Virus record (IMG/VR): IMGVR_UViG_3300027784_000677
Location: 1-50,215 of that record
Direction: 5' to 3' (one strand)
DNA from: a virus
Length of the DNA stretch: 50,215 nucleotides
This document shows positions 1-50,215 of this stretch, in pieces (positions within the stretch are counted from its first letter, which is position 1; every line of letters starts with the position of its first letter). Both the position numbers and the translations under genes were made by a program. The notes under the pieces were generated by a model. That model worked only from the letters and a program-made list of their open reading frames with translations, searched no databases and was not told the DNA's origin.

Positions 1-86
1 CCGCAGTTCCGACACTCCCAGTTCACGTCCCTGGTGTCAGCGCTGTAGTGCCGCTCACCGCATTTAGGGCATCTTCGCAGTATCAT
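1..86 (-). CDS. Small zinc-ribbon protein (partial, runs off the window)
   Basis: The ATG at 86 is preceded by GGAGGTGAGATCAG, a strong ribosome binding site, and overlaps the ThyX-like stop codon by four bases (ATGA), so the two genes are translationally coupled. The visible product begins MILRRCPKCGERHYS and has a CPKC knuckle followed by a second C-x2-C (CRNC) near the window edge, typical of a zinc ribbon. The C-terminus lies outside the window. No specific function can be given; several similar CxxC mini-proteins occur in this genome. Confidence 0.6.
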   Translation of the reverse strand, partial: MILRRCPKCGERHYSADTRDVNWECRNC

Positions 87-772
87 CTGATCTCACCTCC
101 ATCCCCGAACTTCTCCGCGGGAACCCGCCAGGTTCTACCGCACTTCCTGCACCTGGCCACGTCGTAGCAGTAGCCAAGCTCCGCCAGTTCCATCTCGGAG
201 AAGCAGTTGTGTGCTTCCTTCCAGTCCATGTAGGCCCGTCGGAGCCTACCCCAGTCCTCTGACTGCACGCGGCCACAGGGTTCGCGCTCGGGACAGAAGC
301 CGCGATACGCGCACTCAGGAACCATGACGCTTGCAAGTATGCCATCGTAGCGCCTGATCTCCCCCACCAGTAAGGCCCACGCCCTTCGGGTTTCCTCACT
401 GGCCTTGGAGCAGAGCCGCTTGCGGCTGATGTTGATGAGTGCCTGCGCGTTTGCCTCCGCCGCGTGTATTACGGGAGCGCTCTGCGGAAGCTCGTCGCGG
501 TTCCTACCCGTGCGATCCGTCCTCTGCGTGCTGACGAAGTGCTCGATGCCGATCTTGTGCCTCACCATCTGAACCGATACCCAGTAGGGTAGGTCTACCC
601 ACCGCCAGCTTACGCGTAGCCTGCGGATCGGTGAGTGCTCCGCCAGGAGCATTGCCTTCTTCCAGTCTGGCCCTGGGTAGATGCGCCCGCCGCGCCGCTT
701 ACCCTCGGTGGAGTAGGCCGCGTCAGCCACGTCCTGCCAGGAGCCGTGAATTTCCATGTTCTCCAGTCTCAT
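83..772 (-). CDS. ThyX-like flavin-dependent thymidylate synthase family protein
   Basis: The 229-residue product resembles ThyX, which uses FAD and methylenetetrahydrofolate to methylate dUMP. The signature region reads VRHKIGIEHFVSTQR, recalling the ThyX motif RHR...S.R, but with Lys in the third position and altered spacing. A second conserved stretch, PECAYRGFCPE..PCG, and a C-terminal CRKCGRTW half zinc knuckle are not typical of bacterial ThyX, so the protein belongs to a divergent phage branch. Start ATG 772 has AAGGAGG seven bases upstream. It is the second-last gene seen in the left operon. It may make dTMP; a different pyrimidine-modifying role cannot be excluded. Confidence 0.72.
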   Translation of the reverse strand: MRLENMEIHGSWQDVADAAYSTEGKRRGGRIYPGPDWKKAMLLAEHSPIRRLRVSWRWVDLPYWVSVQMVRHKIGIEHFVSTQRTDRTGRNRDELPQSAPVIHAAEANAQALINISRKRLCSKASEETRRAWALLVGEIRRYDGILASVMVPECAYRGFCPEREPCGRVQSEDWGRLRRAYMDWKEAHNCFSEMELAELGYCYDVARCRKCGRTWRVPAEKFGDGGEIR

Positions 773-794
773 ACCATCGCCTCCTTGGATTTAG

Positions 795-820
795 TGGAAG
801 GGAGGCCGAAGCCTCCCCGC
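795..820 (-). other. GC-rich UUCG hairpin after a stop codon
   Basis: On the minus strand GGGAGGC-TTCG-GCCTCCC forms a stable tetraloop hairpin between the stop of the coiled-coil gene (825) and the ThyX-like start (772). No U-tract follows, so it is more likely an RNA-processing or stability element than an intrinsic terminator. Confidence 0.5.
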
Positions 821-824
821 CCAT

Positions 825-1184
825 TTACTCATCCAGTTTGTGTGACTCGTCGCTCACCAGGTTGTATTCGGGATCGTCAGGCATTACCACCTTGAAGATC
901 TTGCCCGTCGGGATGTTGACGGTAAGCTGATCACTCGGGCTGAGATTATGAACCCTGTAGATCTCCTCCCAGAGTGCCTCGTGATACTCCTTCTCCGCGT
1001 CCAGTTCGGCCTGGGCCTTCTCCTGGATCTCCTCAACCATACGCTCATACTTCTCGTAAATCTTCCTGACGCGCTCGTTGTTCTGCCGCGCCTTCTCCAC
1101 CAGGTCGGGCCTTGCATCCGCCACGACCACCTTCTTACCACTGTTCTTCTCCATCGCCTTCCTCAGAATGTCCATGAATTCCAT
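825..1184 (-). CDS. Hypothetical coiled-coil protein
   Basis: A 119-residue acidic protein. Residues about 25-80 are rich in Glu, Lys and Ala with heptad-like spacing (RKIYEKYERMVEEIQEKAQ), indicating a long helix or coiled coil. The remainder has no motif I recognise. ATG 1184 follows AGGAGGAGGAACAA. It sits between two other short phage genes and probably belongs to the same leftward operon. Function unknown. Confidence 0.7.
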   Translation of the reverse strand: MEFMDILRKAMEKNSGKKVVVADARPDLVEKARQNNERVRKIYEKYERMVEEIQEKAQAELDAEKEYHEALWEEIYRVHNLSPSDQLTVNIPTGKIFKVVMPDDPEYNLVSDESHKLDE

Positions 1185-1210
1185 TTGTTCCTCCTCCTTC
1201 GATAGGTTTA

Positions 1211-1555
1211 TTAGCCCCGTTTGTCATCCAGGATGCCTGCTAACAGGGCCAGGAAGTTGCGTGCATCCGCGATCCTCTGCTTGAGGCCTTCGACCCCAGT
1301 TCCTTCCTGCCACCAGGTGAAATCATAGCGCTCGGTGTCGACCGCCCGCTGTATGCTCTGTATGTGCTTTAGAACGTATGTCATGCACACCTGCTCGGGC
1401 CGTCGGCCCTCAAACGCCGCCACCTGTCGGAAGTTCTGCAAGCAGTCATCCTCCCCCTGGGAGGTATACTCCCCGCGCTTCAGATTAAGCAGTTGCGCCT
1501 CGTGCTCCAGCAATTCCTGGTATAACTCCTCGAAGCGCGCCTTCGAATAGCCCAT
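1211..1555 (-). CDS. Conserved-looking phage hypothetical protein
   Basis: The start is taken at ATG 1555 (MGYSKARF) because GGAGGTGATGAG lies directly before it; the longer reading from 1573 has no such site. The 114-residue helical protein has a middle segment FRQVAAFEGRRPEQVCMTY followed by a helix and an ending ADARNFLALLAGILDD. This layout (an F/N-rich first helix, a K-H-x2-S-I-x-R-A helix, a final D-x-x-N-F/Y-L helix) faintly recalls the nucleotide-modification-associated domain 1 family, but the match is too weak to name. Function unknown. Confidence 0.65.
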   Translation of the reverse strand: MGYSKARFEELYQELLEHEAQLLNLKRGEYTSQGEDDCLQNFRQVAAFEGRRPEQVCMTYVLKHIQSIQRAVDTERYDFTWWQEGTGVEGLKQRIADARNFLALLAGILDDKRG

Positions 1556-1580
1556 CTCATCACCTCCTCTCATGTTCTGC

Positions 1581-1625
1581 CCTCACCAATACCCTCCGAC
1601 CCCGCGCCCGAGGATATTGGTGAGG
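1581..1625 (-). other. Long inverted repeat between genes
   Basis: CCTCACCAATA and TATTGGTGAGG are perfectly complementary 11-base arms around a GC-rich loop, between the 55-residue zinc protein stop (1633) and the next start (1555). It would form a strong mRNA hairpin. No U-tract is visible on either side, so termination is not supported. Confidence 0.5.
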
Positions 1626-1632
1626 AGAGGAG

Positions 1633-1800
1633 CTACTGCTCCTCGTCCTCGGTGAAGAAACTGTCCTGGCAGGACTGGCACATACCTGAGATCTTATACT
1701 CCTTCCTGGACAGGTCGTCCCTGAAGTCCTCCTCGTTTATCGGTTCCCCGCATATCGGACATAGTCCCTTGCGAACTCTCGCCAGTTCCTTTTCGAACAT
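1633..1800 (-). CDS. 55-residue double-CxxC zinc-binding protein
   Basis: ATG 1800 directly abuts the stop codon of the upstream gene (TAG at 1801-1803), so the two are coupled. The product begins MFEKELARVRKGLCPICGEP and has a second pair of cysteines in ISGMCQSCQDSFF, giving C-x2-C...C-x2-C, a likely treble-clef or zinc-ribbon fold. The 'ISG-CQ-CQD' ending is familiar from small phage proteins. Function unknown; nucleic-acid or protein binding is likely. Confidence 0.72.
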   Translation of the reverse strand: MFEKELARVRKGLCPICGEPINEEDFRDDLSRKEYKISGMCQSCQDSFFTEDEEQ

Positions 1801-2934
1801 CTATGCTTCCCCCTCTCCCTGTAGAATGTCGTCCACCTGATCCTGCTCCTCGTATTTGACCTGATCCTTCTTCATCTTGAACCACTGATACTCTACGCTC
1901 CGCATTGACCTGTTGGTCTGCCGCTCGAACTCCTTGAACGCGGGATATAGCTTGCCGTGCTTCTCAACCAGCTTGAAGAGCTCGTCGCGCTCCCTGTCCG
2001 TCCATTCGGTGCCTGCCTTCGGCAGTTCATCTACTGGGATTTCAATGGTGCGCTCGGCTCGTTCCCTCGGTGCGGTTTTGACCTGGTCGCTTGCCAGGAT
2101 TTCATCCGCGTCCACCTTGCGGAAGCTTCTGAACCGCTTGGCCTCGGGATGAACCAGCGCGTTGTAGTCCCTATATTCGTCCAGGATCACCAGGCCGCCG
2201 TGAATTTCAACCTCCTCGGCCTCCTTGGTTCCCTTGATGAACTGATCCATGTCGTTGCATATGAGGTAGAGCGCTCCTACCTCGGTGCGATACCCGCATC
2301 CGCGCTCCTCCTCCACGTAGGCCTCCTGGAGAGTCACTGCCTGGACATATTCGGGTAGATCCAGCGGCCTGTCCTCCCTCTCCTTGACGATCATTTCCGC
2401 TCCTTCCACCGTGAAGTATCCGAAGATTACCGCGTCGCCCTGGATGCCCTCGTCATGGGCCAGTAGGATCCTGCTCTTACCAGGCACAAGGCCTTTCGGT
2501 AACCTGCTAATGCGCTTGCTGACTCCCAACCGCTCCGCCTCGTCGACGAACTCCTCTATGGTCGGGTAGCCGCTGTAGCCAACCCACATTAGGAAGTCCT
2601 GCACCTCTTCTTCCTTTGGCCCCTCAGATTCGCCCGAGGAGGCCTCCTCCGCGCCCTGGCTATGCTCAGGTATAGGGGTAGTCTCCTGCTCCTCCGAGGT
2701 GTCCTCCTGCGCGTCCGTCCCATCCTTAGGCAGGACAACGAGCTTGCGCTCCTCCTGGTCGAAGTCCACGGGCTTGCCGAAGACCATTCCTGGGAACTCC
2801 AGCTTCTTGATGCGCTTGGCATCTGATGCCGTGATGTAGTATTCCTTCTCCGCCTCGTCCGTGCGTCCCTTCTTGGCCGCCCTCCTCATCATGTCCTCTA
2901 TCAACCCTGCGTAGTTCTCGGTGAATTCCTTCAT
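1801..2934 (-). CDS. Hypothetical protein with C-terminal SANT/Myb-like helix-turn-helix
   Basis: A 377-residue acidic protein. Residues about 70-110 are a Glu-rich linker. The middle contains SRILLAHDEGIQGDAVIFGY and a folded domain that I cannot place. The last 75 residues contain EWTDRERDELFKLVEKHGK followed by a helix with two aromatic residues (YQWFKM), matching the spacing of a Myb/SANT-type DNA-binding domain. ATG 2934 has GGAGGAATATC upstream. A clear promoter lies at 2988-3016, so this gene begins a transcript. It is probably a phage DNA-associated protein of unknown role. Confidence 0.65.
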   Translation of the reverse strand: MKEFTENYAGLIEDMMRRAAKKGRTDEAEKEYYITASDAKRIKKLEFPGMVFGKPVDFDQEERKLVVLPKDGTDAQEDTSEEQETTPIPEHSQGAEEASSGESEGPKEEEVQDFLMWVGYSGYPTIEEFVDEAERLGVSKRISRLPKGLVPGKSRILLAHDEGIQGDAVIFGYFTVEGAEMIVKEREDRPLDLPEYVQAVTLQEAYVEEERGCGYRTEVGALYLICNDMDQFIKGTKEAEEVEIHGGLVILDEYRDYNALVHPEAKRFRSFRKVDADEILASDQVKTAPRERAERTIEIPVDELPKAGTEWTDRERDELFKLVEKHGKLYPAFKEFERQTNRSMRSVEYQWFKMKKDQVKYEEQDQVDDILQGEGEA

Positions 2935-2987
2935 GATATTCCTCCTTTCGGCAGTTCAGGGTTGCCAGCCCGATTTGGTCTTGCTCC

Positions 2988-3016
2988 ATTCTAACCTCAC
3001 ATCGTCGCGTTGACAA
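2988..3016 (-). promoter_or_regulatory. Sigma-70/sigma-A type promoter
   Basis: Reading the minus strand, TTGTCA (3016-3011), a 17-base spacer and TAGAAT (2993-2988) form a near-consensus vegetative promoter. Transcription would begin about 2981, 47 bases before ATG 2934. It is the best -35/-10 pair seen in the window. Confidence 0.65.
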
Positions 3017-3043
3017 GATAATAGTTGCCACTCGTAGATTACA

Positions 3044-3475
3044 TCAAGCGCGCTTAGCGCACTCAGGCCCCAGTCCCATCTCGATGGATTCGGGAACCGT
3101 CAGCCTGCGACCGCACCTGCCGCACCTCCCTTCATGGTAGATCTTGATCTTCTCGGGTAGCCTGTCGGCCCGCAGTGCCGCCAGAACCCAGTTGAAGGCC
3201 TGGAAGCTCACTGCGCGCTCCGTCACCTTGCTGGCCCTGGTCGTTATCATCCCGCGACCCTGGCCCTCCACCATCATCCCCATGTAGCTGTAGTCGTCCT
3301 CGTTGTCTGGCCCTCGGAGCAGGTTGATGAAGTATCTCACCACTCCGTCGTCGCCCTCCATGCGCTTCACCTTGTAGGTGAACCTGTTTCCCGTCTCAAC
3401 GTTAGCTATGGTCACCACGGCCCTACCCGCGAACATGTAGGCCAGTGGATCCCGAACCTCAGCTCTCTCCACCAT
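3044..3475 (-). CDS. DUF6011-like zinc-finger protein
   Basis: The 143-residue product ends with the block YHEGRCGRCGRRLTVPES followed by GLGPECAKRA, in which CxxC and a later Cys form a treble-clef-like knuckle. This block is the hallmark of the DUF6011 family found in phages. The N-terminal 100 residues form a beta-rich domain with no assigned role. ATG 3475 follows AAAGGAGGGATA and overlaps the spoIIID-like stop by 17 bases. Function unknown; such domains usually accompany nucleic-acid-binding modules. Confidence 0.75.
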   Translation of the reverse strand: MVERAEVRDPLAYMFAGRAVVTIANVETGNRFTYKVKRMEGDDGVVRYFINLLRGPDNEDDYSYMGMMVEGQGRGMITTRASKVTERAVSFQAFNWVLAALRADRLPEKIKIYHEGRCGRCGRRLTVPESIEMGLGPECAKRA

Positions 3476-3728
3476 TATCCCTCCTTTGCTGATACTTGAG
3501 CCTGGTGGCCAGCCCGCCGCGAAGGTGTCGCTCCTGCTTGTTGGTCTGTATGACCCGTATGGCCCTGTCCGCCAGCTCAGGGTTTACCTCAGGCAAGCGC
3601 TCGACGACGTCCTTCCAGGTCGTGGACTTCGATACTCCGAATGCCCTGGCCGCCTGTCTTACCGTCGCGCTTGCATTCACCACATATGTTCCCGTTACTA
3701 TGACCCTCTCCCGTATGTGATCTCTCAT
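3459..3728 (-). CDS. spoIIID: SpoIIID-like sporulation transcription regulator
   Basis: The 89-residue product follows the Bacillus/Clostridium SpoIIID pattern almost end to end: an N-terminal MRDHIRERVIVTGTYVV, a helix-turn-helix VRQAARAFGVSKSTTWKDV, then ERLPEVNPELADRA and a basic tail ERHLRGGLATRLKY. In the host SpoIIID is a mother-cell DNA-binding regulator acting after engulfment. All recognisable segments are present, so it is probably functional. ATG 3728 has AAAGGAGGGAG upstream and a hammerhead-like RNA element ends about 15 bases before it. It may let the phage redirect or exploit sporulation of its host. Confidence 0.9.
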   Translation of the reverse strand: MRDHIRERVIVTGTYVVNASATVRQAARAFGVSKSTTWKDVVERLPEVNPELADRAIRVIQTNKQERHLRGGLATRLKYQQRRDNGGES

Positions 3729-3741
3729 CGTCTCCCTCCTT

Positions 3742-3810
3742 TCGGCCTGCCATCTTCAGGGTGGGTAGGCCATCTCCCACCGACCAGGGCCGAGCCCTGG
3801 TTTCGGCTAT
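3742..3810 (-). ncRNA. Type II hammerhead ribozyme-like element A
   Basis: On the minus strand the order is AGCC-GAAAC, a stem III hairpin (CAGGGC/GCCCTG), GTC, a stem I hairpin (GGTGGG/CCCACC), then CTGAAGA (3759-3753) and TGGC. This supplies the whole hammerhead core (CUGANGA, GAAA, NUH) with stem II open. GGCCT in the stem I loop can pair with AGGCC after the core. Predicted cleavage follows the C at 3782. It lies between the 44-residue gene and spoIIID and overlaps the former's stop codon. Confidence 0.8.
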
Positions 3811-3941
3811 AGCTTCGCGCCTGCTGTCTCGCGAAGTATCCTCTGTGCCTCGTCGATGCTGATCCCGTGCATTTTAGCCAGCTTGACCACCGCCGCGAAC
3901 TGCTTGGCTGTCCCTGCGAAGCTTGCTATACCCCTGCGCAT
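3807..3941 (-). CDS. 44-residue hypothetical protein
   Basis: ATG 3941 begins one base after the stop of the GHKL gene, so it is coupled to it. The product starts MRRGIASFAGTAKQF and continues with two predicted helices (AVVKLAKMHGISIDEAQRIL), resembling a short helix-loop-helix unit with an EF-like turn but no metal ligands. It is too short for a family assignment. Its stop codon lies inside hammerhead element A. Confidence 0.55.
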   Translation of the reverse strand: MRRGIASFAGTAKQFAAVVKLAKMHGISIDEAQRILRETAGAKL

Positions 3942-5291
3942 TTAGTTCACCTCCTTCATCATCATGCCTACTGCCACGTCGGTTAGCGCGCGCTCGAATT
4001 CCGCTGTGCAGTCATTCGCGCCGCTGTGCTTGTGAACCGCCTCGTGGAGCAGGACGTGTATGGTCTGCTGAAGGTCTGCCAGGATGCCTCTGCGAAGGTA
4101 GATCCGATCCTCGCTCCGCTTGTAGACCCCGTTTACCTTGGTGTCCTGGCTTGCGCCGCTCATCCTGCTGAGGTCTTCCGCGATGCTGACGCTCCCTGTC
4201 TCGTTGTAGTGCCGCTCAACCAGTGTGCGGGCCGTCTTGAAGTTACTGCGCTCCTCCTCGGTCAGGTTCTTCAGCGCTATCTTCTTGGCTCCGCCGTTGT
4301 TCCTCGTGATGACCTCGGTGCTGGTTTCGACCCCGATTGCTCCCAGTGCTTCCTGCCAGCGGAAGCCGACCTTCAGTATCTTGTGGCCCTTGTAGCGGGC
4401 CTGAACGTCTGCGTCCTGGTTTCCGTCGCTTACCACCGCGTCCTTACCGATCACCTTGTTGAATGCGCGCTTCCATACCCTGCGGCTGTCCTTGCCGAGC
4501 ATCCATTCGTTGAGGCCGATCTCTACCTCCCAGGCCTCCTCCTCGCGGGCTACTGCCAGCAGTATGCGCTCCATTACCTTGGTGGAGCTCGTTTCGCTGA
4601 TGACCTTGCGGACAACCCGCTCGACCAGGTTCCTGTTGACGATCTCGCGGTCACGGTTACCAATGTCACCTGTCTCGCGCTCCTGTAGGTGGTAGCTGAA
4701 CAGTGCGTTGGGTATCTCCCCGACCTTAGCGCCGTTGATGAAGATGAAGCCTCCTGGAGTGCTGATCTTGCCGCGCTCCATCCACTCGAAGTCGTCCTTC
4801 TTGACCAGGTAGTGCTCGAAGTAGCGCTTCCCTGCTTCAAGCTCCTCCTCGGTGCATTCGAACTTGACGCTGGTTCCTGTGTGCGTCGCCGCGTGCCTCG
4901 GAGCCATCGGCTCTACATTCAGAACCATGACCTCCGTTTGGTAGTCCGCGTCGTGCTCGATGGTTGGCCTTATGACGTTCCCGTTAGCCCAGACCTCGAT
5001 GTCGCGGCCCTCGCGAGCCATCACCAGTAGTGCCAGCTTTAGGCCTTCGCCGTATTTCCCGATGGTGTCGCCGTCCTTTTCGCTTACTCCCAGTGCCAGG
5101 TGACGAAGCTCGAGCCCTGGCCCGTAGTCCTTGGCGATCCCCATCCCGTTCCTCCAGTCGAGGTGTCCCTCGCAGTTGAATTCCTTCCTACTGTCCAGGT
5201 AGTTCTGTATGATCTCCCTTATAGCCTTCTCCGCGTCCCATCCCTTTACGTATTTCGGGCTGATGCCCGTGCTCATTGTCCTCTTAGTCAT
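3942..5291 (-). CDS. GHKL ATPase fused to a zincin-like metallopeptidase domain
   Basis: The 449-residue product starts with a Bergerat ATPase fold: motif N AIREIIQNYLDSRKE (Glu26, Asn30), G1 box DYGPGL at 55-60 and the lid GKYGEG at 78-83, as in Hsp90, MutL and MORC proteins. The middle is unassigned. Near the C-terminus LLHEAVHKHSG supplies HExxH (416-420), the zinc ligand and catalytic motif of zincin peptidases, with Glu residues downstream as a possible third ligand. ATG 5291 follows GAGGAGGAGATCGACA. It may be an ATP-controlled protease aimed at a host protein. The pairing is unusual in a phage and the target is unknown. Confidence 0.75.
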   Translation of the reverse strand: MTKRTMSTGISPKYVKGWDAEKAIREIIQNYLDSRKEFNCEGHLDWRNGMGIAKDYGPGLELRHLALGVSEKDGDTIGKYGEGLKLALLVMAREGRDIEVWANGNVIRPTIEHDADYQTEVMVLNVEPMAPRHAATHTGTSVKFECTEEELEAGKRYFEHYLVKKDDFEWMERGKISTPGGFIFINGAKVGEIPNALFSYHLQERETGDIGNRDREIVNRNLVERVVRKVISETSSTKVMERILLAVAREEEAWEVEIGLNEWMLGKDSRRVWKRAFNKVIGKDAVVSDGNQDADVQARYKGHKILKVGFRWQEALGAIGVETSTEVITRNNGGAKKIALKNLTEEERSNFKTARTLVERHYNETGSVSIAEDLSRMSGASQDTKVNGVYKRSEDRIYLRRGILADLQQTIHVLLHEAVHKHSGANDCTAEFERALTDVAVGMMMKEVN

Positions 5292-5319
5292 TGTCGATCT
5301 CCTCCTCTATATGGTGGTG

Positions 5320-5388
5320 TTGGCCTGCCATCCTCAGAGCAGGGTGGCCATTCCCTGCTGACCAGGCCCTGCGGCCTGGTTTCGGCTG
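5320..5388 (-). ncRNA. Type II hammerhead ribozyme-like element B
   Basis: Minus strand: AGCC-GAAAC (GAAAC at 5383-5379), stem III CAGGCC/GGCCTG, GTC, stem I AGCAGGG/CCCTGCT (7 bp), CTGAGGA (5337-5331), then TGGC. The stem I loop TGGCC can pair with GGCCA downstream, a change from element A that keeps pairing. It ends about 30 bases before the GHKL start codon, after the stop of the zinc-ribbon gene at 5389. Confidence 0.8.
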
Positions 5389-5799
5389 TTATTCCTCCTC
5401 CCTGATCATCATGTCCCTTTCCCAGTCGCATGCGGTGCAGAACCACCAGCTTCCGATGTGCTCGTCCGTTTCGGGATCGCTCATCGGTGCTTGATCCGTT
5501 GGCTCGCCGCATTCAGGGCATTCAGGCCTGAACCTTATCGCGTAGCCGTCTCCGTCCGCTTCCAGGCTCACCTTGCAGGGCCACTCGGTGAGCTCCTCGT
5601 TGATGTGCTCCTCTACCAGTTCCTTCATGGTGCTGACCCCGCGCTGTTTCATCGCGGCCCTGAATCCCTCATCTTCCTCGTGCAGTGTTAGCCATACCGT
5701 GTTCTTACCCTCTATCAGGTCGTCGATCCCCATTGCCATCCCTTCCCATTCGATCTCGTCCGCGATTAGGTCGAAGATCCTCTCGTTAAGCTCTCTCAT
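5389..5799 (-). CDS. Zinc-ribbon hypothetical protein
   Basis: A 136-residue acidic protein. The first 90 residues are helical, with GMAMGIDDLIEGKNTVW. The C-terminal third contains ECPECGEPTD and, 25 residues later, WWFCTACDWERD, a C-x2-C...C-x2-C zinc ribbon. ATG 5799 follows TAAGGAGGGCTAACAA. Its stop codon is immediately followed by hammerhead element B, so self-cleavage would separate this mRNA from the next gene. Function unknown. Confidence 0.7.
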   Translation of the reverse strand: MRELNERIFDLIADEIEWEGMAMGIDDLIEGKNTVWLTLHEEDEGFRAAMKQRGVSTMKELVEEHINEELTEWPCKVSLEADGDGYAIRFRPECPECGEPTDQAPMSDPETDEHIGSWWFCTACDWERDMMIREEE

Positions 5800-5812
5800 T
5801 TGTTAGCCCTCC

Positions 5813-5941
5813 TTATCGGTAGTGAACCGCGGTTTCATTCGTCCTGCGGTTCCTGAAGATGATCTTGATCGAGTTAGCCTTCTTAACCGTCCACTCCGTT
5901 CCCAGACCCAGTGCCTGCTTAGTTTCCCGTATGCCTCTCAT
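5813..5941 (-). CDS. 42-residue basic hypothetical protein
   Basis: ATG 5941 has AAAGGAGGACGATCAG upstream, a strong ribosome binding site; the longer frame from 6004 would run through the hammerhead element and is rejected. The product begins MRGIRETKQALGLGTEWTVK and ends RRTNETAVHYR. It is basic and may be a short beta-strand protein. No family recognised. It is the first gene after the structured leader region. Confidence 0.6.
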   Translation of the reverse strand: MRGIRETKQALGLGTEWTVKKANSIKIIFRNRRTNETAVHYR

Positions 5942-5959
5942 CTGATCGTCCTCCTTTGA

Positions 5960-6031
5960 GTTGGTATAGCCTGCTCTCATCAGGGTGAGGAGGCTATCCC
6001 TCACCGACGGAGCCGTAGCTCCGTTTCGGCT
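5960..6031 (-). ncRNA. Type II hammerhead ribozyme-like element C
   Basis: Minus strand: AGCC-GAAAC (GAAAC at 6027-6023), stem III GGAGC-TACG-GCTCC, GTC, stem I GGTGAGG/CCTCACC (7 bp), CTGATGA (5983-5977), then GAGC. The loop TAGCCT is fully complementary to AGGCTA downstream, a six-pair pseudoknot with different bases from elements A and B. Stem II needs one bulged A. It ends about 20 bases before the start at 5941. Confidence 0.8.
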
Positions 6032-6300
6032 GTTCCTTGGGGTGTTGTTTACCCTTCTCCGCTCGCCTGCCAGTGTTCCGTCCGCTCTTTAGCTCGGTTG
6101 TTCCCTCTCGGGTGCTACCCGAGCCGCCTCTGGTCTGGCAGGGTCGTGGCGGCTGTTTGCCTTTTAAGGCCCCTTGGCCCCCCAGGTGATATCGGCCCCC
6201 GCCGCCCTTTCGGGTGTTCCTGTTCGGTTGTCGAAGAGCTGGTGTTGCGCACCTCCCTGGTGCATCTTCATTAAACCACAGGTCACCATTGGATGAAATA
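6032..6300 (-). ncRNA. Probable structured RNA or long leader; no gene
   Basis: This stretch has no credible ORF but many short perfect stems on the minus strand: GCACC/GGTGC, CCC-GAAA-GGG, GGCC-AAGG-GGCC, GCCTT/AAGGC, TCGGG-TAGCA-CCCGA. GCCGCC pairs with GGCGGC while CTGCCAG inside that stem pairs with CTGGCAG outside it, a pseudoknot. The hairpins are joined by A-rich GGAACA or AACA linkers. It lies after two terminators and before hammerhead C. I recognise no named RNA class. Confidence 0.5.
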
Positions 6301-6319
6301 GGCTAATAGCGAATTCCTC

Positions 6320-6369
6320 GAAAAAATTCGGAGGAGCCAGGTATCCAACAGATATCCTGACCCCTCCGA
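6320..6369 (-). terminator. Intrinsic terminator, second after polA
   Basis: Minus strand: a long hairpin with CGGAGG/CCTCCG at the base and CAGG, TATC / GATA, CCTG above it, followed by AATTTTTT. It would catch transcripts that read through the first terminator. Confidence 0.75.
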
Positions 6370-6416
6370 TTATATGCGGCTCATATGCCCGCGCCCTCAC
6401 CCAAAAATAGACCGAA

Positions 6417-6494
6417 GGTAGTAGAAATTTAATCCTTTGGTAGTAGATCAAAAATAATACCAGAGTCCCAGAAAGATAGGACTCTGGTAGTAGA
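6417..6494. repeat. Three direct copies of GGTAGTAGA
   Basis: The nonamer GGTAGTAGA occurs at 6417-6425, 6439-6447 and 6486-6494 in an AT-rich patch downstream of polA. Spacing is 22 and 47 bases. The third copy overlaps the terminator stem. They could be protein-binding iterons, but the number is small. Confidence 0.4.
6444..6489 (-). terminator. Intrinsic terminator of the modification/polymerase operon
   Basis: Minus strand: ACCAGAGTCC and GGACTCTGGT (10 bp) around a 10-base loop, followed by ATTATTTTTGATC. It begins eight bases after the polymerase stop codon and ends the operon. Confidence 0.88.
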
Positions 6495-6496
6495 TG

Positions 6497-9025
6497 CTAC
6501 CCCTCGTATATTGTCTCCATGTCGCCCCACTTCCTGCCGACGTCCACCTCCACCGAGAACGGAACGTCGGTCTCGAAGTCCACGTCGTGCATCACGTCAA
6601 TGAGGATCTCCGTGGACGGCTTCACCAGGTGACTGGGAACCTGGATCAGGAACCCGTCGTGGATGTGCGGCCAGGGCCTGACGCTGATACCCTCACTGCG
6701 CAGGGTTTCCATTACCCGCAGGTTCGCCAGCAGTGTCATATCGCTTACCGAGCTCTGGATCGGCATGTTGACCGCCTGCCGCTTGACCTCGTTGGCATGC
6801 CCCCTATCCAAGATGATCGGGAACCGCCGCTTCCTACCATATAGGGAGGTGACCTCCTGGTCGCGCAGGACGCGATCCTTCTGCCGAGCTATCCACCTGG
6901 TGACCCCAGGCATCATCTGGAAGAACTTCTTCATGTATGCCTCGGCCTCCGTTAGGGAGACGCTCAGCTGGGGAGCCAGACTCTTGGCCGACCTACCATA
7001 TATGAGGCCGAACGCGATCGTCTTAGCGGCCCTCCTCTTGAACTTGACCTCCTCCTCGGGAAGCGCTTCAAGCTCATCCTCCGAGAGGTTGAACAGCTCC
7101 CGTGATATGGCCCTGTGGATGTCCGTCTCGTGCAGTGCCTCGATTAGCTTGTCGTCCTTTGCGAAGTGGGCCATCATGCGGATCTCCGCCTGGGAGTAGT
7201 CGGCATGTATCAGGGTATAGCCTGGATCCGCGGTGAATATGTCCTTTATAACCTTTTGCCGTGGCATCCCGTGGATGTTGGGATCCGTGGAGGACAGTCT
7301 GCCCGTCCGCGTCCCATGAACCCTGTAGCGCGGTCGGATGCGCCCGTCCTTCCACATTATATCCTTGTATCCCTGATAGTATGCGCCGTGCAGTTTGCTA
7401 TACTCCCTGTGCTCGACGATCAACCTGGGCCACTCGTGCTGTTGGGCCAGCCAGTATAGCATGTAGGTGGACGTGCTCCGCGGCTTCATGTCCGTAAATA
7501 TGTGGGAGGTAGACGACCTCCAATACTCCTGTGCCTCGGGATCTTCCACCTGCTGAATCTGTTGCAGTATGGTGTCCTGGTCAATGCGGTCGGTGTCCTC
7601 GTTGACCATAGGAATCAGTCCCAGGTGGTCAAATATGAACTCCGCGATCTGCTTCGGGCTATTAAGGTTAATCTCCTCGGCTCCCTCGTAGCTCCGTATC
7701 CTACCCTCAAGCTCCTCGATCTTAGCCGACCACTCCGCTCCTATAGCATCGTGGTAGTCAATGTCCACCAACATCCCACTGAGCTCCAGGTCAATGAAGT
7801 GACTCGCCGCGGGAACCAGGAGCTTCTCATGCACCTCGGACACATCGTCCTCCACCATATCCTGCCTGAGATCCTCGGACAGTCGAAGGGTGTAGTCGGA
7901 ATCCGCTCCGTTATACTCCATTATGGCCCGCCGCACCTCGTCATCTGCCCAGTCGTCCAGGGAGAGTTTAAGAGGAGCCTTGCGGTCTTCCTCATCCACC
8001 AGAACCTTCACCGCTCCTTTCTCCCCATTCTCCCGCGCCGAGCGCTTGGTCTTTATTAGGGCCTTGAGCTCGTCATCATACTCGGGAGATCTATACCGTG
8101 ATATGGACAGCCGCTTGAGGCCGTGGGATCCCTGCCGCTCATCTATCGCGTAGTGCATTAGCATGGTGTCCCCAACAAACCTCGGATATATTCCCTTGGC
8201 CCTCAACCACAGGACGTCGAACTGACCGTTGTGGAAGTAGCAGTCTATATTTGCCAAGGTATCTCGCAGGGCCTTGAAGTTAGCCAGGTTACCCTCCACC
8301 AGGGCCTGCCAGTCCAGGACGCAAGCAGTTCCTCGCGCCCAGGTGAAACCGACGCTTAGTATGTGGCCGTCCATGAAATCCAGGCTCGCGGTCTCCAGGT
8401 CGATTGCGGCCTTGCCCACATCCCGCAGACGTTTGATGAGTGCATCGAAGCCCTCCTGCGTTTCTATTATGACGTATGACTCCCGCGGTGGGTTGATGAC
8501 GGGCTCCTCCCCGTCCAGAACGGATTTGATGTATTCCAGATCGGCCACCAAGTCCACAAAGGATTCGGGTGACCGCAGAACCCCCGCTGGATGTAGTGTT
8601 GGTATGATGCGGTGTCCGTGCGCCTCCTGGTATATGCCTCGTCGCTTGGTTATCCCGCGGCCTCCTCCAAGCAGGGAGTTAATGCCAATGTTACCCAGTG
8701 GAACAACGATCCGCGGTTTGACCTCGGATAGTTCCTCCAATAGCCGCCCGTTGCAGGCCCTCATCTCCTTGGCTCGCGGATCACGGTTCTTCGGTGGCCT
8801 GCACAGGCACGCGTTGGTATAGTATATACGTTCCAGGTCAAAGTCTATAAGTGTCAGGGCCTCCCGCAGGAGTTTGCCCGCGCGACCGACGAATGGCCGA
8901 CCGCGCCGCTCCTCCTCTGCCCCAGGAGCTTCCCCGACGAATGCTATATCTGGCTCCTCCGTCCATCCATGTGGATGAACGGGCTCACCACTGAGGGAGC
9001 ACTGGTCGCAGTTTCCTACTCTCAT
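6497..9025 (-). CDS. polA: Family 4 uracil-DNA glycosylase fused to family A DNA polymerase
   Basis: Residues 1-170 form an iron-sulfur UDG: Cys6/Cys9/Cys75/Cys91 as cluster ligands, GEAPGAEEERRGRPFVG as motif 1 and LHPAGVLRSP as the catalytic HP loop. A 3'-5' exonuclease follows with IDLET, NGQFD and ADSDYTL, so proofreading looks intact. The polymerase has motif A DYSQAEIR, motif B RRAAKTIAFGLIYG and motif C HIHDGFLI. In motif C the usual His-Asp-Glu is His-Asp-Gly. Such UDG-Pol fusions are known in other phages. ATG 9025 (AAGGAG nine bases upstream) is preferred over GTG 9031. It overlaps the purA-like stop. It is the replicative polymerase, adjacent to a PurA/PurZ-family gene as in aminoadenine phages. 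Confidence 0.93.
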   Translation of the reverse strand: MRVGNCDQCSLSGEPVHPHGWTEEPDIAFVGEAPGAEEERRGRPFVGRAGKLLREALTLIDFDLERIYYTNACLCRPPKNRDPRAKEMRACNGRLLEELSEVKPRIVVPLGNIGINSLLGGGRGITKRRGIYQEAHGHRIIPTLHPAGVLRSPESFVDLVADLEYIKSVLDGEEPVINPPRESYVIIETQEGFDALIKRLRDVGKAAIDLETASLDFMDGHILSVGFTWARGTACVLDWQALVEGNLANFKALRDTLANIDCYFHNGQFDVLWLRAKGIYPRFVGDTMLMHYAIDERQGSHGLKRLSISRYRSPEYDDELKALIKTKRSARENGEKGAVKVLVDEEDRKAPLKLSLDDWADDEVRRAIMEYNGADSDYTLRLSEDLRQDMVEDDVSEVHEKLLVPAASHFIDLELSGMLVDIDYHDAIGAEWSAKIEELEGRIRSYEGAEEINLNSPKQIAEFIFDHLGLIPMVNEDTDRIDQDTILQQIQQVEDPEAQEYWRSSTSHIFTDMKPRSTSTYMLYWLAQQHEWPRLIVEHREYSKLHGAYYQGYKDIMWKDGRIRPRYRVHGTRTGRLSSTDPNIHGMPRQKVIKDIFTADPGYTLIHADYSQAEIRMMAHFAKDDKLIEALHETDIHRAISRELFNLSEDELEALPEEEVKFKRRAAKTIAFGLIYGRSAKSLAPQLSVSLTEAEAYMKKFFQMMPGVTRWIARQKDRVLRDQEVTSLYGRKRRFPIILDRGHANEVKRQAVNMPIQSSVSDMTLLANLRVMETLRSEGISVRPWPHIHDGFLIQVPSHLVKPSTEILIDVMHDVDFETDVPFSVEVDVGRKWGDMETIYEG

Positions 9026-10227
9026 CTCCACTCACTCCTTAGGTCTATCACCTGATCTGTGTGAGGCCCCGTGGAGACCAGACCCACGCGGCATCCCGCG
9101 ATGTTCTCCACCTCGCTGATATACTCGCACATGCTCGTCGGCAGATCATCCATACTCTTAGCCTTGCTAATGTCCGCGTCCCAACCAGGCATGGTTCCCA
9201 CGCCAGGTATCTCGATCCTCTCCAGGCCGTTCAGCGCGTCCAGAAGGGTAATGGCCAGGTAGTCGTAGTTGCACACTCGAGCTGACCTGCGAAGGCCCTC
9301 CGCGTCGAGCCAGCCTATGCGCCTCGGCCTGTGTATGTGAACCCCGATCTCATACTCGTTACCCTGCCTGCGGATGTGCTCCGCCACTTCCTCATCGCGG
9401 ATCTCCGTGGGTAGCGGCCCCTCACCGATCCGCGTGCTGTAGGCCTTCACCACTCCGACGACATCATCAACGCGCCGAGGATCGACCCCCGCACCAGTTC
9501 CCACTGCCGCAGGGATGCAGTTGGAGGATGTTACGAAGGGATAGTCTCCGTGGTCGATGTCCAGCAGAACCCCCTGGGCTCCAGCAAATACCACCGTTGC
9601 TCCCTCACTGATCGCGTCGTTAACGTGCGCGCTACCATCACCAACATAGTCCGACAGCTCCTCGCGCCACTTGCGGGATAGTTTCTCCAGCTCTCTTAGA
9701 TCTTCCACCCCACCGCCGTTGCGCATTACCACCGCGGACAGCATGTTGTCCAGTTCCCAGTTGAGACGGTAAAGATCCTGCACTCGCACACCCGCGCGGA
9801 AGGCCTTATCCGAGTAGGCAGGGCCATTTCCGCTCCGCGTCGTTCCTATAGATTGCTTCCTCTCATCATCCTGGTTCCCGTCCGCCTTCTGGTGTATTGG
9901 TAGGACGAGATGCGCCCTCTTGTCCACTAAGAGTTTGAAGTCGGGATTGATCGCGCGGACTACCTTGATCTCCTTCAAAAGGAACTCGGGATCGATGACC
10001 ATGCCGTTGCCCAGCACAGCTGTCGTCCCAGGCCGCGTCGATCCAGTCGGGAGAGTGCGGAACATGACCGTCCCGAATTCCTCCGTGTGGATGCAGTGGC
10101 CTGCGTTGCTACCCCCGTTGAACCGCACAGCTATGTCCGCGTTGTTGCGGTTGCACAGGTAATTAACGAACTTCCCCTTGCCCTCGTCGCCCCACAGAGC
10201 GCCGACGACCGTGTAAACCTTTACCAT
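9022..10227 (-). CDS. Adenylosuccinate synthetase family enzyme (PurA or PurZ-type)
   Basis: The 401-residue enzyme has the P-loop WGDEGKGK (Asp14), NAGH (His44), GTTRSGNGPAYSDK, FAGAQGVLLDIDHG, PYVTSSN-like FVTSSN and PRRIGWLD. PurA joins aspartate to IMP; phage PurZ does this with dGMP on the way to 2-aminoadenine. As I recall, PurZ usually replaces the catalytic Asp of the P-loop with Ser or similar; here Asp14 is kept. Other positions drift from PurA: Gly-Arg to Arg-Ser and Ile to Asn in the GPAY loop, FEGAQG to FAGAQG, and the GTP-binding TKLD becomes TLLD. At 401 residues it lies between archaeal-type and bacterial PurA. Substrate is undecided. ATG 10227 follows GAAGGAGGAGGATATTA. Confidence 0.85.
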   Translation of the reverse strand: MVKVYTVVGALWGDEGKGKFVNYLCNRNNADIAVRFNGGSNAGHCIHTEEFGTVMFRTLPTGSTRPGTTAVLGNGMVIDPEFLLKEIKVVRAINPDFKLLVDKRAHLVLPIHQKADGNQDDERKQSIGTTRSGNGPAYSDKAFRAGVRVQDLYRLNWELDNMLSAVVMRNGGGVEDLRELEKLSRKWREELSDYVGDGSAHVNDAISEGATVVFAGAQGVLLDIDHGDYPFVTSSNCIPAAVGTGAGVDPRRVDDVVGVVKAYSTRIGEGPLPTEIRDEEVAEHIRRQGNEYEIGVHIHRPRRIGWLDAEGLRRSARVCNYDYLAITLLDALNGLERIEIPGVGTMPGWDADISKAKSMDDLPTSMCEYISEVENIAGCRVGLVSTGPHTDQVIDLRSEWR

Positions 10228-10763
10228 TAATATCCTCCTCCTTCTTCAGGGTATATTACGACGGCCTCACCGTGGATCTGGAGGGCCTTAGCGCGATCGT
10301 CCACCATAACATCAACGTGGTTCCCGCGCACGGCTCCTCCCGTATCCTCAGCCATCCGCCATCCATAACCCTCGACCCATAGCGGTGTCCCCAGCGGAAT
10401 TACGTTGGGATCCACGGCCACTGTCCTGCCTTCAGTCGGATAGGTTCCCGACCTGGTAGTGGTTGGATCCCCGTCGGAGCACAGGCCCGCAGGATCGTCG
10501 AAGGGAGCGTAGCCAGTGATGCGGAACTCCTCCACCGTCCACTCCGTCGCGTCCTCCTCGAAATCCTCCCACCTACCCAATAGGTCGGTATAGGCCTGCT
10601 CCAATTCGGCCTCTCTCGTGGAAACCTCGCGGGCCAAAGTGTGAACTTCCTCCTGGAGATCCTTGACCTCGGCCCGCCTCTGGTTGATTTCCACCGCCTG
10701 GAGGCTCACCGCACCGACGAGGGATATGATCAACAGTCCGTATGCTACACGTTCCCCAAGCAT
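10227..10763 (-). CDS. Membrane-anchored 3D-domain cell-wall protein
   Basis: Counting from ATG 10763 (GGAGG five bases upstream), an N-terminal hydrophobic segment (YGLLIISLVGAVSLQAV) is followed by a coiled coil to about residue 70 and a C-terminal 3D domain: FRITGYAPFDDP, TVAVDPNVIPLGTPLWV, AEDTGGAVRGNHVDVMVDD. The three aspartates of the 3D fold are present. 3D domains are found in Bacillota peptidoglycan-lytic enzymes. It lies between dpdA-like and purA-like genes, overlapping the former by 19 bases, an odd place for a wall enzyme. It may act in lysis or entry. Confidence 0.8.
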   Translation of the reverse strand: MLGERVAYGLLIISLVGAVSLQAVEINQRRAEVKDLQEEVHTLAREVSTREAELEQAYTDLLGRWEDFEEDATEWTVEEFRITGYAPFDDPAGLCSDGDPTTTRSGTYPTEGRTVAVDPNVIPLGTPLWVEGYGWRMAEDTGGAVRGNHVDVMVDDRAKALQIHGEAVVIYPEEGGGY

Positions 10764-11494
10764 CGGTTCCTCCACCATTCGACGTTTCGCTGGAGCAGTT
10801 CCTCATCCAGCGCATCGTTCGAGAAGTCAAGCTCCACATCGGGCTTGGGATCCCCATCGCCCGCGTATTTGCCCACCTGGGTATACATGGCCGCTATACC
10901 ACTATCCACGCCGCGAACGCGCCCAGGGAAGGCCTGCTCGACCTCATATATCTCCCGTGGATCGTTAGGGCATCCCAGGAGATGGATCTCCTTGTCACTG
11001 TCCACCAGTTCAGGAACGCTCCTCAAGGCCTCGGCCCTGCTTGGGAAGTATCGAGATATGAACCTTGATATTCCGATGGTCTTGACGGGCCACTCGAGCA
11101 TCTCCTTGACGCATATGGCCCATTCCCGCGCATCCGCGCCCTGAGGGACGGCTACCAGGTCGATGTCATGCTCCATCTCGGAGCGCTTCTTGTAGAAGTA
11201 GAACATCGCCCTGCCGCCGCGCATTAGGGTTTCCTGCTTGCTGTAGATCTTGTCGGGAAGCACCATCTCATGAACCCCGTGGTGATCCGCGAGGGTAATG
11301 AGCTCATGGATGTCCATTGGCTCCCCCGTTTCGACGACCCCGTTATCCATCATAACGAGGTTTCCCTTCCTGGCCTGGTGCTTGAAGAACTCCCCATATC
11401 TCGCATCACCCAGGAGGTGCGCCAGACAGAGGTGGTAGTCGTTCCTCATCTCCAGGCCCAGGTATTCCGTTGGTAATATCGTCGCTATCTTCAT
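10745..11494 (-). CDS. dpdA: DpdA-like DNA guanine transglycosylase
   Basis: The product (about 249 residues from ATG 11494, AGGAGG six bases upstream; ATG 11500 is also possible) has the landmarks of the tRNA-guanine transglycosylase barrel in order: MMDNG at 48-52 (the SDSGG-like substrate Asp), AVPQGA near 118 (the QGG loop), GISRF near 143, HLLGCPNDPREI (the HLLG...P motif) and GVDSGIAAMY near 196 (the nucleophile Asp region). The tRNA-binding zinc site of TGT is absent, as in phage DpdA, which swaps guanine in DNA for a 7-deazaguanine. Neighbouring QueD-like, QueF-like and YhhQ genes support this. Confidence 0.85.
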   Translation of the reverse strand: MKIATILPTEYLGLEMRNDYHLCLAHLLGDARYGEFFKHQARKGNLVMMDNGVVETGEPMDIHELITLADHHGVHEMVLPDKIYSKQETLMRGGRAMFYFYKKRSEMEHDIDLVAVPQGADAREWAICVKEMLEWPVKTIGISRFISRYFPSRAEALRSVPELVDSDKEIHLLGCPNDPREIYEVEQAFPGRVRGVDSGIAAMYTQVGKYAGDGDPKPDVELDFSNDALDEELLQRNVEWWRNRCLGNV

Positions 11495-11518
11495 TTTCAT
11501 CCTCCTCCTTCCACGCTC

Positions 11519-11527
11519 ATCGTAGCA
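11519..11527 (-). promoter_or_regulatory. Possible extended -10 promoter before dpdA
   Basis: Minus strand TGCTACGAT matches the extended -10 form TGnTAnnAT and sits 25 bases before ATG 11494. The identical nonamer precedes the gene at 50064, and TGCTATGAT precedes the small terminase gene. No good -35 is visible. Confidence 0.4.
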
Positions 11528-11562
11528 CCCGAACACCATCGGATACTATCACTCATGCCTTG

Positions 11563-11700
11563 CTAATCTTCTTGCTCCTTCTGCCAGTCAGGTCGCAGGT
11601 CGGCCCCGCAGTTGTAGCACTCCCATCGAACCCGATGAGGTGCGTGCAGGACGCACTGGGTATCGCACTCGGTGCAGTCAACCAGGAATAGTTGGCTCAT
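11563..11700 (-). CDS. 45-residue zinc-ribbon protein
   Basis: ATG 11700 overlaps the nrdJ stop codon as ATGA, so it is coupled to nrdJ. The product starts MSQLFLVDCTECDTQC and has a second knuckle CYNCGADLRPDW, giving CxxC...CxxC. It resembles a bare zinc ribbon. Its place between nrdJ and dpdA suggests an accessory to DNA modification or nucleotide metabolism, but no function can be read from the sequence. Confidence 0.65.
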   Translation of the reverse strand: MSQLFLVDCTECDTQCVLHAPHRVRWECYNCGADLRPDWQKEQED

Positions 11701-13445
11701 ACACTGCACACCTCGCATTCCCCGCTATCTCCCTCGTAAAGAACGTCGTCCAGGGAGCCGTTGCGGTAGACCGTCACTCCCTTACATCCGAGGTCATAGG
11801 CCAGCCTATACGCCTCATCAATGTCGTCCAATGTGGAATCGGTTGGCAGGTTTATGGTCTTCGATATGGAGCTGTCCAGATACTCCTGAACCTTGGCCTG
11901 CACGCGGACATGCTCCTCAATGCTCACCTGGCTCGCCGTGACCAGGTGCTGGCCGCACACCCCCTCGAACAGTGGATGCGTCATGTAGTGCTCGCCAGTG
12001 GCATCCCTGCGCAGGTATTTCTTGCTGAAGACGGGCTCGATGCCGCTGGACACTCCCGCCAGTATGCTCGTTGTCCCCGTCGGAGCCTGCGTCAGTAGCT
12101 GTAGGTTGCGGATACCATTGGCCCGTATAGCGGTCTTGACCTCGTTTGGTAGGGTTCGAATGAAGTGCGCCTGGAGATACTTGTCAACGTCCAGCGCTGG
12201 AGCAGACCCCCGCTCCACCGCCAGATCAACGCTGGCAAGGTAGGCCTGATCCCTGATGAAGGAATATATGTGGTCTATAAGAGCCAGACTCTCCGCGGAG
12301 CCGTAGCGAACACCACTAAGTATCATCACGTCCGCCAGACCCATAGTCCCCAGACCGACCCGTCGGATCTGCCGTTGGATGTCGCCGATCTCCTGGTTGA
12401 TGTCCACGCTGAGGTCTATCACGTTGTCCAGGAACCTGACCGCCAGTCGGACGGCCCTGCCAAGCGCATCCCAACGCAGATCCCTTCTGGTTGGATCCCA
12501 GAAGGCCGCCAGGTTGATGGATCCCAGGTTGCAGGATCCTCCCGCAGGGAGTGACTGTTCCCCACACGGATTCATGCAAATTAGTTCCTCCGCGAACCAG
12601 GTGTTGGATCGTTTGTTACACCTCTCGAGGAACACCACACCAGGACTACCCGTGCGATGCGCCCCGTCAAGCATCTCCATCCATATTCTCCTCGCAGGAA
12701 CCCGAGCATACTCCTTCACTGGTAGGCCGCTCTCGACCCACTTTCGGATGTTCCCGTCCCACAGACGGTCGTAGAGCTCATGTGACGTATCAGGAAAGAT
12801 GAGAGTCCAGTCCTCATCATTCTCCAAAGCCTGCATGAACCGATCGGACACGCCAACCGAGAAGTTGGCCCTCTCGAACCGCCTCTCGGGATTCACGAAC
12901 TCCAATATGTCGGGATGCCAGTCCTCCAACATAAACATCAAGGCCGCGGTTCTACTGCCGCCCTGACGGATTTGATCCGCCAGACCGTCCGCGCCTCTCA
13001 TCCAGCTGTTGGCCCCTGAGCTATTGCCGTGGACTCCCTGGATGTAGGAGCCTGAGGGCCTCAGCGTAGACCAATTAACCCCTACCCCGCCACCGCGGGC
13101 TGTAATCTCCACCGTGTCGGATAGGGTATCCATTATACCGTGCCTGCTGTCGTTACCCTTCGTCATGTCCCTGGCCCGAACACCAATGACGAAGCAGTTG
13201 TAGTAGGTCACCTGCTGGCCCGCTCCCGCGCCTGACAGGATCCTACCGCTTGGAACGAACTGAAAGTCCTGAAGAATAGAAAGGAAGTCCTCCCTCTCCT
13301 CAGGTGTCCTACCCATGTTGTTAGCGACCCTTTTCCACATCTCCTGCGGATCGCTCTCCACCTGTTGACCTTGCACGTCCTTCAGCGCGTAGCGGTCGAG
13401 GAATACTCCCTCTCTCTGCTCGTTCCAACTCATAATCGCATATGC
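11697..13445 (-). CDS. nrdJ: Class II (adenosylcobalamin-dependent) ribonucleotide reductase
   Basis: This enzyme reduces ribonucleotides to deoxyribonucleotides using coenzyme B12. Visible motifs are MNPCGEQSLPAGGSCNLGS (active-site Cys and Glu), APTGTTSILAGVSSGIEPV and the ending GCKGVTVYRNGS, all typical of NrdJ. The C-terminal Cys-x2-Cys (GECEVCSV) is the usual thiol shuttle. At about 582 residues it is a compact phage form. The start is uncertain: GGAGGT lies eight bases before TTG 13445; ATG 13451 is too close and ATG 13430 too far. The ribosome binding site lies inside the mazG-like ORF. It supplies dNTPs for replication, next to base-modifying genes. Confidence 0.9.
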   Translation of the reverse strand, partial: AYAIMSWNEQREGVFLDRYALKDVQGQQVESDPQEMWKRVANNMGRTPEEREDFLSILQDFQFVPSGRILSGAGAGQQVTYYNCFVIGVRARDMTKGNDSRHGIMDTLSDTVEITARGGGVGVNWSTLRPSGSYIQGVHGNSSGANSWMRGADGLADQIRQGGSRTAALMFMLEDWHPDILEFVNPERRFERANFSVGVSDRFMQALENDEDWTLIFPDTSHELYDRLWDGNIRKWVESGLPVKEYARVPARRIWMEMLDGAHRTGSPGVVFLERCNKRSNTWFAEELICMNPCGEQSLPAGGSCNLGSINLAAFWDPTRRDLRWDALGRAVRLAVRFLDNVIDLSVDINQEIGDIQRQIRRVGLGTMGLADVMILSGVRYGSAESLALIDHIYSFIRDQAYLASVDLAVERGSAPALDVDKYLQAHFIRTLPNEVKTAIRANGIRNLQLLTQAPTGTTSILAGVSSGIEPVFSKKYLRRDATGEHYMTHPLFEGVCGQHLVTASQVSIEEHVRVQAKVQEYLDSSISKTINLPTDSTLDDIDEAYRLAYDLGCKGVTVYRNGSLDDVLYEGDSGECEVCSV

Positions 13446-13713
13446 CAATACCATTACCTCCTCTCGCATATATGTCCATGATCATCATGGCATAGTTGCC
13501 GACGTCCGCGGCTTCCTTCATGATATCGTCTCGGTCGCCGCGGGATAATGCCTCATCGAGTTCCTCCACTTCCTCACGTAGACGATCAAGAAACCACTGA
13601 GCACTATCAACGCCGAGCTCCTTCCAATGCGGCTTATGGTCGTTGCATCTGAGCTTGTGCTCCATGACCTGCGCGAACTTAGCCACTTCCTCTCTCACAT
13701 TAATCGTCACCAT
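13321..13713 (-). CDS. MazG-like nucleotide pyrophosphohydrolase 1
   Basis: The N-terminal 85 residues are an all-alpha NTP-pyrophosphatase: RLREEVEELDEALSRGD carries the E-x-x-E motif and KEAADVGNYAMMIMD the E-x-x-D motif that bind magnesium. Such enzymes convert (d)NTPs to (d)NMPs; in aminoadenine phages a MazG-type enzyme (MazZ) makes dGMP for PurZ. After IYARGGNG the frame continues for about 40 low-complexity, Arg/Gly-rich residues that overlap nrdJ by 125 bases, so the tail may carry no function. GTG 13710 is an alternative start. Substrate unknown. Confidence 0.75.
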   Translation of the reverse strand: MVTINVREEVAKFAQVMEHKLRCNDHKPHWKELGVDSAQWFLDRLREEVEELDEALSRGDRDDIMKEAADVGNYAMMIMDIYARGGNGIGICDYELERAERGSIPRPLRAEGRARSTGGERSAGDVEKGR

Positions 13714-13732
13714 CCCCTCTCTACTGTGTGGT

Positions 13733-13757
13733 AAGGGAGAGCCCGAAGGCCCTCCCG
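13733..13757 (-). other. UUCG hairpin in the mazG leader
   Basis: Minus strand GGGAGGGCC-TTCG-GGCTCTCCC forms a stable hairpin directly after the QueD-like stop codon and before mazG. No U-tract follows; it may stabilise or process the mRNA. Confidence 0.5.
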
Positions 13758-14450
13758 CTACCTAAACTCCTCGGGAACCTTGTCGGGTTCCAGGAAGCGC
13801 ACTCCCTTACCCAGGGCCTGTGCGTGTCGGATCTCTCCCGCGGTGCTCCTGCCGACGTATCCGTCCACATTGAGCACATAGATCCAGTCAGACATCTCTA
13901 TCTTGCGCTTGTGAAGCTCGTCGAAGGCTATCTTCGCCTCCTCCGAGATCTCCTCCTGGTCTGCGTGCATGAAGCTCCCCACCATGAAGGACGCACATCC
14001 CTCCTCCTCCAGGAGCTTCATGGCATCGAGCCATGCCTGCTTGAAGCGCGTGGAGCCACATATGGTCACCACAGGTGGCCTGGGCCTACTATCCCGATAC
14101 ACCTCCGCGCCGCAGTCCGCATCCTCCATCACTCGGACGCGCTTGACGTGAGGCATCTTACCGAGGATCCAGTTACCTAAGTCCTCGCAGGATGCTCTGC
14201 CGAAGTCGTAGACCACCACCTCCTCCCCGCGATCACCCGTAAGCCGCTTGTAGCTGGCCCTGGAGATGAGCGCCGCCTGGAGATCGTCCCGCAGGTCATG
14301 AAACTCAATGTCTCGGTCAGCGTGATTAACGTCAGCCCATGCCGTGACACGGAAGTCGTGCATGTGCGGATGTTTCAGATACTCCCTAACACCACTGGCT
14401 TCAGGCCAGCAGTGCAGGGCTCGGACTGTCGTTGATACCCTTATCTCCAT
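13758..14450 (-). CDS. QueD/PTPS-like tunnel-fold domain fused to a deoxyribosyltransferase-like domain
   Basis: Residues 1-120 look like 6-pyruvoyltetrahydropterin synthase/QueD: VRALHCW (His13), HPHMHDFRVTAWAD (His29 and His31 as zinc ligands), DIEFHDLRDDL, SCEDLGNWI and VRVMEDADCGAEVY. The catalytic Cys normally just before the HxH motif is missing. Residues 127-230 match the nucleoside 2-deoxyribosyltransferase-like/DUF4406 pattern: VVTICGSTRFKQAW, GSFMHADQEEISEE, LHKRKIEMSD, NVDGYVGRST, GEIRHAQALGK. ATG 14450 or 14453 overlaps the QueF-like stop, and GGAG precedes the second ATG by five bases. The fusion may process a deazapurine base or nucleotide before DNA insertion. Confidence 0.75.
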   Translation of the reverse strand: MEIRVSTTVRALHCWPEASGVREYLKHPHMHDFRVTAWADVNHADRDIEFHDLRDDLQAALISRASYKRLTGDRGEEVVVYDFGRASCEDLGNWILGKMPHVKRVRVMEDADCGAEVYRDSRPRPPVVTICGSTRFKQAWLDAMKLLEEEGCASFMVGSFMHADQEEISEEAKIAFDELHKRKIEMSDWIYVLNVDGYVGRSTAGEIRHAQALGKGVRFLEPDKVPEEFR

Positions 14451-14791
14451 CATAACTCCGCCACCACCATTACTGGCAGGTGGAACGCCGATTCCACCCA
14501 CAGAGTCACCTCGACCCACTCGGGATTCACGGCATCATGGACGCGTTGAGCTACCAGGTTTGCCATGCCCTCCGCCGTGTGCTCAGTGTCCCGCAGGGAT
14601 TCAATCCAGTCCTGCAAGCTGTTCCACTCGATGAGCTTGGTCTCCTCCTCGATCATGGGCTTGTAACTAACCTCGATCGTTCCCCCGTAAGGCTTGCCTG
14701 GAACGGGACATATGGCCTCGAATTCCAGGTCTATACCTATGCTCGTTACGCTACACACATCTTCACTCGGAACCACCACTGTCTTAATCAT
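14450..14791 (-). CDS. QueF-like tunnel-fold protein (atypical active site)
   Basis: The product (113 residues from ATG 14791, GGAGGT nine bases upstream) aligns with QueF, which reduces preQ0 nitrile to preQ1: EFEAICPVPGKPYGGTIEVS supplies the nucleophile Cys, and RDTEHTAEGMANL supplies the substrate-binding Glu. The catalytic Asp seven residues after the Cys in QueF is Tyr here, and the NADPH motif (E-S/L-K-S/A..K) is replaced by EWNSLQDW. It is thus unlikely to be a normal preQ0 reductase. Archaeal QueF-L also lacks the NADPH motif but acts as an amidinotransferase. A new chemistry on a 7-deazaguanine is possible. Confidence 0.72.
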   Translation of the reverse strand: MIKTVVVPSEDVCSVTSIGIDLEFEAICPVPGKPYGGTIEVSYKPMIEEETKLIEWNSLQDWIESLRDTEHTAEGMANLVAQRVHDAVNPEWVEVTLWVESAFHLPVMVVAEL

Positions 14792-15419
14792 CTTTCCCAT
14801 ACCTCCTTACAAGTGCTACACCGAGATATACGAACGGTGTGTCGATCACTGCGATTATGAACTTCGCTACCACGTAGGTCACGAACATCACGATCAGATC
14901 CTCCCGCGGCATCACCCCTGCGAACCCTATGGTTAGGAACACCGCGCTGTCGATGATCTGTGACGTGACCGTGCTGACCGTGTTGCGGAACCACAGGCCG
15001 AACCTGCTGAGCCGCTTCTTGATTCGGTCGAAGATCCACACATCCCAGGTCTGGGATATGAGGTAGGCTGTCATGCTGGCCAGGACTATCCGCGGAACCT
15101 CTCCAAGTATGGTCGCGAAGGCCTCCTGGTTCTCCCAGAAGACCGCGGGAGGTAGCCAGATTCCCAGGTGATACAGGGCCACCATAACCACGTTAGCGAA
15201 GAACCCCGCGATTACCATAGAGTGAGCCACTCGTCGGCCCCACACGTCGTTTACAATGTCCGTCACCAGGAAGGTGATCGGGAAGGCCACGATGCCCGCC
15301 GTCATAACGTAGCCCCCCACCTCGAACAGTTTACTGGCCAGTGTGTTCGCTGACAGGATGGCCGCCATGAAGATCCCTGCCAGGATTAGTAGTGCTCTGA
15401 TCTGCTTAACGCCTTGCAT
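14784..15419 (-). CDS. yhhQ: YhhQ-type queuosine-precursor transporter
   Basis: A six-helix membrane protein of the VUT/YhhQ family, which imports preQ0 or preQ1. Visible segments are AGIFMAAILSANTLASKLFE, AFPITFLVTDIVNDVWGR (the family hallmark), a middle helix pair, WDVWIFDRIKKR, WFRNTVSTVTSQIIDSAVFL and a final helix near IDTPFVYL. Length is normal for the family. ATG 15419 (AGGAG nine bases upstream) is preferred over ATG 15440. It overlaps the QueF-like gene by eight bases. It tells us the phage relies on scavenged deazaguanine, since no QueC, QueE or FolE is present here. Confidence 0.92.
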   Translation of the reverse strand: MQGVKQIRALLILAGIFMAAILSANTLASKLFEVGGYVMTAGIVAFPITFLVTDIVNDVWGRRVAHSMVIAGFFANVVMVALYHLGIWLPPAVFWENQEAFATILGEVPRIVLASMTAYLISQTWDVWIFDRIKKRLSRFGLWFRNTVSTVTSQIIDSAVFLTIGFAGVMPREDLIVMFVTYVVAKFIIAVIDTPFVYLGVALVRRYGKDD

Positions 15420-15446
15420 TTGATATCTCTCCTCTCCCATATGGTA

Positions 15447-15635
15447 TTACTCCTCCTCGTCGGGCCTATTGCTGGCCCTGATGAACTCATCTAACTCGTC
15501 AGACGGTATCCTCCAGCGCGACGTGATTTTGAAGCCGCCGAGCCTACCCTCACGCAGGAGCTCATGAACCGTGAAGACGCTAACTCCCAGGATCTCCGCC
15601 ACTTCCTTAGGGGTATATACCCGCTTTTCAGTCAT
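15447..15635 (-). CDS. Excisionase-like helix-turn-helix protein
   Basis: A 62-residue protein: YTPKEVAEILGVSVFTVHEL is a MerR/Xis-type winged helix, followed by the wing GGFKITSRWRIPSDELDEF. Such proteins act as excisionases or small regulators. ATG 15635 is chosen because AAGGAGG lies eight bases before it; the GTG three codons earlier is too close. It stands between the UvrD-like helicase and yhhQ and may control the modification operon. Confidence 0.85.
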   Translation of the reverse strand: MTEKRVYTPKEVAEILGVSVFTVHELLREGRLGGFKITSRWRIPSDELDEFIRASNRPDEEE

Positions 15636-15651
15636 TTCATGCACCTCCTTC

Positions 15652-17271
15652 CTATGCTATCCATGTTACGGCCTTAGGCCTGTTCTGCTGGCAGAGATAC
15701 AGGTTCTCCTTGGCCCTGGTGATGCCGACGTAGAACAGTCGCATGACGCGGTCGGCATTCGGCCCAGTGTAGTCCAGATGACCTGATGGTGATAGGTCAG
15801 GGAATAGGTAGACGTTATCGGCCTCGCCTCCCTTCACGCTGTGGATCGTCCCGACGATTACCCTGGGCTTCCACTGCTCCCTGGGCCTGGAGAATATGTC
15901 CAATGCGTAGTTCCAGGAACCAGGAACGCCCGCCTTCCTCATGTCCTTCAGAACGGACAAGTCCTGCTTGGCCAGGAGATCCAGCACACCTGGAAGGAAG
16001 CACTCATATATGTCCCTGTTAGGAAGCTTCTGACCTCCCGCGTGCTCGCACCTGGACAGGAACTCCTCCTTCATACCCGTCTTGAACACTCCGCGGGCCT
16101 TCAGTATATTCGCCCAGTTATATGCCTCGGCCCCCGTCCAGGAGCCGTCAGGCCTATCCGCCGCCGCCAGGTAGTCCAATATCCTGCTACCTGGGCTGTC
16201 GAGCGGATTCCACCGCGCATTGGTTCTGCGGTATGGATTGTAGAATGGTATCTTCTGCTCCTTCAGTGCTCCGATCACTCCGTTGAGCATGTAGGAGCAG
16301 GAGGCCAGTATCATATGTGACTTGCCCTCCTCCTCCAACAGCCTTGGAGGGAGAGTTCCCTCATGCTCCGCATCGTCAATTCTATATGAAACCTGTTGGA
16401 CGCTACCCTCGAAGTCCCGAGGATGGTATATCTTCTTCTTGCGGTTCTGGATCATATTAGCCCACTTCGATGCCACTCGGTGGACTGCCCGCGGAACCCT
16501 GTAGGACTGCTCCAGCACCTTCTCCCGCTCCGCAGGTATTTCGGTTCCGAAGAACTCCTGCGGTATGGCCCCTGACCATTCATACAGGTTCTGGTCGTCA
16601 TCACCAACGAGAACCCTGGCCTTGGCATTCCAGGAACGGATAACCGCCAGCTGTAGTGGAGTGTGATCCTGGGCCTCATCAACGAACACCACCTGCTGTG
16701 CTGGCAGAGGACGAACCTCCAGGGCCGCCTCAAGCCATCCCGTGAAGTCCATATGTCCTGACTCCCTGCACCACGAATCCCACACGGAGAACCACTGCCT
16801 AACCTCGTAGGGCCAATCCTCCTTAGGTATCATCTGCTGTCGCAGGATCTGCGCGCGCTCATACAGGCTTATCCCCTTACCCGCAAACACCGTCTCCGCA
16901 GTGTCCTCGCCCTCCTTGTCGACGGCCCCGCGGTTAAGCGACGGTGGTAGGCACGGGTTGGCCCCGTCCACCGACGCGTAGTCGGGATGCTCCTCGATAA
17001 ACTCCTTCACCTTTGACTCCGCAGGTGAGGGAGCCGCCAGCGCCCTCTTGCACCTTGCGTGCAGGGTAGATATGTTGTCGCTGTCCAGTGGTAAATCCCT
17101 GCCCGCCACCTCACGGATCGCCGTGTTGGTGAGGGAGCACAGGGATACCTGGTCTTCCCCGAACTTATCCGCGCACTCAGTGGCCTTCCCCACTATCCAT
17201 GTCGTTTTGCCCGTCCCAGGAGGGCCATAAACGCGGTATTCCTTACCCTTTATCCTTCTCACTTCTATCAC
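15652..17271 (-). CDS. UvrD/Rep-like superfamily 1 DNA helicase
   Basis: The 539-residue protein has Walker A VYGPPGTGKTTWIVGK, Walker B VVFVDEAQDHTPLQL, motif III GDDDQNLYEWSGA, motif IV LEQSYRVP, motif V VGTIHSVKGGEADNVYL and motif VI RLFYVGITRAKENLY. It is thus a 3'-5' helicase of the UvrD/Rep/PcrA type, shorter than the host enzymes, with reduced 1B/2B subdomains. GTG 17271 follows GAAGAGGGGA and overlaps the primase stop by 29 bases. It probably serves as the replicative or repair helicase of the phage. Confidence 0.9.
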   Translation of the reverse strand: MIEVRRIKGKEYRVYGPPGTGKTTWIVGKATECADKFGEDQVSLCSLTNTAIREVAGRDLPLDSDNISTLHARCKRALAAPSPAESKVKEFIEEHPDYASVDGANPCLPPSLNRGAVDKEGEDTAETVFAGKGISLYERAQILRQQMIPKEDWPYEVRQWFSVWDSWCRESGHMDFTGWLEAALEVRPLPAQQVVFVDEAQDHTPLQLAVIRSWNAKARVLVGDDDQNLYEWSGAIPQEFFGTEIPAEREKVLEQSYRVPRAVHRVASKWANMIQNRKKKIYHPRDFEGSVQQVSYRIDDAEHEGTLPPRLLEEEGKSHMILASCSYMLNGVIGALKEQKIPFYNPYRRTNARWNPLDSPGSRILDYLAAADRPDGSWTGAEAYNWANILKARGVFKTGMKEEFLSRCEHAGGQKLPNRDIYECFLPGVLDLLAKQDLSVLKDMRKAGVPGSWNYALDIFSRPREQWKPRVIVGTIHSVKGGEADNVYLFPDLSPSGHLDYTGPNADRVMRLFYVGITRAKENLYLCQQNRPKAVTWIA

Positions 17272-18670
17272 TCCCCTCTTCCAGACCCATCTTCCTGGTG
17301 TCGATTCCCCACATAATTCGGGAACCTCCGTCCTCCAGGTTGAAGGTCTTTCGCTCTATCCCCAGTGCCCGAAGTCGTTGGGCCATTTGACGGATTGACG
17401 TTCGCATTCCCCACCGTGCGCCGCTCCTCTGAACGAGATCCATTAGGCTAACCCATACAAGCCCGTTCATGCGGAAGCATCCGTGACGCGGAATATCCTC
17501 TCCACTCTCAATGGTTGGCATCACCTGCTGGCTACCCAGGAAGTCCTTCAGAAGAACCATCAGCTCACCAACACCTGTAGCCTCCATGCCCGCGTCCACG
17601 TCCTCCGCGCAATCCATTATCATCTGAACCATATTGTCGTGCGTCGGATTGGTCTTGGTGGACAGCTTGCGGACTACCACCTTGGTGGCCTCGGCCACTG
17701 CCTGCTGGAAGCTCTTCGGGCTCAGCAACTGGCCCGTGGTTAGCGTGCAGGTTCCCTCGTCGAACTCCAGGACGAACTGTGGCTCATCTCCTGTGATGCG
17801 CTTCACCGCGGACAGGTTGACCCGCAGTATATTGGACACTGTATCGAGCAGTTCATCCTTCTTCTGGTCGTTGACCTTATACTCGCGCTCCTTTATGGAT
17901 GATATGACCCGCTGGAGCTCGTTCTCGGGTATCGGTGGGTTGTTGTTCATGTTCCACGCGCTTAGGAGCAGGCTAACCTCGGCATCCGACATACCCATCG
18001 AGTAGTATCTGCCCGCCAGCTTGGTCGCGGCATTGTTCCGCTCGCCCTCTCCCACGCCGCGCAGATAGTTCTCATACCACTTAGTGCCTGTCTTGGGCTT
18101 ATCGTCCGCCTTGTCCTTCTCCTCTACCAACAGGGAGAAGTCAAAGTCCGAGGGATCCAGATCGTCCAGGTTTCGGCCCTCCATCCACTCGTAGCTATTA
18201 CCTGATATGTGAACAGACGGTGGAGCCACGATGAACCCGCCGTCTGATCGGATGTCCACGTTAGGCAGAATGCCTGCCCTGGTTTTGATGTCCTGCTTCT
18301 CGGGATATCGGTATATTATGTGGATGCCTCCGCCGCCCGTCTTCGCTGTCGGTGCGGTCGGGAGCTCATCTATGGGTAGCCCCGCCTCCTCCAGGGAACG
18401 CAGGCCCTCCTCACCGTCGATGTCCACCACCGCTATGCCTGATATCTCTCCCGTGACTATTCCCACGTTGCTGTCAGGATATTTCTCCCACCAATCACGC
18501 AGTTGCCTTTCCGTCAGAGCCGTCTTGGTTCGGCCCTTCCACTTGAGCCTGGGGTGTTTCCCTGGTGCATTGCACCGCGGGCTTCCACAGCTACATTCGC
18601 CGTCCTTTACCGAGTGAACAGGTATGACGGACAGTCCCATCTTTGCGTAGTGCAGTGCGTGTTCGAGCAT
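17243..18670 (-). CDS. Prim-pol type DNA primase
   Basis: Residues 1-170 are a bifunctional primase/polymerase (AEP) domain: ALHYAKMGLSVIPVHS, CNAPGKHPRLKWKG, NVGIVTGEISGIAVVDIDG with the catalytic D-x-D, and TGGGGIHIIYRYP. A primase C-terminal helical domain follows near GVGEGERNNAATKLAGRYY. The remaining 230 residues are unassigned and end in a winged-helix-like region. No helicase Walker motif is seen, so unwinding is left to the adjoining UvrD-like protein. It makes primers for phage replication. Confidence 0.88.
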   Translation of the reverse strand: MLEHALHYAKMGLSVIPVHSVKDGECSCGSPRCNAPGKHPRLKWKGRTKTALTERQLRDWWEKYPDSNVGIVTGEISGIAVVDIDGEEGLRSLEEAGLPIDELPTAPTAKTGGGGIHIIYRYPEKQDIKTRAGILPNVDIRSDGGFIVAPPSVHISGNSYEWMEGRNLDDLDPSDFDFSLLVEEKDKADDKPKTGTKWYENYLRGVGEGERNNAATKLAGRYYSMGMSDAEVSLLLSAWNMNNNPPIPENELQRVISSIKEREYKVNDQKKDELLDTVSNILRVNLSAVKRITGDEPQFVLEFDEGTCTLTTGQLLSPKSFQQAVAEATKVVVRKLSTKTNPTHDNMVQMIMDCAEDVDAGMEATGVGELMVLLKDFLGSQQVMPTIESGEDIPRHGCFRMNGLVWVSLMDLVQRSGARWGMRTSIRQMAQRLRALGIERKTFNLEDGGSRIMWGIDTRKMGLEEGSDRSEKDKG

Positions 18671-18697
18671 ATGGAAATCATCACCCCCTTGACATTA

Positions 18698-18725
18698 TGA
18701 GGGAGACCCTGTGCGGGCCTCCCCC
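18698..18725 (-). other. GC-rich hairpin between primase and SSB-like genes
   Basis: Minus strand GGGGGAGGCCC and GGGTCTCCCTC can pair with one mismatch just after the SSB-like stop. It lacks a clear U-tract; partial termination or mRNA protection are possible. Confidence 0.4.
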
Positions 18726-18744
18726 TTCCTGCTTCCTGGCCCAT

Positions 18745-19218
18745 TTAGAACGGTATGTCGTCGTCACCGCCGCCATTGGCCTGACTGGTTTCGGCCTTGG
18801 ACTTGCCTTTAGCTCCGCCCTTGGCCGCTCCGCCCTTACCTGCCGCGGTTACTGCGTTGATGCGATTGACCTCCATATCCTCTCCAGTGTTGCGGCTCTT
18901 GACCGTGGTCTTACCCACCGTGAGTCTGGCCTTCTTACCAATGAGCTTATCCGTGTCGAAGTCCAGGTCTCCGCTGAGGCCGAAGGCCGTCAAGTGCTCC
19001 TTCAGACCGAACAGCGCATGCTCCTGTAGCGATGTGAAGCTCTTCAGTTCCCTTCCAGAATACTCGCCTTCCGTGATCTGCCACGTCCACACGAGCATCG
19101 GATTGCCGCTTGCACTCTCCTCCTCCTCAATGTCCACTACCTTCGCCAGATACTTACCTGGTTCCATCACCTCAAAGCCATCAGGGATCTCGTCCAGGTT
19201 GACCTTAATCCTTGGCAT
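18745..19218 (-). CDS. Phage SSB-like protein (DUF669-type)
   Basis: The 157-residue product has an OB-like beta core (GKYLAKVVDIEEEESASGNP, LVWTWQITEGEYSGREL) similar to DUF669 proteins of phage recombination cassettes, an Ala/Gly/Lys-rich linker and the tip GGGDDDIPF. That acidic, Phe-ended tip is the hallmark of single-stranded DNA-binding proteins and recruits partner proteins. It lies between the FAD dehydrogenase and the primase, in line with a role in replication and annealing. ATG 19218 follows GGAGGTAACGAGT. Confidence 0.85.
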   Translation of the reverse strand: MPRIKVNLDEIPDGFEVMEPGKYLAKVVDIEEEESASGNPMLVWTWQITEGEYSGRELKSFTSLQEHALFGLKEHLTAFGLSGDLDFDTDKLIGKKARLTVGKTTVKSRNTGEDMEVNRINAVTAAGKGGAAKGGAKGKSKAETSQANGGGDDDIPF

Positions 19219-20659
19219 ACTCGTTACCTCCTTTAGATTGGATGATCTTACGGGCCGCTATAACCCCCGTTAGCGCCGCGGACACGAAGCTGTCCAGATA
19301 CCCCGACGCGTTCCCGAGGACGTATAGATCGGCTATTTCCTTGCACTCCCAGGTGTTGAAGTCCACGGGAACCTTGCGCCCGTAGTATTTCACCTCGGGA
19401 GCATAGACCAGCGATTCCTCGCTGACGATGCCTGGGATGACCGCGTCCAGTTCCTTTAGGAACCCGCGGAACCCATCTCTCACCTTATTGGGCATTGCCT
19501 CAGCTATGTCAGGCCCGAACCTGGCCTGGTGGTTGGTGCGAATGCCCGCGCACTCCAACCTCTCCTCTCGAAGCGCTATATTCTCCTCCTTTTCTGCCTG
19601 CGGATTGCCATGCACGAAGTCCTTGGTAGTCTGAACCACAGGATGCCCGCCAGCCAGGTCGTTAATGGACTTGGCTATTGCGCGGACGAAGCTCTGCGGA
19701 TCGTGCGTCTCGCCCAGTCCCACCTTGCATATGATCGCGAAGTTCGACGATCTGCTCCCGAGATCGGGATCGAGGTAGGAATGACCGTTCACGTTGCGGA
19801 TCCCCAGTGTCCGATGGTTTTCATTGACGATGTAGCCCCGCTGGTTACAGCAGAAGCTCCGATATATCAGGCTTCCGTGCTCGTAGACCAGCTTGAAGTC
19901 GTAGAACCTGTCGAACAGCGGAGCAAGAACCTCATGTGCGGCCTCTATTCGCACACCAATCCCCGCTGGCCCAGATCCAAGGTTGACCCCGTTGCGCCGC
20001 AGTTGATCCTCAAGCCAGGGTGCTCCCTGGAGGCCTGTCGCCACCAATATGCGATTGGCTCTGACCTCGTAGGTATCTCCCCTGACCCGATCGTGTATCA
20101 GGATGCCTATCGCCACACCATCTCGGACTATGAGATGAGTGGCCTCGGCCTCATACCAGGTGCGAACTCCGTTGGCCCTCAGGTGCTCCGCGTGACCGCG
20201 AATCAGATCCCTCACGCCGTCGGATCCGATGTGCCTCAGTGGGTAGCTCCCGAACTCGAATTTAGAACCCTTGAACTCCTCGGGAGTTCCTGGCAGTGGA
20301 TCGAAGTCCCTGCCCGCGCCGCCGAAGCGGACTATGGTGTCGTCTATCTCCCGTAATATTGGTGCGTGCTTCTCGTCGAACAGCTCCTCCATCTGCGTGC
20401 CGCGGGATAGGCTGTAGGTCTTCTTACCGTCCGAGAAGCCCCCTGCGCCGCCCTCTCCTTCGAGGATGTCGCAGGTTGAGCAGGAGCACTTCGGGCTCTC
20501 GTTGCACTTCCGATCATCCATTTGCTTGCCCATGTCGATGAGCAGGATATCCTTGATGCCGTTCTTCTGGAGCTCATCCGCCGCGAACATTCCCGCAGGG
20601 CCTGCTCCTATAATAACTGTGTCGTGGTATCCCACGTCGCGCTTAATCTTCTCCACCAC
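19205..20659 (-). CDS. FAD-dependent dehydrogenase (COG2509-like)
   Basis: The 484-residue flavoprotein starts with a Rossmann dinucleotide motif (TVIIGAGPAGMFAADEL), then a Cys cluster KCNESPKCSCSTC and GEGGAGGFSDGK, a combination seen in the uncharacterised COG2509 dehydrogenases. RILVATGLQGAPW and the final VLGNASGYLDSFVSAALTG complete the FAD fold. The reaction is unknown. It is translated from GTG 20659 (GGAGGT eight bases upstream), overlapping both the RecA-like and SSB-like genes, so it is embedded in the recombination operon. Phage relatives are unusual; it may reduce or oxidise a modified nucleotide, but that is inference. Confidence 0.85.
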   Translation of the reverse strand: MVEKIKRDVGYHDTVIIGAGPAGMFAADELQKNGIKDILLIDMGKQMDDRKCNESPKCSCSTCDILEGEGGAGGFSDGKKTYSLSRGTQMEELFDEKHAPILREIDDTIVRFGGAGRDFDPLPGTPEEFKGSKFEFGSYPLRHIGSDGVRDLIRGHAEHLRANGVRTWYEAEATHLIVRDGVAIGILIHDRVRGDTYEVRANRILVATGLQGAPWLEDQLRRNGVNLGSGPAGIGVRIEAAHEVLAPLFDRFYDFKLVYEHGSLIYRSFCCNQRGYIVNENHRTLGIRNVNGHSYLDPDLGSRSSNFAIICKVGLGETHDPQSFVRAIAKSINDLAGGHPVVQTTKDFVHGNPQAEKEENIALREERLECAGIRTNHQARFGPDIAEAMPNKVRDGFRGFLKELDAVIPGIVSEESLVYAPEVKYYGRKVPVDFNTWECKEIADLYVLGNASGYLDSFVSAALTGVIAARKIIQSKGGNEYAKD

Positions 20660-21485
20660 TGTCGTCCACCTCCTGTGCTAAGCGCCATACGCCCAGTATT
20701 TTCTCGATGGTCGGCTCCCACATGTGCAGGCCCAACCTGTTGCCGCGGTTCTTAGCCATATACTTCGTTTCAAGCTCATCGACGTAGTCATCGGTGAGCA
20801 GGTGACGTTTTATGACCTTTCTTACGTCGCCCGTTTCCTCGTCCTCCACCTCAACGTGCTGTCGGGACAGTCTCACCAATATGTCCACCATAGCCCCACA
20901 CTCGAGGCCGAGCGCCCCTGGTAACTGAGGACAGACCGTCTGCTTCTTCTCGTCGAACTTCTCCAGGGCCGTCATGATCACGTGAACCCTGCGGTTACGG
21001 TCGTCCAGGTATGCCAGGTCGCGGAATGCGCGGATTAGCTTGCGCATCTGCTCACCAGATCTCAACCAGTCCTGACGCGTCGGAGCCACCGCCCTCTCCA
21101 GGTCGGAGTAGTGACTGAGCTCCCCATCATCGTTTACCTCGCCCATGATGAAGCCCATGCTGTGCTTCTTCTGCACCTCGGTTAGCGGATCGATGATGAT
21201 GCACTTGTAGTGGTTGTTCTCGTGCAGGAAGAACTCGTATATGGCCTGGATGTCCTTCCAGTTCTTGGGCCTGGTAACGTCGATCTTACGTCCATGCAGT
21301 GTCTTGGTTCCTCCCTCGAAGTCCACGAACAGCGCTGGACTGGTGTCCGCGAAGTCCATCGCGGTTCCACATAGATGCGTCTTACCCGCTCCTGTGTCGC
21401 CGTAGACTATCATGTTCAGGTGCTCCGAGTTCTCGGGAAGCTCCACGTTGAATGGTAGGCCTCCCTTCGGCTTCCTCTTTGCCAT
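20643..21485 (-). CDS. RecA-like ATPase of the phage Sak4/AAA_24 type
   Basis: The 280-residue protein contains MIVYGDTGAGKTHLCG (Walker A), ALFVDFEGGTKTL, CIIIDPLTEVQKKH (Walker B) and RNRRVHVIMTALEKFDEKK, the layout of the stripped-down RecA-core ATPases used by phages for single-strand annealing. It follows the exonuclease-like PD-(D/E)XK gene and precedes the SSB-like gene, which makes a recombination set. ATG 21485 follows GGAGGTGAACTAAGC. Confidence 0.85.
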   Translation of the reverse strand: MAKRKPKGGLPFNVELPENSEHLNMIVYGDTGAGKTHLCGTAMDFADTSPALFVDFEGGTKTLHGRKIDVTRPKNWKDIQAIYEFFLHENNHYKCIIIDPLTEVQKKHSMGFIMGEVNDDGELSHYSDLERAVAPTRQDWLRSGEQMRKLIRAFRDLAYLDDRNRRVHVIMTALEKFDEKKQTVCPQLPGALGLECGAMVDILVRLSRQHVEVEDEETGDVRKVIKRHLLTDDYVDELETKYMAKNRGNRLGLHMWEPTIEKILGVWRLAQEVDDSGGED

Positions 21486-21487
21486 GC

Positions 21488-21571
21488 TTAGTTCACCTCC
21501 TCTCCGCGGCCCGTCTTCGTCAGCCGCACCTTCAGGCTACCACGCGAATAGTGGCTTGTATGATACCTCAT
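21488..21571 (-). CDS. Possible 27-residue mini-gene
   Basis: ATG 21571 overlaps the nuclease stop codon as TAATG. The product begins MRYHTSHYSRGSLKVRLTKT and is strongly basic. There is no good ribosome binding site, but it fills the gap exactly and ends three bases before the next start codon. Coding status is doubtful. Confidence 0.25.
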   Translation of the reverse strand: MRYHTSHYSRGSLKVRLTKTGRGEEVN

Positions 21572-22443
21572 TAGCGGCTGTTGTTCCGCTGTGTGAACTG
21601 TTCCCTTAGTATGAACCTCCAGTCGCCGCCGCGCTGATATTCGGTGCATACCTCCTTGAAATCGCACTGCCCGCACCTGACCTGGTTGGGCTGAGGATAT
21701 ATCGGTAACTTCTCGCGGTTCATCTCCCTATACTGCCAGTAGGCCCTGTGCAGGAATACCTCTATGTGCCGCTCCGTCCTGTAGAGCTTGTGCCGCTCGA
21801 ACAGGTTGAGCTTGACCTTCGGGCCTGGAGCCTGCTTCCGCAGACCGTTGTAGATGACCCCCACCACGGGTTCATCCAGACCCATCTCATTAGCCAGGTT
21901 CTGGCCGACCCACACCTGCGCGGTGAACTGGTGATCCAGCTCCAGCAGTGCAGGACTGAAGCGCGAAAAGGTCTTATGCTCCAGGCTGAACAGCTTGCCC
22001 GTTGCGTGATCGCGCACCAGGCCGTCCAGTCGGCACACCACGGAGCACTTGGACAGTGTCCCCGTGCCAGGGACGGGAAGCTTGCGGCTCAGGGTTTTCT
22101 CCGTGGCAATCACGTCGAAGTCGTCCTTACCGTCATAGCGCTCCAGATACCCCTGGAGCATCTGCGACCCAAGCTCCTTGGCCTCCTTCAGGTTCTTTAT
22201 GTCATCCTCCCACTGCGGATCCATTGCCTCGATCCGTCCATCGGCCCACTGCTCGAAGAAACTCACTGGATCCCCCTGACCGCTATAGTAGTGGTCGAGG
22301 GCCTCATGGATCCCTGAACCCAGTTCCAGGGCCATACTCGATCTCTTCGGCTTATATCCCATCCTATACCCGAGATACCAGGAAAACCGACACGCCATTG
22401 AGTCAAGTTGTGACGGGCTGACCGTCGGTGCTCTCTTCGCCAT
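21571..22443 (-). CDS. PD-(D/E)XK nuclease of the Cas4/RecB family
   Basis: The 290-residue protein begins SPSQLDSMACRFSWYLGYR, as in AddB/Cas4-type nucleases; GSGIHEALDHYY supplies the usual His, VVCRLDGLVRD the catalytic Asp, and FSLEHKTFS the E-x-K pair. Cysteines in the N-terminal region and RCGQCDFKEVC near the C-terminus could hold an iron-sulfur cluster. No CRISPR genes are nearby, so it serves the phage recombination set. ATG 22443 follows GGAGGGAGAACGA. Confidence 0.88.
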   Translation of the reverse strand: MAKRAPTVSPSQLDSMACRFSWYLGYRMGYKPKRSSMALELGSGIHEALDHYYSGQGDPVSFFEQWADGRIEAMDPQWEDDIKNLKEAKELGSQMLQGYLERYDGKDDFDVIATEKTLSRKLPVPGTGTLSKCSVVCRLDGLVRDHATGKLFSLEHKTFSRFSPALLELDHQFTAQVWVGQNLANEMGLDEPVVGVIYNGLRKQAPGPKVKLNLFERHKLYRTERHIEVFLHRAYWQYREMNREKLPIYPQPNQVRCGQCDFKEVCTEYQRGGDWRFILREQFTQRNNSR

Positions 22444-22457
22444 TCGTTCTCCCTCCT

Positions 22458-22748
22458 TTAGTAGTTCTTACCGTGTAGTCTCGACCTGGTTTTATTGTAG
22501 GCCGTCTTGCGCGCTATCTCGTCCTCCAGGTCGATGCCCTCCGCGTAGCAGAGGTCTGCGATCCTTATGACCGCGTCCGCCATCTCCTCGCCAACCTTCT
22601 CCTCGTTACCGCACCTGTGCTCCTCCAGGGCCTCCGACACCTCTCGGTGTATGAGCGCTATGCGTGTTCCAAATTCCAGAGGCCTATCCCAGAAGCCCTT
22701 CTCCACTGCTATCCTATGCGATTCCCTGCAAAGCTCATTAATCCTCAT
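22458..22748 (-). CDS. MazG-like nucleotide pyrophosphohydrolase 2
   Basis: A 96-residue all-alpha NTP-pyrophosphatase: ALIHREVSEALEEHR carries E-x-x-E, EEMADAVIRIADLC the E-x-x-D motif, and the ending IARKTAYNKTRSRLHGK is typical of the short bacterial MazG-like family. It is a complete single domain that would act as a dimer of helices. It may clean up or redirect the dNTP pool. This is the second MazG-like gene in the window. ATG 22748 overlaps the DUF4326 stop by 11 bases. Confidence 0.88.
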   Translation of the reverse strand: MRINELCRESHRIAVEKGFWDRPLEFGTRIALIHREVSEALEEHRCGNEEKVGEEMADAVIRIADLCYAEGIDLEDEIARKTAYNKTRSRLHGKNY

Positions 22749-23010
22749 TGTCCTCTCTCCTCTCCATCATTTCTATTAGGATGTCCCCGTGGCAGGGTAG
22801 CGGCTTGCAGAAGCATCCGAGTCTCATGCCGCGTAGCTCATCCAAATCCTCGATTAAGTCCTTCCTGCGCTCCATCCGCCTTCGGTATCGCTCTATCACC
22901 TCCTCTCGGGTTCCATCGCGGCCCTCAACGTATGGGTTTCCCCACTTCGATCCGCGCCCGATATAGACGTCATAGTCCTCGTGCTTGATGTTTACCACCC
23001 TTGACCTCAT
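22738..23010 (-). CDS. DUF4326 protein
   Basis: The 90-residue protein carries the family signature: VVNIKHEDYDVYIGRGSKWG near the start and RGMRLGCFCKPLPCHGDIL near the end, with CFCKP.PCHGD as a likely metal or catalytic site. The family is common in phages and has no assigned biochemical role. It overlaps the helicase stop by four bases and the MazG-like start by 11. A link to nucleotide handling is only suggested by its neighbours. Confidence 0.9.
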   Translation of the reverse strand: MRSRVVNIKHEDYDVYIGRGSKWGNPYVEGRDGTREEVIERYRRRMERRKDLIEDLDELRGMRLGCFCKPLPCHGDILIEMMERREDNED

Positions 23011-24572
23011 TGCCTTCGCCTCCGCATGATCTCCTCGATGGTGACCTTCCCCTTGTCGCGAACTATGTTTCGTATGTGATCCTCGACGCTGTCGGGAACG
23101 TGAACCAATATGATCTCTACATCCTCACTGGACTGCCCGTGCCGCAGTATGCGCCTTAGCGCGTGCTTGTTACCTGCGGGATGCCAAGCCAGTTCAAGGA
23201 AGACCGCACGATCGGCCTCCACCAAATCCAGGCCCTCCCCACCAACGCCGTGAGTGAGGACGATGACCTGCGCGTCCCCGTTGCGGAACTCATCCAGGTG
23301 GTAGGCCCGATCACCGTTGCTCATATCTCCCGTGTAGCATACCGCGTCGATGCCCCGCTCGCAGAGCTCAATCGCCACCATGTGCGCCAGTGACGCGTAG
23401 TGCGTGAACATAACGACCTTCCCGTCACGCTCCTGAACTATACTCTCCAGCACGTCCAGCTTGCTCGGCCCCTCGTAGCCTTCAAATATTAGGCCAGGAT
23501 GCAGGGCCACCTGACGCAAGCGCGTTATGAGGGATAGGTCGGTGAGTGCCTTAACGGTTTGATCACCATACTCAACCTTGCCCCCGTCCTCCAGCTCCTC
23601 ATACATGTGCTTCTGGATGCCCTCCAGAGGATGCTCGACCACACGATAGGTCGGATCAGGGAGTCCAAGCATCCCATCTCGCATGAGCATGTAGGGAGAT
23701 ATCATCCGTTCCAGGTTCTCCCGCTCCTCGTCACGGATGCCGCCGACCTTTAGGCCGTAGCCGTCGTCGGTGACCTCGCAGAAACGGAAGATGAAACCCC
23801 AGTAGGCCGAGAAGCGCTTGGGATCGCAAAGGTGCAGAAGAGTCCATATGTCGCCAGCCATGTTGACCGTTGGACTTGCGGTGATGAGGTATAGGTGCTT
23901 AGCGGGCTTGGATATGCGCCGCACTGCCTGGAAGGTATCCGTGTCCTTGTTACGCATCTTGTGCGCTTCGTCCACGATTACCAGGTCTGCGCCCTTTATG
24001 TCCCGTGAGTGCATGGACGCTATCTTGTAGTTGCAGACCAGGTAGCCCTCCCAGGACTTGAGGATCTCCAACCTCTGCGCCTTATTCCCTTCGAGGATCT
24101 GCGCCTGCGCGCCAGGGATCCACTGTTGGACGTGATCCAGCCAGTCCCCGCGCTTGGAGTTGGAGCAAATGATGAGGGCCTTCCTCGGTGATACCTCCCT
24201 CGCCGCTGTCACCGCCATTACCGTCTTGCCCAGGCCCTGCTCGTCCGCGAGGATACCTCTCTGGACGAAGGAGAGCCACGCCACGGCCACGCGCTGGTAT
24301 GGGTATAGGTCGGTATAGGGTAGGTCGAAATCGTCGCGCCCTGCCAGCGCCAGGGCCTCCCTCTGCCACTGCGCGACCCCTCGGAGCTCCTCCCGAAGGT
24401 CGTCGTCGATGTTGATGTTAGGGAACGCCGCCATTAGTCTGCGGACGATGTCCCCGCAGATAGGGAACGAATAGGATCCGTCCCGCCTTCTGTATGGTTC
24501 GAGCTCCGCAGGTGCAGGGATTTTTGACTTGAGTATCATTCGGCTCTGGCCCGACAGGATTAGGTTTGCCAT
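23007..24572 (-). CDS. SNF2-type superfamily 2 helicase
   Basis: From ATG 24572 (AAGGAGGG six bases upstream) the protein has about 521 residues. Motifs are DLYPYQRVAVAWLSF (Q-like), ILADEQGLGKTVMAV (Walker A, SNF2 form), VDEAHKMRNKDT (DEAH), LITASPTVN, VVMFTHYASLAHMV, and ADRAVFLELAWHPA...QALRRILRHGQ-like motif VI (HALRRILRHGQ). A small-form SNF2 ATPase like this is frequent in phages, near RuvC-like nucleases. It likely remodels or translocates on phage DNA. Confidence 0.9.
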   Translation of the reverse strand: MANLILSGQSRMILKSKIPAPAELEPYRRRDGSYSFPICGDIVRRLMAAFPNINIDDDLREELRGVAQWQREALALAGRDDFDLPYTDLYPYQRVAVAWLSFVQRGILADEQGLGKTVMAVTAAREVSPRKALIICSNSKRGDWLDHVQQWIPGAQAQILEGNKAQRLEILKSWEGYLVCNYKIASMHSRDIKGADLVIVDEAHKMRNKDTDTFQAVRRISKPAKHLYLITASPTVNMAGDIWTLLHLCDPKRFSAYWGFIFRFCEVTDDGYGLKVGGIRDEERENLERMISPYMLMRDGMLGLPDPTYRVVEHPLEGIQKHMYEELEDGGKVEYGDQTVKALTDLSLITRLRQVALHPGLIFEGYEGPSKLDVLESIVQERDGKVVMFTHYASLAHMVAIELCERGIDAVCYTGDMSNGDRAYHLDEFRNGDAQVIVLTHGVGGEGLDLVEADRAVFLELAWHPAGNKHALRRILRHGQSSEDVEIILVHVPDSVEDHIRNIVRDKGKVTIEEIMRRRRQ

Positions 24573-24573
24573 T

Positions 24574-24939
24574 CTATCCCTCCTTCTCGAGATAGTAGAG
24601 GACATGCGCGCACGCCGCTCGGACGTGCTTGCTCTGGTGCATCCCATCGGCCCTCTGCATCATCTGGCTGAGTATGCTCGGTGACTGGATTACCAATCGT
24701 ATGCCCTGCTCCTGGCAGAGATACTCGACCACACCAATGACCTTTAGCGGCTCCTTGGGCCGCGACGGTCGCTTGCCAACGATGTAGTTCTCCATGACGA
24801 CGACCTGTGGATCGTGCTGGTCGATGAACTCGGCTATCTCCTGCCCGCTCATCGCCTCGCCTGTATCCGCAAGCTTGCCGTCCTGGAAGAAGCAGAGGCC
24901 CGTGGTGAGGCCTGGATCGATTCCCACTATTGATCGCAT
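24574..24939 (-). CDS. RuvC-like Holliday junction resolvase
   Basis: A roughly 121-residue RNase H-fold nuclease. IVGIDPGLTTGLCFF supplies the first catalytic Asp, VVVMENYIVG the Glu, and SKHVRAACAHVLYYL the C-terminal acidic/His helix, though the last position is His rather than the common Asp-x-x-Asp. ATG 24939 (GGGAGGAGATCAC upstream) is preferred over 24957. It resolves junctions before packaging. It is the first gene after terminator T1. Confidence 0.85.
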   Translation of the reverse strand: MRSIVGIDPGLTTGLCFFQDGKLADTGEAMSGQEIAEFIDQHDPQVVVMENYIVGKRPSRPKEPLKVIGVVEYLCQEQGIRLVIQSPSILSQMMQRADGMHQSKHVRAACAHVLYYLEKEG

Positions 24940-25020
24940 GTGATCTCCTCCCGCCATCAGTCTATCGCACCTCCCCTCGACCGTTAATAGCTCATCGCTC
25001 GGCCCTCGACGACCCAGACA

Positions 25021-25070
25021 AAAAAGAGGAGAGTTTTAGGATATCCTAAAACTCTCCCCCTTTATAGGCG
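25021..25070 (-). terminator. Palindromic terminator T1 after the holin gene
   Basis: A perfect 30-base palindrome (25028-25057) with GGAGAGTTTTAGGAT arms. On the minus strand it is followed by TCTTTTTT. It begins 19 bases after the holin stop codon and ends the late operon. Near-identical copies lie at 39.19 and 50.18 kb. Confidence 0.85.
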
Positions 25071-25076
25071 TGTTTG

Positions 25077-25346
25077 TCAGCGCTTGAGCGCTTCTATTAC
25101 GTTCTTAGACCCCGAATATGCGCCCACTGCCGCGAGGCCAATCGCTAACCCGATCACTATCGTTTCATACACAGGATGTGTCTCATAGAAGTGGTAGCCG
25201 TAGCTCGCCAGCAGACCGATCGCTATGGCCAGTATGGGAGCGAACTTCTTCGGGAAGCCCATCTTCTTGGCCACCTCGATTAACCCCACTATCAGGGCCA
25301 CTGCGCCCACACCCGACACGAGTTCTAATCCTTGGATCATCTCCAT
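25077..25346 (-). CDS. Holin-like membrane protein
   Basis: From ATG 25346 (GGAGGGATATC upstream) the 89-residue protein has three hydrophobic segments: VSGVGAVALIVGLIEVAK, FAPILAIAIGLLASYGYHF and YETIVIGLAIGLAAVGAYSG, followed by a basic tail NVIEALKR. Position after the amidase and size fit a class I holin that forms the lytic pore. It is the last gene of the late operon. Confidence 0.8.
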   Translation of the reverse strand: MEMIQGLELVSGVGAVALIVGLIEVAKKMGFPKKFAPILAIAIGLLASYGYHFYETHPVYETIVIGLAIGLAAVGAYSGSKNVIEALKR

Positions 25347-25357
25347 GATATCCCTCC

Positions 25358-26296
25358 TCACTGTTTGATTAGGTCGTCAACGTTCACCGCCGCTGTGACG
25401 GCTCCGCTCCGACCTATCACCGCACGGTCGTCGCGCAACTGTAACACCTCGTATACGTTATCGTAGACGAAGTCCGCCAGTCCGCCGCCCGTGTATGTCC
25501 TGGCCCCGCGCCTCACCTTAACGCGGTCGCCCTCCTCTATGGTTGGCTCCTGAGCAGGCTCCCCACCTTTGGTGGTGATGTAGGTCTCGTAGCCATCGTT
25601 CTCCAACCGCTCGGCCAACCGCGTTGCATTGCTCCGCTTACTAAATGCGCCCGTCTGCACCTTATACAGGCCGTCGTCGGCCAGGACAAGGTATGTATCA
25701 TACCCGTCCGCCTTCAATCGATCGCGCATTCTCACCGCATTACCATACTGGGAGTAGGCCCCCACCTGGACGCGATGTAGCTCGCCGTCCGATTCGTGCA
25801 GGGCCTCCTTGACTGCGTCCAGGAACTCCTGCCAGCCGCCAGATCTTCCCCGTAGCACCTGAGGACAGTTCTTACCCGTCCAGTCGTGGTGCTGTTTTAC
25901 TGCCCCAGGGTAGTCCTTTAGACTATCCACGGTTTGGAGCAACCAGGCAACAAGCTTCGCGGCCCTTGCCTCCGCCCTCGGCCTGTCACCGTCGGAGTTC
26001 ATACAGATCTCCACACCAATACTCATTCGGTTACCTTGTCCGTTGGAGCCATCGCCCGCGTGCCATCCGTTCTCGTCCAGAGGAAGGTGCTGATACACGT
26101 TATCCTCGTCTACCGTGAAGTGCCAGGATACGGGCCTATTGGCCGCCGCGTCACCCTTTAAATATCGTGCGTGTGCCGCCGCGTCCGCACCCGCGTCACT
26201 ATTACCTGTGTCGTGGATGGTGATCCACTTCGCGGACATGGAGTGTTCAGGCCTATTGCGTCTACCCCTCGGGATGAAGTCCTTCACAATGTCCAT
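25358..26296 (-). CDS. N-acetylmuramoyl-L-alanine amidase endolysin with SPOR repeats
   Basis: Residues 1-165 form an Amidase_2 domain: KWITIHDTGN (zinc His), RPVSWHFTVDED, QHLPLDENGWHAGDG and QHHDWTGKNCPQ (zinc His and catalytic region). Two SPOR repeats follow (HRVQVGAYSQYGNAVRMRDR and YKVQTGAFSKRSNATRLAER), then an SH3-like C-terminal domain. It cuts the glycan-peptide bond of peptidoglycan. This architecture is typical of phages of Bacillota. ATG 26296 follows GGAGGAGTAAT. Confidence 0.95.
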   Translation of the reverse strand: MDIVKDFIPRGRRNRPEHSMSAKWITIHDTGNSDAGADAAAHARYLKGDAAANRPVSWHFTVDEDNVYQHLPLDENGWHAGDGSNGQGNRMSIGVEICMNSDGDRPRAEARAAKLVAWLLQTVDSLKDYPGAVKQHHDWTGKNCPQVLRGRSGGWQEFLDAVKEALHESDGELHRVQVGAYSQYGNAVRMRDRLKADGYDTYLVLADDGLYKVQTGAFSKRSNATRLAERLENDGYETYITTKGGEPAQEPTIEEGDRVKVRRGARTYTGGGLADFVYDNVYEVLQLRDDRAVIGRSGAVTAAVNVDDLIKQ

Positions 26297-26297
26297 A

Positions 26298-26645
26298 TTA
26301 CTCCTCCTCCTTTAATCTGTCGTCGTCCCTGCGACGTATGTCCCCCCGCTCCTTTCGAGCGGTCTGCCTGTTACCGATTTGGCCCGTCAGGAGTTCTATC
26401 ATCAGATCGTGACGCTCCTTCTGCTCGGCCCGCATCTCCACCAGGCACTGCGTGATCTTTTCTATCGAGCTCACCGCCGAGGACAGCTTCTCGATGTTCT
26501 CCAGGTATCGCATCTCCCTGTCCTGGTTTTCCTGCATGACGCGTTGGACGAAGCGCCAGAACAGGTAAACCGCTCCCAAGAAGAGTAGGAAGAACACTCC
26601 GAACCCCTCGGCTACCCCGATTTCCCAAACATCAGTCCATGACAA
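26298..26645 (-). CDS. BhlA/UviB-like holin accessory protein
   Basis: A 115-residue protein with one N-terminal membrane span (EGFGVFFLLFLGAVYLFWRF), then a charged helix (QENQDREMRYLENIEKLS) and a basic Arg/Lys/Asp tail. This is the layout of BhlA/UviB-type holin-related proteins of Bacillota phages. The start is TTG 26645 with GGAGGT six bases upstream. It directly precedes the endolysin gene. Confidence 0.72.
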   Translation of the reverse strand: MSWTDVWEIGVAEGFGVFFLLFLGAVYLFWRFVQRVMQENQDREMRYLENIEKLSSAVSSIEKITQCLVEMRAEQKERHDLMIELLTGQIGNRQTARKERGDIRRRDDDRLKEEE

Positions 26646-26679
26646 ACTAACACCTCCTCTGGTAACTGTCGTCCTACAC

Positions 26680-27924
26680 CTATGGTATACCAGTCACGCG
26701 TGATCTGCTATAAGTCGGGAACACGCGTGCCTTTGCGGGCCTTGGACGAGTGCGAATAGGTTCAGCCTCCACATAGTATTCTCCGAACTCCACTTCCAGT
26801 AGGAGGCACGCCCCCCGCTTGGAGGGAGGATCACCATACTCATATTCCGCAAGTATAGACCCAAACCACATATCTTGCTCCAGAAGCACCTCAACATCAG
26901 CCAATAAGCCCGCATGTCTCATGTCCTGCGTGAACTTGACATCCATGTCCGCCAGTATACTGGGAGATAAAACCTTACGGGACTCGATCTCCACCTCGAC
27001 GGACTTGTCGGATCCGTCTATATCAAACGTTCCATCCGCAGGCCTGTATTTTATGTGATGGATCTGATAAAGGTATGTCCCATCATCGAGGTTATCAAAC
27101 TCCACTTCGCCACTCGGATCGCTGGTTTCCACGCCTACCTCGGATAGAATCCAAACCGCTCCATGACCCTCGTTTACTCCTGCCTCGGTCTTTCCATCAT
27201 CTACTGTATGCTTAGGAAACTCGTGTTCGGAGTCCACATCGTCCATGTCCGAGCCGCTCAGCTCGTCTCCAGTGTAGGACGATCCTCCACCAGCGCTATC
27301 AAAATAACCACTACCGCCACCATACCAACCTCCACCTCCGCCAGTTCGCCAGCTACCTCCACTTCCTCCCTGTCCGAAGGTTCCGTTGTTATTTCCTGAT
27401 CCACCTGAGGTCTGGGTTCCACCTTCACCCTGAGATCCATCTCCACCTATAAGCCCACCGCCGTAGCCCCCGACATCACCGCCATAACCTCCACCGCCTC
27501 CTGCCGCTACAAGGACGCGGTCGGTCAGTTCGTCTCCACCAATTCGCATATCGGAGGCTCCGCCACCAGGCCCGATGCCGCCATCTCCCCCGCCATTATA
27601 TCCCCCGTCCGTGTTGTTAGCAGGGTATCCTCCTACACGGACGTTAACCATAGTGGTCTCAGTAAGCGTGATCTTACCTTCTGCGAAGCCGCCTTTGCCG
27701 CCATACTCCTCATCATCCTCATATCTGTGACCCCCTTGGGCTCCCCACATGCGGATTAGATACGTCCCAGGAGGTAGTTCTACCTGCTGAACTGACCCGT
27801 CCGTCCCATCTGTTCCGTTATAGGATAGATCCTCAACGATTTTAGCGAGAGATACCTCCGCACCCTCCACTGACCCCTGAGGATCGCGGTCGTCCACCAG
27901 GCTTATAGTCGCCTTATGACTCAT
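26680..27924 (-). CDS. Glycine-rich tail/adhesion protein
   Basis: The 414-residue protein has a central Gly-rich region (about 75-215) with stretches such as NGGGDGGIGPGGGAS, AAGGGGGYGGDVGGYGGG and WRTGGGGGWYGGGSGYFDS, in the style of the Gly-rich domains of surface receptors. PPGTYLIRMWGAQGG before it is typical of the same domain. A beta-sandwich (SDPSGEVEFDNLDDGTYLY) and repeated units (ADMDVKFTQDMRHAG, ADVEVLLEQDMWFG) follow. It is probably a receptor-binding tail component, at the end of the tail module. Confidence 0.7.
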   Translation of the reverse strand: MSHKATISLVDDRDPQGSVEGAEVSLAKIVEDLSYNGTDGTDGSVQQVELPPGTYLIRMWGAQGGHRYEDDEEYGGKGGFAEGKITLTETTMVNVRVGGYPANNTDGGYNGGGDGGIGPGGGASDMRIGGDELTDRVLVAAGGGGGYGGDVGGYGGGLIGGDGSQGEGGTQTSGGSGNNNGTFGQGGSGGSWRTGGGGGWYGGGSGYFDSAGGGSSYTGDELSGSDMDDVDSEHEFPKHTVDDGKTEAGVNEGHGAVWILSEVGVETSDPSGEVEFDNLDDGTYLYQIHHIKYRPADGTFDIDGSDKSVEVEIESRKVLSPSILADMDVKFTQDMRHAGLLADVEVLLEQDMWFGSILAEYEYGDPPSKRGACLLLEVEFGEYYVEAEPIRTRPRPAKARVFPTYSRSRVTGIP

Positions 27925-27937
27925 GACAGGTCACCTC

Positions 27938-29452
27938 CTACAGTTCCTCAAATTCCTCGTGGCTGATGCCAACCTCCAAGTCCTCGAGAGCATCCTTCGA
28001 CCACTCGGATTCGGTAAACGGGTTTTGGTTGAACATCAGCTGGATGAACCTATAGTTCGCAGGAGTCTCGATGTAGTCCGTCCAGTGCTCATCCTCCCCG
28101 AGTCTGGCCAGGAGCTTCATTCCTGAGTTGTAACTCTCCCAACGCGCCGATGCCAGGATTGACACGGCCTTCAGAACCGCCTCCTCATCAAGCTCCTCAT
28201 CCTCGTAGAGTCTTACGTCACGGACATCATCGTGGGTTGACCCCTCAACATACAACCTGTAGTATCTGTATGGTGCGGGGTTTGGCACCACGAATCGAAC
28301 TAAGACTGGATTGTCAAAGTTCTCCATACCGTTCTCTATGAGGACATCCCAGGACTCACCGTCATTAGATCCCCTAAGTTCGAAGTAGTCTATGCGCATT
28401 TGAATGCGATGCCCGATCACTATGCTGGTTACGGTTCGCGTGTTGCCCTCGCCGAAGTCCAGCTCAACCCATTCCCCGTCATGGGTTTCCCAACCATTGT
28501 CCTGGTTCTCATTAAAGGCAAGGTGAGCCGTGGTGGAACTTCGCGACGCGTCGTAGTTCTCAGCCTCCTGACCCACGTTAGTTCTCATGAGGCCCGCCTC
28601 AGGCCCCGTGATCTCGAACGAGTGCTTGTCTCCAACCGTGTCGCTAAGGATGTAGCGATAGTCCCCCTGGTGCGGTATAGTTCTGATAGCTTCCCAAGGG
28701 ACGAACTCCTCCACGGACGATATAAAGTCATCATAGGTTCCCTGACCTGTGACCTGAAGGGCCAGGATCTTACCTCCCCCTGGCCAGGAGTTGTTAACTG
28801 TTCCCTCCGTGTCGTTGATCGCAACGTCGTCGATATAGAAGGTAGAGTCGTCCATTCGGCTTGTGTGACTGTTCCCTAAGCAAAAGTGCCTAACGCCAGT
28901 CTCTCCCTCACCTCGGGTATCCCCCGTAAACTGGATTCGATTATTGCCGTTAATGCGCAGTTCGAACTGCCCAGACTCTCCTACTTCCAGGTGCCATTCC
29001 AGACGCACCCACTCCCCAGGCAACCAGGCTCCACTGGGAGTTCTCTCATCCGCCTCCGAATCACTATCATTATCCGTGTGGAAGGACACGGTGTGGTCGT
29101 CCGTTCGCATCCTAATGCTCGCTATAACGTTGCGGTTCTCGTCCTGAAAGTGAACAACAGGAACGTCCCTCCCACTCCTCAGCTGATCAACGTAGATATA
29201 GACCCTACCATAGTGCTCGGTCAGGTTCTCCCCAAGATTCCGCGTTACGCGACCCCATCCAGTCAATGTGAAACGGAACCTAAGTGAGAACAACCCCCCA
29301 TTAGCGTGAGGTCGAGTCCCAACGGATCGGCCTGCTCCTGTCGAGCTTTGAAAGAACTGCCACAGGCTTCCGTGGTAAGATCCCAAAAGAGAAGTTCCGT
29401 GATCCTGCGGAGGGAACCCGCTCTCAAATCCGTCCTGAAATATACGTGCCAT
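27938..29452 (-). CDS. Tail fibre with LamG-like and F5/8 type C (discoidin) domains
   Basis: The 504-residue protein has an N-terminal concanavalin/LamG-like beta-sandwich (GRVYIYVDQLRSGRDVP, VRLEWHLEVGESGQFELRI, DSTFYIDDVAIND). A discoidin domain lies at about 295-415: AHLAFNENQDNGWETHDGEW, TSIVIGHRIQMRIDYFELRG, NDGESWDVL and YRYYRLYVEG. Both domains bind carbohydrates, so it is a likely host-recognition fibre. The last 90 residues are unassigned. Confidence 0.8.
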   Translation of the reverse strand: MARIFQDGFESGFPPQDHGTSLLGSYHGSLWQFFQSSTGAGRSVGTRPHANGGLFSLRFRFTLTGWGRVTRNLGENLTEHYGRVYIYVDQLRSGRDVPVVHFQDENRNVIASIRMRTDDHTVSFHTDNDSDSEADERTPSGAWLPGEWVRLEWHLEVGESGQFELRINGNNRIQFTGDTRGEGETGVRHFCLGNSHTSRMDDSTFYIDDVAINDTEGTVNNSWPGGGKILALQVTGQGTYDDFISSVEEFVPWEAIRTIPHQGDYRYILSDTVGDKHSFEITGPEAGLMRTNVGQEAENYDASRSSTTAHLAFNENQDNGWETHDGEWVELDFGEGNTRTVTSIVIGHRIQMRIDYFELRGSNDGESWDVLIENGMENFDNPVLVRFVVPNPAPYRYYRLYVEGSTHDDVRDVRLYEDEELDEEAVLKAVSILASARWESYNSGMKLLARLGEDEHWTDYIETPANYRFIQLMFNQNPFTESEWSKDALEDLEVGISHEEFEEL

Positions 29453-29465
29453 ACAATCTCCTCCT

Positions 29466-30410
29466 TTACGTTAGTGGCTTATACTTGCAGTCTATGATGA
29501 ACGCGGACTCCAGGGACTCGTCGAAGTTGGTGATCTCATACCACATCTTAGGCTCCTCCTCGTCGTTGCGGAAGTAGCATATGGGTAGGTATCCGAAGTT
29601 CGGATCTTTGACCGCGTGGCCTCTGGGCCACTCGGGATCCTTCCTGGTGTCCAGCTCATATAGAATGTCCCCGCCAGTCTCCTTCGACCTAAGCCTCAGC
29701 CTGAAGTTCTCGACCCCTGGCTGATAGCTGTAGCTGACCAGCACGGTCTCGCCATCAGCGATCGCGCCACCATCAATTCGCCTTATGCGCGTGTAATAGT
29801 CATCATCAAGGCCCACCTCGTAGTCAACGCCTTCCTCATACTCGGTAGGATCCTCCTCCGTATCCTCCATTACCACTATGTCCTCGACCTTCACGTGCCG
29901 AGCCATTCGCTGGTTAAGACGCGACCAGTCCTCCTCGTCCAGCGTTACCTCCTCATCGGTCACATCCACGAAGTCCGCCCAAGGCTTCACGGTGAATTGA
30001 AGTAGCATGATCTCCTCCCCCGTTCCAGGGAAGAACTCATAGTCGATATCACCTGTGACCTGACTCCCTGGTGACGCGGTGCTCGTGGTCTCCGTCTCGG
30101 TCGACCTCATAGCACCACCAGTTACCCCCGTCTCCGCGGTTCCGAGCTCAAGCTCCTCCCATTCCCCGTCGTTGTCGGGATCTCCGTTGAAGTGCCAATA
30201 CTGCCCGACATCTGCACGCCTGACTATCCTACCATCCCAAACATCCAGGTCGAGCATCTCCTGCTCACTGTTTACCACGGTAACCCCAGGGTTCTTGTCC
30301 AGGGTTTCCATAGCGTCTCGCATCTCAGGCCCCCAATTTTCCTCGGGCTCCTCACCGTAACCATCAGGGATAAGTGGGAGCTTGAGATTGTTCGTGTAGT
30401 CTATAGGCAC
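29466..30410 (-). CDS. Tail/baseplate structural protein
   Basis: The start is taken at GTG 30410, where AGAGGAGG lies eight bases upstream; the longer reading from 30464 overlaps the preceding gene. The protein starts PIDYTNNLKLPLIPDGYGEE, a form seen in phage tail proteins, and contains GVTVVNSEQEMLDLDVWDGR and a beta-rich C-terminal half. The phrase RIRRIDGGAIADGETVLVSY also appears, with changes, in the tail hub at 30878 (RIRRIEGGAIGDGDTVQVRY), showing a shared domain. Acidic composition. Probably part of the tail tip. Confidence 0.7.
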   Translation of the reverse strand: MPIDYTNNLKLPLIPDGYGEEPEENWGPEMRDAMETLDKNPGVTVVNSEQEMLDLDVWDGRIVRRADVGQYWHFNGDPDNDGEWEELELGTAETGVTGGAMRSTETETTSTASPGSQVTGDIDYEFFPGTGEEIMLLQFTVKPWADFVDVTDEEVTLDEEDWSRLNQRMARHVKVEDIVVMEDTEEDPTEYEEGVDYEVGLDDDYYTRIRRIDGGAIADGETVLVSYSYQPGVENFRLRLRSKETGGDILYELDTRKDPEWPRGHAVKDPNFGYLPICYFRNDEEEPKMWYEITNFDESLESAFIIDCKYKPLT

Positions 30411-30426
30411 GGTAAAATCCTCCTCT

Positions 30427-30864
30427 CTATCCGACGCATATGACCTCGCCGTCGGTTGGTTCATTCCACTCTATTTTGATCCTGTTCGGGCTAATCCGCG
30501 TAATGATGGGCTCATCGGTGGTCTCCTCCACGTCCCTGTGCGTAAGGCCACCTCCCCACATGGATGTCCCGAAAGGTTGAGTGCCAAACCCGAACCTGCG
30601 CGGACTACCAGTCCACACGGTGACGACGGGAGAGGCCCCCAGGCCGTGGTTAACCTCCCACGTGTCCTGGTCTTCAAAACTTTCCCGATGCACTCGCGCC
30701 ACATCCTCAGGTATAGGTGCGGGATCGGGAGCCTCGGGCATGATATAACCCGTTTCCCCAGTGTCGGGATCGTCGTAGAACACGGCTCCCTTGCTCGGAT
30801 CCATACTCATCAATCGTAACATGCGCTCTATTTGCTTTCTTACAGATTCCGATGGTCTCGGCAT
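30427..30864 (-). CDS. Tail-associated hypothetical protein
   Basis: A 145-residue protein. VRKQIERMLRLMSMDPSKG forms an N-terminal helix; the rest is beta-rich, with SFEDQDTWEVNHGLGASPVV, a pattern seen in small phage tail proteins that bind other fibre proteins. ATG 30864 follows TAGGAGGTGATGGCGG. It stands between the tail hub and tail-tip genes and probably links them. No catalytic motif seen. Confidence 0.65.
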   Translation of the reverse strand: MPRPSESVRKQIERMLRLMSMDPSKGAVFYDDPDTGETGYIMPEAPDPAPIPEDVARVHRESFEDQDTWEVNHGLGASPVVTVWTGSPRRFGFGTQPFGTSMWGGGLTHRDVEETTDEPIITRISPNRIKIEWNEPTDGEVICVG

Positions 30865-30877
30865 CCGCCATCACCTC

Positions 30878-33310
30878 CTATACATCGGGCTGATACGCAG
30901 GCCCGTAGTGGTAGCACTCGATTTGCATTTGCAGTCCATCCGCGTCCTGCGTCAGTGTCATCTCGGTAATCCTGTAAATCTCACTGACGGTCGTTGAGTA
31001 TTCTATTACCTGGATGCAGTCCCCCACCTGTAGGTGCGGTATACCAATAGCGGTGAAGTTAACCCTGCGGCCCTTAACGCGGATCCGCTTAGCAGTTCTG
31101 TCCGCTATCTCCTGCACGCCCTCCTGCGTAGTGATTTCGTTAGCATGGACTGGCATAACCTTGTCGCGCAGAACGTTGTAGTATCCCTCGTTACCTGGTC
31201 GGGCCGTCGCGGTGATCTGCTCCCCCTGACCCTCAGGAGTGCCGCCGAAGACCTTTATCTCACTATACAGGTCATCGTCCGAGATCTGATACTCCAGGCC
31301 GATTATATCCCTTCCTTCCTGGAACACCCAGGCAGGGTAAACATATCTAACCTGGACGGTGTCGCCGTCACCAATAGCTCCACCCTCGATCCTGCGAATC
31401 CTCGCCTTGTAGGGTTCCTCGAAACCATACTCAATGTAGTAGTCCTCGAAGCGCTGGTATTGCGTCTCACCGTCCGCGGAATAAACGCGGTCGCGGAAGG
31501 TCACAGCAGGTGATTCGCCAAGCTCTACCCACTCCTCACCGTCGAGGACGTGTGTCTCCTGGGCCTCGGGCTGTCTGTCAGTGTCCTCGTGGAACAGTAG
31601 CTCGCCGTCCTCGTTGCAGTAGAACTCGAACCCCACGATCTCCGCCAGTTCCTCGAACGCATCCCCGTAGCTCTCCCAGGAAACGGTGAACTCAGGGATC
31701 TCCACTCCCGTAGGCTCCACCATCACCCTATAGAAGCCCGCCCAGTGCGCCAGTGTCGTGAATATATCCTCCACAGTCCTGTTGGTGAACTTCACCGAGC
31801 GCTTACCGTCGGGAGATATAACCGTCTGGTCTAATGCCCGCTTCAGCAGGTCGCGTGCGCGGATGGTCACCCGCTGTGGGAACGTCTCCATAGTGATCCT
31901 GTCCATGAGGGACTGGATGGTCTCCGCCAGATCATCCCCATATCCCTGCTGGACTATCATGCGTTTGTTGGGCCACATCACGTGCTGGTATTCTCCCGAC
32001 CTGTCAGGGCTATACTTACCGTCCGAGTTGTCAAAGACCACGGTTGCGTCCGCGGCTCCTCCACGATTCTTGGTGATGCTAATACTCTTAGCTGGAATGG
32101 GTTCCCCACGCGGCTCGGTCATGGCAAGTATCTCGGTTCTATATCCCCTCACCAGACTGATAGCCAGCTCACGCGTCTCCGTCATCCATATGCGCGGATT
32201 GTCCAGGCTGTTACTGTGAATGTAGACCGCGTAAGTCCAAGCGCTCTTGTCCAGGAAGTTGTCGCGGCTTGGATTCTCCAAATAGTATATTCCGCACCCC
32301 GAGTATGTCCCAGGAACCACACGGAAGACCACGTCGTTTATGACGTCATAGTAGAAGGAACCAGACCAAACCCCGCCTGGCCAGCTGTCGCCCCGATTAG
32401 CATCGCTGAAGTTGTAGCGGAACTGATCCTCATTATCAGGAGTGACATTAGTCCAGGTGCTCCCCTCGGTGTCCGACCTGAAAACGTAGTTAGCTCCTGG
32501 ACTCTCCTGATATTCCACGAAGACGGTTCCATCAGGTAGCTGGACTGGCTGACCTATGCTATTAGCCCAGTTAAGCCGCCTCGCTGACAGAGTTCGCTTC
32601 CAGCTGGCCCCACCATCATCACTAATGAAGACCATGCACGTAGGCATACTTCCCCAGACCCAACTTACGTAGTAACTCCCTCCACACGCTATAATGAGTC
32701 TGCCTCCCTCGGTCTTTATCGGGATGCTGACATGACGTGCATGGATCTCACCATACCCCCGCGACGGATCGTGTGCATTGGTGTAGACGTTGGAGAAGTG
32801 CTCGAAGTCATCCCCGTCGCCGCTCTCGGACTTATAGCAGTCCAACTTCATCCCATCCAGATCTCCGCGCCGATCCTTCAGGAACAGTAAGATCTCCCCG
32901 TCGTCGTTGCGGAATAGAGAGACCTGAACACGCTCCAGGGTTTCTACTGTGATGTCCGTGACCAGGGTTTCCTCCGCGGGATAGTCGTAGGTTAAGTAGT
33001 CTATGTGGTTCTCAACGAAGCCCAAGACCACTCGGTTCTTCTGCTCCTCCTCGACATATTCCGTCCAGGCACAGACGTTCCGACCGTCCGAGGTCTCCAC
33101 CCAGTTACTCACCTGCTGGTTGGACTCCCCGTTATATCCCTGGATGACCTTGGGAGGACGATAGCTATCATCGGTATATTCCACATCAGGACTCTCATCC
33201 CCGAACACCAGTCTATCGTCACCAATGAGAACTCGGTGCGTTGGGAGCTTTGGCCCGATCATGGAGCGCTTCTTAATGGCCGCGCTCACGCCAGGAGGTA
33301 TAGGTCTCAT
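30878..33310 (-). CDS. Tail hub protein with Asp-box (BNR) propeller-like insert
   Basis: The 810-residue protein begins IPPGVSAAIKKRSMIGPK, as in tail-tip proteins. Between about 210 and 290 it has two Asp-box motifs, SDDGGASWKRT and SDTEGSTWTNV, which mark sialidase-like beta-propellers. From about 400 the sequence resembles phage tail hub/Tal-type proteins: SISITKNRGGAADATVVFDN, RVTIRARDLLKRALDQ, TVEDIFTTLAHWAGF, VGDCIQVIEYSTTVSEIYRI. No catalytic set for a sialidase is evident, so the propeller may only bind sugar. ATG 33310 overlaps the upstream gene by four bases. Confidence 0.8.
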   Translation of the reverse strand: MRPIPPGVSAAIKKRSMIGPKLPTHRVLIGDDRLVFGDESPDVEYTDDSYRPPKVIQGYNGESNQQVSNWVETSDGRNVCAWTEYVEEEQKNRVVLGFVENHIDYLTYDYPAEETLVTDITVETLERVQVSLFRNDDGEILLFLKDRRGDLDGMKLDCYKSESGDGDDFEHFSNVYTNAHDPSRGYGEIHARHVSIPIKTEGGRLIIACGGSYYVSWVWGSMPTCMVFISDDGGASWKRTLSARRLNWANSIGQPVQLPDGTVFVEYQESPGANYVFRSDTEGSTWTNVTPDNEDQFRYNFSDANRGDSWPGGVWSGSFYYDVINDVVFRVVPGTYSGCGIYYLENPSRDNFLDKSAWTYAVYIHSNSLDNPRIWMTETRELAISLVRGYRTEILAMTEPRGEPIPAKSISITKNRGGAADATVVFDNSDGKYSPDRSGEYQHVMWPNKRMIVQQGYGDDLAETIQSLMDRITMETFPQRVTIRARDLLKRALDQTVISPDGKRSVKFTNRTVEDIFTTLAHWAGFYRVMVEPTGVEIPEFTVSWESYGDAFEELAEIVGFEFYCNEDGELLFHEDTDRQPEAQETHVLDGEEWVELGESPAVTFRDRVYSADGETQYQRFEDYYIEYGFEEPYKARIRRIEGGAIGDGDTVQVRYVYPAWVFQEGRDIIGLEYQISDDDLYSEIKVFGGTPEGQGEQITATARPGNEGYYNVLRDKVMPVHANEITTQEGVQEIADRTAKRIRVKGRRVNFTAIGIPHLQVGDCIQVIEYSTTVSEIYRITEMTLTQDADGLQMQIECYHYGPAYQPDV

Positions 33311-33717
33311 TCTTCCTCACCCTCCTCCTCTTCCTCGTCCACCTCGATGAAGGTCACGGTGTAGTGGATGAGGTTATAGTAGGTATAGGTGGGCTCGCCA
33401 AGCTCCTTGATCACCATAGTCTTCTCGGTGCCGTCGTGCATTGTCAGGATGCGCTCTGCCTGATCGAACCAGTCCTGTTGCATGCCCTTGTATTCCTGCT
33501 CCTCCTCCGCGACGCAGTCCAGCGCAATTCGCTTACGCGGTATAGGGCCAGCCTGGAGCGCGGATGTTGGCCCCTTGGGGACATCCCCAGGAGGAGTAGG
33601 GAGAAGCATGACCTCGTTCACATGGCCGCCAGGGACATGTGGAGGAGTATACCCCTCCCAAACCACGAACAGCTCGCGATCACCCCAGTATATGTGCTCG
33701 TTGTATCTGATTGGCAT
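33307..33717 (-). CDS. Distal tail-region hypothetical protein
   Basis: A roughly 136-residue protein from ATG 33717 (AGGTGA six bases upstream). It begins MPIRYNEHIYWGDRELFVVW and ends with a very acidic run. The segment IPRKRIALDCVAEEEQEYKG and its position directly after the tape measure match small distal-tail or tape-measure-associated proteins of siphoviruses. No family name can be given. Confidence 0.7.
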   Translation of the reverse strand: MPIRYNEHIYWGDRELFVVWEGYTPPHVPGGHVNEVMLLPTPPGDVPKGPTSALQAGPIPRKRIALDCVAEEEQEYKGMQQDWFDQAERILTMHDGTEKTMVIKELGEPTYTYYNLIHYTVTFIEVDEEEEEGEEE

Positions 33718-33731
33718 TCTCTTCACCTACC

Positions 33732-35645
33732 TTAGTCAACGGGTATCAAGCGAACTCGGTTCGGAGTCCGACGGCTACCCTCGTCGACCTCTCCTCCCAT
33801 TGTCCGCATTACCTCGTCCATATCCAAACCTGGTATTCCAGATAGATCCAGCTTAATGTCCTTGTTGGCCGCGGCCTGCACTACTGCGATTAGGACGTCC
33901 AGCCTGTCTATTATCTGCCTCAGGCCAAAGGATGTTCCACCGTCAGCCTGACCGTCTGCGGCCCGCATATCGGGAGTGTCCATTTCGCCAATGCGACCGA
34001 AGTCGCCCTTGAGCTCATGCTCCATCTCCTCTCCCTTATCCATTATGCGATCCATTGCCTCCTCCAGGTAACTCGGACTGCTGATACCCAGTGCGCTCTT
34101 GAATCCGCCCCAGATACGGCCTCCGACGTTACTCGCGGCATCCCAGATCGCTCCACCAATGTCGGTTATGCGGGATACGGTGCGCTGGAGCCAATCCCAG
34201 ACCTGACCAGGTAGCTGTCTGACCTGCTCGATGAACCCGTCCAGCAGGTTGCGGCCCGCCTCTATAGCCCTATCACGCACCTGCGCCCTCCACTCGAGGA
34301 CGCGTCCTATCATGTTACTCAGCCACTCCCAGGCCCTACCTGGTAGCTGAGCCAGGAAGCTTATCACGTTAGATAGAAACTCGCTCGCGGCCTCACGCGC
34401 ACGCTCGATCATTTGAGCGCGCCACTCCAGGATGCGCGATATGGTGTTCACCAACCACTCCCACACGCGCCCTGGGAGCTCCGAGAACCAGTCGATTATA
34501 CCCTGGATCATGGCCCCCGCTCGTTCGCGGATCCACTCCCAGGAATCGGACAGCCAGTCGCTCACGGTATCCCAGTTCCTCCAGAGCATGTATATGGCCG
34601 CCACCAACGCCACTATACCAACGATGATCCAGGTGATCGGGTTGGCAAGCAGTGCCGCGGTGAAGCCCCAGGCCGCCTTGGTAGCCGCCAGGAATCCCTT
34701 AAGCATGCCACCCCTTAATATGGTGGCCATACCCTTCATGGCAGGGCCTACACCCATCAGGAGTGGCCCGAGATCCTTTACGGGCTCCAGGAACGTCCCC
34801 ATGCTCCACATGGCATCGTCTATACCTGCCTTGAGCCTATCCCATATGCCCAAGCTCTCGTTGTTAATCTCGGCCAGTTCCTCGGTAAGGCCCTCACTCT
34901 CTCCAACCTTCTTGTTATATTCCTCGAGCTCGTCTGCGGTCATGCCCGTTATGTCGTGGAAGGCATCAAGGTCTCCCTCAGATTCCTCAACGGCCCGCCT
35001 GAACTCCCTGACGGCCTCCTGACCTGTGTAGCCCTGGTCGCGGAACCACTCTATCGCCGCCGTGGTGTCGTCCAGGCCGAACTCCATCTTCTGGAGCTCA
35101 CCAGGCACGCGGCCCAGGTTACGCTGTAGGGTTCCAAGAGGTATATCAGTTCGCTCCGTGATGTGCGTCATGGTGTCCAGGTGATCGCCAGCCTCCTCCA
35201 GAGGTATGCCGAGCGCGCTCAAGGTCTCGTCGAACAGACCTATACTGTCAACGATGTCCTTGCCCGTGGCATCCGCGAAGTCGTCGAACGCAGGAATGAG
35301 CCGCTCGAACTGCTCCTGGCTATCTATTCCACTCTTGATTAACCGATCCATGGACGCTACCACATCGTCGTTGGAGAGAGTCGCGTCACTCATGCCCCTG
35401 GCCATACTGCGAAGGTCTTCCTCGGCCTCGCCTGTCATAGCGGACACTCCGCGCAGGGTTTCGTTTAGCTCGTGCGACCTGTTGGTCATCTTCATCACAC
35501 CTGCACCTGCCGCCGCAGTAGCCGCGCCGACCTTGACCCAGTTGCGATCTAACGTGTCCGCCACGCGGTTACTCGTGCCTCCGACGTTCTCCATCACATG
35601 GCTGGCCTGGTCGGTGGCCTTTATCAGAATGTCCATTACAGCCAT
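33732..35645 (-). CDS. Tape measure protein
   Basis: The 637-residue protein starts MAVMDILIKATDQASHVMEN, with helix-rich regions, the TP901-like stretch NDDVVASMDRLIKSGIDSQE and a hydrophobic segment FTAALLANPITWIIVGIVAL near residue 345. From about 385 there are three imperfect repeats of about 40 residues with the core LPGRVWEWLVNTISRILEWR. Length sets tail length: at about 0.15 nm per residue it predicts a tail near 95 nm. ATG 35645 follows GGGAGGGTCGCGCTG. It lies after the two chaperone frames, as usual. Confidence 0.92.
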   Translation of the reverse strand: MAVMDILIKATDQASHVMENVGGTSNRVADTLDRNWVKVGAATAAAGAGVMKMTNRSHELNETLRGVSAMTGEAEEDLRSMARGMSDATLSNDDVVASMDRLIKSGIDSQEQFERLIPAFDDFADATGKDIVDSIGLFDETLSALGIPLEEAGDHLDTMTHITERTDIPLGTLQRNLGRVPGELQKMEFGLDDTTAAIEWFRDQGYTGQEAVREFRRAVEESEGDLDAFHDITGMTADELEEYNKKVGESEGLTEELAEINNESLGIWDRLKAGIDDAMWSMGTFLEPVKDLGPLLMGVGPAMKGMATILRGGMLKGFLAATKAAWGFTAALLANPITWIIVGIVALVAAIYMLWRNWDTVSDWLSDSWEWIRERAGAMIQGIIDWFSELPGRVWEWLVNTISRILEWRAQMIERAREAASEFLSNVISFLAQLPGRAWEWLSNMIGRVLEWRAQVRDRAIEAGRNLLDGFIEQVRQLPGQVWDWLQRTVSRITDIGGAIWDAASNVGGRIWGGFKSALGISSPSYLEEAMDRIMDKGEEMEHELKGDFGRIGEMDTPDMRAADGQADGGTSFGLRQIIDRLDVLIAVVQAAANKDIKLDLSGIPGLDMDEVMRTMGGEVDEGSRRTPNRVRLIPVD

Positions 35646-35884
35646 CAGCGCGACCCTCCCTTCCTAATCCGATCCCGCATCTTCTCCTTCATGAGCTTCT
35701 TCTCATTGCCCTGGGAGGGCTTAGAAGGTGCGGCCTCGGGTTTACTTGTTCTTCTTTGACTTCCCTGCCCGTGCATTTCCTGCATTGCCAGCGGCATCGC
35801 CGTCAGCAGGAACTCCTCCTGCGCGGGAGTTAGCTCCGCCTGCGTCTGAGCCAGCGGATACCCCATCAGGCTCAGCTTCGCCAT
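35645..35884 (-). CDS. Second tail-assembly chaperone frame (gpT-like)
   Basis: The 79-residue reading MAKLSLMGYPLAQTQAELTP... overlaps the 3' end of the preceding gene in a different frame and ends at the tape measure start. Its first half looks like real protein (AQEEFLLTAMPLAMQEM), while the same DNA in the other frame is Gly/Ala-rich. It may be translated from ATG 35884 (AAGG nearby) or by ribosomal frameshifting as an extension of the upstream protein, as in lambda G-T. Shift direction would be +1 or -2. Confidence 0.6.
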   Translation of the reverse strand: MAKLSLMGYPLAQTQAELTPAQEEFLLTAMPLAMQEMHGQGSQRRTSKPEAAPSKPSQGNEKKLMKEKMRDRIRKGGSR

Positions 35885-36341
35885 CCTCTGACCTTCCTGG
35901 CTCCTTGCGAAACCTATCCAGCGCTTCGCGCTGGCTCCTCGTCACCCCACTGGCCTGGTAGATTTTGCGCGCTATCTCCGATACCGCGCCCGCAGGCTTA
36001 ATTTGCTTCACTTCGTCCACCGTCCAGTTGTAGTCTCCCACAACCCCGTAGAAGACCGCCAGTGCGTCGGCCTCGAACTCCGAGCTCGTCATGTCCTCCA
36101 TGTTGATCGAGAGGTTGAACTTCGTGTTCTCCATGTCGGGATTACCATTCCTATCCATGACGGGCTGGCCCTCGAGCTTGGTGCCGCGGTTCCTTATCGC
36201 GTCCACCTGCGCGAACTGGCCGCTGGTTAGCGGACGTATTTCAATGGTGGCCCCGCCCAGAGCACGGATGCTTACCTCCTGGGTATCATCCGCGCCCTTG
36301 AGCAGTTCCGCCCTTCCTAACTTCCTTGGTTCATCACTCAT
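35742..36341 (-). CDS. Tail-assembly chaperone (gpG-like)
   Basis: The 199-residue protein contains KLGRAELLKGADDTQEVSIR, ATIEIRPLTSGQFAQVDAIR and AVFYGVVGDYNWTVDEVKQI, typical of the proteins encoded between tail tube and tape measure. The last 45 residues are low-complexity (Gly, Ala, Asp) and coincide with the gpT-like frame. ATG 36341 follows GGGAGGAGGATGACGT. It probably coats the tape measure during tail assembly. Confidence 0.8.
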   Translation of the reverse strand: MSDEPRKLGRAELLKGADDTQEVSIRALGGATIEIRPLTSGQFAQVDAIRNRGTKLEGQPVMDRNGNPDMENTKFNLSINMEDMTSSEFEADALAVFYGVVGDYNWTVDEVKQIKPAGAVSEIARKIYQASGVTRSQREALDRFRKEPGRSEDGEAEPDGVSAGSDAGGANSRAGGVPADGDAAGNAGNARAGKSKKNK

Positions 36342-36358
36342 ACGTCATCCTCCTCCCT

Positions 36359-37642
36359 TTACTCCTCAGTTTCCTCGACCAGGCTGAAGTTCACCTGCTT
36401 GGTCTTCGCGCTCTCGATCTCCACTTCCTCCTCGGTCGCGGTCTCCCATCCTTCCTTCTCGGCCTTGATGGTGTAAGTTCCCGCGGGAACCTGAGGTATC
36501 ATATACTTACCTTCGGAATCGGTGGTAGCGGACAGATCCTCGTCCTCCACGGATACGGTTACGCCCTCGAGCTTAACCTCGGGATCATTATCGTCCGTCA
36601 CCACTCCCGACAGCGCTCCTGGGAAGTCGTCGAGATACTGTGCGTGCTCGTTCTCCAGGTTGACGAATACCTCGGTGTCAACCTCAGCGCCGTTGTGCAG
36701 TTCCATAGTGGTTCCCAGAACTGCGCGCGCCTCGGTCTCCTGGACTATCTCGTCCCGACCACTGGGTTGCTGTTGCACCTGGGTATAGATGGTATTAGGG
36801 AACTTAATCTCCATGTTACCGTGCTCACCGCTATCGAACTCCAGCCTCAGCTGGAATGGGCTCGGCCCAGTCGCGCTTACGCCGCTGTCCTCACCCCAGA
36901 GCTCCGCCAACGGGCCAGATCCCTCGTAGAATAGCGGCTTGGAAATTGTGGTCTCCCGCTCGCCAGCTATAATCCTGTAGGGATGCCTGCTACCCAGGCC
37001 TCTACCTGCCTCCGCATCCTGGTTGTTGTCGATCGTGATGGTTATGCTCTTCACCTTAGCGGAGATCTCGTCCTCGTCCTCGCCCTCATATTTCTTGAAG
37101 GCCGTCACCTCGTAGAAGGCCAGCGGATACTCCTCGGGAAGAAGCAAGTCCTGGATGGACTTCAGCGTAGCCTTCCTGTCCTTTGCCGCGGTTATGTCCG
37201 CGGTCGCCATAGTGAACTCATCCTCCACCTGGATCTCCAGGGAGTTAATGACGCATCCCGAGAAGACGTGCTCGAAGTGATCCTTTCCTACTCGGGCCAC
37301 GAAGCTCGGCAGAATGTTCAGCGGAGATCCGTAGAACTGGTGCTTGTGATGTCCGCTCTCCTCTCCACCATCATCCTTAAAGGAATATCCTCCGAGCGCC
37401 CAGGCCAGTAGGAAGCCTATGGTCTTGATGTCGAACGCGTAGACTATATTACCCGTCGGAGCGTAGAACCCTGGACGGTGTAGCCTCGCGCTCCTCTGGA
37501 GACCCCCACCATAGAACATTTGGGTATCCCCAGGTGCATCCAGCGTAGCGGATGCGATGTCAACGTGAACTTGCGCCTCAGGTGGGCTTCCCTGGTTGAA
37601 CTCACTCTCGTTCGCCAGACCCACATAACGTGCTACTGTCAT
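36359..37642 (-). CDS. Major tail tube protein with C-terminal carboxypeptidase-regulatory-like domain
   Basis: The 427-residue protein has a tube-like N-terminal part (ARYVGLANESEFNQG, HRPGFYAPTGNIVYAFD, FSGCVINSLEIQVEDEF) and ends in a CarboxypepD_reg/PEGA-like beta-sandwich: GALSGVVTDDNDPEVKLEGV, SEGKYMIPQVPAGTYTIKAE. Ig-like tails on tube proteins protrude from the tail surface and may bind sugar. Position before the chaperones supports the assignment. ATG 37642 follows GAGAGGAGGAGAAAGGC. Confidence 0.85.
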   Translation of the reverse strand: MTVARYVGLANESEFNQGSPPEAQVHVDIASATLDAPGDTQMFYGGGLQRSARLHRPGFYAPTGNIVYAFDIKTIGFLLAWALGGYSFKDDGGEESGHHKHQFYGSPLNILPSFVARVGKDHFEHVFSGCVINSLEIQVEDEFTMATADITAAKDRKATLKSIQDLLLPEEYPLAFYEVTAFKKYEGEDEDEISAKVKSITITIDNNQDAEAGRGLGSRHPYRIIAGERETTISKPLFYEGSGPLAELWGEDSGVSATGPSPFQLRLEFDSGEHGNMEIKFPNTIYTQVQQQPSGRDEIVQETEARAVLGTTMELHNGAEVDTEVFVNLENEHAQYLDDFPGALSGVVTDDNDPEVKLEGVTVSVEDEDLSATTDSEGKYMIPQVPAGTYTIKAEKEGWETATEEEVEIESAKTKQVNFSLVEETEE

Positions 37643-37660
37643 GCCTTTCTCCTCCTCTCA

Positions 37661-38161
37661 TTAGGAATTCCATTGTTTCCTGTCCTCCAGCAGGACTATG
37701 ACCACCTCGATCACAGCTACTGCCGCGAACATACTGCCCTCGGAGTGCCAAGGGCCGCTTGGTTCGAATCGGGAGCTTCTGGTGTCCTGGACGTATTTCC
37801 GCTTACCCAGGCCCCGATCCTTTATCACCACTGACCGCGCTCTGGCCGCCAGCTTGTTACTCATCTTCTTGCCCGCCAATGGATCGTTGTCCTTAACGAT
37901 GGCCGCTATAGTGATCGGGAAGTTCCACGTCTCAGCCAGTGTTCTGGGCTGGTGCGTGCATTCCGCGGGATTGGGAAAGACCCATATACACGGTGTCTTG
38001 GGCCGCGGTCTGTCACGATCTCCCCTCACAACGGCCTCCACGCCCTCGAGGTATATATCTCCATTCTCGTCGGGCTTGGTGTAATCCTCTATCGTCTGTC
38101 GAATGTGTTCCATGATCTCGTCGATCGCCTCGTCGAGCATCATGGGATTCGGGATTGACAT
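37661..38161 (-). CDS. Tail terminator-like protein
   Basis: A 166-residue protein beginning SIPNPMMLDEAIDEIMEHIR. It has a short beta core (PCIWVFPNPAECTHQP, FPITIAAIVKDNDPLAGKK) and helix AARARSVVIK. Size and position between gp10-like and tail tube genes fit the tail terminator. ATG 38161 (GGGAGGT seven bases upstream) is preferred over the GTG two codons earlier; it overlaps the preceding stop codon as TAATG. Confidence 0.75.
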   Translation of the reverse strand: MSIPNPMMLDEAIDEIMEHIRQTIEDYTKPDENGDIYLEGVEAVVRGDRDRPRPKTPCIWVFPNPAECTHQPRTLAETWNFPITIAAIVKDNDPLAGKKMSNKLAARARSVVIKDRGLGKRKYVQDTRSSRFEPSGPWHSEGSMFAAVAVIEVVIVLLEDRKQWNS

Positions 38162-38700
38162 TACCACGACCTCCCTTCCATAGCCTCTCTTACCGCCCTG
38201 CGCGCGAACTCATCAACTCGGGCCTCGGTGTCCGCGATGGCTTTGTCCGCGAACGGTCTGGGCTCCATACCCTTCACCCACGCAAATACTGGTGTCATGC
38301 CACGCTCCTCGGCCCACCTTGCGAAACTGGCCTTCTGCCAGGGAGTGGTTAGGTCTCCCTTGAAGATCATCATCTGGCCCGTTTTCTTCCAGAAGAACTT
38401 CAGGGCCTTGGCCTGTGTAGGAACTATGGGATGACCTTCTGGGCCATACACGCCCGTTCCCTCGTGGACATACATCGCATACTCGACATGAGTATAGATG
38501 CGCCAGCTGAGCTCATCATCCATCTGCTCCGAGTGGAAGCTCCCCGCCAGTCGTCCGTGATCCGTCGGTGCGTATCTGCCGATGCCCGCCTCAACATCCT
38601 TAGCAGTGTATTTCATGGCCAACTGCATCGCCAGCCTCGCCTGCTCTATGAGCTTATCAACTTCGCTGGCATCAACCTCAAACCTAATATCAGTCGCCAT
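38161..38700 (-). CDS. HK97 gp10-like tail-completion protein
   Basis: The 179-residue product fits the HK97-gp10 family: an N-terminal helix (EVDKLIEQARLAMQLAMKYT), RYAPTDHGRLAGSFHSEQ, a YTHVEYAMYVHEGTG motif and a C-terminal ADKAIADTEARVDEFAR helix. YAxxVHEGTG is the hallmark of this family. It probably closes the neck-tail interface. ATG 38700 follows GGAGGAGATGGAGA. Confidence 0.88.
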   Translation of the reverse strand: MATDIRFEVDASEVDKLIEQARLAMQLAMKYTAKDVEAGIGRYAPTDHGRLAGSFHSEQMDDELSWRIYTHVEYAMYVHEGTGVYGPEGHPIVPTQAKALKFFWKKTGQMMIFKGDLTTPWQKASFARWAEERGMTPVFAWVKGMEPRPFADKAIADTEARVDEFARRAVREAMEGRSW

Positions 38701-39136
38701 TCTCCATCTCCTCCTTACGCCGCACCCGCGCGAAGCTTAGTAGCGGCTTCATCGGATATCGGGCCAGGTCGCGCCGTATGGCATTGGTAAAGACCTGGTC
38801 TTCCACCATCTGGATGGAGAAGTCGTCTACCCTTACTATAGGTGTCTCGCGCCGCATGACGGCCTGGGCCACCATATTCGATGCCATTCGGAGAGCAATG
38901 TGGTTTATGCCTTTCGGAACCTCACCCTCCTCGTGGTAGTCGCGGTTCCTATCCTGGTCGATTAAGTCCTTTATCTGGATCAGCCAGCCCTCCACCAACT
39001 CCTCGAGCTTCTCGTCCGCGGACTTGATGACCTCCTCAGTTTCCTCATCTATATCATCCTCGAAGTCCAAGTCCGATGGTCGGATGCCCGTGTAGCGGAT
39101 TACCTCCTCGGCAGAGCTGTAATGCGGTTCCGACAT
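38690..39136 (-). CDS. Head-tail connector protein
   Basis: From ATG 39136 (GGAGG seven bases upstream) about 148 residues, mostly helical: HYSSAEEVIRYTGIRPSDLD at the start is typical of gp6/gp15-like connectors, followed by IALRMASNMVAQAVMRRE and a C-terminal basic segment. It sits directly after terminator T2, at the start of the tail block, in the place expected for the first connector. Confidence 0.78.
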   Translation of the reverse strand: MSEPHYSSAEEVIRYTGIRPSDLDFEDDIDEETEEVIKSADEKLEELVEGWLIQIKDLIDQDRNRDYHEEGEVPKGINHIALRMASNMVAQAVMRRETPIVRVDDFSIQMVEDQVFTNAIRRDLARYPMKPLLSFARVRRKEEMENGD

Positions 39137-39166
39137 GCTCACCCCTCCTCTCCGTTCGAGTGTCCC

Positions 39167-39212
39167 TTATAAAAGGAGACAGATTTAGGATATCCTAAAA
39201 CTCTACTCCTTT
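39167..39212 (-). terminator. Palindromic terminator T2 after the C2H2 gene
   Basis: The palindromic core TTTAGGATATCCTAAA (39184-39199) lies in longer arms AAAAGGAG / CTCCTTT, with one arm mutated. On the minus strand it ends in CTCCTTTTAT. It directly follows the stop codon at 39211 and so separates the head and tail blocks. Confidence 0.8.
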
Positions 39213-39609
39213 ATGCCGTGCTGTCGGAATCTGCCTCACCTTGCTCGGGTTCAGGCCCCGCATCGGGTTCGGCATCTTCCTCGTTGTCGTGCTTTCTCAT
39301 GTGACTCCTTAGGCCGTTCTCGTTCTTAGCGACGAAATCGCAGTGAGGACATTGAACGCCCTCCTCCTCGGAGGTATCAACCTCACCTTCAGGAGTATCA
39401 TAACCCTCAGCAGGAGCGGTCTCCTCCTGCGTGGTAGCAGTGGCCTCCTTGGACTTCCTTACCTCGAACAGGTTCACGTGAGCCGTGACCTGGGACTTCT
39501 GATAGTCCGTCAGGCTAACGGTCGTTATGCCTGGATGGAAGACCTTCCCCGCCCTGCCCACGGGCTGATTGCTCGTGTTCCTTATGGTCACGCGTTTCTT
39601 AACGGACAC
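39211..39609 (-). CDS. Structural-region protein with a C2H2 zinc finger
   Basis: The 132-residue protein has an N-terminal beta-domain (KKRVTIRNTSNQPVGRAGKV, FHPGITTVSLTDYQKSQVTA) like small head-region phage proteins. It then has an acidic linker and CPHCDFVAKNENGLRSHMRK followed by His: Cys87, Cys90, His103 and His107 form a canonical C2H2 finger (C-x2-C-x12-H-x3-H). The acidic tail follows. Start GTG 39609 has GGAGGT eight bases upstream. C2H2 fingers are common in archaeal viruses and eukaryotes but unusual in phage structural genes. It may bind DNA in the head or neck. Confidence 0.75.
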   Translation of the reverse strand: MSVKKRVTIRNTSNQPVGRAGKVFHPGITTVSLTDYQKSQVTAHVNLFEVRKSKEATATTQEETAPAEGYDTPEGEVDTSEEEGVQCPHCDFVAKNENGLRSHMRKHDNEEDAEPDAGPEPEQGEADSDSTA

Positions 39610-39638
39610 TTACTACACCTCCTCCAATTTAAGATATG

Positions 39639-39665
39639 AGAGGTGGCCGTTTACGACCACCCCTC
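39639..39665 (-). other. Hairpin after the major capsid gene
   Basis: Minus strand GAGGGGTGGTCG and CGGCCACCTCTC pair around TAAA, 12 bases after the capsid stop codon. No U-tract follows. It could protect the abundant capsid mRNA from 3' decay. Confidence 0.5.
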
Positions 39666-39677
39666 ACACTGTGAGCC

Positions 39678-40703
39678 TTACTGCCCTGGCTTATCCTTAT
39701 CGATGTAGGCAGTCACGCCAGCATTTTCGTCCTCGTAGTGGGCATCTGCCTCGATGGTGAGGACGAAGTCGGTTCTCCTCGCCTTAGGAACTCTCTCAGG
39801 CTCGATGGTTACCTCGTGGAACACACCCCATACGAGGTTATCGGGATTCTGAAGCATCGCGATGCGCCCAGGGCCTTCGCCGCCAAGTTCATCAGTGTCC
39901 TTAGCGCGCTCGATTAGCGGGCAGTATACTACAGGGATACCCTTGTAGCGGAACTGCGCGTCCTCGGTCTGCGCGTTGTCACCCAGTGCGGTTCCTCTGG
40001 CCTTAAGCAGGTTCCTGTATGCGTCCTCCGTCTCGAAGTCCACGTAGTATCTCCACTCAGACCTGTTCTGTAGGAACTGAGCAGGCAGGGCCTTCAGCAT
40101 TGCCTGGAACATGTTCTCGGGCCAATCCTTGTCACTCGGGTCGAACTCACCATTGCTACCACCATACACCTTATTAGCCGCCAGCTCAGCCCAACCATCA
40201 GTCAGGGACAGAACGTCGTCCTCACCGTGGCTGATGTCGGTGTCCGCCAAGATAGCGAACTCCTCGAAGTCACGGCCCGCGGCCTCGCCGAACAGATCCA
40301 CCAAGGTGTCCTCGAACCCTTCCCGCTCGATGTTACGACGCAGTGCGGTGTCCCTAAGGGAGCACACGGCCTGCATCTCGCGCGCGATGAGCTCGTTGGT
40401 GTTGAACTGCGGCTTAGCGTAGTCGCCAGAACTCAGTTCCTCATGACCTTGGGATCCGTCGGATACTGCACCTCCAGATCGAAGTATCCGACCGACGAAA
40501 CCAACGCGGTCAATGTGGGTAGTGTGACTGTTCATCCCGATGAAGCGCGCCTCATCCAGGATGGTCGTGCGGTGTTGCATCGCATGAACGAACCGATCGA
40601 ACTTCTCCTTAGCCAGGATGGATTTGTCCAGCGCCGAAGGATCTATAATATCCTTGAACGCCTGATCCAACTTAGCCAGGATATACTGGTTGCTGTTACC
40701 CAT
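39678..40703 (-). CDS. Major capsid protein (HK97 fold)
   Basis: The 341-residue protein follows the scaffold/protease gene with a one-base overlap. It has FIGMNSHTTHIDRVGFVGRI, QFNTNELIAREMQAVCSL, a helix with DLFGEAAGRDFEEFAILADT (spine-helix-like) and VVYCPLIER, in keeping with HK97-fold capsid proteins of the XkdG type. No separate delta domain is evident after the N-terminal 40 residues. ATG 40703 follows AAAGGAGTGAAGAAGTA. Confidence 0.88.
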   Translation of the reverse strand: MGNSNQYILAKLDQAFKDIIDPSALDKSILAKEKFDRFVHAMQHRTTILDEARFIGMNSHTTHIDRVGFVGRILRSGGAVSDGSQGHEELSSGDYAKPQFNTNELIAREMQAVCSLRDTALRRNIEREGFEDTLVDLFGEAAGRDFEEFAILADTDISHGEDDVLSLTDGWAELAANKVYGGSNGEFDPSDKDWPENMFQAMLKALPAQFLQNRSEWRYYVDFETEDAYRNLLKARGTALGDNAQTEDAQFRYKGIPVVYCPLIERAKDTDELGGEGPGRIAMLQNPDNLVWGVFHEVTIEPERVPKARRTDFVLTIEADAHYEDENAGVTAYIDKDKPGQ

Positions 40704-41086
40704 TACTTCTTCACTCCTTTCCTTTTTCTACCGTAGATGTCACGGTCTTCATCCACCTCAGAGCTCTTGGTAGCGCTATCACCGTCTCCGTCCTGGCCCT
40801 TAATGGCCCTGGATCCAGTGTTGCGCTTCTCGAGCTTCTCAATCCGTTTTAGGATTTCGGATTGGAGGTCTTCCCCACCAGTGTCGTCGCCGCCGTCTCC
40901 ACCATCGGTGTCTCCGCCGTCACCGTCACCAGTGTCCCCCTCTGGCTCTTCCAGGTTCGCCAGTTTGTCCTTGATGTCCCCGAGGGATTCATCAAGCTGG
41001 CTCTTCACAACTTCCTTGAGGCTATCTCCACCAATGGCTTCCTTGATGGCCTCGTCTACCATTGCCTTTACCTCTTCCTTGTTCAT
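40703..41086 (-). CDS. Nested scaffold protein (internal start)
   Basis: Within the protease gene, AAAGGAGGATGACGAG-ATG places a consensus ribosome binding site eight bases before ATG 41086, in the same frame. The 127-residue product begins MNKEEVKAMVDEAIKEAIGG and includes the coiled-coil and Asp/Gly-rich tail. This mirrors lambda C/Nu3, in which the scaffold is made in excess from an internal start. The protein product is inferred. Confidence 0.68.
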   Translation of the reverse strand: MNKEEVKAMVDEAIKEAIGGDSLKEVVKSQLDESLGDIKDKLANLEEPEGDTGDGDGGDTDGGDGGDDTGGEDLQSEILKRIEKLEKRNTGSRAIKGQDGDGDSATKSSEVDEDRDIYGRKRKGVKK

Positions 41087-42334
41087 CTCGTCATCCTCCT
41101 TTCCAAATTTATTGGCCTGCCTCTCGGCTTCGGCCTCGGCCAGCAGTTCTTTGAGCATATTACCCTCGTTGTCGTGGGCCTCCTTCAACTTCGTAAGCTT
41201 CTGGTATCTCTCCTCGGATATCCTGCGGCCAGCTTTGCTGGCCCCCGACACACCCAAGGACTGCAAGACCTTCGCGATTAGCCCCTGCGCGTCCTTCTCA
41301 GCGGGCTCATCACCCGCGGGCTCCTCTGGTGCGCTCTTTATAGCGAACCACTTAGCCTTAGGAACGCAGGGAGTGTCCACCACGGACACAAACGGTGCTA
41401 CCCAGTCATCTCCGAGGTCGCGGATCAACGTGCGCTTTAGGCTCGCGTCGAAGTCCACATCCTTATCACTCTTCATCGATGCCAGCAGGCTCTTCAGCGC
41501 CGCCCGCTTGATACCCATTACGGAGTATCCCGTGAGCTCGCCCTTCTGAACCTTATCCCAGGCATCATCATCAAGCTTGGAGCCCAGGATCCATGTCCCC
41601 TCTGGCAGAACCATCTTCTCCCCTGTCGTGATGTTCTCAACCTCACGCTCGGAGTATGTGGTATAGCTCTGAACTGGTGTCGCCACGTTGTTCAAGCTGT
41701 GTAGCAGGTCGATGTTACCATAGTCAGCAAGCCACTGGTTGGCTACCCGCTCGACCTCCTCCTTCGTGAGGATCTTCTCCCCGCGCTGGAAGTCGCGGTC
41801 GGGCTCACCTGGAACCAGAACTGCCGCGAACGCCACTTGCTCCGCATCATCTTTCATTACTATCGGGCCTGTAAGCTCGGCCCCCTTCTCCGCTCCGTCC
41901 ATGTCCAGAGCCTTCATGACCTCCTTAGCACTCATATCAGGGTTCTCCTGCATGATGCGCTTCAGGATGACCACGGCCTCGGCCTCCTTAGGCTCCCCGA
42001 ACACGATCTCCTCGTCCACTACTGCGTATGGAACCTCGTAGAGCTTCTCATTCTCGTAGTCCCGTAGGACGACCGCGTCGTTGAAGGTGTAGGCCAGACC
42101 CACCGCGAACTCGTCCTCGCGATTGAAGGCCTCACGAACTTTCTGGTGCAGGGATTCCAGCTTAGCCTCAATGGAATCGTTTACGCTTCTTGGCACTGTC
42201 TCACCTCCCTTACTGGCCCCAGGCCACTCACCCTTAGCTCGATAATGGAGCCAAGCGCAGAAGGCCTCGGGATCATCCTTGTCCTGGTTGTCAGCCACGC
42301 AGTCAGCGAAGCTATCATAACCAGCAAATGGCAT
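40703..42334 (-). CDS. XkdF-like capsid protease with scaffold tail
   Basis: The 543-residue protein starts MPFAGYDSFADCVADNQDKD, a short module that often begins such genes. Residues about 150-330 resemble the XkdF putative phage serine protease (AEQVAFAAVLVPGEPDRDFQ, YGNIDLLHSLNNVATPVQSY, TYSVMGIKR-like GYSVMGIKR, VSVVDTPCVPKAKWFAIK). The last 170 residues are helical, acidic and Gly/Asp-rich, the form of a capsid scaffold. An internal start (41086) makes the scaffold alone. It processes the procapsid. Confidence 0.82.
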   Translation of the reverse strand: MPFAGYDSFADCVADNQDKDDPEAFCAWLHYRAKGEWPGASKGGETVPRSVNDSIEAKLESLHQKVREAFNREDEFAVGLAYTFNDAVVLRDYENEKLYEVPYAVVDEEIVFGEPKEAEAVVILKRIMQENPDMSAKEVMKALDMDGAEKGAELTGPIVMKDDAEQVAFAAVLVPGEPDRDFQRGEKILTKEEVERVANQWLADYGNIDLLHSLNNVATPVQSYTTYSEREVENITTGEKMVLPEGTWILGSKLDDDAWDKVQKGELTGYSVMGIKRAALKSLLASMKSDKDVDFDASLKRTLIRDLGDDWVAPFVSVVDTPCVPKAKWFAIKSAPEEPAGDEPAEKDAQGLIAKVLQSLGVSGASKAGRRISEERYQKLTKLKEAHDNEGNMLKELLAEAEAERQANKFGKEDDEMNKEEVKAMVDEAIKEAIGGDSLKEVVKSQLDESLGDIKDKLANLEEPEGDTGDGDGGDTDGGDGGDDTGGEDLQSEILKRIEKLEKRNTGSRAIKGQDGDGDSATKSSEVDEDRDIYGRKRKGVKK

Positions 42335-42346
42335 CTACCTCACCTC

Positions 42347-42877
42347 CTACTCTGCTTCGGTGGTGAAGGAGAAGCTGTAGGTCTCCGCGAGCTTTTCCTC
42401 GAAATCGTCATCGGTTACGAAGGTGTCCTCCACAGGGATCTCGACGTAGTATGCGGTCTCGCCCTTTTCGAGGTTACCATCAAGGTCTATGGTGGCTACC
42501 TTATTGGTTATGTCAATACTGTTAATGTCATGCTCTACCTCATCATCCCCGTCCATCTTGTAGACCCTGATAGCTTCCTTGGCCGCCTCCTCATCGTCCG
42601 CGAACTCGATGTCGCGGTCGAAGGTGATCTCGATGTCCGCGTCCTCCGCTACTCCAGTGTCCTCATCCTGTGGAGAGGTTTCGCTCACTTCCAGTGGTAG
42701 AACGGTGTCCTCGTCGTGCATGCGTAGCCTGCGCAGGCTGTCATCCAGACCTGCCTCGTCAAACACTTCCTTTAGATCCTTAGCCGCGGCCTCGATCAGT
42801 TCAGCCAGCTTATCGAGGTGGCCTCCGCCCTCCCCGTGGCCGATCATGCCAGGGATCTTGTGCCTTTTGTCGGACAT
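42347..42877 (-). CDS. Head-region protein with SbsA-type Ig-like (Big_5) domain
   Basis: From ATG 42877 (GGAGGAAGGAGA upstream) about 176 residues. The N-terminal helix (HLDKLAELIEAAAKDLKEVF) is followed by a Big_5 Ig-like fold: SPQDEDTGVAEDADIEITFD, AIRVYKMDGDDEV and LAETYSFSFTTEAE. Big_5 domains occur in surface proteins and S-layer adhesins. It is probably a capsid decoration protein that extends from the head. Confidence 0.75.
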   Translation of the reverse strand: MSDKRHKIPGMIGHGEGGGHLDKLAELIEAAAKDLKEVFDEAGLDDSLRRLRMHDEDTVLPLEVSETSPQDEDTGVAEDADIEITFDRDIEFADDEEAAKEAIRVYKMDGDDEVEHDINSIDITNKVATIDLDGNLEKGETAYYVEIPVEDTFVTDDDFEEKLAETYSFSFTTEAE

Positions 42878-42950
42878 TCTCCTTCCTCCTTTCATCGTAT
42901 TATCTCACAGTTTACAGCATCCGTCTATATCGCGCCATGCCTCACCCCCT

Positions 42951-43532
42951 CTATGGTAACCAATACCAGGCCCAAAGAATTTCAATCCAGTCGATGGTCG
43001 GGTTACCCACGTTTTCAAGCTTCAGTGCGTATGTGGTGTTGGGTTTCAGTATCCACGGTATACCACTCATCGCGGCCTGCGGGACATCACGGCCTGCCAC
43101 CGCTTCCCCCGATCGGATGCGATACGGGAGGAACGTGGTAGCCTCCTCGACATTTGGATCATTTTCAGGGACTATCAATGTTAGTCCTGAGCTCTTAAGG
43201 GTATTGGTTCGGTTCAGTGCGTAGGTGTCGATCTCCTCATCGTCTCCATGCTCCGTGTGCTCTACGTCCTCATACAAGGTTACCTCCAACTTTCCCTCCG
43301 CGATCGTCACCTCGCGGGAGACTATGGTAATAGGTTTATCACCTGTCTCACCAATCACCCAACGCGTGCTACCCTGTCCCAGACCCTCAATGTCCTTAGT
43401 GGACGCGAAGCCCCTGCCAGCATTTATATGTGAGTGGAAGTCCGCGATCATCCTAACCTCTCCACTCACGGGATCGTAGGCCTCATACTGCTTCCATATG
43501 TTTCGTGCCTGGGTGGTGCTGATATCGGTCAC
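42951..43532 (-). CDS. Head-associated hypothetical protein
   Basis: A 193-residue beta-rich protein from GTG 43532. GEVRMIADFHSHINAGRGFA and VPQAAMSGIPWILKPNTTYA are its clearest segments, and the final TIDWIEILWAWYWLP is strongly aromatic. It resembles the head or tail decoration proteins found in some siphoviruses in which a shared beta-sandwich is coupled to the capsid, but I cannot name a family. Confidence 0.65.
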   Translation of the reverse strand: MTDISTTQARNIWKQYEAYDPVSGEVRMIADFHSHINAGRGFASTKDIEGLGQGSTRWVIGETGDKPITIVSREVTIAEGKLEVTLYEDVEHTEHGDDEEIDTYALNRTNTLKSSGLTLIVPENDPNVEEATTFLPYRIRSGEAVAGRDVPQAAMSGIPWILKPNTTYALKLENVGNPTIDWIEILWAWYWLP

Positions 43533-43542
43533 CTAACTCACC

Positions 43543-43677
43543 TCATTCCTCCGTGTTGTCCCTGATCTCCTCGAGCACCCCAATGGCCTCATCGAGCTTC
43601 TCCAGGATCTGGGCCGCCTTCAGGTTCAGCTGGACTATGTCCTGAACCTTAGCCTCATCGTTGTTGTTCTCACCCAT
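43543..43677 (-). CDS. 44-residue coiled-coil head-region protein
   Basis: ATG 43677 overlaps the preceding stop codon (TAATG) and AAGGAG lies ten bases upstream. The product begins MGENNNDEAKVQDIVQLNLK and continues as one amphipathic helix with heptads (AAQILEKLDEAIGVLEEIRD). It ends in the ribosome binding site region of the next gene. Function unknown. Confidence 0.65.
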   Translation of the reverse strand: MGENNNDEAKVQDIVQLNLKAAQILEKLDEAIGVLEEIRDNTEE

Positions 43678-44015
43678 TAATACTTCACTCCTTCCTCAGG
43701 TTCTGGTAGCACCTGGCTCCAGTCCAGGTCGCCGTCAATCTCCACCGCGAAGCTCCGTCCAGCCTGGACGCGCTCCTGCACCAGGTTGTTGATCCACAGG
43801 TCTGCGCTATACTTGTCCTTGCGTGCGCTCACCTCCCGAACGGAACCAATGCGAGGATCGTAGAGCCTCCTCTTGTCCTTGATCTTATCGCGGAATTTAT
43901 CCTTCTTGGCCCGCTCGGACAGCTTGTCGGTCACCAGCCTAAGCGCGCCGTCCTCCCACTTGAGAACCGCGTATGTCGACCTTCCCACCTTCAGTGTCCA
44001 AGTTACATCAGCCAC
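43677..44015 (-). CDS. Head-region hypothetical protein
   Basis: A 112-residue basic protein (GTG 44015, sharing one base with the MuF stop). WTLKVGRSTYAVLKWEDGAL forms a beta-hairpin, followed by a Lys/Asp/Arg-rich helical stretch and an acidic C-terminus. No family recognised. It may be a small capsid-associated or MuF-partner protein. Confidence 0.65.
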   Translation of the reverse strand: MADVTWTLKVGRSTYAVLKWEDGALRLVTDKLSERAKKDKFRDKIKDKRRLYDPRIGSVREVSARKDKYSADLWINNLVQERVQAGRSFAVEIDGDLDWSQVLPEPEEGVKY

Positions 44016-45640
44016 TATCTCAACCCCCTTATGAGACCCAGAATGAGTCTGAACATGTCTGGATCCCTCTCATACAGCTGTCGCCGCGTGCGCGATTCAC
44101 TCATCATCTCCACGCCCATCGATACCACCTCGTCACCAACGTCACCAAAGCCAGGGTAGACCTTGCCCATGTAGTGGTCGATGAACTTGTCTCGGTATCC
44201 CTTCTCGTCTTTGCCGCGATATATGATGGTCAGGCTCTCGCCCGCCGTCCGTCGTCGGAAGAAGGACTTCACCGTCCCCTGTATGCGGGAGTCACCCTGA
44301 TCGAGAAGGTGATGACCATACTCGTGTATCATGGCATCGCGCCGCGCGCCGTCCCAGTTGATAAGCCTCCTGCCAGGATCATAACTGGCCCGCGAACCAG
44401 GAACTATGTCGATGCCTCCCAGTGGCCCCGATTTACGGGTAAGGTCGGGATGCACCTGCTTCCTAATCCAGTCCGAGGCCTTGCTGAGCGCTCCCCTGGC
44501 CTTCTCCTTGGCCTCCTGGCTAAGTCCAAATAAATCCGCCGCGTCCTGGAATCCCTCAGGAGATACGAACTGCGGATGATCTGCGGGATCGAAGGCCGCC
44601 TCCTTGAAGAGATCGTCAACGCTCCTGCCGTGGGCCTCCTCCCACTCCAGGGCCTTCTTCATGTGCTCCTGGATCTTCTGCTCTCGCACGTCTGGATCGG
44701 TCTCCTGGGCCAGCTCATCTCTTACCTTCTGTAGCTCCTCCTCACTCATTGGGCTCTTGGTCTCCTCCTCCCTGGCTACCAGGTCGGACTCATAGAAGTA
44801 ATTTCGCCCTGGAGGAGCCATGTATCCCTCAGGCATGATGAACGGAAGCACGCGGCATCGGCAGTTGATCCACTGCTTGATATCCCCGTCGCGATCTCCA
44901 GGGAACATTAGCCCGTTGGAGAACCTGTCGCCAGTCTTTACTATCTGCCCGTGCATCTTCACGTGGTCGGCCTCGTCGTGTGGATCGTTTCCTCTAACCC
45001 GCTCGTCGTCGCCCGTCCACCATTGCTCATATTCTATACCTGCGTCCTCATTCGCGGAGTGGGAGCCCGCATTCTGCGCCCCGTTTATCTCCGTCCGCGC
45101 CACGGTTCGTAGCTCGTTCTCGGTGTAGTCATCAAGACTTTCTCGTAACCTCTCCGCGGCATCGTCTATGCCCAGGCCCTCGTCGTAGGACTGCATCAGC
45201 GATTCGTAGACCTTATCCCTACCTCGCTTGGCAATGCGCTCGGAGGTTCCCAGGGCCTGGTTACGGATCATCCTCTTAACCCTGTCATTGGTCTTGGCAA
45301 TGTCCACCGCCACTCCGTGCTTCTTAAGGTGGTTGGATGCCCTGGTGCGGCCCCACTCAGCGGATCGATTGCAGGCCGTCTCCAACGATTCCTGGATGTC
45401 TCCCTGCCGCTGTATTATGGCCTCGGTCAGCTGTCGCCTGGACATTGAGTCCACGGGAATGTTCTTCTTGCGCAGGACTTCGTTTACTACCTCGTTGAAG
45501 GCCCCGCGCATTGTCCCTTGTAGCTTGCGCGTGAGCTCAGCCTCGGCCTGCCTGACCCAGGGAGGCTGTTGCTTTATCGCGTTCATCTCCTGAATGGTTT
45601 CCTCCAGCACGTAGGCCAGATCCAAGGCTACCGAACTCAC
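44015..45640 (-). CDS. MuF head-morphogenesis protein with C-terminal metallopeptidase-like domain
   Basis: Residues about 150-270 are a phage MuF domain: LRTVARTEINGAQNAGSHSA, the WWTGDDERVRG block and QWINCRCRVLPF. After a coiled-coil linker the C-terminal 180 residues contain MIHEYGHHLLDQGD, an HExxH zincin motif at 439-443, with DEVVSMGVEMM downstream as a possible third ligand. MuF proteins with added toxin or enzyme domains are known from temperate phages of Bacillota and may be carried with the DNA. GTG 45640 follows GGAGGTGGCGATAA. Confidence 0.82.
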   Translation of the reverse strand: MSSVALDLAYVLEETIQEMNAIKQQPPWVRQAEAELTRKLQGTMRGAFNEVVNEVLRKKNIPVDSMSRRQLTEAIIQRQGDIQESLETACNRSAEWGRTRASNHLKKHGVAVDIAKTNDRVKRMIRNQALGTSERIAKRGRDKVYESLMQSYDEGLGIDDAAERLRESLDDYTENELRTVARTEINGAQNAGSHSANEDAGIEYEQWWTGDDERVRGNDPHDEADHVKMHGQIVKTGDRFSNGLMFPGDRDGDIKQWINCRCRVLPFIMPEGYMAPPGRNYFYESDLVAREEETKSPMSEEELQKVRDELAQETDPDVREQKIQEHMKKALEWEEAHGRSVDDLFKEAAFDPADHPQFVSPEGFQDAADLFGLSQEAKEKARGALSKASDWIRKQVHPDLTRKSGPLGGIDIVPGSRASYDPGRRLINWDGARRDAMIHEYGHHLLDQGDSRIQGTVKSFFRRRTAGESLTIIYRGKDEKGYRDKFIDHYMGKVYPGFGDVGDEVVSMGVEMMSESRTRRQLYERDPDMFRLILGLIRGLR

Positions 45641-47169
45641 TTATCGCCACCTCCCTTTAGGACGCGAAGCTCCTCACTGCTCATACTCTTAGTTGCGATG
45701 CTCATGAGCTTATCCTGCATGTTCTTCAGCGCATCCCTGACCTCAGCGGCCTCACTGTTGTCCATTTCCAGAGTGACTGGCTCGTTAGCCACGTAGCGCG
45801 CATCCAGTGCGGGATGATCGCCCTCCTCCAGGCCGAAGCGCTCGGAGAAGTGCTTGGCTATTTGGTTCGGGCTGATCGCGCCCATCTTGAACAGGGACTC
45901 TATCATATCCATGTCGTGCTTCTCGTCGGTGGTGTCGATCTCCGCCAGTTCCCAGTAGTAGTCCACCACGCCCAGGCCAATCTCCTCGTCCTGACCAATG
46001 ATGTGCTGGTTGAACAGGGATTCGAGAACTTCCTGCCGCGGCTCGATTATGCTCCGCTTGTAGATCTCGGTGGTCTCGTCGGCTGTGTCGCCTCCCAGGG
46101 ATCCCGTCTCAGCTATACCCATTCTATATGGAGGCACGCCGTGGGCCGCCAGCACCTCGTCGCGGTTATCCTTGCGATATAACCTGAAGCTGGCCTCCTT
46201 AGTCTCGATCGCCAGTGGCTTGAAGTCAACCTTGACCTCGTTACTGTTCTCCCCGTGTCGGGTAGGAATGGTTAGTATCAGAGTGGAGTGTGGGTTCTTC
46301 GACAGCTCCTGGAAGTGCTCCTCGATCGCGTTCTCGAGCTCACTGCGCCCGTTCTCGTCGACCTCGCCAGGATCGAAGTTCCCCGTCACGAACACCGCGT
46401 ATGCGGGAACCCCAAAGTTATCGAAGAATGTAATATTGTAGTCCCGCCTCGCCAGGTCACCGTGGATGGCTCCCAGTGCGGGAATGTGATCGGGCAGACC
46501 ATAGTAGTCCGACCGCGGAGTGTAGTTCACCAACCAGATAACCTCGGACGCGCGCCGTGCCTCGTCCAGCGCACCTGGTTCGTGCTCATCTCCTGTAAGG
46601 TAGTCAATGTCAGCTTCCACGCCAGCCATCTTGAACCAGCGCCGCTTCAGTCCTCGCACCTGGCAGGCCTTGCGCCCACCTCGGTGGATCCTCATGGTGT
46701 GCGACGGGATGTGCGTGATATTAATTGGTGGCCCGTCGTGCTGGTAGTCCTCCCTGACCAATTCCAGGGCCGCATACCCCACAGCCTCGTAGTCCAGCAT
46801 CGCCCTGTCCAGTGTAACGGACAGCGGCTGACTCAGACCGTTGAAGAAGTTCTCAACAATTTCCTGCTGTCCCTCGTCGGGCTCCTCCACCATAGGCTTT
46901 AGAACCCATCCCAGGCCCGCCACGTCCCGAGCCTTGGTCTTGCAGGCACGGTAATGATAGGTATTGATCTCCAGCACACGCGCCAGAGCCTCGGGATTGT
47001 AGAGTGGTTGCACCAGGCCGTGCTTGCCGTAGTCGTGTTCGAAACTGTCCACGGGAAGTTTTCTCGACCCTGTCTCGTCTCCGACCTTCAGTGCATAGCT
47101 GTCCAGCACGTCCTTGCGGACGAAGTCGCCCGTCTTGGTAACGTAGCCGAACGGTTTCGCATTACTCAA
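45637..47169 (-). CDS. Portal protein (PBSX type)
   Basis: The 510-residue protein has EINTYHYRACKTKARDVAGL, IPSHTMRIHRGGRKACQVRG, SDYYGLPDHIPALGAIHGD and YKRSIIEPRQEVLESLFN, the usual layout of PBSX/XkdE-type portals. The start is TTG 47169 with GGAGGT seven bases before it. It overlaps the MuF gene by four bases. It forms the dodecameric DNA entry ring of the head. Confidence 0.92.
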   Translation of the reverse strand: MSNAKPFGYVTKTGDFVRKDVLDSYALKVGDETGSRKLPVDSFEHDYGKHGLVQPLYNPEALARVLEINTYHYRACKTKARDVAGLGWVLKPMVEEPDEGQQEIVENFFNGLSQPLSVTLDRAMLDYEAVGYAALELVREDYQHDGPPINITHIPSHTMRIHRGGRKACQVRGLKRRWFKMAGVEADIDYLTGDEHEPGALDEARRASEVIWLVNYTPRSDYYGLPDHIPALGAIHGDLARRDYNITFFDNFGVPAYAVFVTGNFDPGEVDENGRSELENAIEEHFQELSKNPHSTLILTIPTRHGENSNEVKVDFKPLAIETKEASFRLYRKDNRDEVLAAHGVPPYRMGIAETGSLGGDTADETTEIYKRSIIEPRQEVLESLFNQHIIGQDEEIGLGVVDYYWELAEIDTTDEKHDMDMIESLFKMGAISPNQIAKHFSERFGLEEGDHPALDARYVANEPVTLEMDNSEAAEVRDALKNMQDKLMSIATKSMSSEELRVLKGGGDK

Positions 47170-47174
47170 TTACA

Positions 47175-48428
47175 TTACCTCCTTCCCACGCTTCTCGCGC
47201 GAATTGGCATTGGCCCCGCCTGCTGGTTGAAGTGCTCGAAGGCCCCTGACAATCCGTCCACCTGGTCGTCGTGGGCTCCCTGGTCGAACATTTCCAGCTC
47301 ATCAAGAAATTCGCGGTTCCACGGGCCTTTCACAAGTATAACATTGCCCGCCTCCGCCTGGGAGCTCACAGGGCCTGCCCTAACTCTCTTGCTCCCAGTG
47401 GGCCGCACGGATCTAAACGCATATCCGCTTAGCACCTTGCGCCGATAGTAATCGACGGTATTCTTACCTGACGCACCAGGTTCCTGCTCCATATCGATCG
47501 CGACCTCTGGCCCGTCTATCTGGGCCGTCTGCTTGACCAGGGCCTCGACCTCCCGTGGAGTTCCCCTCATGCGCCTCACATCTATGACATAATATAAACC
47601 CTCACTGGTCTGGCCCAGTTTCAGGCCAACCGTCCAGTCGGGATCTGCTCCCCTCTTCTGCTCCGTGGCCGCCAAATCCCAGTATCGAACCATCCTGATA
47701 TCGCGCGGATAGTCGTCTCGGATCGGGAACCACTCCCGCTTGAAGATGCCGCCCGACGGCCTAACCGTCCAGTCACCATCTAACAGCTGTTGCCTGGTCA
47801 CGGGATCCAGCTCCATCAATGACTGAATGTATTCCTCCCTGTCCAGGTATGGGTTGTCGTCCAGCTTCGCGGGAATGAACGTCTTATCACCTGAGACGAA
47901 CCTTCCATCAACCCATTCATGTCCGAGGCCGCCAGGGTTTGACCCCGACCGCATTCGAACTGGTATCGTGACCCCCTGGAGCCTCCTGAGCCTGGAGAAC
48001 AGATAGCGATACTGAGTCTCCGTGAACTGCGTGAGCTCGTCGAACCCAATGTATTGGAACTCCGAGGACTGGTAACGATACTTATCTCCCTCACTCTCCA
48101 GGTAACCGAAGGTCAACGTGGCCCCGCTCGGGAAGTGCCAGGTCTTTTCCTTGTCGCTCCACCGCGCGGATGTATTTGATAGCCACTCCCTCGCCCTGTC
48201 CATTAAGGCCCCTGGGAGGGATAAGTCCGCGTATGTCCGTCTCAGCAGGAGTGCGCTGTAGCCTGGAACTTCGGCATACTGCAATGCTCCCGCCAAGAGA
48301 GCCTCGGACTTACCGCCTCCCGCGGCCCCACCATATAGAGCTTCCCTATCGGGAAGGAGGAGGAACTCAGCCTGCTTAGGTGTCGGTTCTATTGGTATCC
48401 AGGGATTCTCCAAGATCGTGGCTCTCAT
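47175..48428 (-). CDS. terL: Terminase large subunit
   Basis: The ATPase has LYGGAAGGGKSEALLAG (Walker A) and EFQYIGFDELTQF (Walker B); the nuclease has VRYWDLAATE, VAIDMEQEPGASG and GAHDDQVDGLSGAFEHF, in the RNase H-fold order. It cuts and packages the genome. The start is uncertain: ATG 48428 begins just before the family-typical PTPKQAEFL; the reading also continues up to ATG 48512, which overlaps terS by 137 bases. Confidence 0.95.
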   Translation of the reverse strand: MRATILENPWIPIEPTPKQAEFLLLPDREALYGGAAGGGKSEALLAGALQYAEVPGYSALLLRRTYADLSLPGALMDRAREWLSNTSARWSDKEKTWHFPSGATLTFGYLESEGDKYRYQSSEFQYIGFDELTQFTETQYRYLFSRLRRLQGVTIPVRMRSGSNPGGLGHEWVDGRFVSGDKTFIPAKLDDNPYLDREEYIQSLMELDPVTRQQLLDGDWTVRPSGGIFKREWFPIRDDYPRDIRMVRYWDLAATEQKRGADPDWTVGLKLGQTSEGLYYVIDVRRMRGTPREVEALVKQTAQIDGPEVAIDMEQEPGASGKNTVDYYRRKVLSGYAFRSVRPTGSKRVRAGPVSSQAEAGNVILVKGPWNREFLDELEMFDQGAHDDQVDGLSGAFEHFNQQAGPMPIRARSVGRR

Positions 48429-49086
48429 CAAGGCCCGCAAACGCGCCTCGGTTTGCCAGTTTCTCGTAGACCCCCGCGTATTCCTCAACTTTGTGGAGGA
48501 TGTCATACTCATAGCGCTGTGTCACCTGCCCTTGCTGTTCAAGTCTGCCAGTGGGCTTGCCTCCGATGAGCTGATACTTCTCCACTCCCTGCGCTATAGC
48601 CCCTATGACGGACTTGAGCCAGTAGCTCTTGGATTCCTTGGATCCAGGCCCCTTCTTGATCGTATCGATCGCGGTCTGGGTCGCCAGTAAGACCATCTCG
48701 GAAAGTTTCTCCTGAATTTCCATTGTCCTGTCCTGGACGGCCTCGCGGACAATCTCCTCGACCTCGTCCTGGTTCTCCTGGATTATGCGCTTGATCTCGT
48801 CGCCCGCCAGGGTATATGCGGCTCCGTCTATTACCGATTTTGCCGCGTCCTCCTTGGTCTTGCCGTTACCCTCGTTGGTGTCGCCCTCGGAGGGAGCAGG
48901 CTGTTTTTGGGATGCCCGCCGAGCATGGCCCCGCTTGAGTTTTTCCCGATTACGGTAGATAATAGACCGCAGGTAGTTGAGCTCGATGCCCGTCTCCTCT
49001 GCGGCCTCTCTATGTGTCTTCCCATCGCGCACCAGTTCGAGCGCTCTATCCTTCTGCTCCTGGGTGTATTTCTGATCGAATGCCAC
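48376..49086 (-). CDS. terS: Terminase small subunit-like protein
   Basis: The 236-residue protein (GTG 49086, GGAGGT seven bases upstream) starts with a helix-turn-helix, YTQEQKDRALELVRDGKTHR followed by EAAEETGIELNYLRSI, then a basic Ala/Lys linker. A long helical middle (DEIKRIIQENQDEVEEIVRE) would form the ring. It recognises DNA for packaging. It is followed directly by terL. Confidence 0.82.
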   Translation of the reverse strand: MAFDQKYTQEQKDRALELVRDGKTHREAAEETGIELNYLRSIIYRNREKLKRGHARRASQKQPAPSEGDTNEGNGKTKEDAAKSVIDGAAYTLAGDEIKRIIQENQDEVEEIVREAVQDRTMEIQEKLSEMVLLATQTAIDTIKKGPGSKESKSYWLKSVIGAIAQGVEKYQLIGGKPTGRLEQQGQVTQRYEYDILHKVEEYAGVYEKLANRGAFAGLDESHDLGESLDTNRTDT

Positions 49087-49208
49087 CTGCTTCACCTCCC
49101 TAAAGAAGATCGCGCCCGCCTCATGGCATGACGCTATCACCATAACTATACCTCATCCACCCTCTCGTGAATATCCTGGCCCGTCAGATGAGTCACAATA
49201 ATCCAGGC

Positions 49209-49217
49209 ATCATAGCA
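49209..49217 (-). promoter_or_regulatory. Extended -10 promoter before the terminase genes
   Basis: Minus strand TGCTATGAT matches TGnTATAAT with one change and starts directly after the stop codon of the zinc-ribbon gene (49225). The rest of 49087-49208 is a leader without an ORF. No good -35 is visible. It may be a late promoter. Confidence 0.45.
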
Positions 49218-49224
49218 TAGCTAT

Positions 49225-49473
49225 TTACTCGAGCATGTAGGGAGGCTCCCTGCGCTTGCCGCGCTTGTCGTCCCGCTTCATGCGGTTTCCCGAGTTGGAG
49301 CTTCCTCCCTTCTTGGAGATCATGTATTTGTAGGCCTGCTCCGATCGCCAGAGAGCCTCCGCTGAGTCTGCCTCAGGATCCGCAAGCAGACGCGCATCAC
49401 ACATGTTGCACTTCCAGGTGTAGCCAGCCCGCTTCTCCTCGAACTGGCCCTCCCCGCACAGTGGACAAATCAT
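49225..49473 (-). CDS. Small zinc-ribbon protein
   Basis: The 82-residue product has MICPLCGEGQF and YTWKCNMCDARLL, a C-x2-C...C-x2-C zinc ribbon, then a helix with ADSAEALWRSEQAYKYMISK and a strongly basic tail. ATG 49473 overlaps the stop codon of the upstream gene (TAATG). It looks like a DNA- or RNA-binding protein and precedes the terminase genes. Confidence 0.72.
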   Translation of the reverse strand: MICPLCGEGQFEEKRAGYTWKCNMCDARLLADPEADSAEALWRSEQAYKYMISKKGGSSNSGNRMKRDDKRGKRREPPYMLE

Positions 49474-49643
49474 TAGCTCGCCTCCTTCATGCGCCTCGCC
49501 AGTTTCCTGGCTCGGCTATCTATCGCCCTCTTCGTCCTCCTCATGTCCTGGTGTAGCTCCTTGGCTATCTCCCAGGGAGTCAGACCCTTCTCCATTGCGA
49601 CGATGATCCTTAGGTCGTCCAATCGGTTCCATTCCCGTCTCAT
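49473..49643 (-). CDS. 56-residue helix-turn-helix protein
   Basis: ATG 49643 has GGGAGGTGAAACCCG directly upstream. The product starts MRREWNRLDDLRIIVAMEKG and continues with LTPWEIAKELHQDMRRTKRA, a three-helix DNA-binding unit with a basic end. It overlaps the C-terminal coding region of the next upstream gene in another frame by 128 bases, so both readings may be used. Likely a small regulator. Confidence 0.65.
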   Translation of the reverse strand: MRREWNRLDDLRIIVAMEKGLTPWEIAKELHQDMRRTKRAIDSRARKLARRMKEAS

Positions 49644-50064
49644 CGGGTTTCACCTCCCTCCAGTTTCGGCCTACCTTCCGCTCCACGAGCCGCACGCGGA
49701 TGTCCTCCTCTATCTCGAACCCCATGTGCTCGCAGGCTTCCCGTATGGCCTGTATTTGATCGGGAGCGCAGTGCGTCTCCCTGGTCATCTGAAGCTCCCG
49801 TATCCTATCCTGCACGCTCTCCCCCAGGTGCTCGTATAGATCCTGCACGATCACCCTTGCGTGGTAGTATAGTGTCTTGAAGCTCCTGTTGGTCGCGCCC
49901 GAATCCGCCCTCCGACGTGCGGCCTGGTATGGTGTCAGGCCCATCTCGATTATCATCTCGGTCATATCCGCCTTGTCGGGATCGCACGGCTGTAACCTGG
50001 CCCACCAGAGATACTGGTCGACCTTCTCCGAATCCGCGGATCGGATCAGCTCCTGTATGTTCAT
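49516..50064 (-). CDS. Hypothetical DNA-associated protein
   Basis: From ATG 50064 (GGAGGTGGGAGAGG upstream) about 182 residues. MNIQELIRSADSEKVDQYLW and EMIIEMGLTPYQAARRRADS suggest a helical DNA-binding region, followed by LYYHARVIVQDLYEHLGESV and helices with IREACEHMGFEIEEDIRV. The last 50 residues are low-complexity and share DNA with the HTH gene at 49473. No family recognised; phage regulators or a small terminase-like role are possible. Confidence 0.6.
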   Translation of the reverse strand: MNIQELIRSADSEKVDQYLWWARLQPCDPDKADMTEMIIEMGLTPYQAARRRADSGATNRSFKTLYYHARVIVQDLYEHLGESVQDRIRELQMTRETHCAPDQIQAIREACEHMGFEIEEDIRVRLVERKVGRNWREVKPDETGMEPIGRPKDHRRNGEGSDSLGDSQGATPGHEEDEEGDR

Positions 50065-50089
50065 CCTCTCCCACCTCCTTCCTGGCTCA

Positions 50090-50098
50090 ATCGTAGCA
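50090..50098 (-). promoter_or_regulatory. Extended -10 promoter after terminator T3
   Basis: Minus strand TGCTACGAT (TGnTAnnAT) lies 26 bases before ATG 50064 and is identical to the site before dpdA. It follows T3, so it would restart transcription. No clear -35. Confidence 0.45.
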
Positions 50099-50154
50099 CA
50101 GCTCGGCACCTTCAGATAATAGCCCTGGCTCATCTCCGTTGCCGACCCCGCACA

Positions 50155-50200
50155 ATAAAAGGAGAGAGTTTTAGGATATCCTAAAACTCTGCCCTTTTAT
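50155..50200 (-). terminator. Palindromic terminator T3
   Basis: A 46-base inverted repeat: ATAAAAGG and CCTTTTAT form the outer arms, AGAGTTTTAGGAT and ATCCTAAAACTCT the inner arms, with only two mismatched pairs. On the minus strand it ends in CCTTTTAT. It closes whatever gene lies beyond the window edge and precedes the promoter at 50090. Confidence 0.82.
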
Positions 50201-50215
50201 AGGCGCGGTTGGACT

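Follow-up and report, generated by a model that had tools for sequence, protein, structure and literature searches.

A Probable Salvage-Type 7-Deazaguanine DNA-Modification Module in a Soda-Lake Phage

Introduction

Which 7-deazaguanine would a phage place in its DNA, and by what route, if it encodes a transglycosylase and a precursor transporter and none of the enzymes that build the base from GTP? The question is raised by an IMG/VR record of 50,215 bases (the window) from a soda-lake phage; this linear record is possibly a fragment. One leftward operon, with all the module genes on the minus strand, encodes a YhhQ transporter, a QueF-like protein, a QueD-like domain fused to a nucleoside 2'-deoxyribosyltransferase (NDT) domain, MazG, NrdJ and a short DpdA (Table 1). 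The earlier note had described a DpdA-based 7-deazaguanine DNA-modification module of the salvage type, with MazG and NrdJ between the deazaguanine genes; the positions and strand that it gave were confirmed, and this part of its reading is supported by the structural match of DpdA. It had also claimed the absence of FolE, QueE and QueC, which holds within this possibly incomplete record, where FolE, QueC, a radical SAM protein (QueE) and a canonical QueD were not found. A near-identity DNA search of phage records gave no match, and in the selection comparison the closest copy (L102) showed only 8 differences.

The order YhhQ, QueF-like, QueD2, MazG, DpdA is also that of a distant IMG/VR phage, L195/L196, the proteins of which are 28-64% identical to those described here, so the grouping is not due to chance. 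We consider it fairly probable that a tailed phage carries in this operon a salvage-type module for modifying DNA guanine, in which import by YhhQ is followed by the action of the QueF-like protein, QueD2 and DpdA, with 7-deazaguanine as the predicted base. Such a phage module would apparently depend on import rather than on synthesis. The general principle is already known; the QueF-like variant is undescribed, and the fusion of QueD2 to NDT is unique among the loci examined, being seen neither in L195/L196 nor in any other QueD2 locus among them.

Table 1. Features of the operon and the evidence for each
Feature	Position	Strand	Basis or remark
YhhQ/COG1738 queuosine-precursor transporter, 218 aa	14784..15440	-	TIGR00697, PF02592
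QueF-like T-fold protein ("QueF2"), 113 aa from ATG 14791	14450..14791	-	alternative start ATG 14800
QueD-like + NDT fusion, whole, 231 aa	13758-14453	-	AF2, Foldseek
QueD2 domain (Cys-less QueD/PTPS fold), N-terminal half of fusion	14079..14453	-	alignments, Foldseek, neighbourhoods
NDT-fold domain, C-terminal half of fusion	13758..14078	-	Foldseek
MazG/PRA-PH-type nucleotide pyrophosphohydrolase	13321..13713	-	PF01503 4.8e-6; PF03819 at its 22.0-bit cut-off
NrdJ, B12-dependent ribonucleotide reductase	11697..13469	-	TIGR02504 520 bits (cut-off 400)
Short DpdA (DNA-guanine transglycosylase), 249 aa	10745..11494	-	AF2, conserved residues
PurA-like protein, adjacent	10227-9022	same operon	WGDEGKGK keeps Asp13

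The Transglycosylase and the Transporter

A Pfam search with the DpdA-like protein gave no match, and the bacterial DpdA equivalog model NF041059 scored 13.8 bits against a cut-off of 200; the protein belongs not to the bacterial family but to the divergent short DpdA proteins of phages. Its AF2 model (pLDDT 85.4) has the TIM-barrel fold of the TGTs and is closest to DpdA: the best PDB match is the DpdA crystal structure 7ui4 (E 8.9e-7), the TGTs coming next. This result places the protein within the TGT/DpdA superfamily, as had been proposed. The gene starts at ATG 11494, preceded by the ribosome-binding site GGAGGAGG. The conserved residues are D50, D81, PQ117-118, HLLG171-174 and DS197-198; the catalytic-type aspartates D50 (DNG/DSG) and D197 (GVDS/STDS) are invariant in 16 sequences and in L196. 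Single-sequence viral scans with DpdA and with the QueF-like protein found no relatives, and alignment-based scans were needed. Homologues of DpdA adjoin folE, queD and queE (in some cases also queC) in GenBank phages and IMG/VR loci. In the DpdA tree, a long branch leads to the protein, which falls outside the two main QueD2 clades and closest to QueC-type rows; this placement is unsure, so the base preference is not readable from kinship. The short DpdA would exchange guanine in the phage DNA for the modified base, as its fold and residues suggest, and DNA so modified would resist host restriction, as is known for 7-deazaguanine DNA in other phages (PMC6884629).

The transporter belongs to COG1738 (TIGR00697, 169.8 bits against a curated cut-off of 50.95; PF02592, 6.9e-50) and shares 64% identity with its counterpart in the corresponding L196 operon. 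The YhhQ of E. coli transports preQ0 and preQ1 (PMC5372724), and the phage protein would import a 7-deazaguanine base into the infected cell.

QueD2 in Place of QueC

The N-terminal half of the fusion has zinc-type histidines at residues 14, 30 and 32 together with SCE and ED motifs, and its match to the PTPS profile (9.5e-4) is below the cut-off. The AF2 model of the fusion (pLDDT 88.9) matches PTPS/QueD structures (E 1.7e-5) as well as nucleoside 2'-deoxyribosyltransferases (E 3.6e-4), so both of the folds foreseen for it were recovered; Foldseek matches of the QueD2 part include 2oba and E. coli QueD, 4ntk. The three zinc-binding histidines are invariant in alignment A3 (H15, H31 and H33 in its numbering), and the HxH lines up with the HGH of a PTPS structure. 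The catalytic cysteine ahead of the HGH motif is, however, missing from all 11 rows of the QueD2 alignment, and for this reason the domain is not classed as QueD. A degenerate, decaying QueD was rejected as an explanation because the loss of the cysteine is conserved among the relatives, which form a large Cys-less phage family adjoining DpdA and the early 7-deazaguanine genes.

The relation of this family to QueC is one of exclusion. The two occur together in none of 160 loci, and QueC is found in none of the 80 loci with QueD2. Among the 80 loci nearest to the DpdA described here, 20 have QueC only, 51 have QueD2 only and 9 have neither; in 12 GenBank phages, QueC exceeds its cut-off only in the two that lack QueD2. 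Fisher's test, which ignores kinship, gives 2.8e-12 for the exclusion (8e-13 after dereplication at 80%). Judged from sequences and neighbourhoods, QueD2 is a conserved, separate family that stands in for QueC next to DpdA, and not, as first thought, a QueD deprived of catalysis. QueD2 is probably DpdL, the predicted carboxydeazaguanine decarboxylase. It would strip the 7-carboxyl group from CDG (7-carboxy-7-deazaguanine) to give 7-deazaguanine, as its replacement of QueC and the prediction for DpdL suggest. The exclusion, as a genomic rule over 160 phage loci, could serve to predict the base of a phage.

The QueF-Like Protein and the Final Base

The match of the QueF-like protein to PF14489 is just above the cut-off (28.3 against 27.3 bits), and that to TIGR03139 (5.5e-11, 42.3 bits) is below its cut-off of 86.9. 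The PF14489 matches in Youna2 and BSP7 were rejected as QueF, both being FolE. With QueF and the archaeal QueF-L it shares membership of the T-fold family by sequence, the nucleophilic cysteine (Cys28) and the substrate-side glutamate (Glu74), as seen in alignments to 4f8b and to QueF-L 5jyx. It differs from them in its low identity, in Tyr35, which stands seven residues past the cysteine at the place of Asp62 of B. subtilis QueF, so that of the Cys/Asp pair of QueF-L only the cysteine is kept, and in the loss of the NADPH motif (EWNSLQDWI where QueF has ESKSLKLYL). This is not, therefore, a standard QueF that makes preQ1, and the chemistry of the subfamily cannot be that of the textbook enzyme. 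Decay was again rejected as the cause: both changes are present in L196, between which and this protein C28, KPYGGT, LEWNS, E74 and SAFHLPV are invariant, so they are a family trait. The suggestion that two enzymes of the module lack key residues thus stands for the QueD-like domain (the cysteine) and the QueF-like protein (Asp to Tyr), extends to the NDT domain (no tyrosine) and does not hold for DpdA, which keeps its aspartates.

In QueF, the nitrile of preQ0 is bound by the cysteine as a thioimide. At a guess from the residues kept and lost, the QueF-like protein would most likely hydrolyse salvaged preQ0 back towards CDG and so feed QueD2; it could also be inactive or merely bind. The likeliest final base is predicted to be 7-deazaguanine, since QueD2 is probably DpdL. 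This base has already been described in phages and is a better candidate than the undescribed derivative that had been envisaged.

Another possibility, to which we give perhaps one chance in several, is that the same module ends in preQ1, preQ0 or an amide (archaeosine-type) base. In that case the QueF-like protein would work on salvaged preQ0, as a reductase or amidinotransferase, DpdA would insert what it makes, and QueD2 would have some other role. The cargo of YhhQ, preQ0 and preQ1 (PMC5372724), would fit, as would the cysteine of the QueF-like protein, its QueF-L-like length and the phage QueF and QueF-L homologues that accompany dPreQ1 in Dp-1 and HVTV-1 (PMC6884629). However, the aspartate common to QueF and QueF-L is a tyrosine in both phages, the NADPH motif is lost, and the conservation of QueD2 in place of QueC would be left unexplained. 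The same difficulty touches the proposal that host preQ0 or preQ1 is salvaged: salvage as such agrees with the module, and QueD2 makes sense only if the host provides CDG or if CDG arises from preQ0. Since the known cargo of YhhQ is not CDG, and since the Faecalibacterium phage Roos has no QueF-like protein, a gap lies between the cargo and the substrate of QueD2. One rather speculative way to close it would be for the QueF-like protein to be a new NADPH-free preQ0 enzyme, converting the nitrile to the acid or amide and feeding QueD2 in a hitherto unknown salvage route from preQ0 to 7-deazaguanine, with the NDT domain loading or unloading the base on deoxyribose 5-phosphate and modification occurring partly at the nucleotide level.

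The Fused Deoxyribosyltransferase Domain

Foldseek assigns the C-terminal half of the fusion to the NDT fold (CtNDT 8pqr, 9emw and others). Its presence next to QueD2 raises the idea, by analogy with DmtZ, a phage enzyme of the NDT family that makes dZMP from the Z base and dAMP (PMC12884076), that the salvaged base is joined to deoxyribose (phosphate) before replication and incorporated by the polymerase. The dNMP-kinase-like genes that flank many related DpdA genes, including those of L195/L196, would suit such a route. We nevertheless think it improbable, given that DpdA is there with its aspartates and that the catalytic triad (Tyr-Asp/Asn-Glu) is incomplete, VVTICGSTRF having no tyrosine, although the aspartate (MSDW) and glutamate (STAGE) are present. 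Moreover, among the loci examined the fusion is confined to this record, and the closest NDT relatives (L094-L101, 46-49% identical) have no dpd genes nearby. In the preferred reading, in which DpdA exchanges the base in DNA, MazG and the fused NDT would probably tune the deoxynucleotide pool.

Other Readings of the Operon

MazG holds the same position in L195/L196 and adjoins QueD2 in Cellulophaga phage phiST. NrdJ was not found in L195/L196 and, although in the operon, is outside the conserved module. That nrdJ, mazG and purA share the operon, and that the queuosine pathway too includes YhhQ, QueF and TGT-like genes, might mean that the genes described here serve host tRNA queuosine or nucleotide metabolism rather than DNA modification. 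This is very unlikely: the best structural match is DpdA, the relatives lie in phage 7-deazaguanine DNA clusters, the protein is far shorter than the tRNA TGTs, and neither a tRNA gene nor a preQ1 riboswitch upstream of yhhQ was found. A 2-aminoadenine genome made by the adjacent PurA-like protein, MazG and DNA polymerase I, for which the PurZ and DpoZ models match weakly (114.8 against 300 bits and 93.5 against 500), was rejected as hardly credible because of these low scores and because GDEGKGK retains Asp13, at the position of which all 147 phage PurZ proteins have a serine (PMC12884076).

Comparison with Known Systems

One counterpart is L195/L196 (3300025115_000157, 3300010293_000065), which shares the order from YhhQ to DpdA, followed by a polymerase, and the odd QueF-like residues; there, however, QueD2 stands alone, a kinase replaces the NDT fusion and NrdJ, and PurA was not found in the stretch. 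Phages 9g, nt-1, Youna2 and BSP7, which have DpdA together with a preQ0 pathway, likewise combine a DpdA-type transglycosylase and 7-deazaguanine base genes in one operon, but they build the base from GTP via FolE, QueD, QueE and QueC, whereas the present record has none of these four, has YhhQ and has QueD2 in place of QueC. In phiST, the cluster FolE-QueD-QueE-MazG-QueD2-kinase-DpdA shares QueD2, short DpdA and MazG without QueC; it differs in having FolE, QueD and QueE, in lacking YhhQ and the QueF-like protein, and in a QueD2 unfused to NDT. The combination of QueD2, short DpdA and MazG without QueC is comparable to the DpdL/dDG pathway reportedly described by Cui in NAR in 2023. Finally, YhhQ, QueD2 and DpdA occur without nearby FolE, QueD or QueE in L216, L217, L221 and L224 and in Roos, where orf77-79 encode QueD2, DpdA and YhhQ side by side; Roos differs in having no QueF-like protein, no NDT fusion and a very divergent DpdA.

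The Phage Record and Its Operon

The window is the entire linear virus record, and a search for an end repeat in its 50,215 bases found none. It belongs to a tailed phage, marked by a terminase large subunit (phrog_979), helicases, a primase-polymerase, a Sak4-like protein and PolA. The contig PWFU01000106.1, filed under 'Candidatus Dojkabacteria T1Sed10_24', shows 99.9% identity to the window across 7.9 kb and so represents the same phage; its placement in a Candidatus Dojkabacteria genome is likely a mis-binning. The T1Sed10 samples come from soda-lake sediment.

From right to left, the operon encodes an HTH protein, YhhQ, a QueF-like protein, QueD2-NDT, MazG, NrdJ, DpdA, a 3D-domain protein, PurA and a UDG4-exonuclease-PolA fusion. 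The genes mostly overlap or almost touch, and good ribosome-binding sites precede several of them, DpdA included. Models of FolE, QueC, radical-SAM proteins and canonical PTPS had no match in the record, which may be a fragment.

Features of the window with their positions
Positions	Feature	Remarks
3942-5291	449-aa protein, phrog_6077	By eye, GHKL-type ATPase-like fold and HEXXH-like C-terminus
5319-5387, minus strand	Type II hammerhead ribozyme	49.6 bits (cut-off 37)
5965-6031, minus strand	Type II hammerhead ribozyme	48.9 bits (cut-off 37)
6497-9031	Fusion of family-4 uracil-DNA glycosylase, 3'-5' exonuclease and PolA	Similar proteins in Youna2 and in the distant phage locus L196
9022-10227	Phage PurA, not PurZ	Asp13 retained; adjoins polymerase
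10745-11494	DpdA	
19205-20659	FAD-dependent oxidoreductase	Among replication genes; without PHROG match

The two ribozymes have the same sense as the genes and lie ~0.65 kb apart, in gaps separating small ORFs; a role in phage mRNA processing is possible.

DpdA

Sequence models barely detect the window DpdA (NF041059, 13.8 bits; phrog_20335, 2.5e-7). In a structure search, an AlphaFold2 model built from 16 sequences (pLDDT 85.4, pTM 0.84) had the solved DpdA structure 7ui4 as its best match, followed by tRNA-guanine transglycosylases. The conserved residues, aspartates among them, are D50, D81, P117-Q118, H171-L-L-G174 and D197-S198, and relatives sit in folE/queD/queE(/queC) clusters (Youna2, BSP7, phiST and many IMG/VR contigs). 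Together, these results place the protein inside the TGT/DpdA superfamily, so this refutation test, set by the earlier note, which proposed a 7-deazaguanine DNA-modification module here, does not overturn that proposal.

A deoxynucleotide-kinase-like gene adjoins short DpdA in many phages (L002, L004, L005, L006, L128-L173 and L195/L196), an arrangement that purely post-replicative exchange does not explain.

QueD2 in the Place of QueC

QueD2, the N-terminal part of the fusion, folds like QueD/PTPS. It retains the ED motif and the three His of zinc-binding type; all 11 aligned homologues are without the catalytic Cys and have an SCE motif in common. At least 247 IMG/VR stretches and 25 GenBank phages carry homologues. 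The 80 best loci include 53 with DpdA, 55 with FolE, 45 with QueE, 37 with QueD and none with QueC. Among the 80 loci nearest to the window DpdA, 20 have QueC, 51 QueD2, none both and nine neither; across 12 GenBank phages, QueC exceeds the cut-off only in the two without QueD2, and Vibrio D479 has a partial 26-bit match. The two never co-occur in the surveyed loci; QueD2 thus replaces QueC in the position following QueE, the enzyme that produces CDG. Cui et al. (2023) are reported to have predicted that an enzyme named DpdL decarboxylates CDG, and to have detected 2'-deoxy-7-deazaguanine in phages. QueD2 fits this role and is a candidate DpdL.

A glycosyltransferase lies near QueD2 in 52 of 80 loci (L014-L093), often alongside long DpdA, perhaps reflecting glycosylated 7-deazaguanine or another hypermodification.

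The C-terminal domain has the NDT fold and keeps the Asp and Glu, not the Tyr. Relatives at 46-49% identity belong to phages without dpd genes nearby, and no NDT fusion was found in the other QueD2 proteins examined. DmtZ of Z-phages, which shares the NDT-type fold, shows that such folds can transfer deoxyribose phosphate between bases (PMC12884076), so a nucleotide-level role for this domain, guessed at along with one for MazG, is conceivable. The conservation, however, lends it no support.

The QueF-like Protein and the Conserved Module

Alignment with QueF of B. subtilis (4f8b) and QueF-L of archaea (5jyx) shows that the QueF-like protein retains the nucleophilic Cys and substrate-side Glu, that Tyr replaces Asp seven residues after the Cys and that the NADPH motif is lost; the roles of these residues are those generally known for QueF. 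From these residues, one might guess that it hydrolyses preQ0.

Scanning with YhhQ proteins from phages gave two distant phage loci, L195/L196, that share the window's order of YhhQ, QueF-like, QueD2, MazG and DpdA, then the same kind of polymerase, and have a kinase between MazG and DpdA (identity to the window 64% for YhhQ, 44-49% for QueF-like and ~40% for DpdA). C28, KPYGGT, LEWNS, E74 and SAFHLPV are invariant between the window and L196 QueF-like proteins, and the Tyr and NADPH-motif changes recur. A pattern scan of IMG/VR gave no relatives beyond these. The proteins form a small, conserved and apparently undescribed QueF-like subfamily.

Other phages combine YhhQ and DpdA with either QueC or QueD2, mostly without FolE/QueD/QueE nearby. 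In loci L209, L212 and L222, YhhQ accompanies DpdA and a complete or almost complete FolE/QueD/QueE(/QueC) set, so import as its sole role is doubtful there.

Proposed Pathway and Comparison with Known Systems

Sequence and structure establish the gene set, the fold and aspartates of DpdA, the substitution of QueD2 for QueC and the conserved changes in the QueF-like protein. In the pathway proposed from these, YhhQ would import the precursor, CDG would be converted to 7-deazaguanine, and this base would be inserted into phage DNA, which may thereby be protected from restriction, as is known for other phages (PMC6884629). Phage-borne YhhQ is known from HCTV-1 and HCTV-16, two viruses of haloarchaea; salvage with DpdA alone is known from Salmonella phage 7-11 and has been suggested for HRTV-29 (PMC8651126). 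DpdA-based guanine replacement is already known, and 7-deazaguanine in phage DNA probably is too; what is new is the salvage-type combination that includes the altered QueF-like subfamily, the fusion of QueD2 to NDT, and how widely QueC and QueD2 exclude each other.
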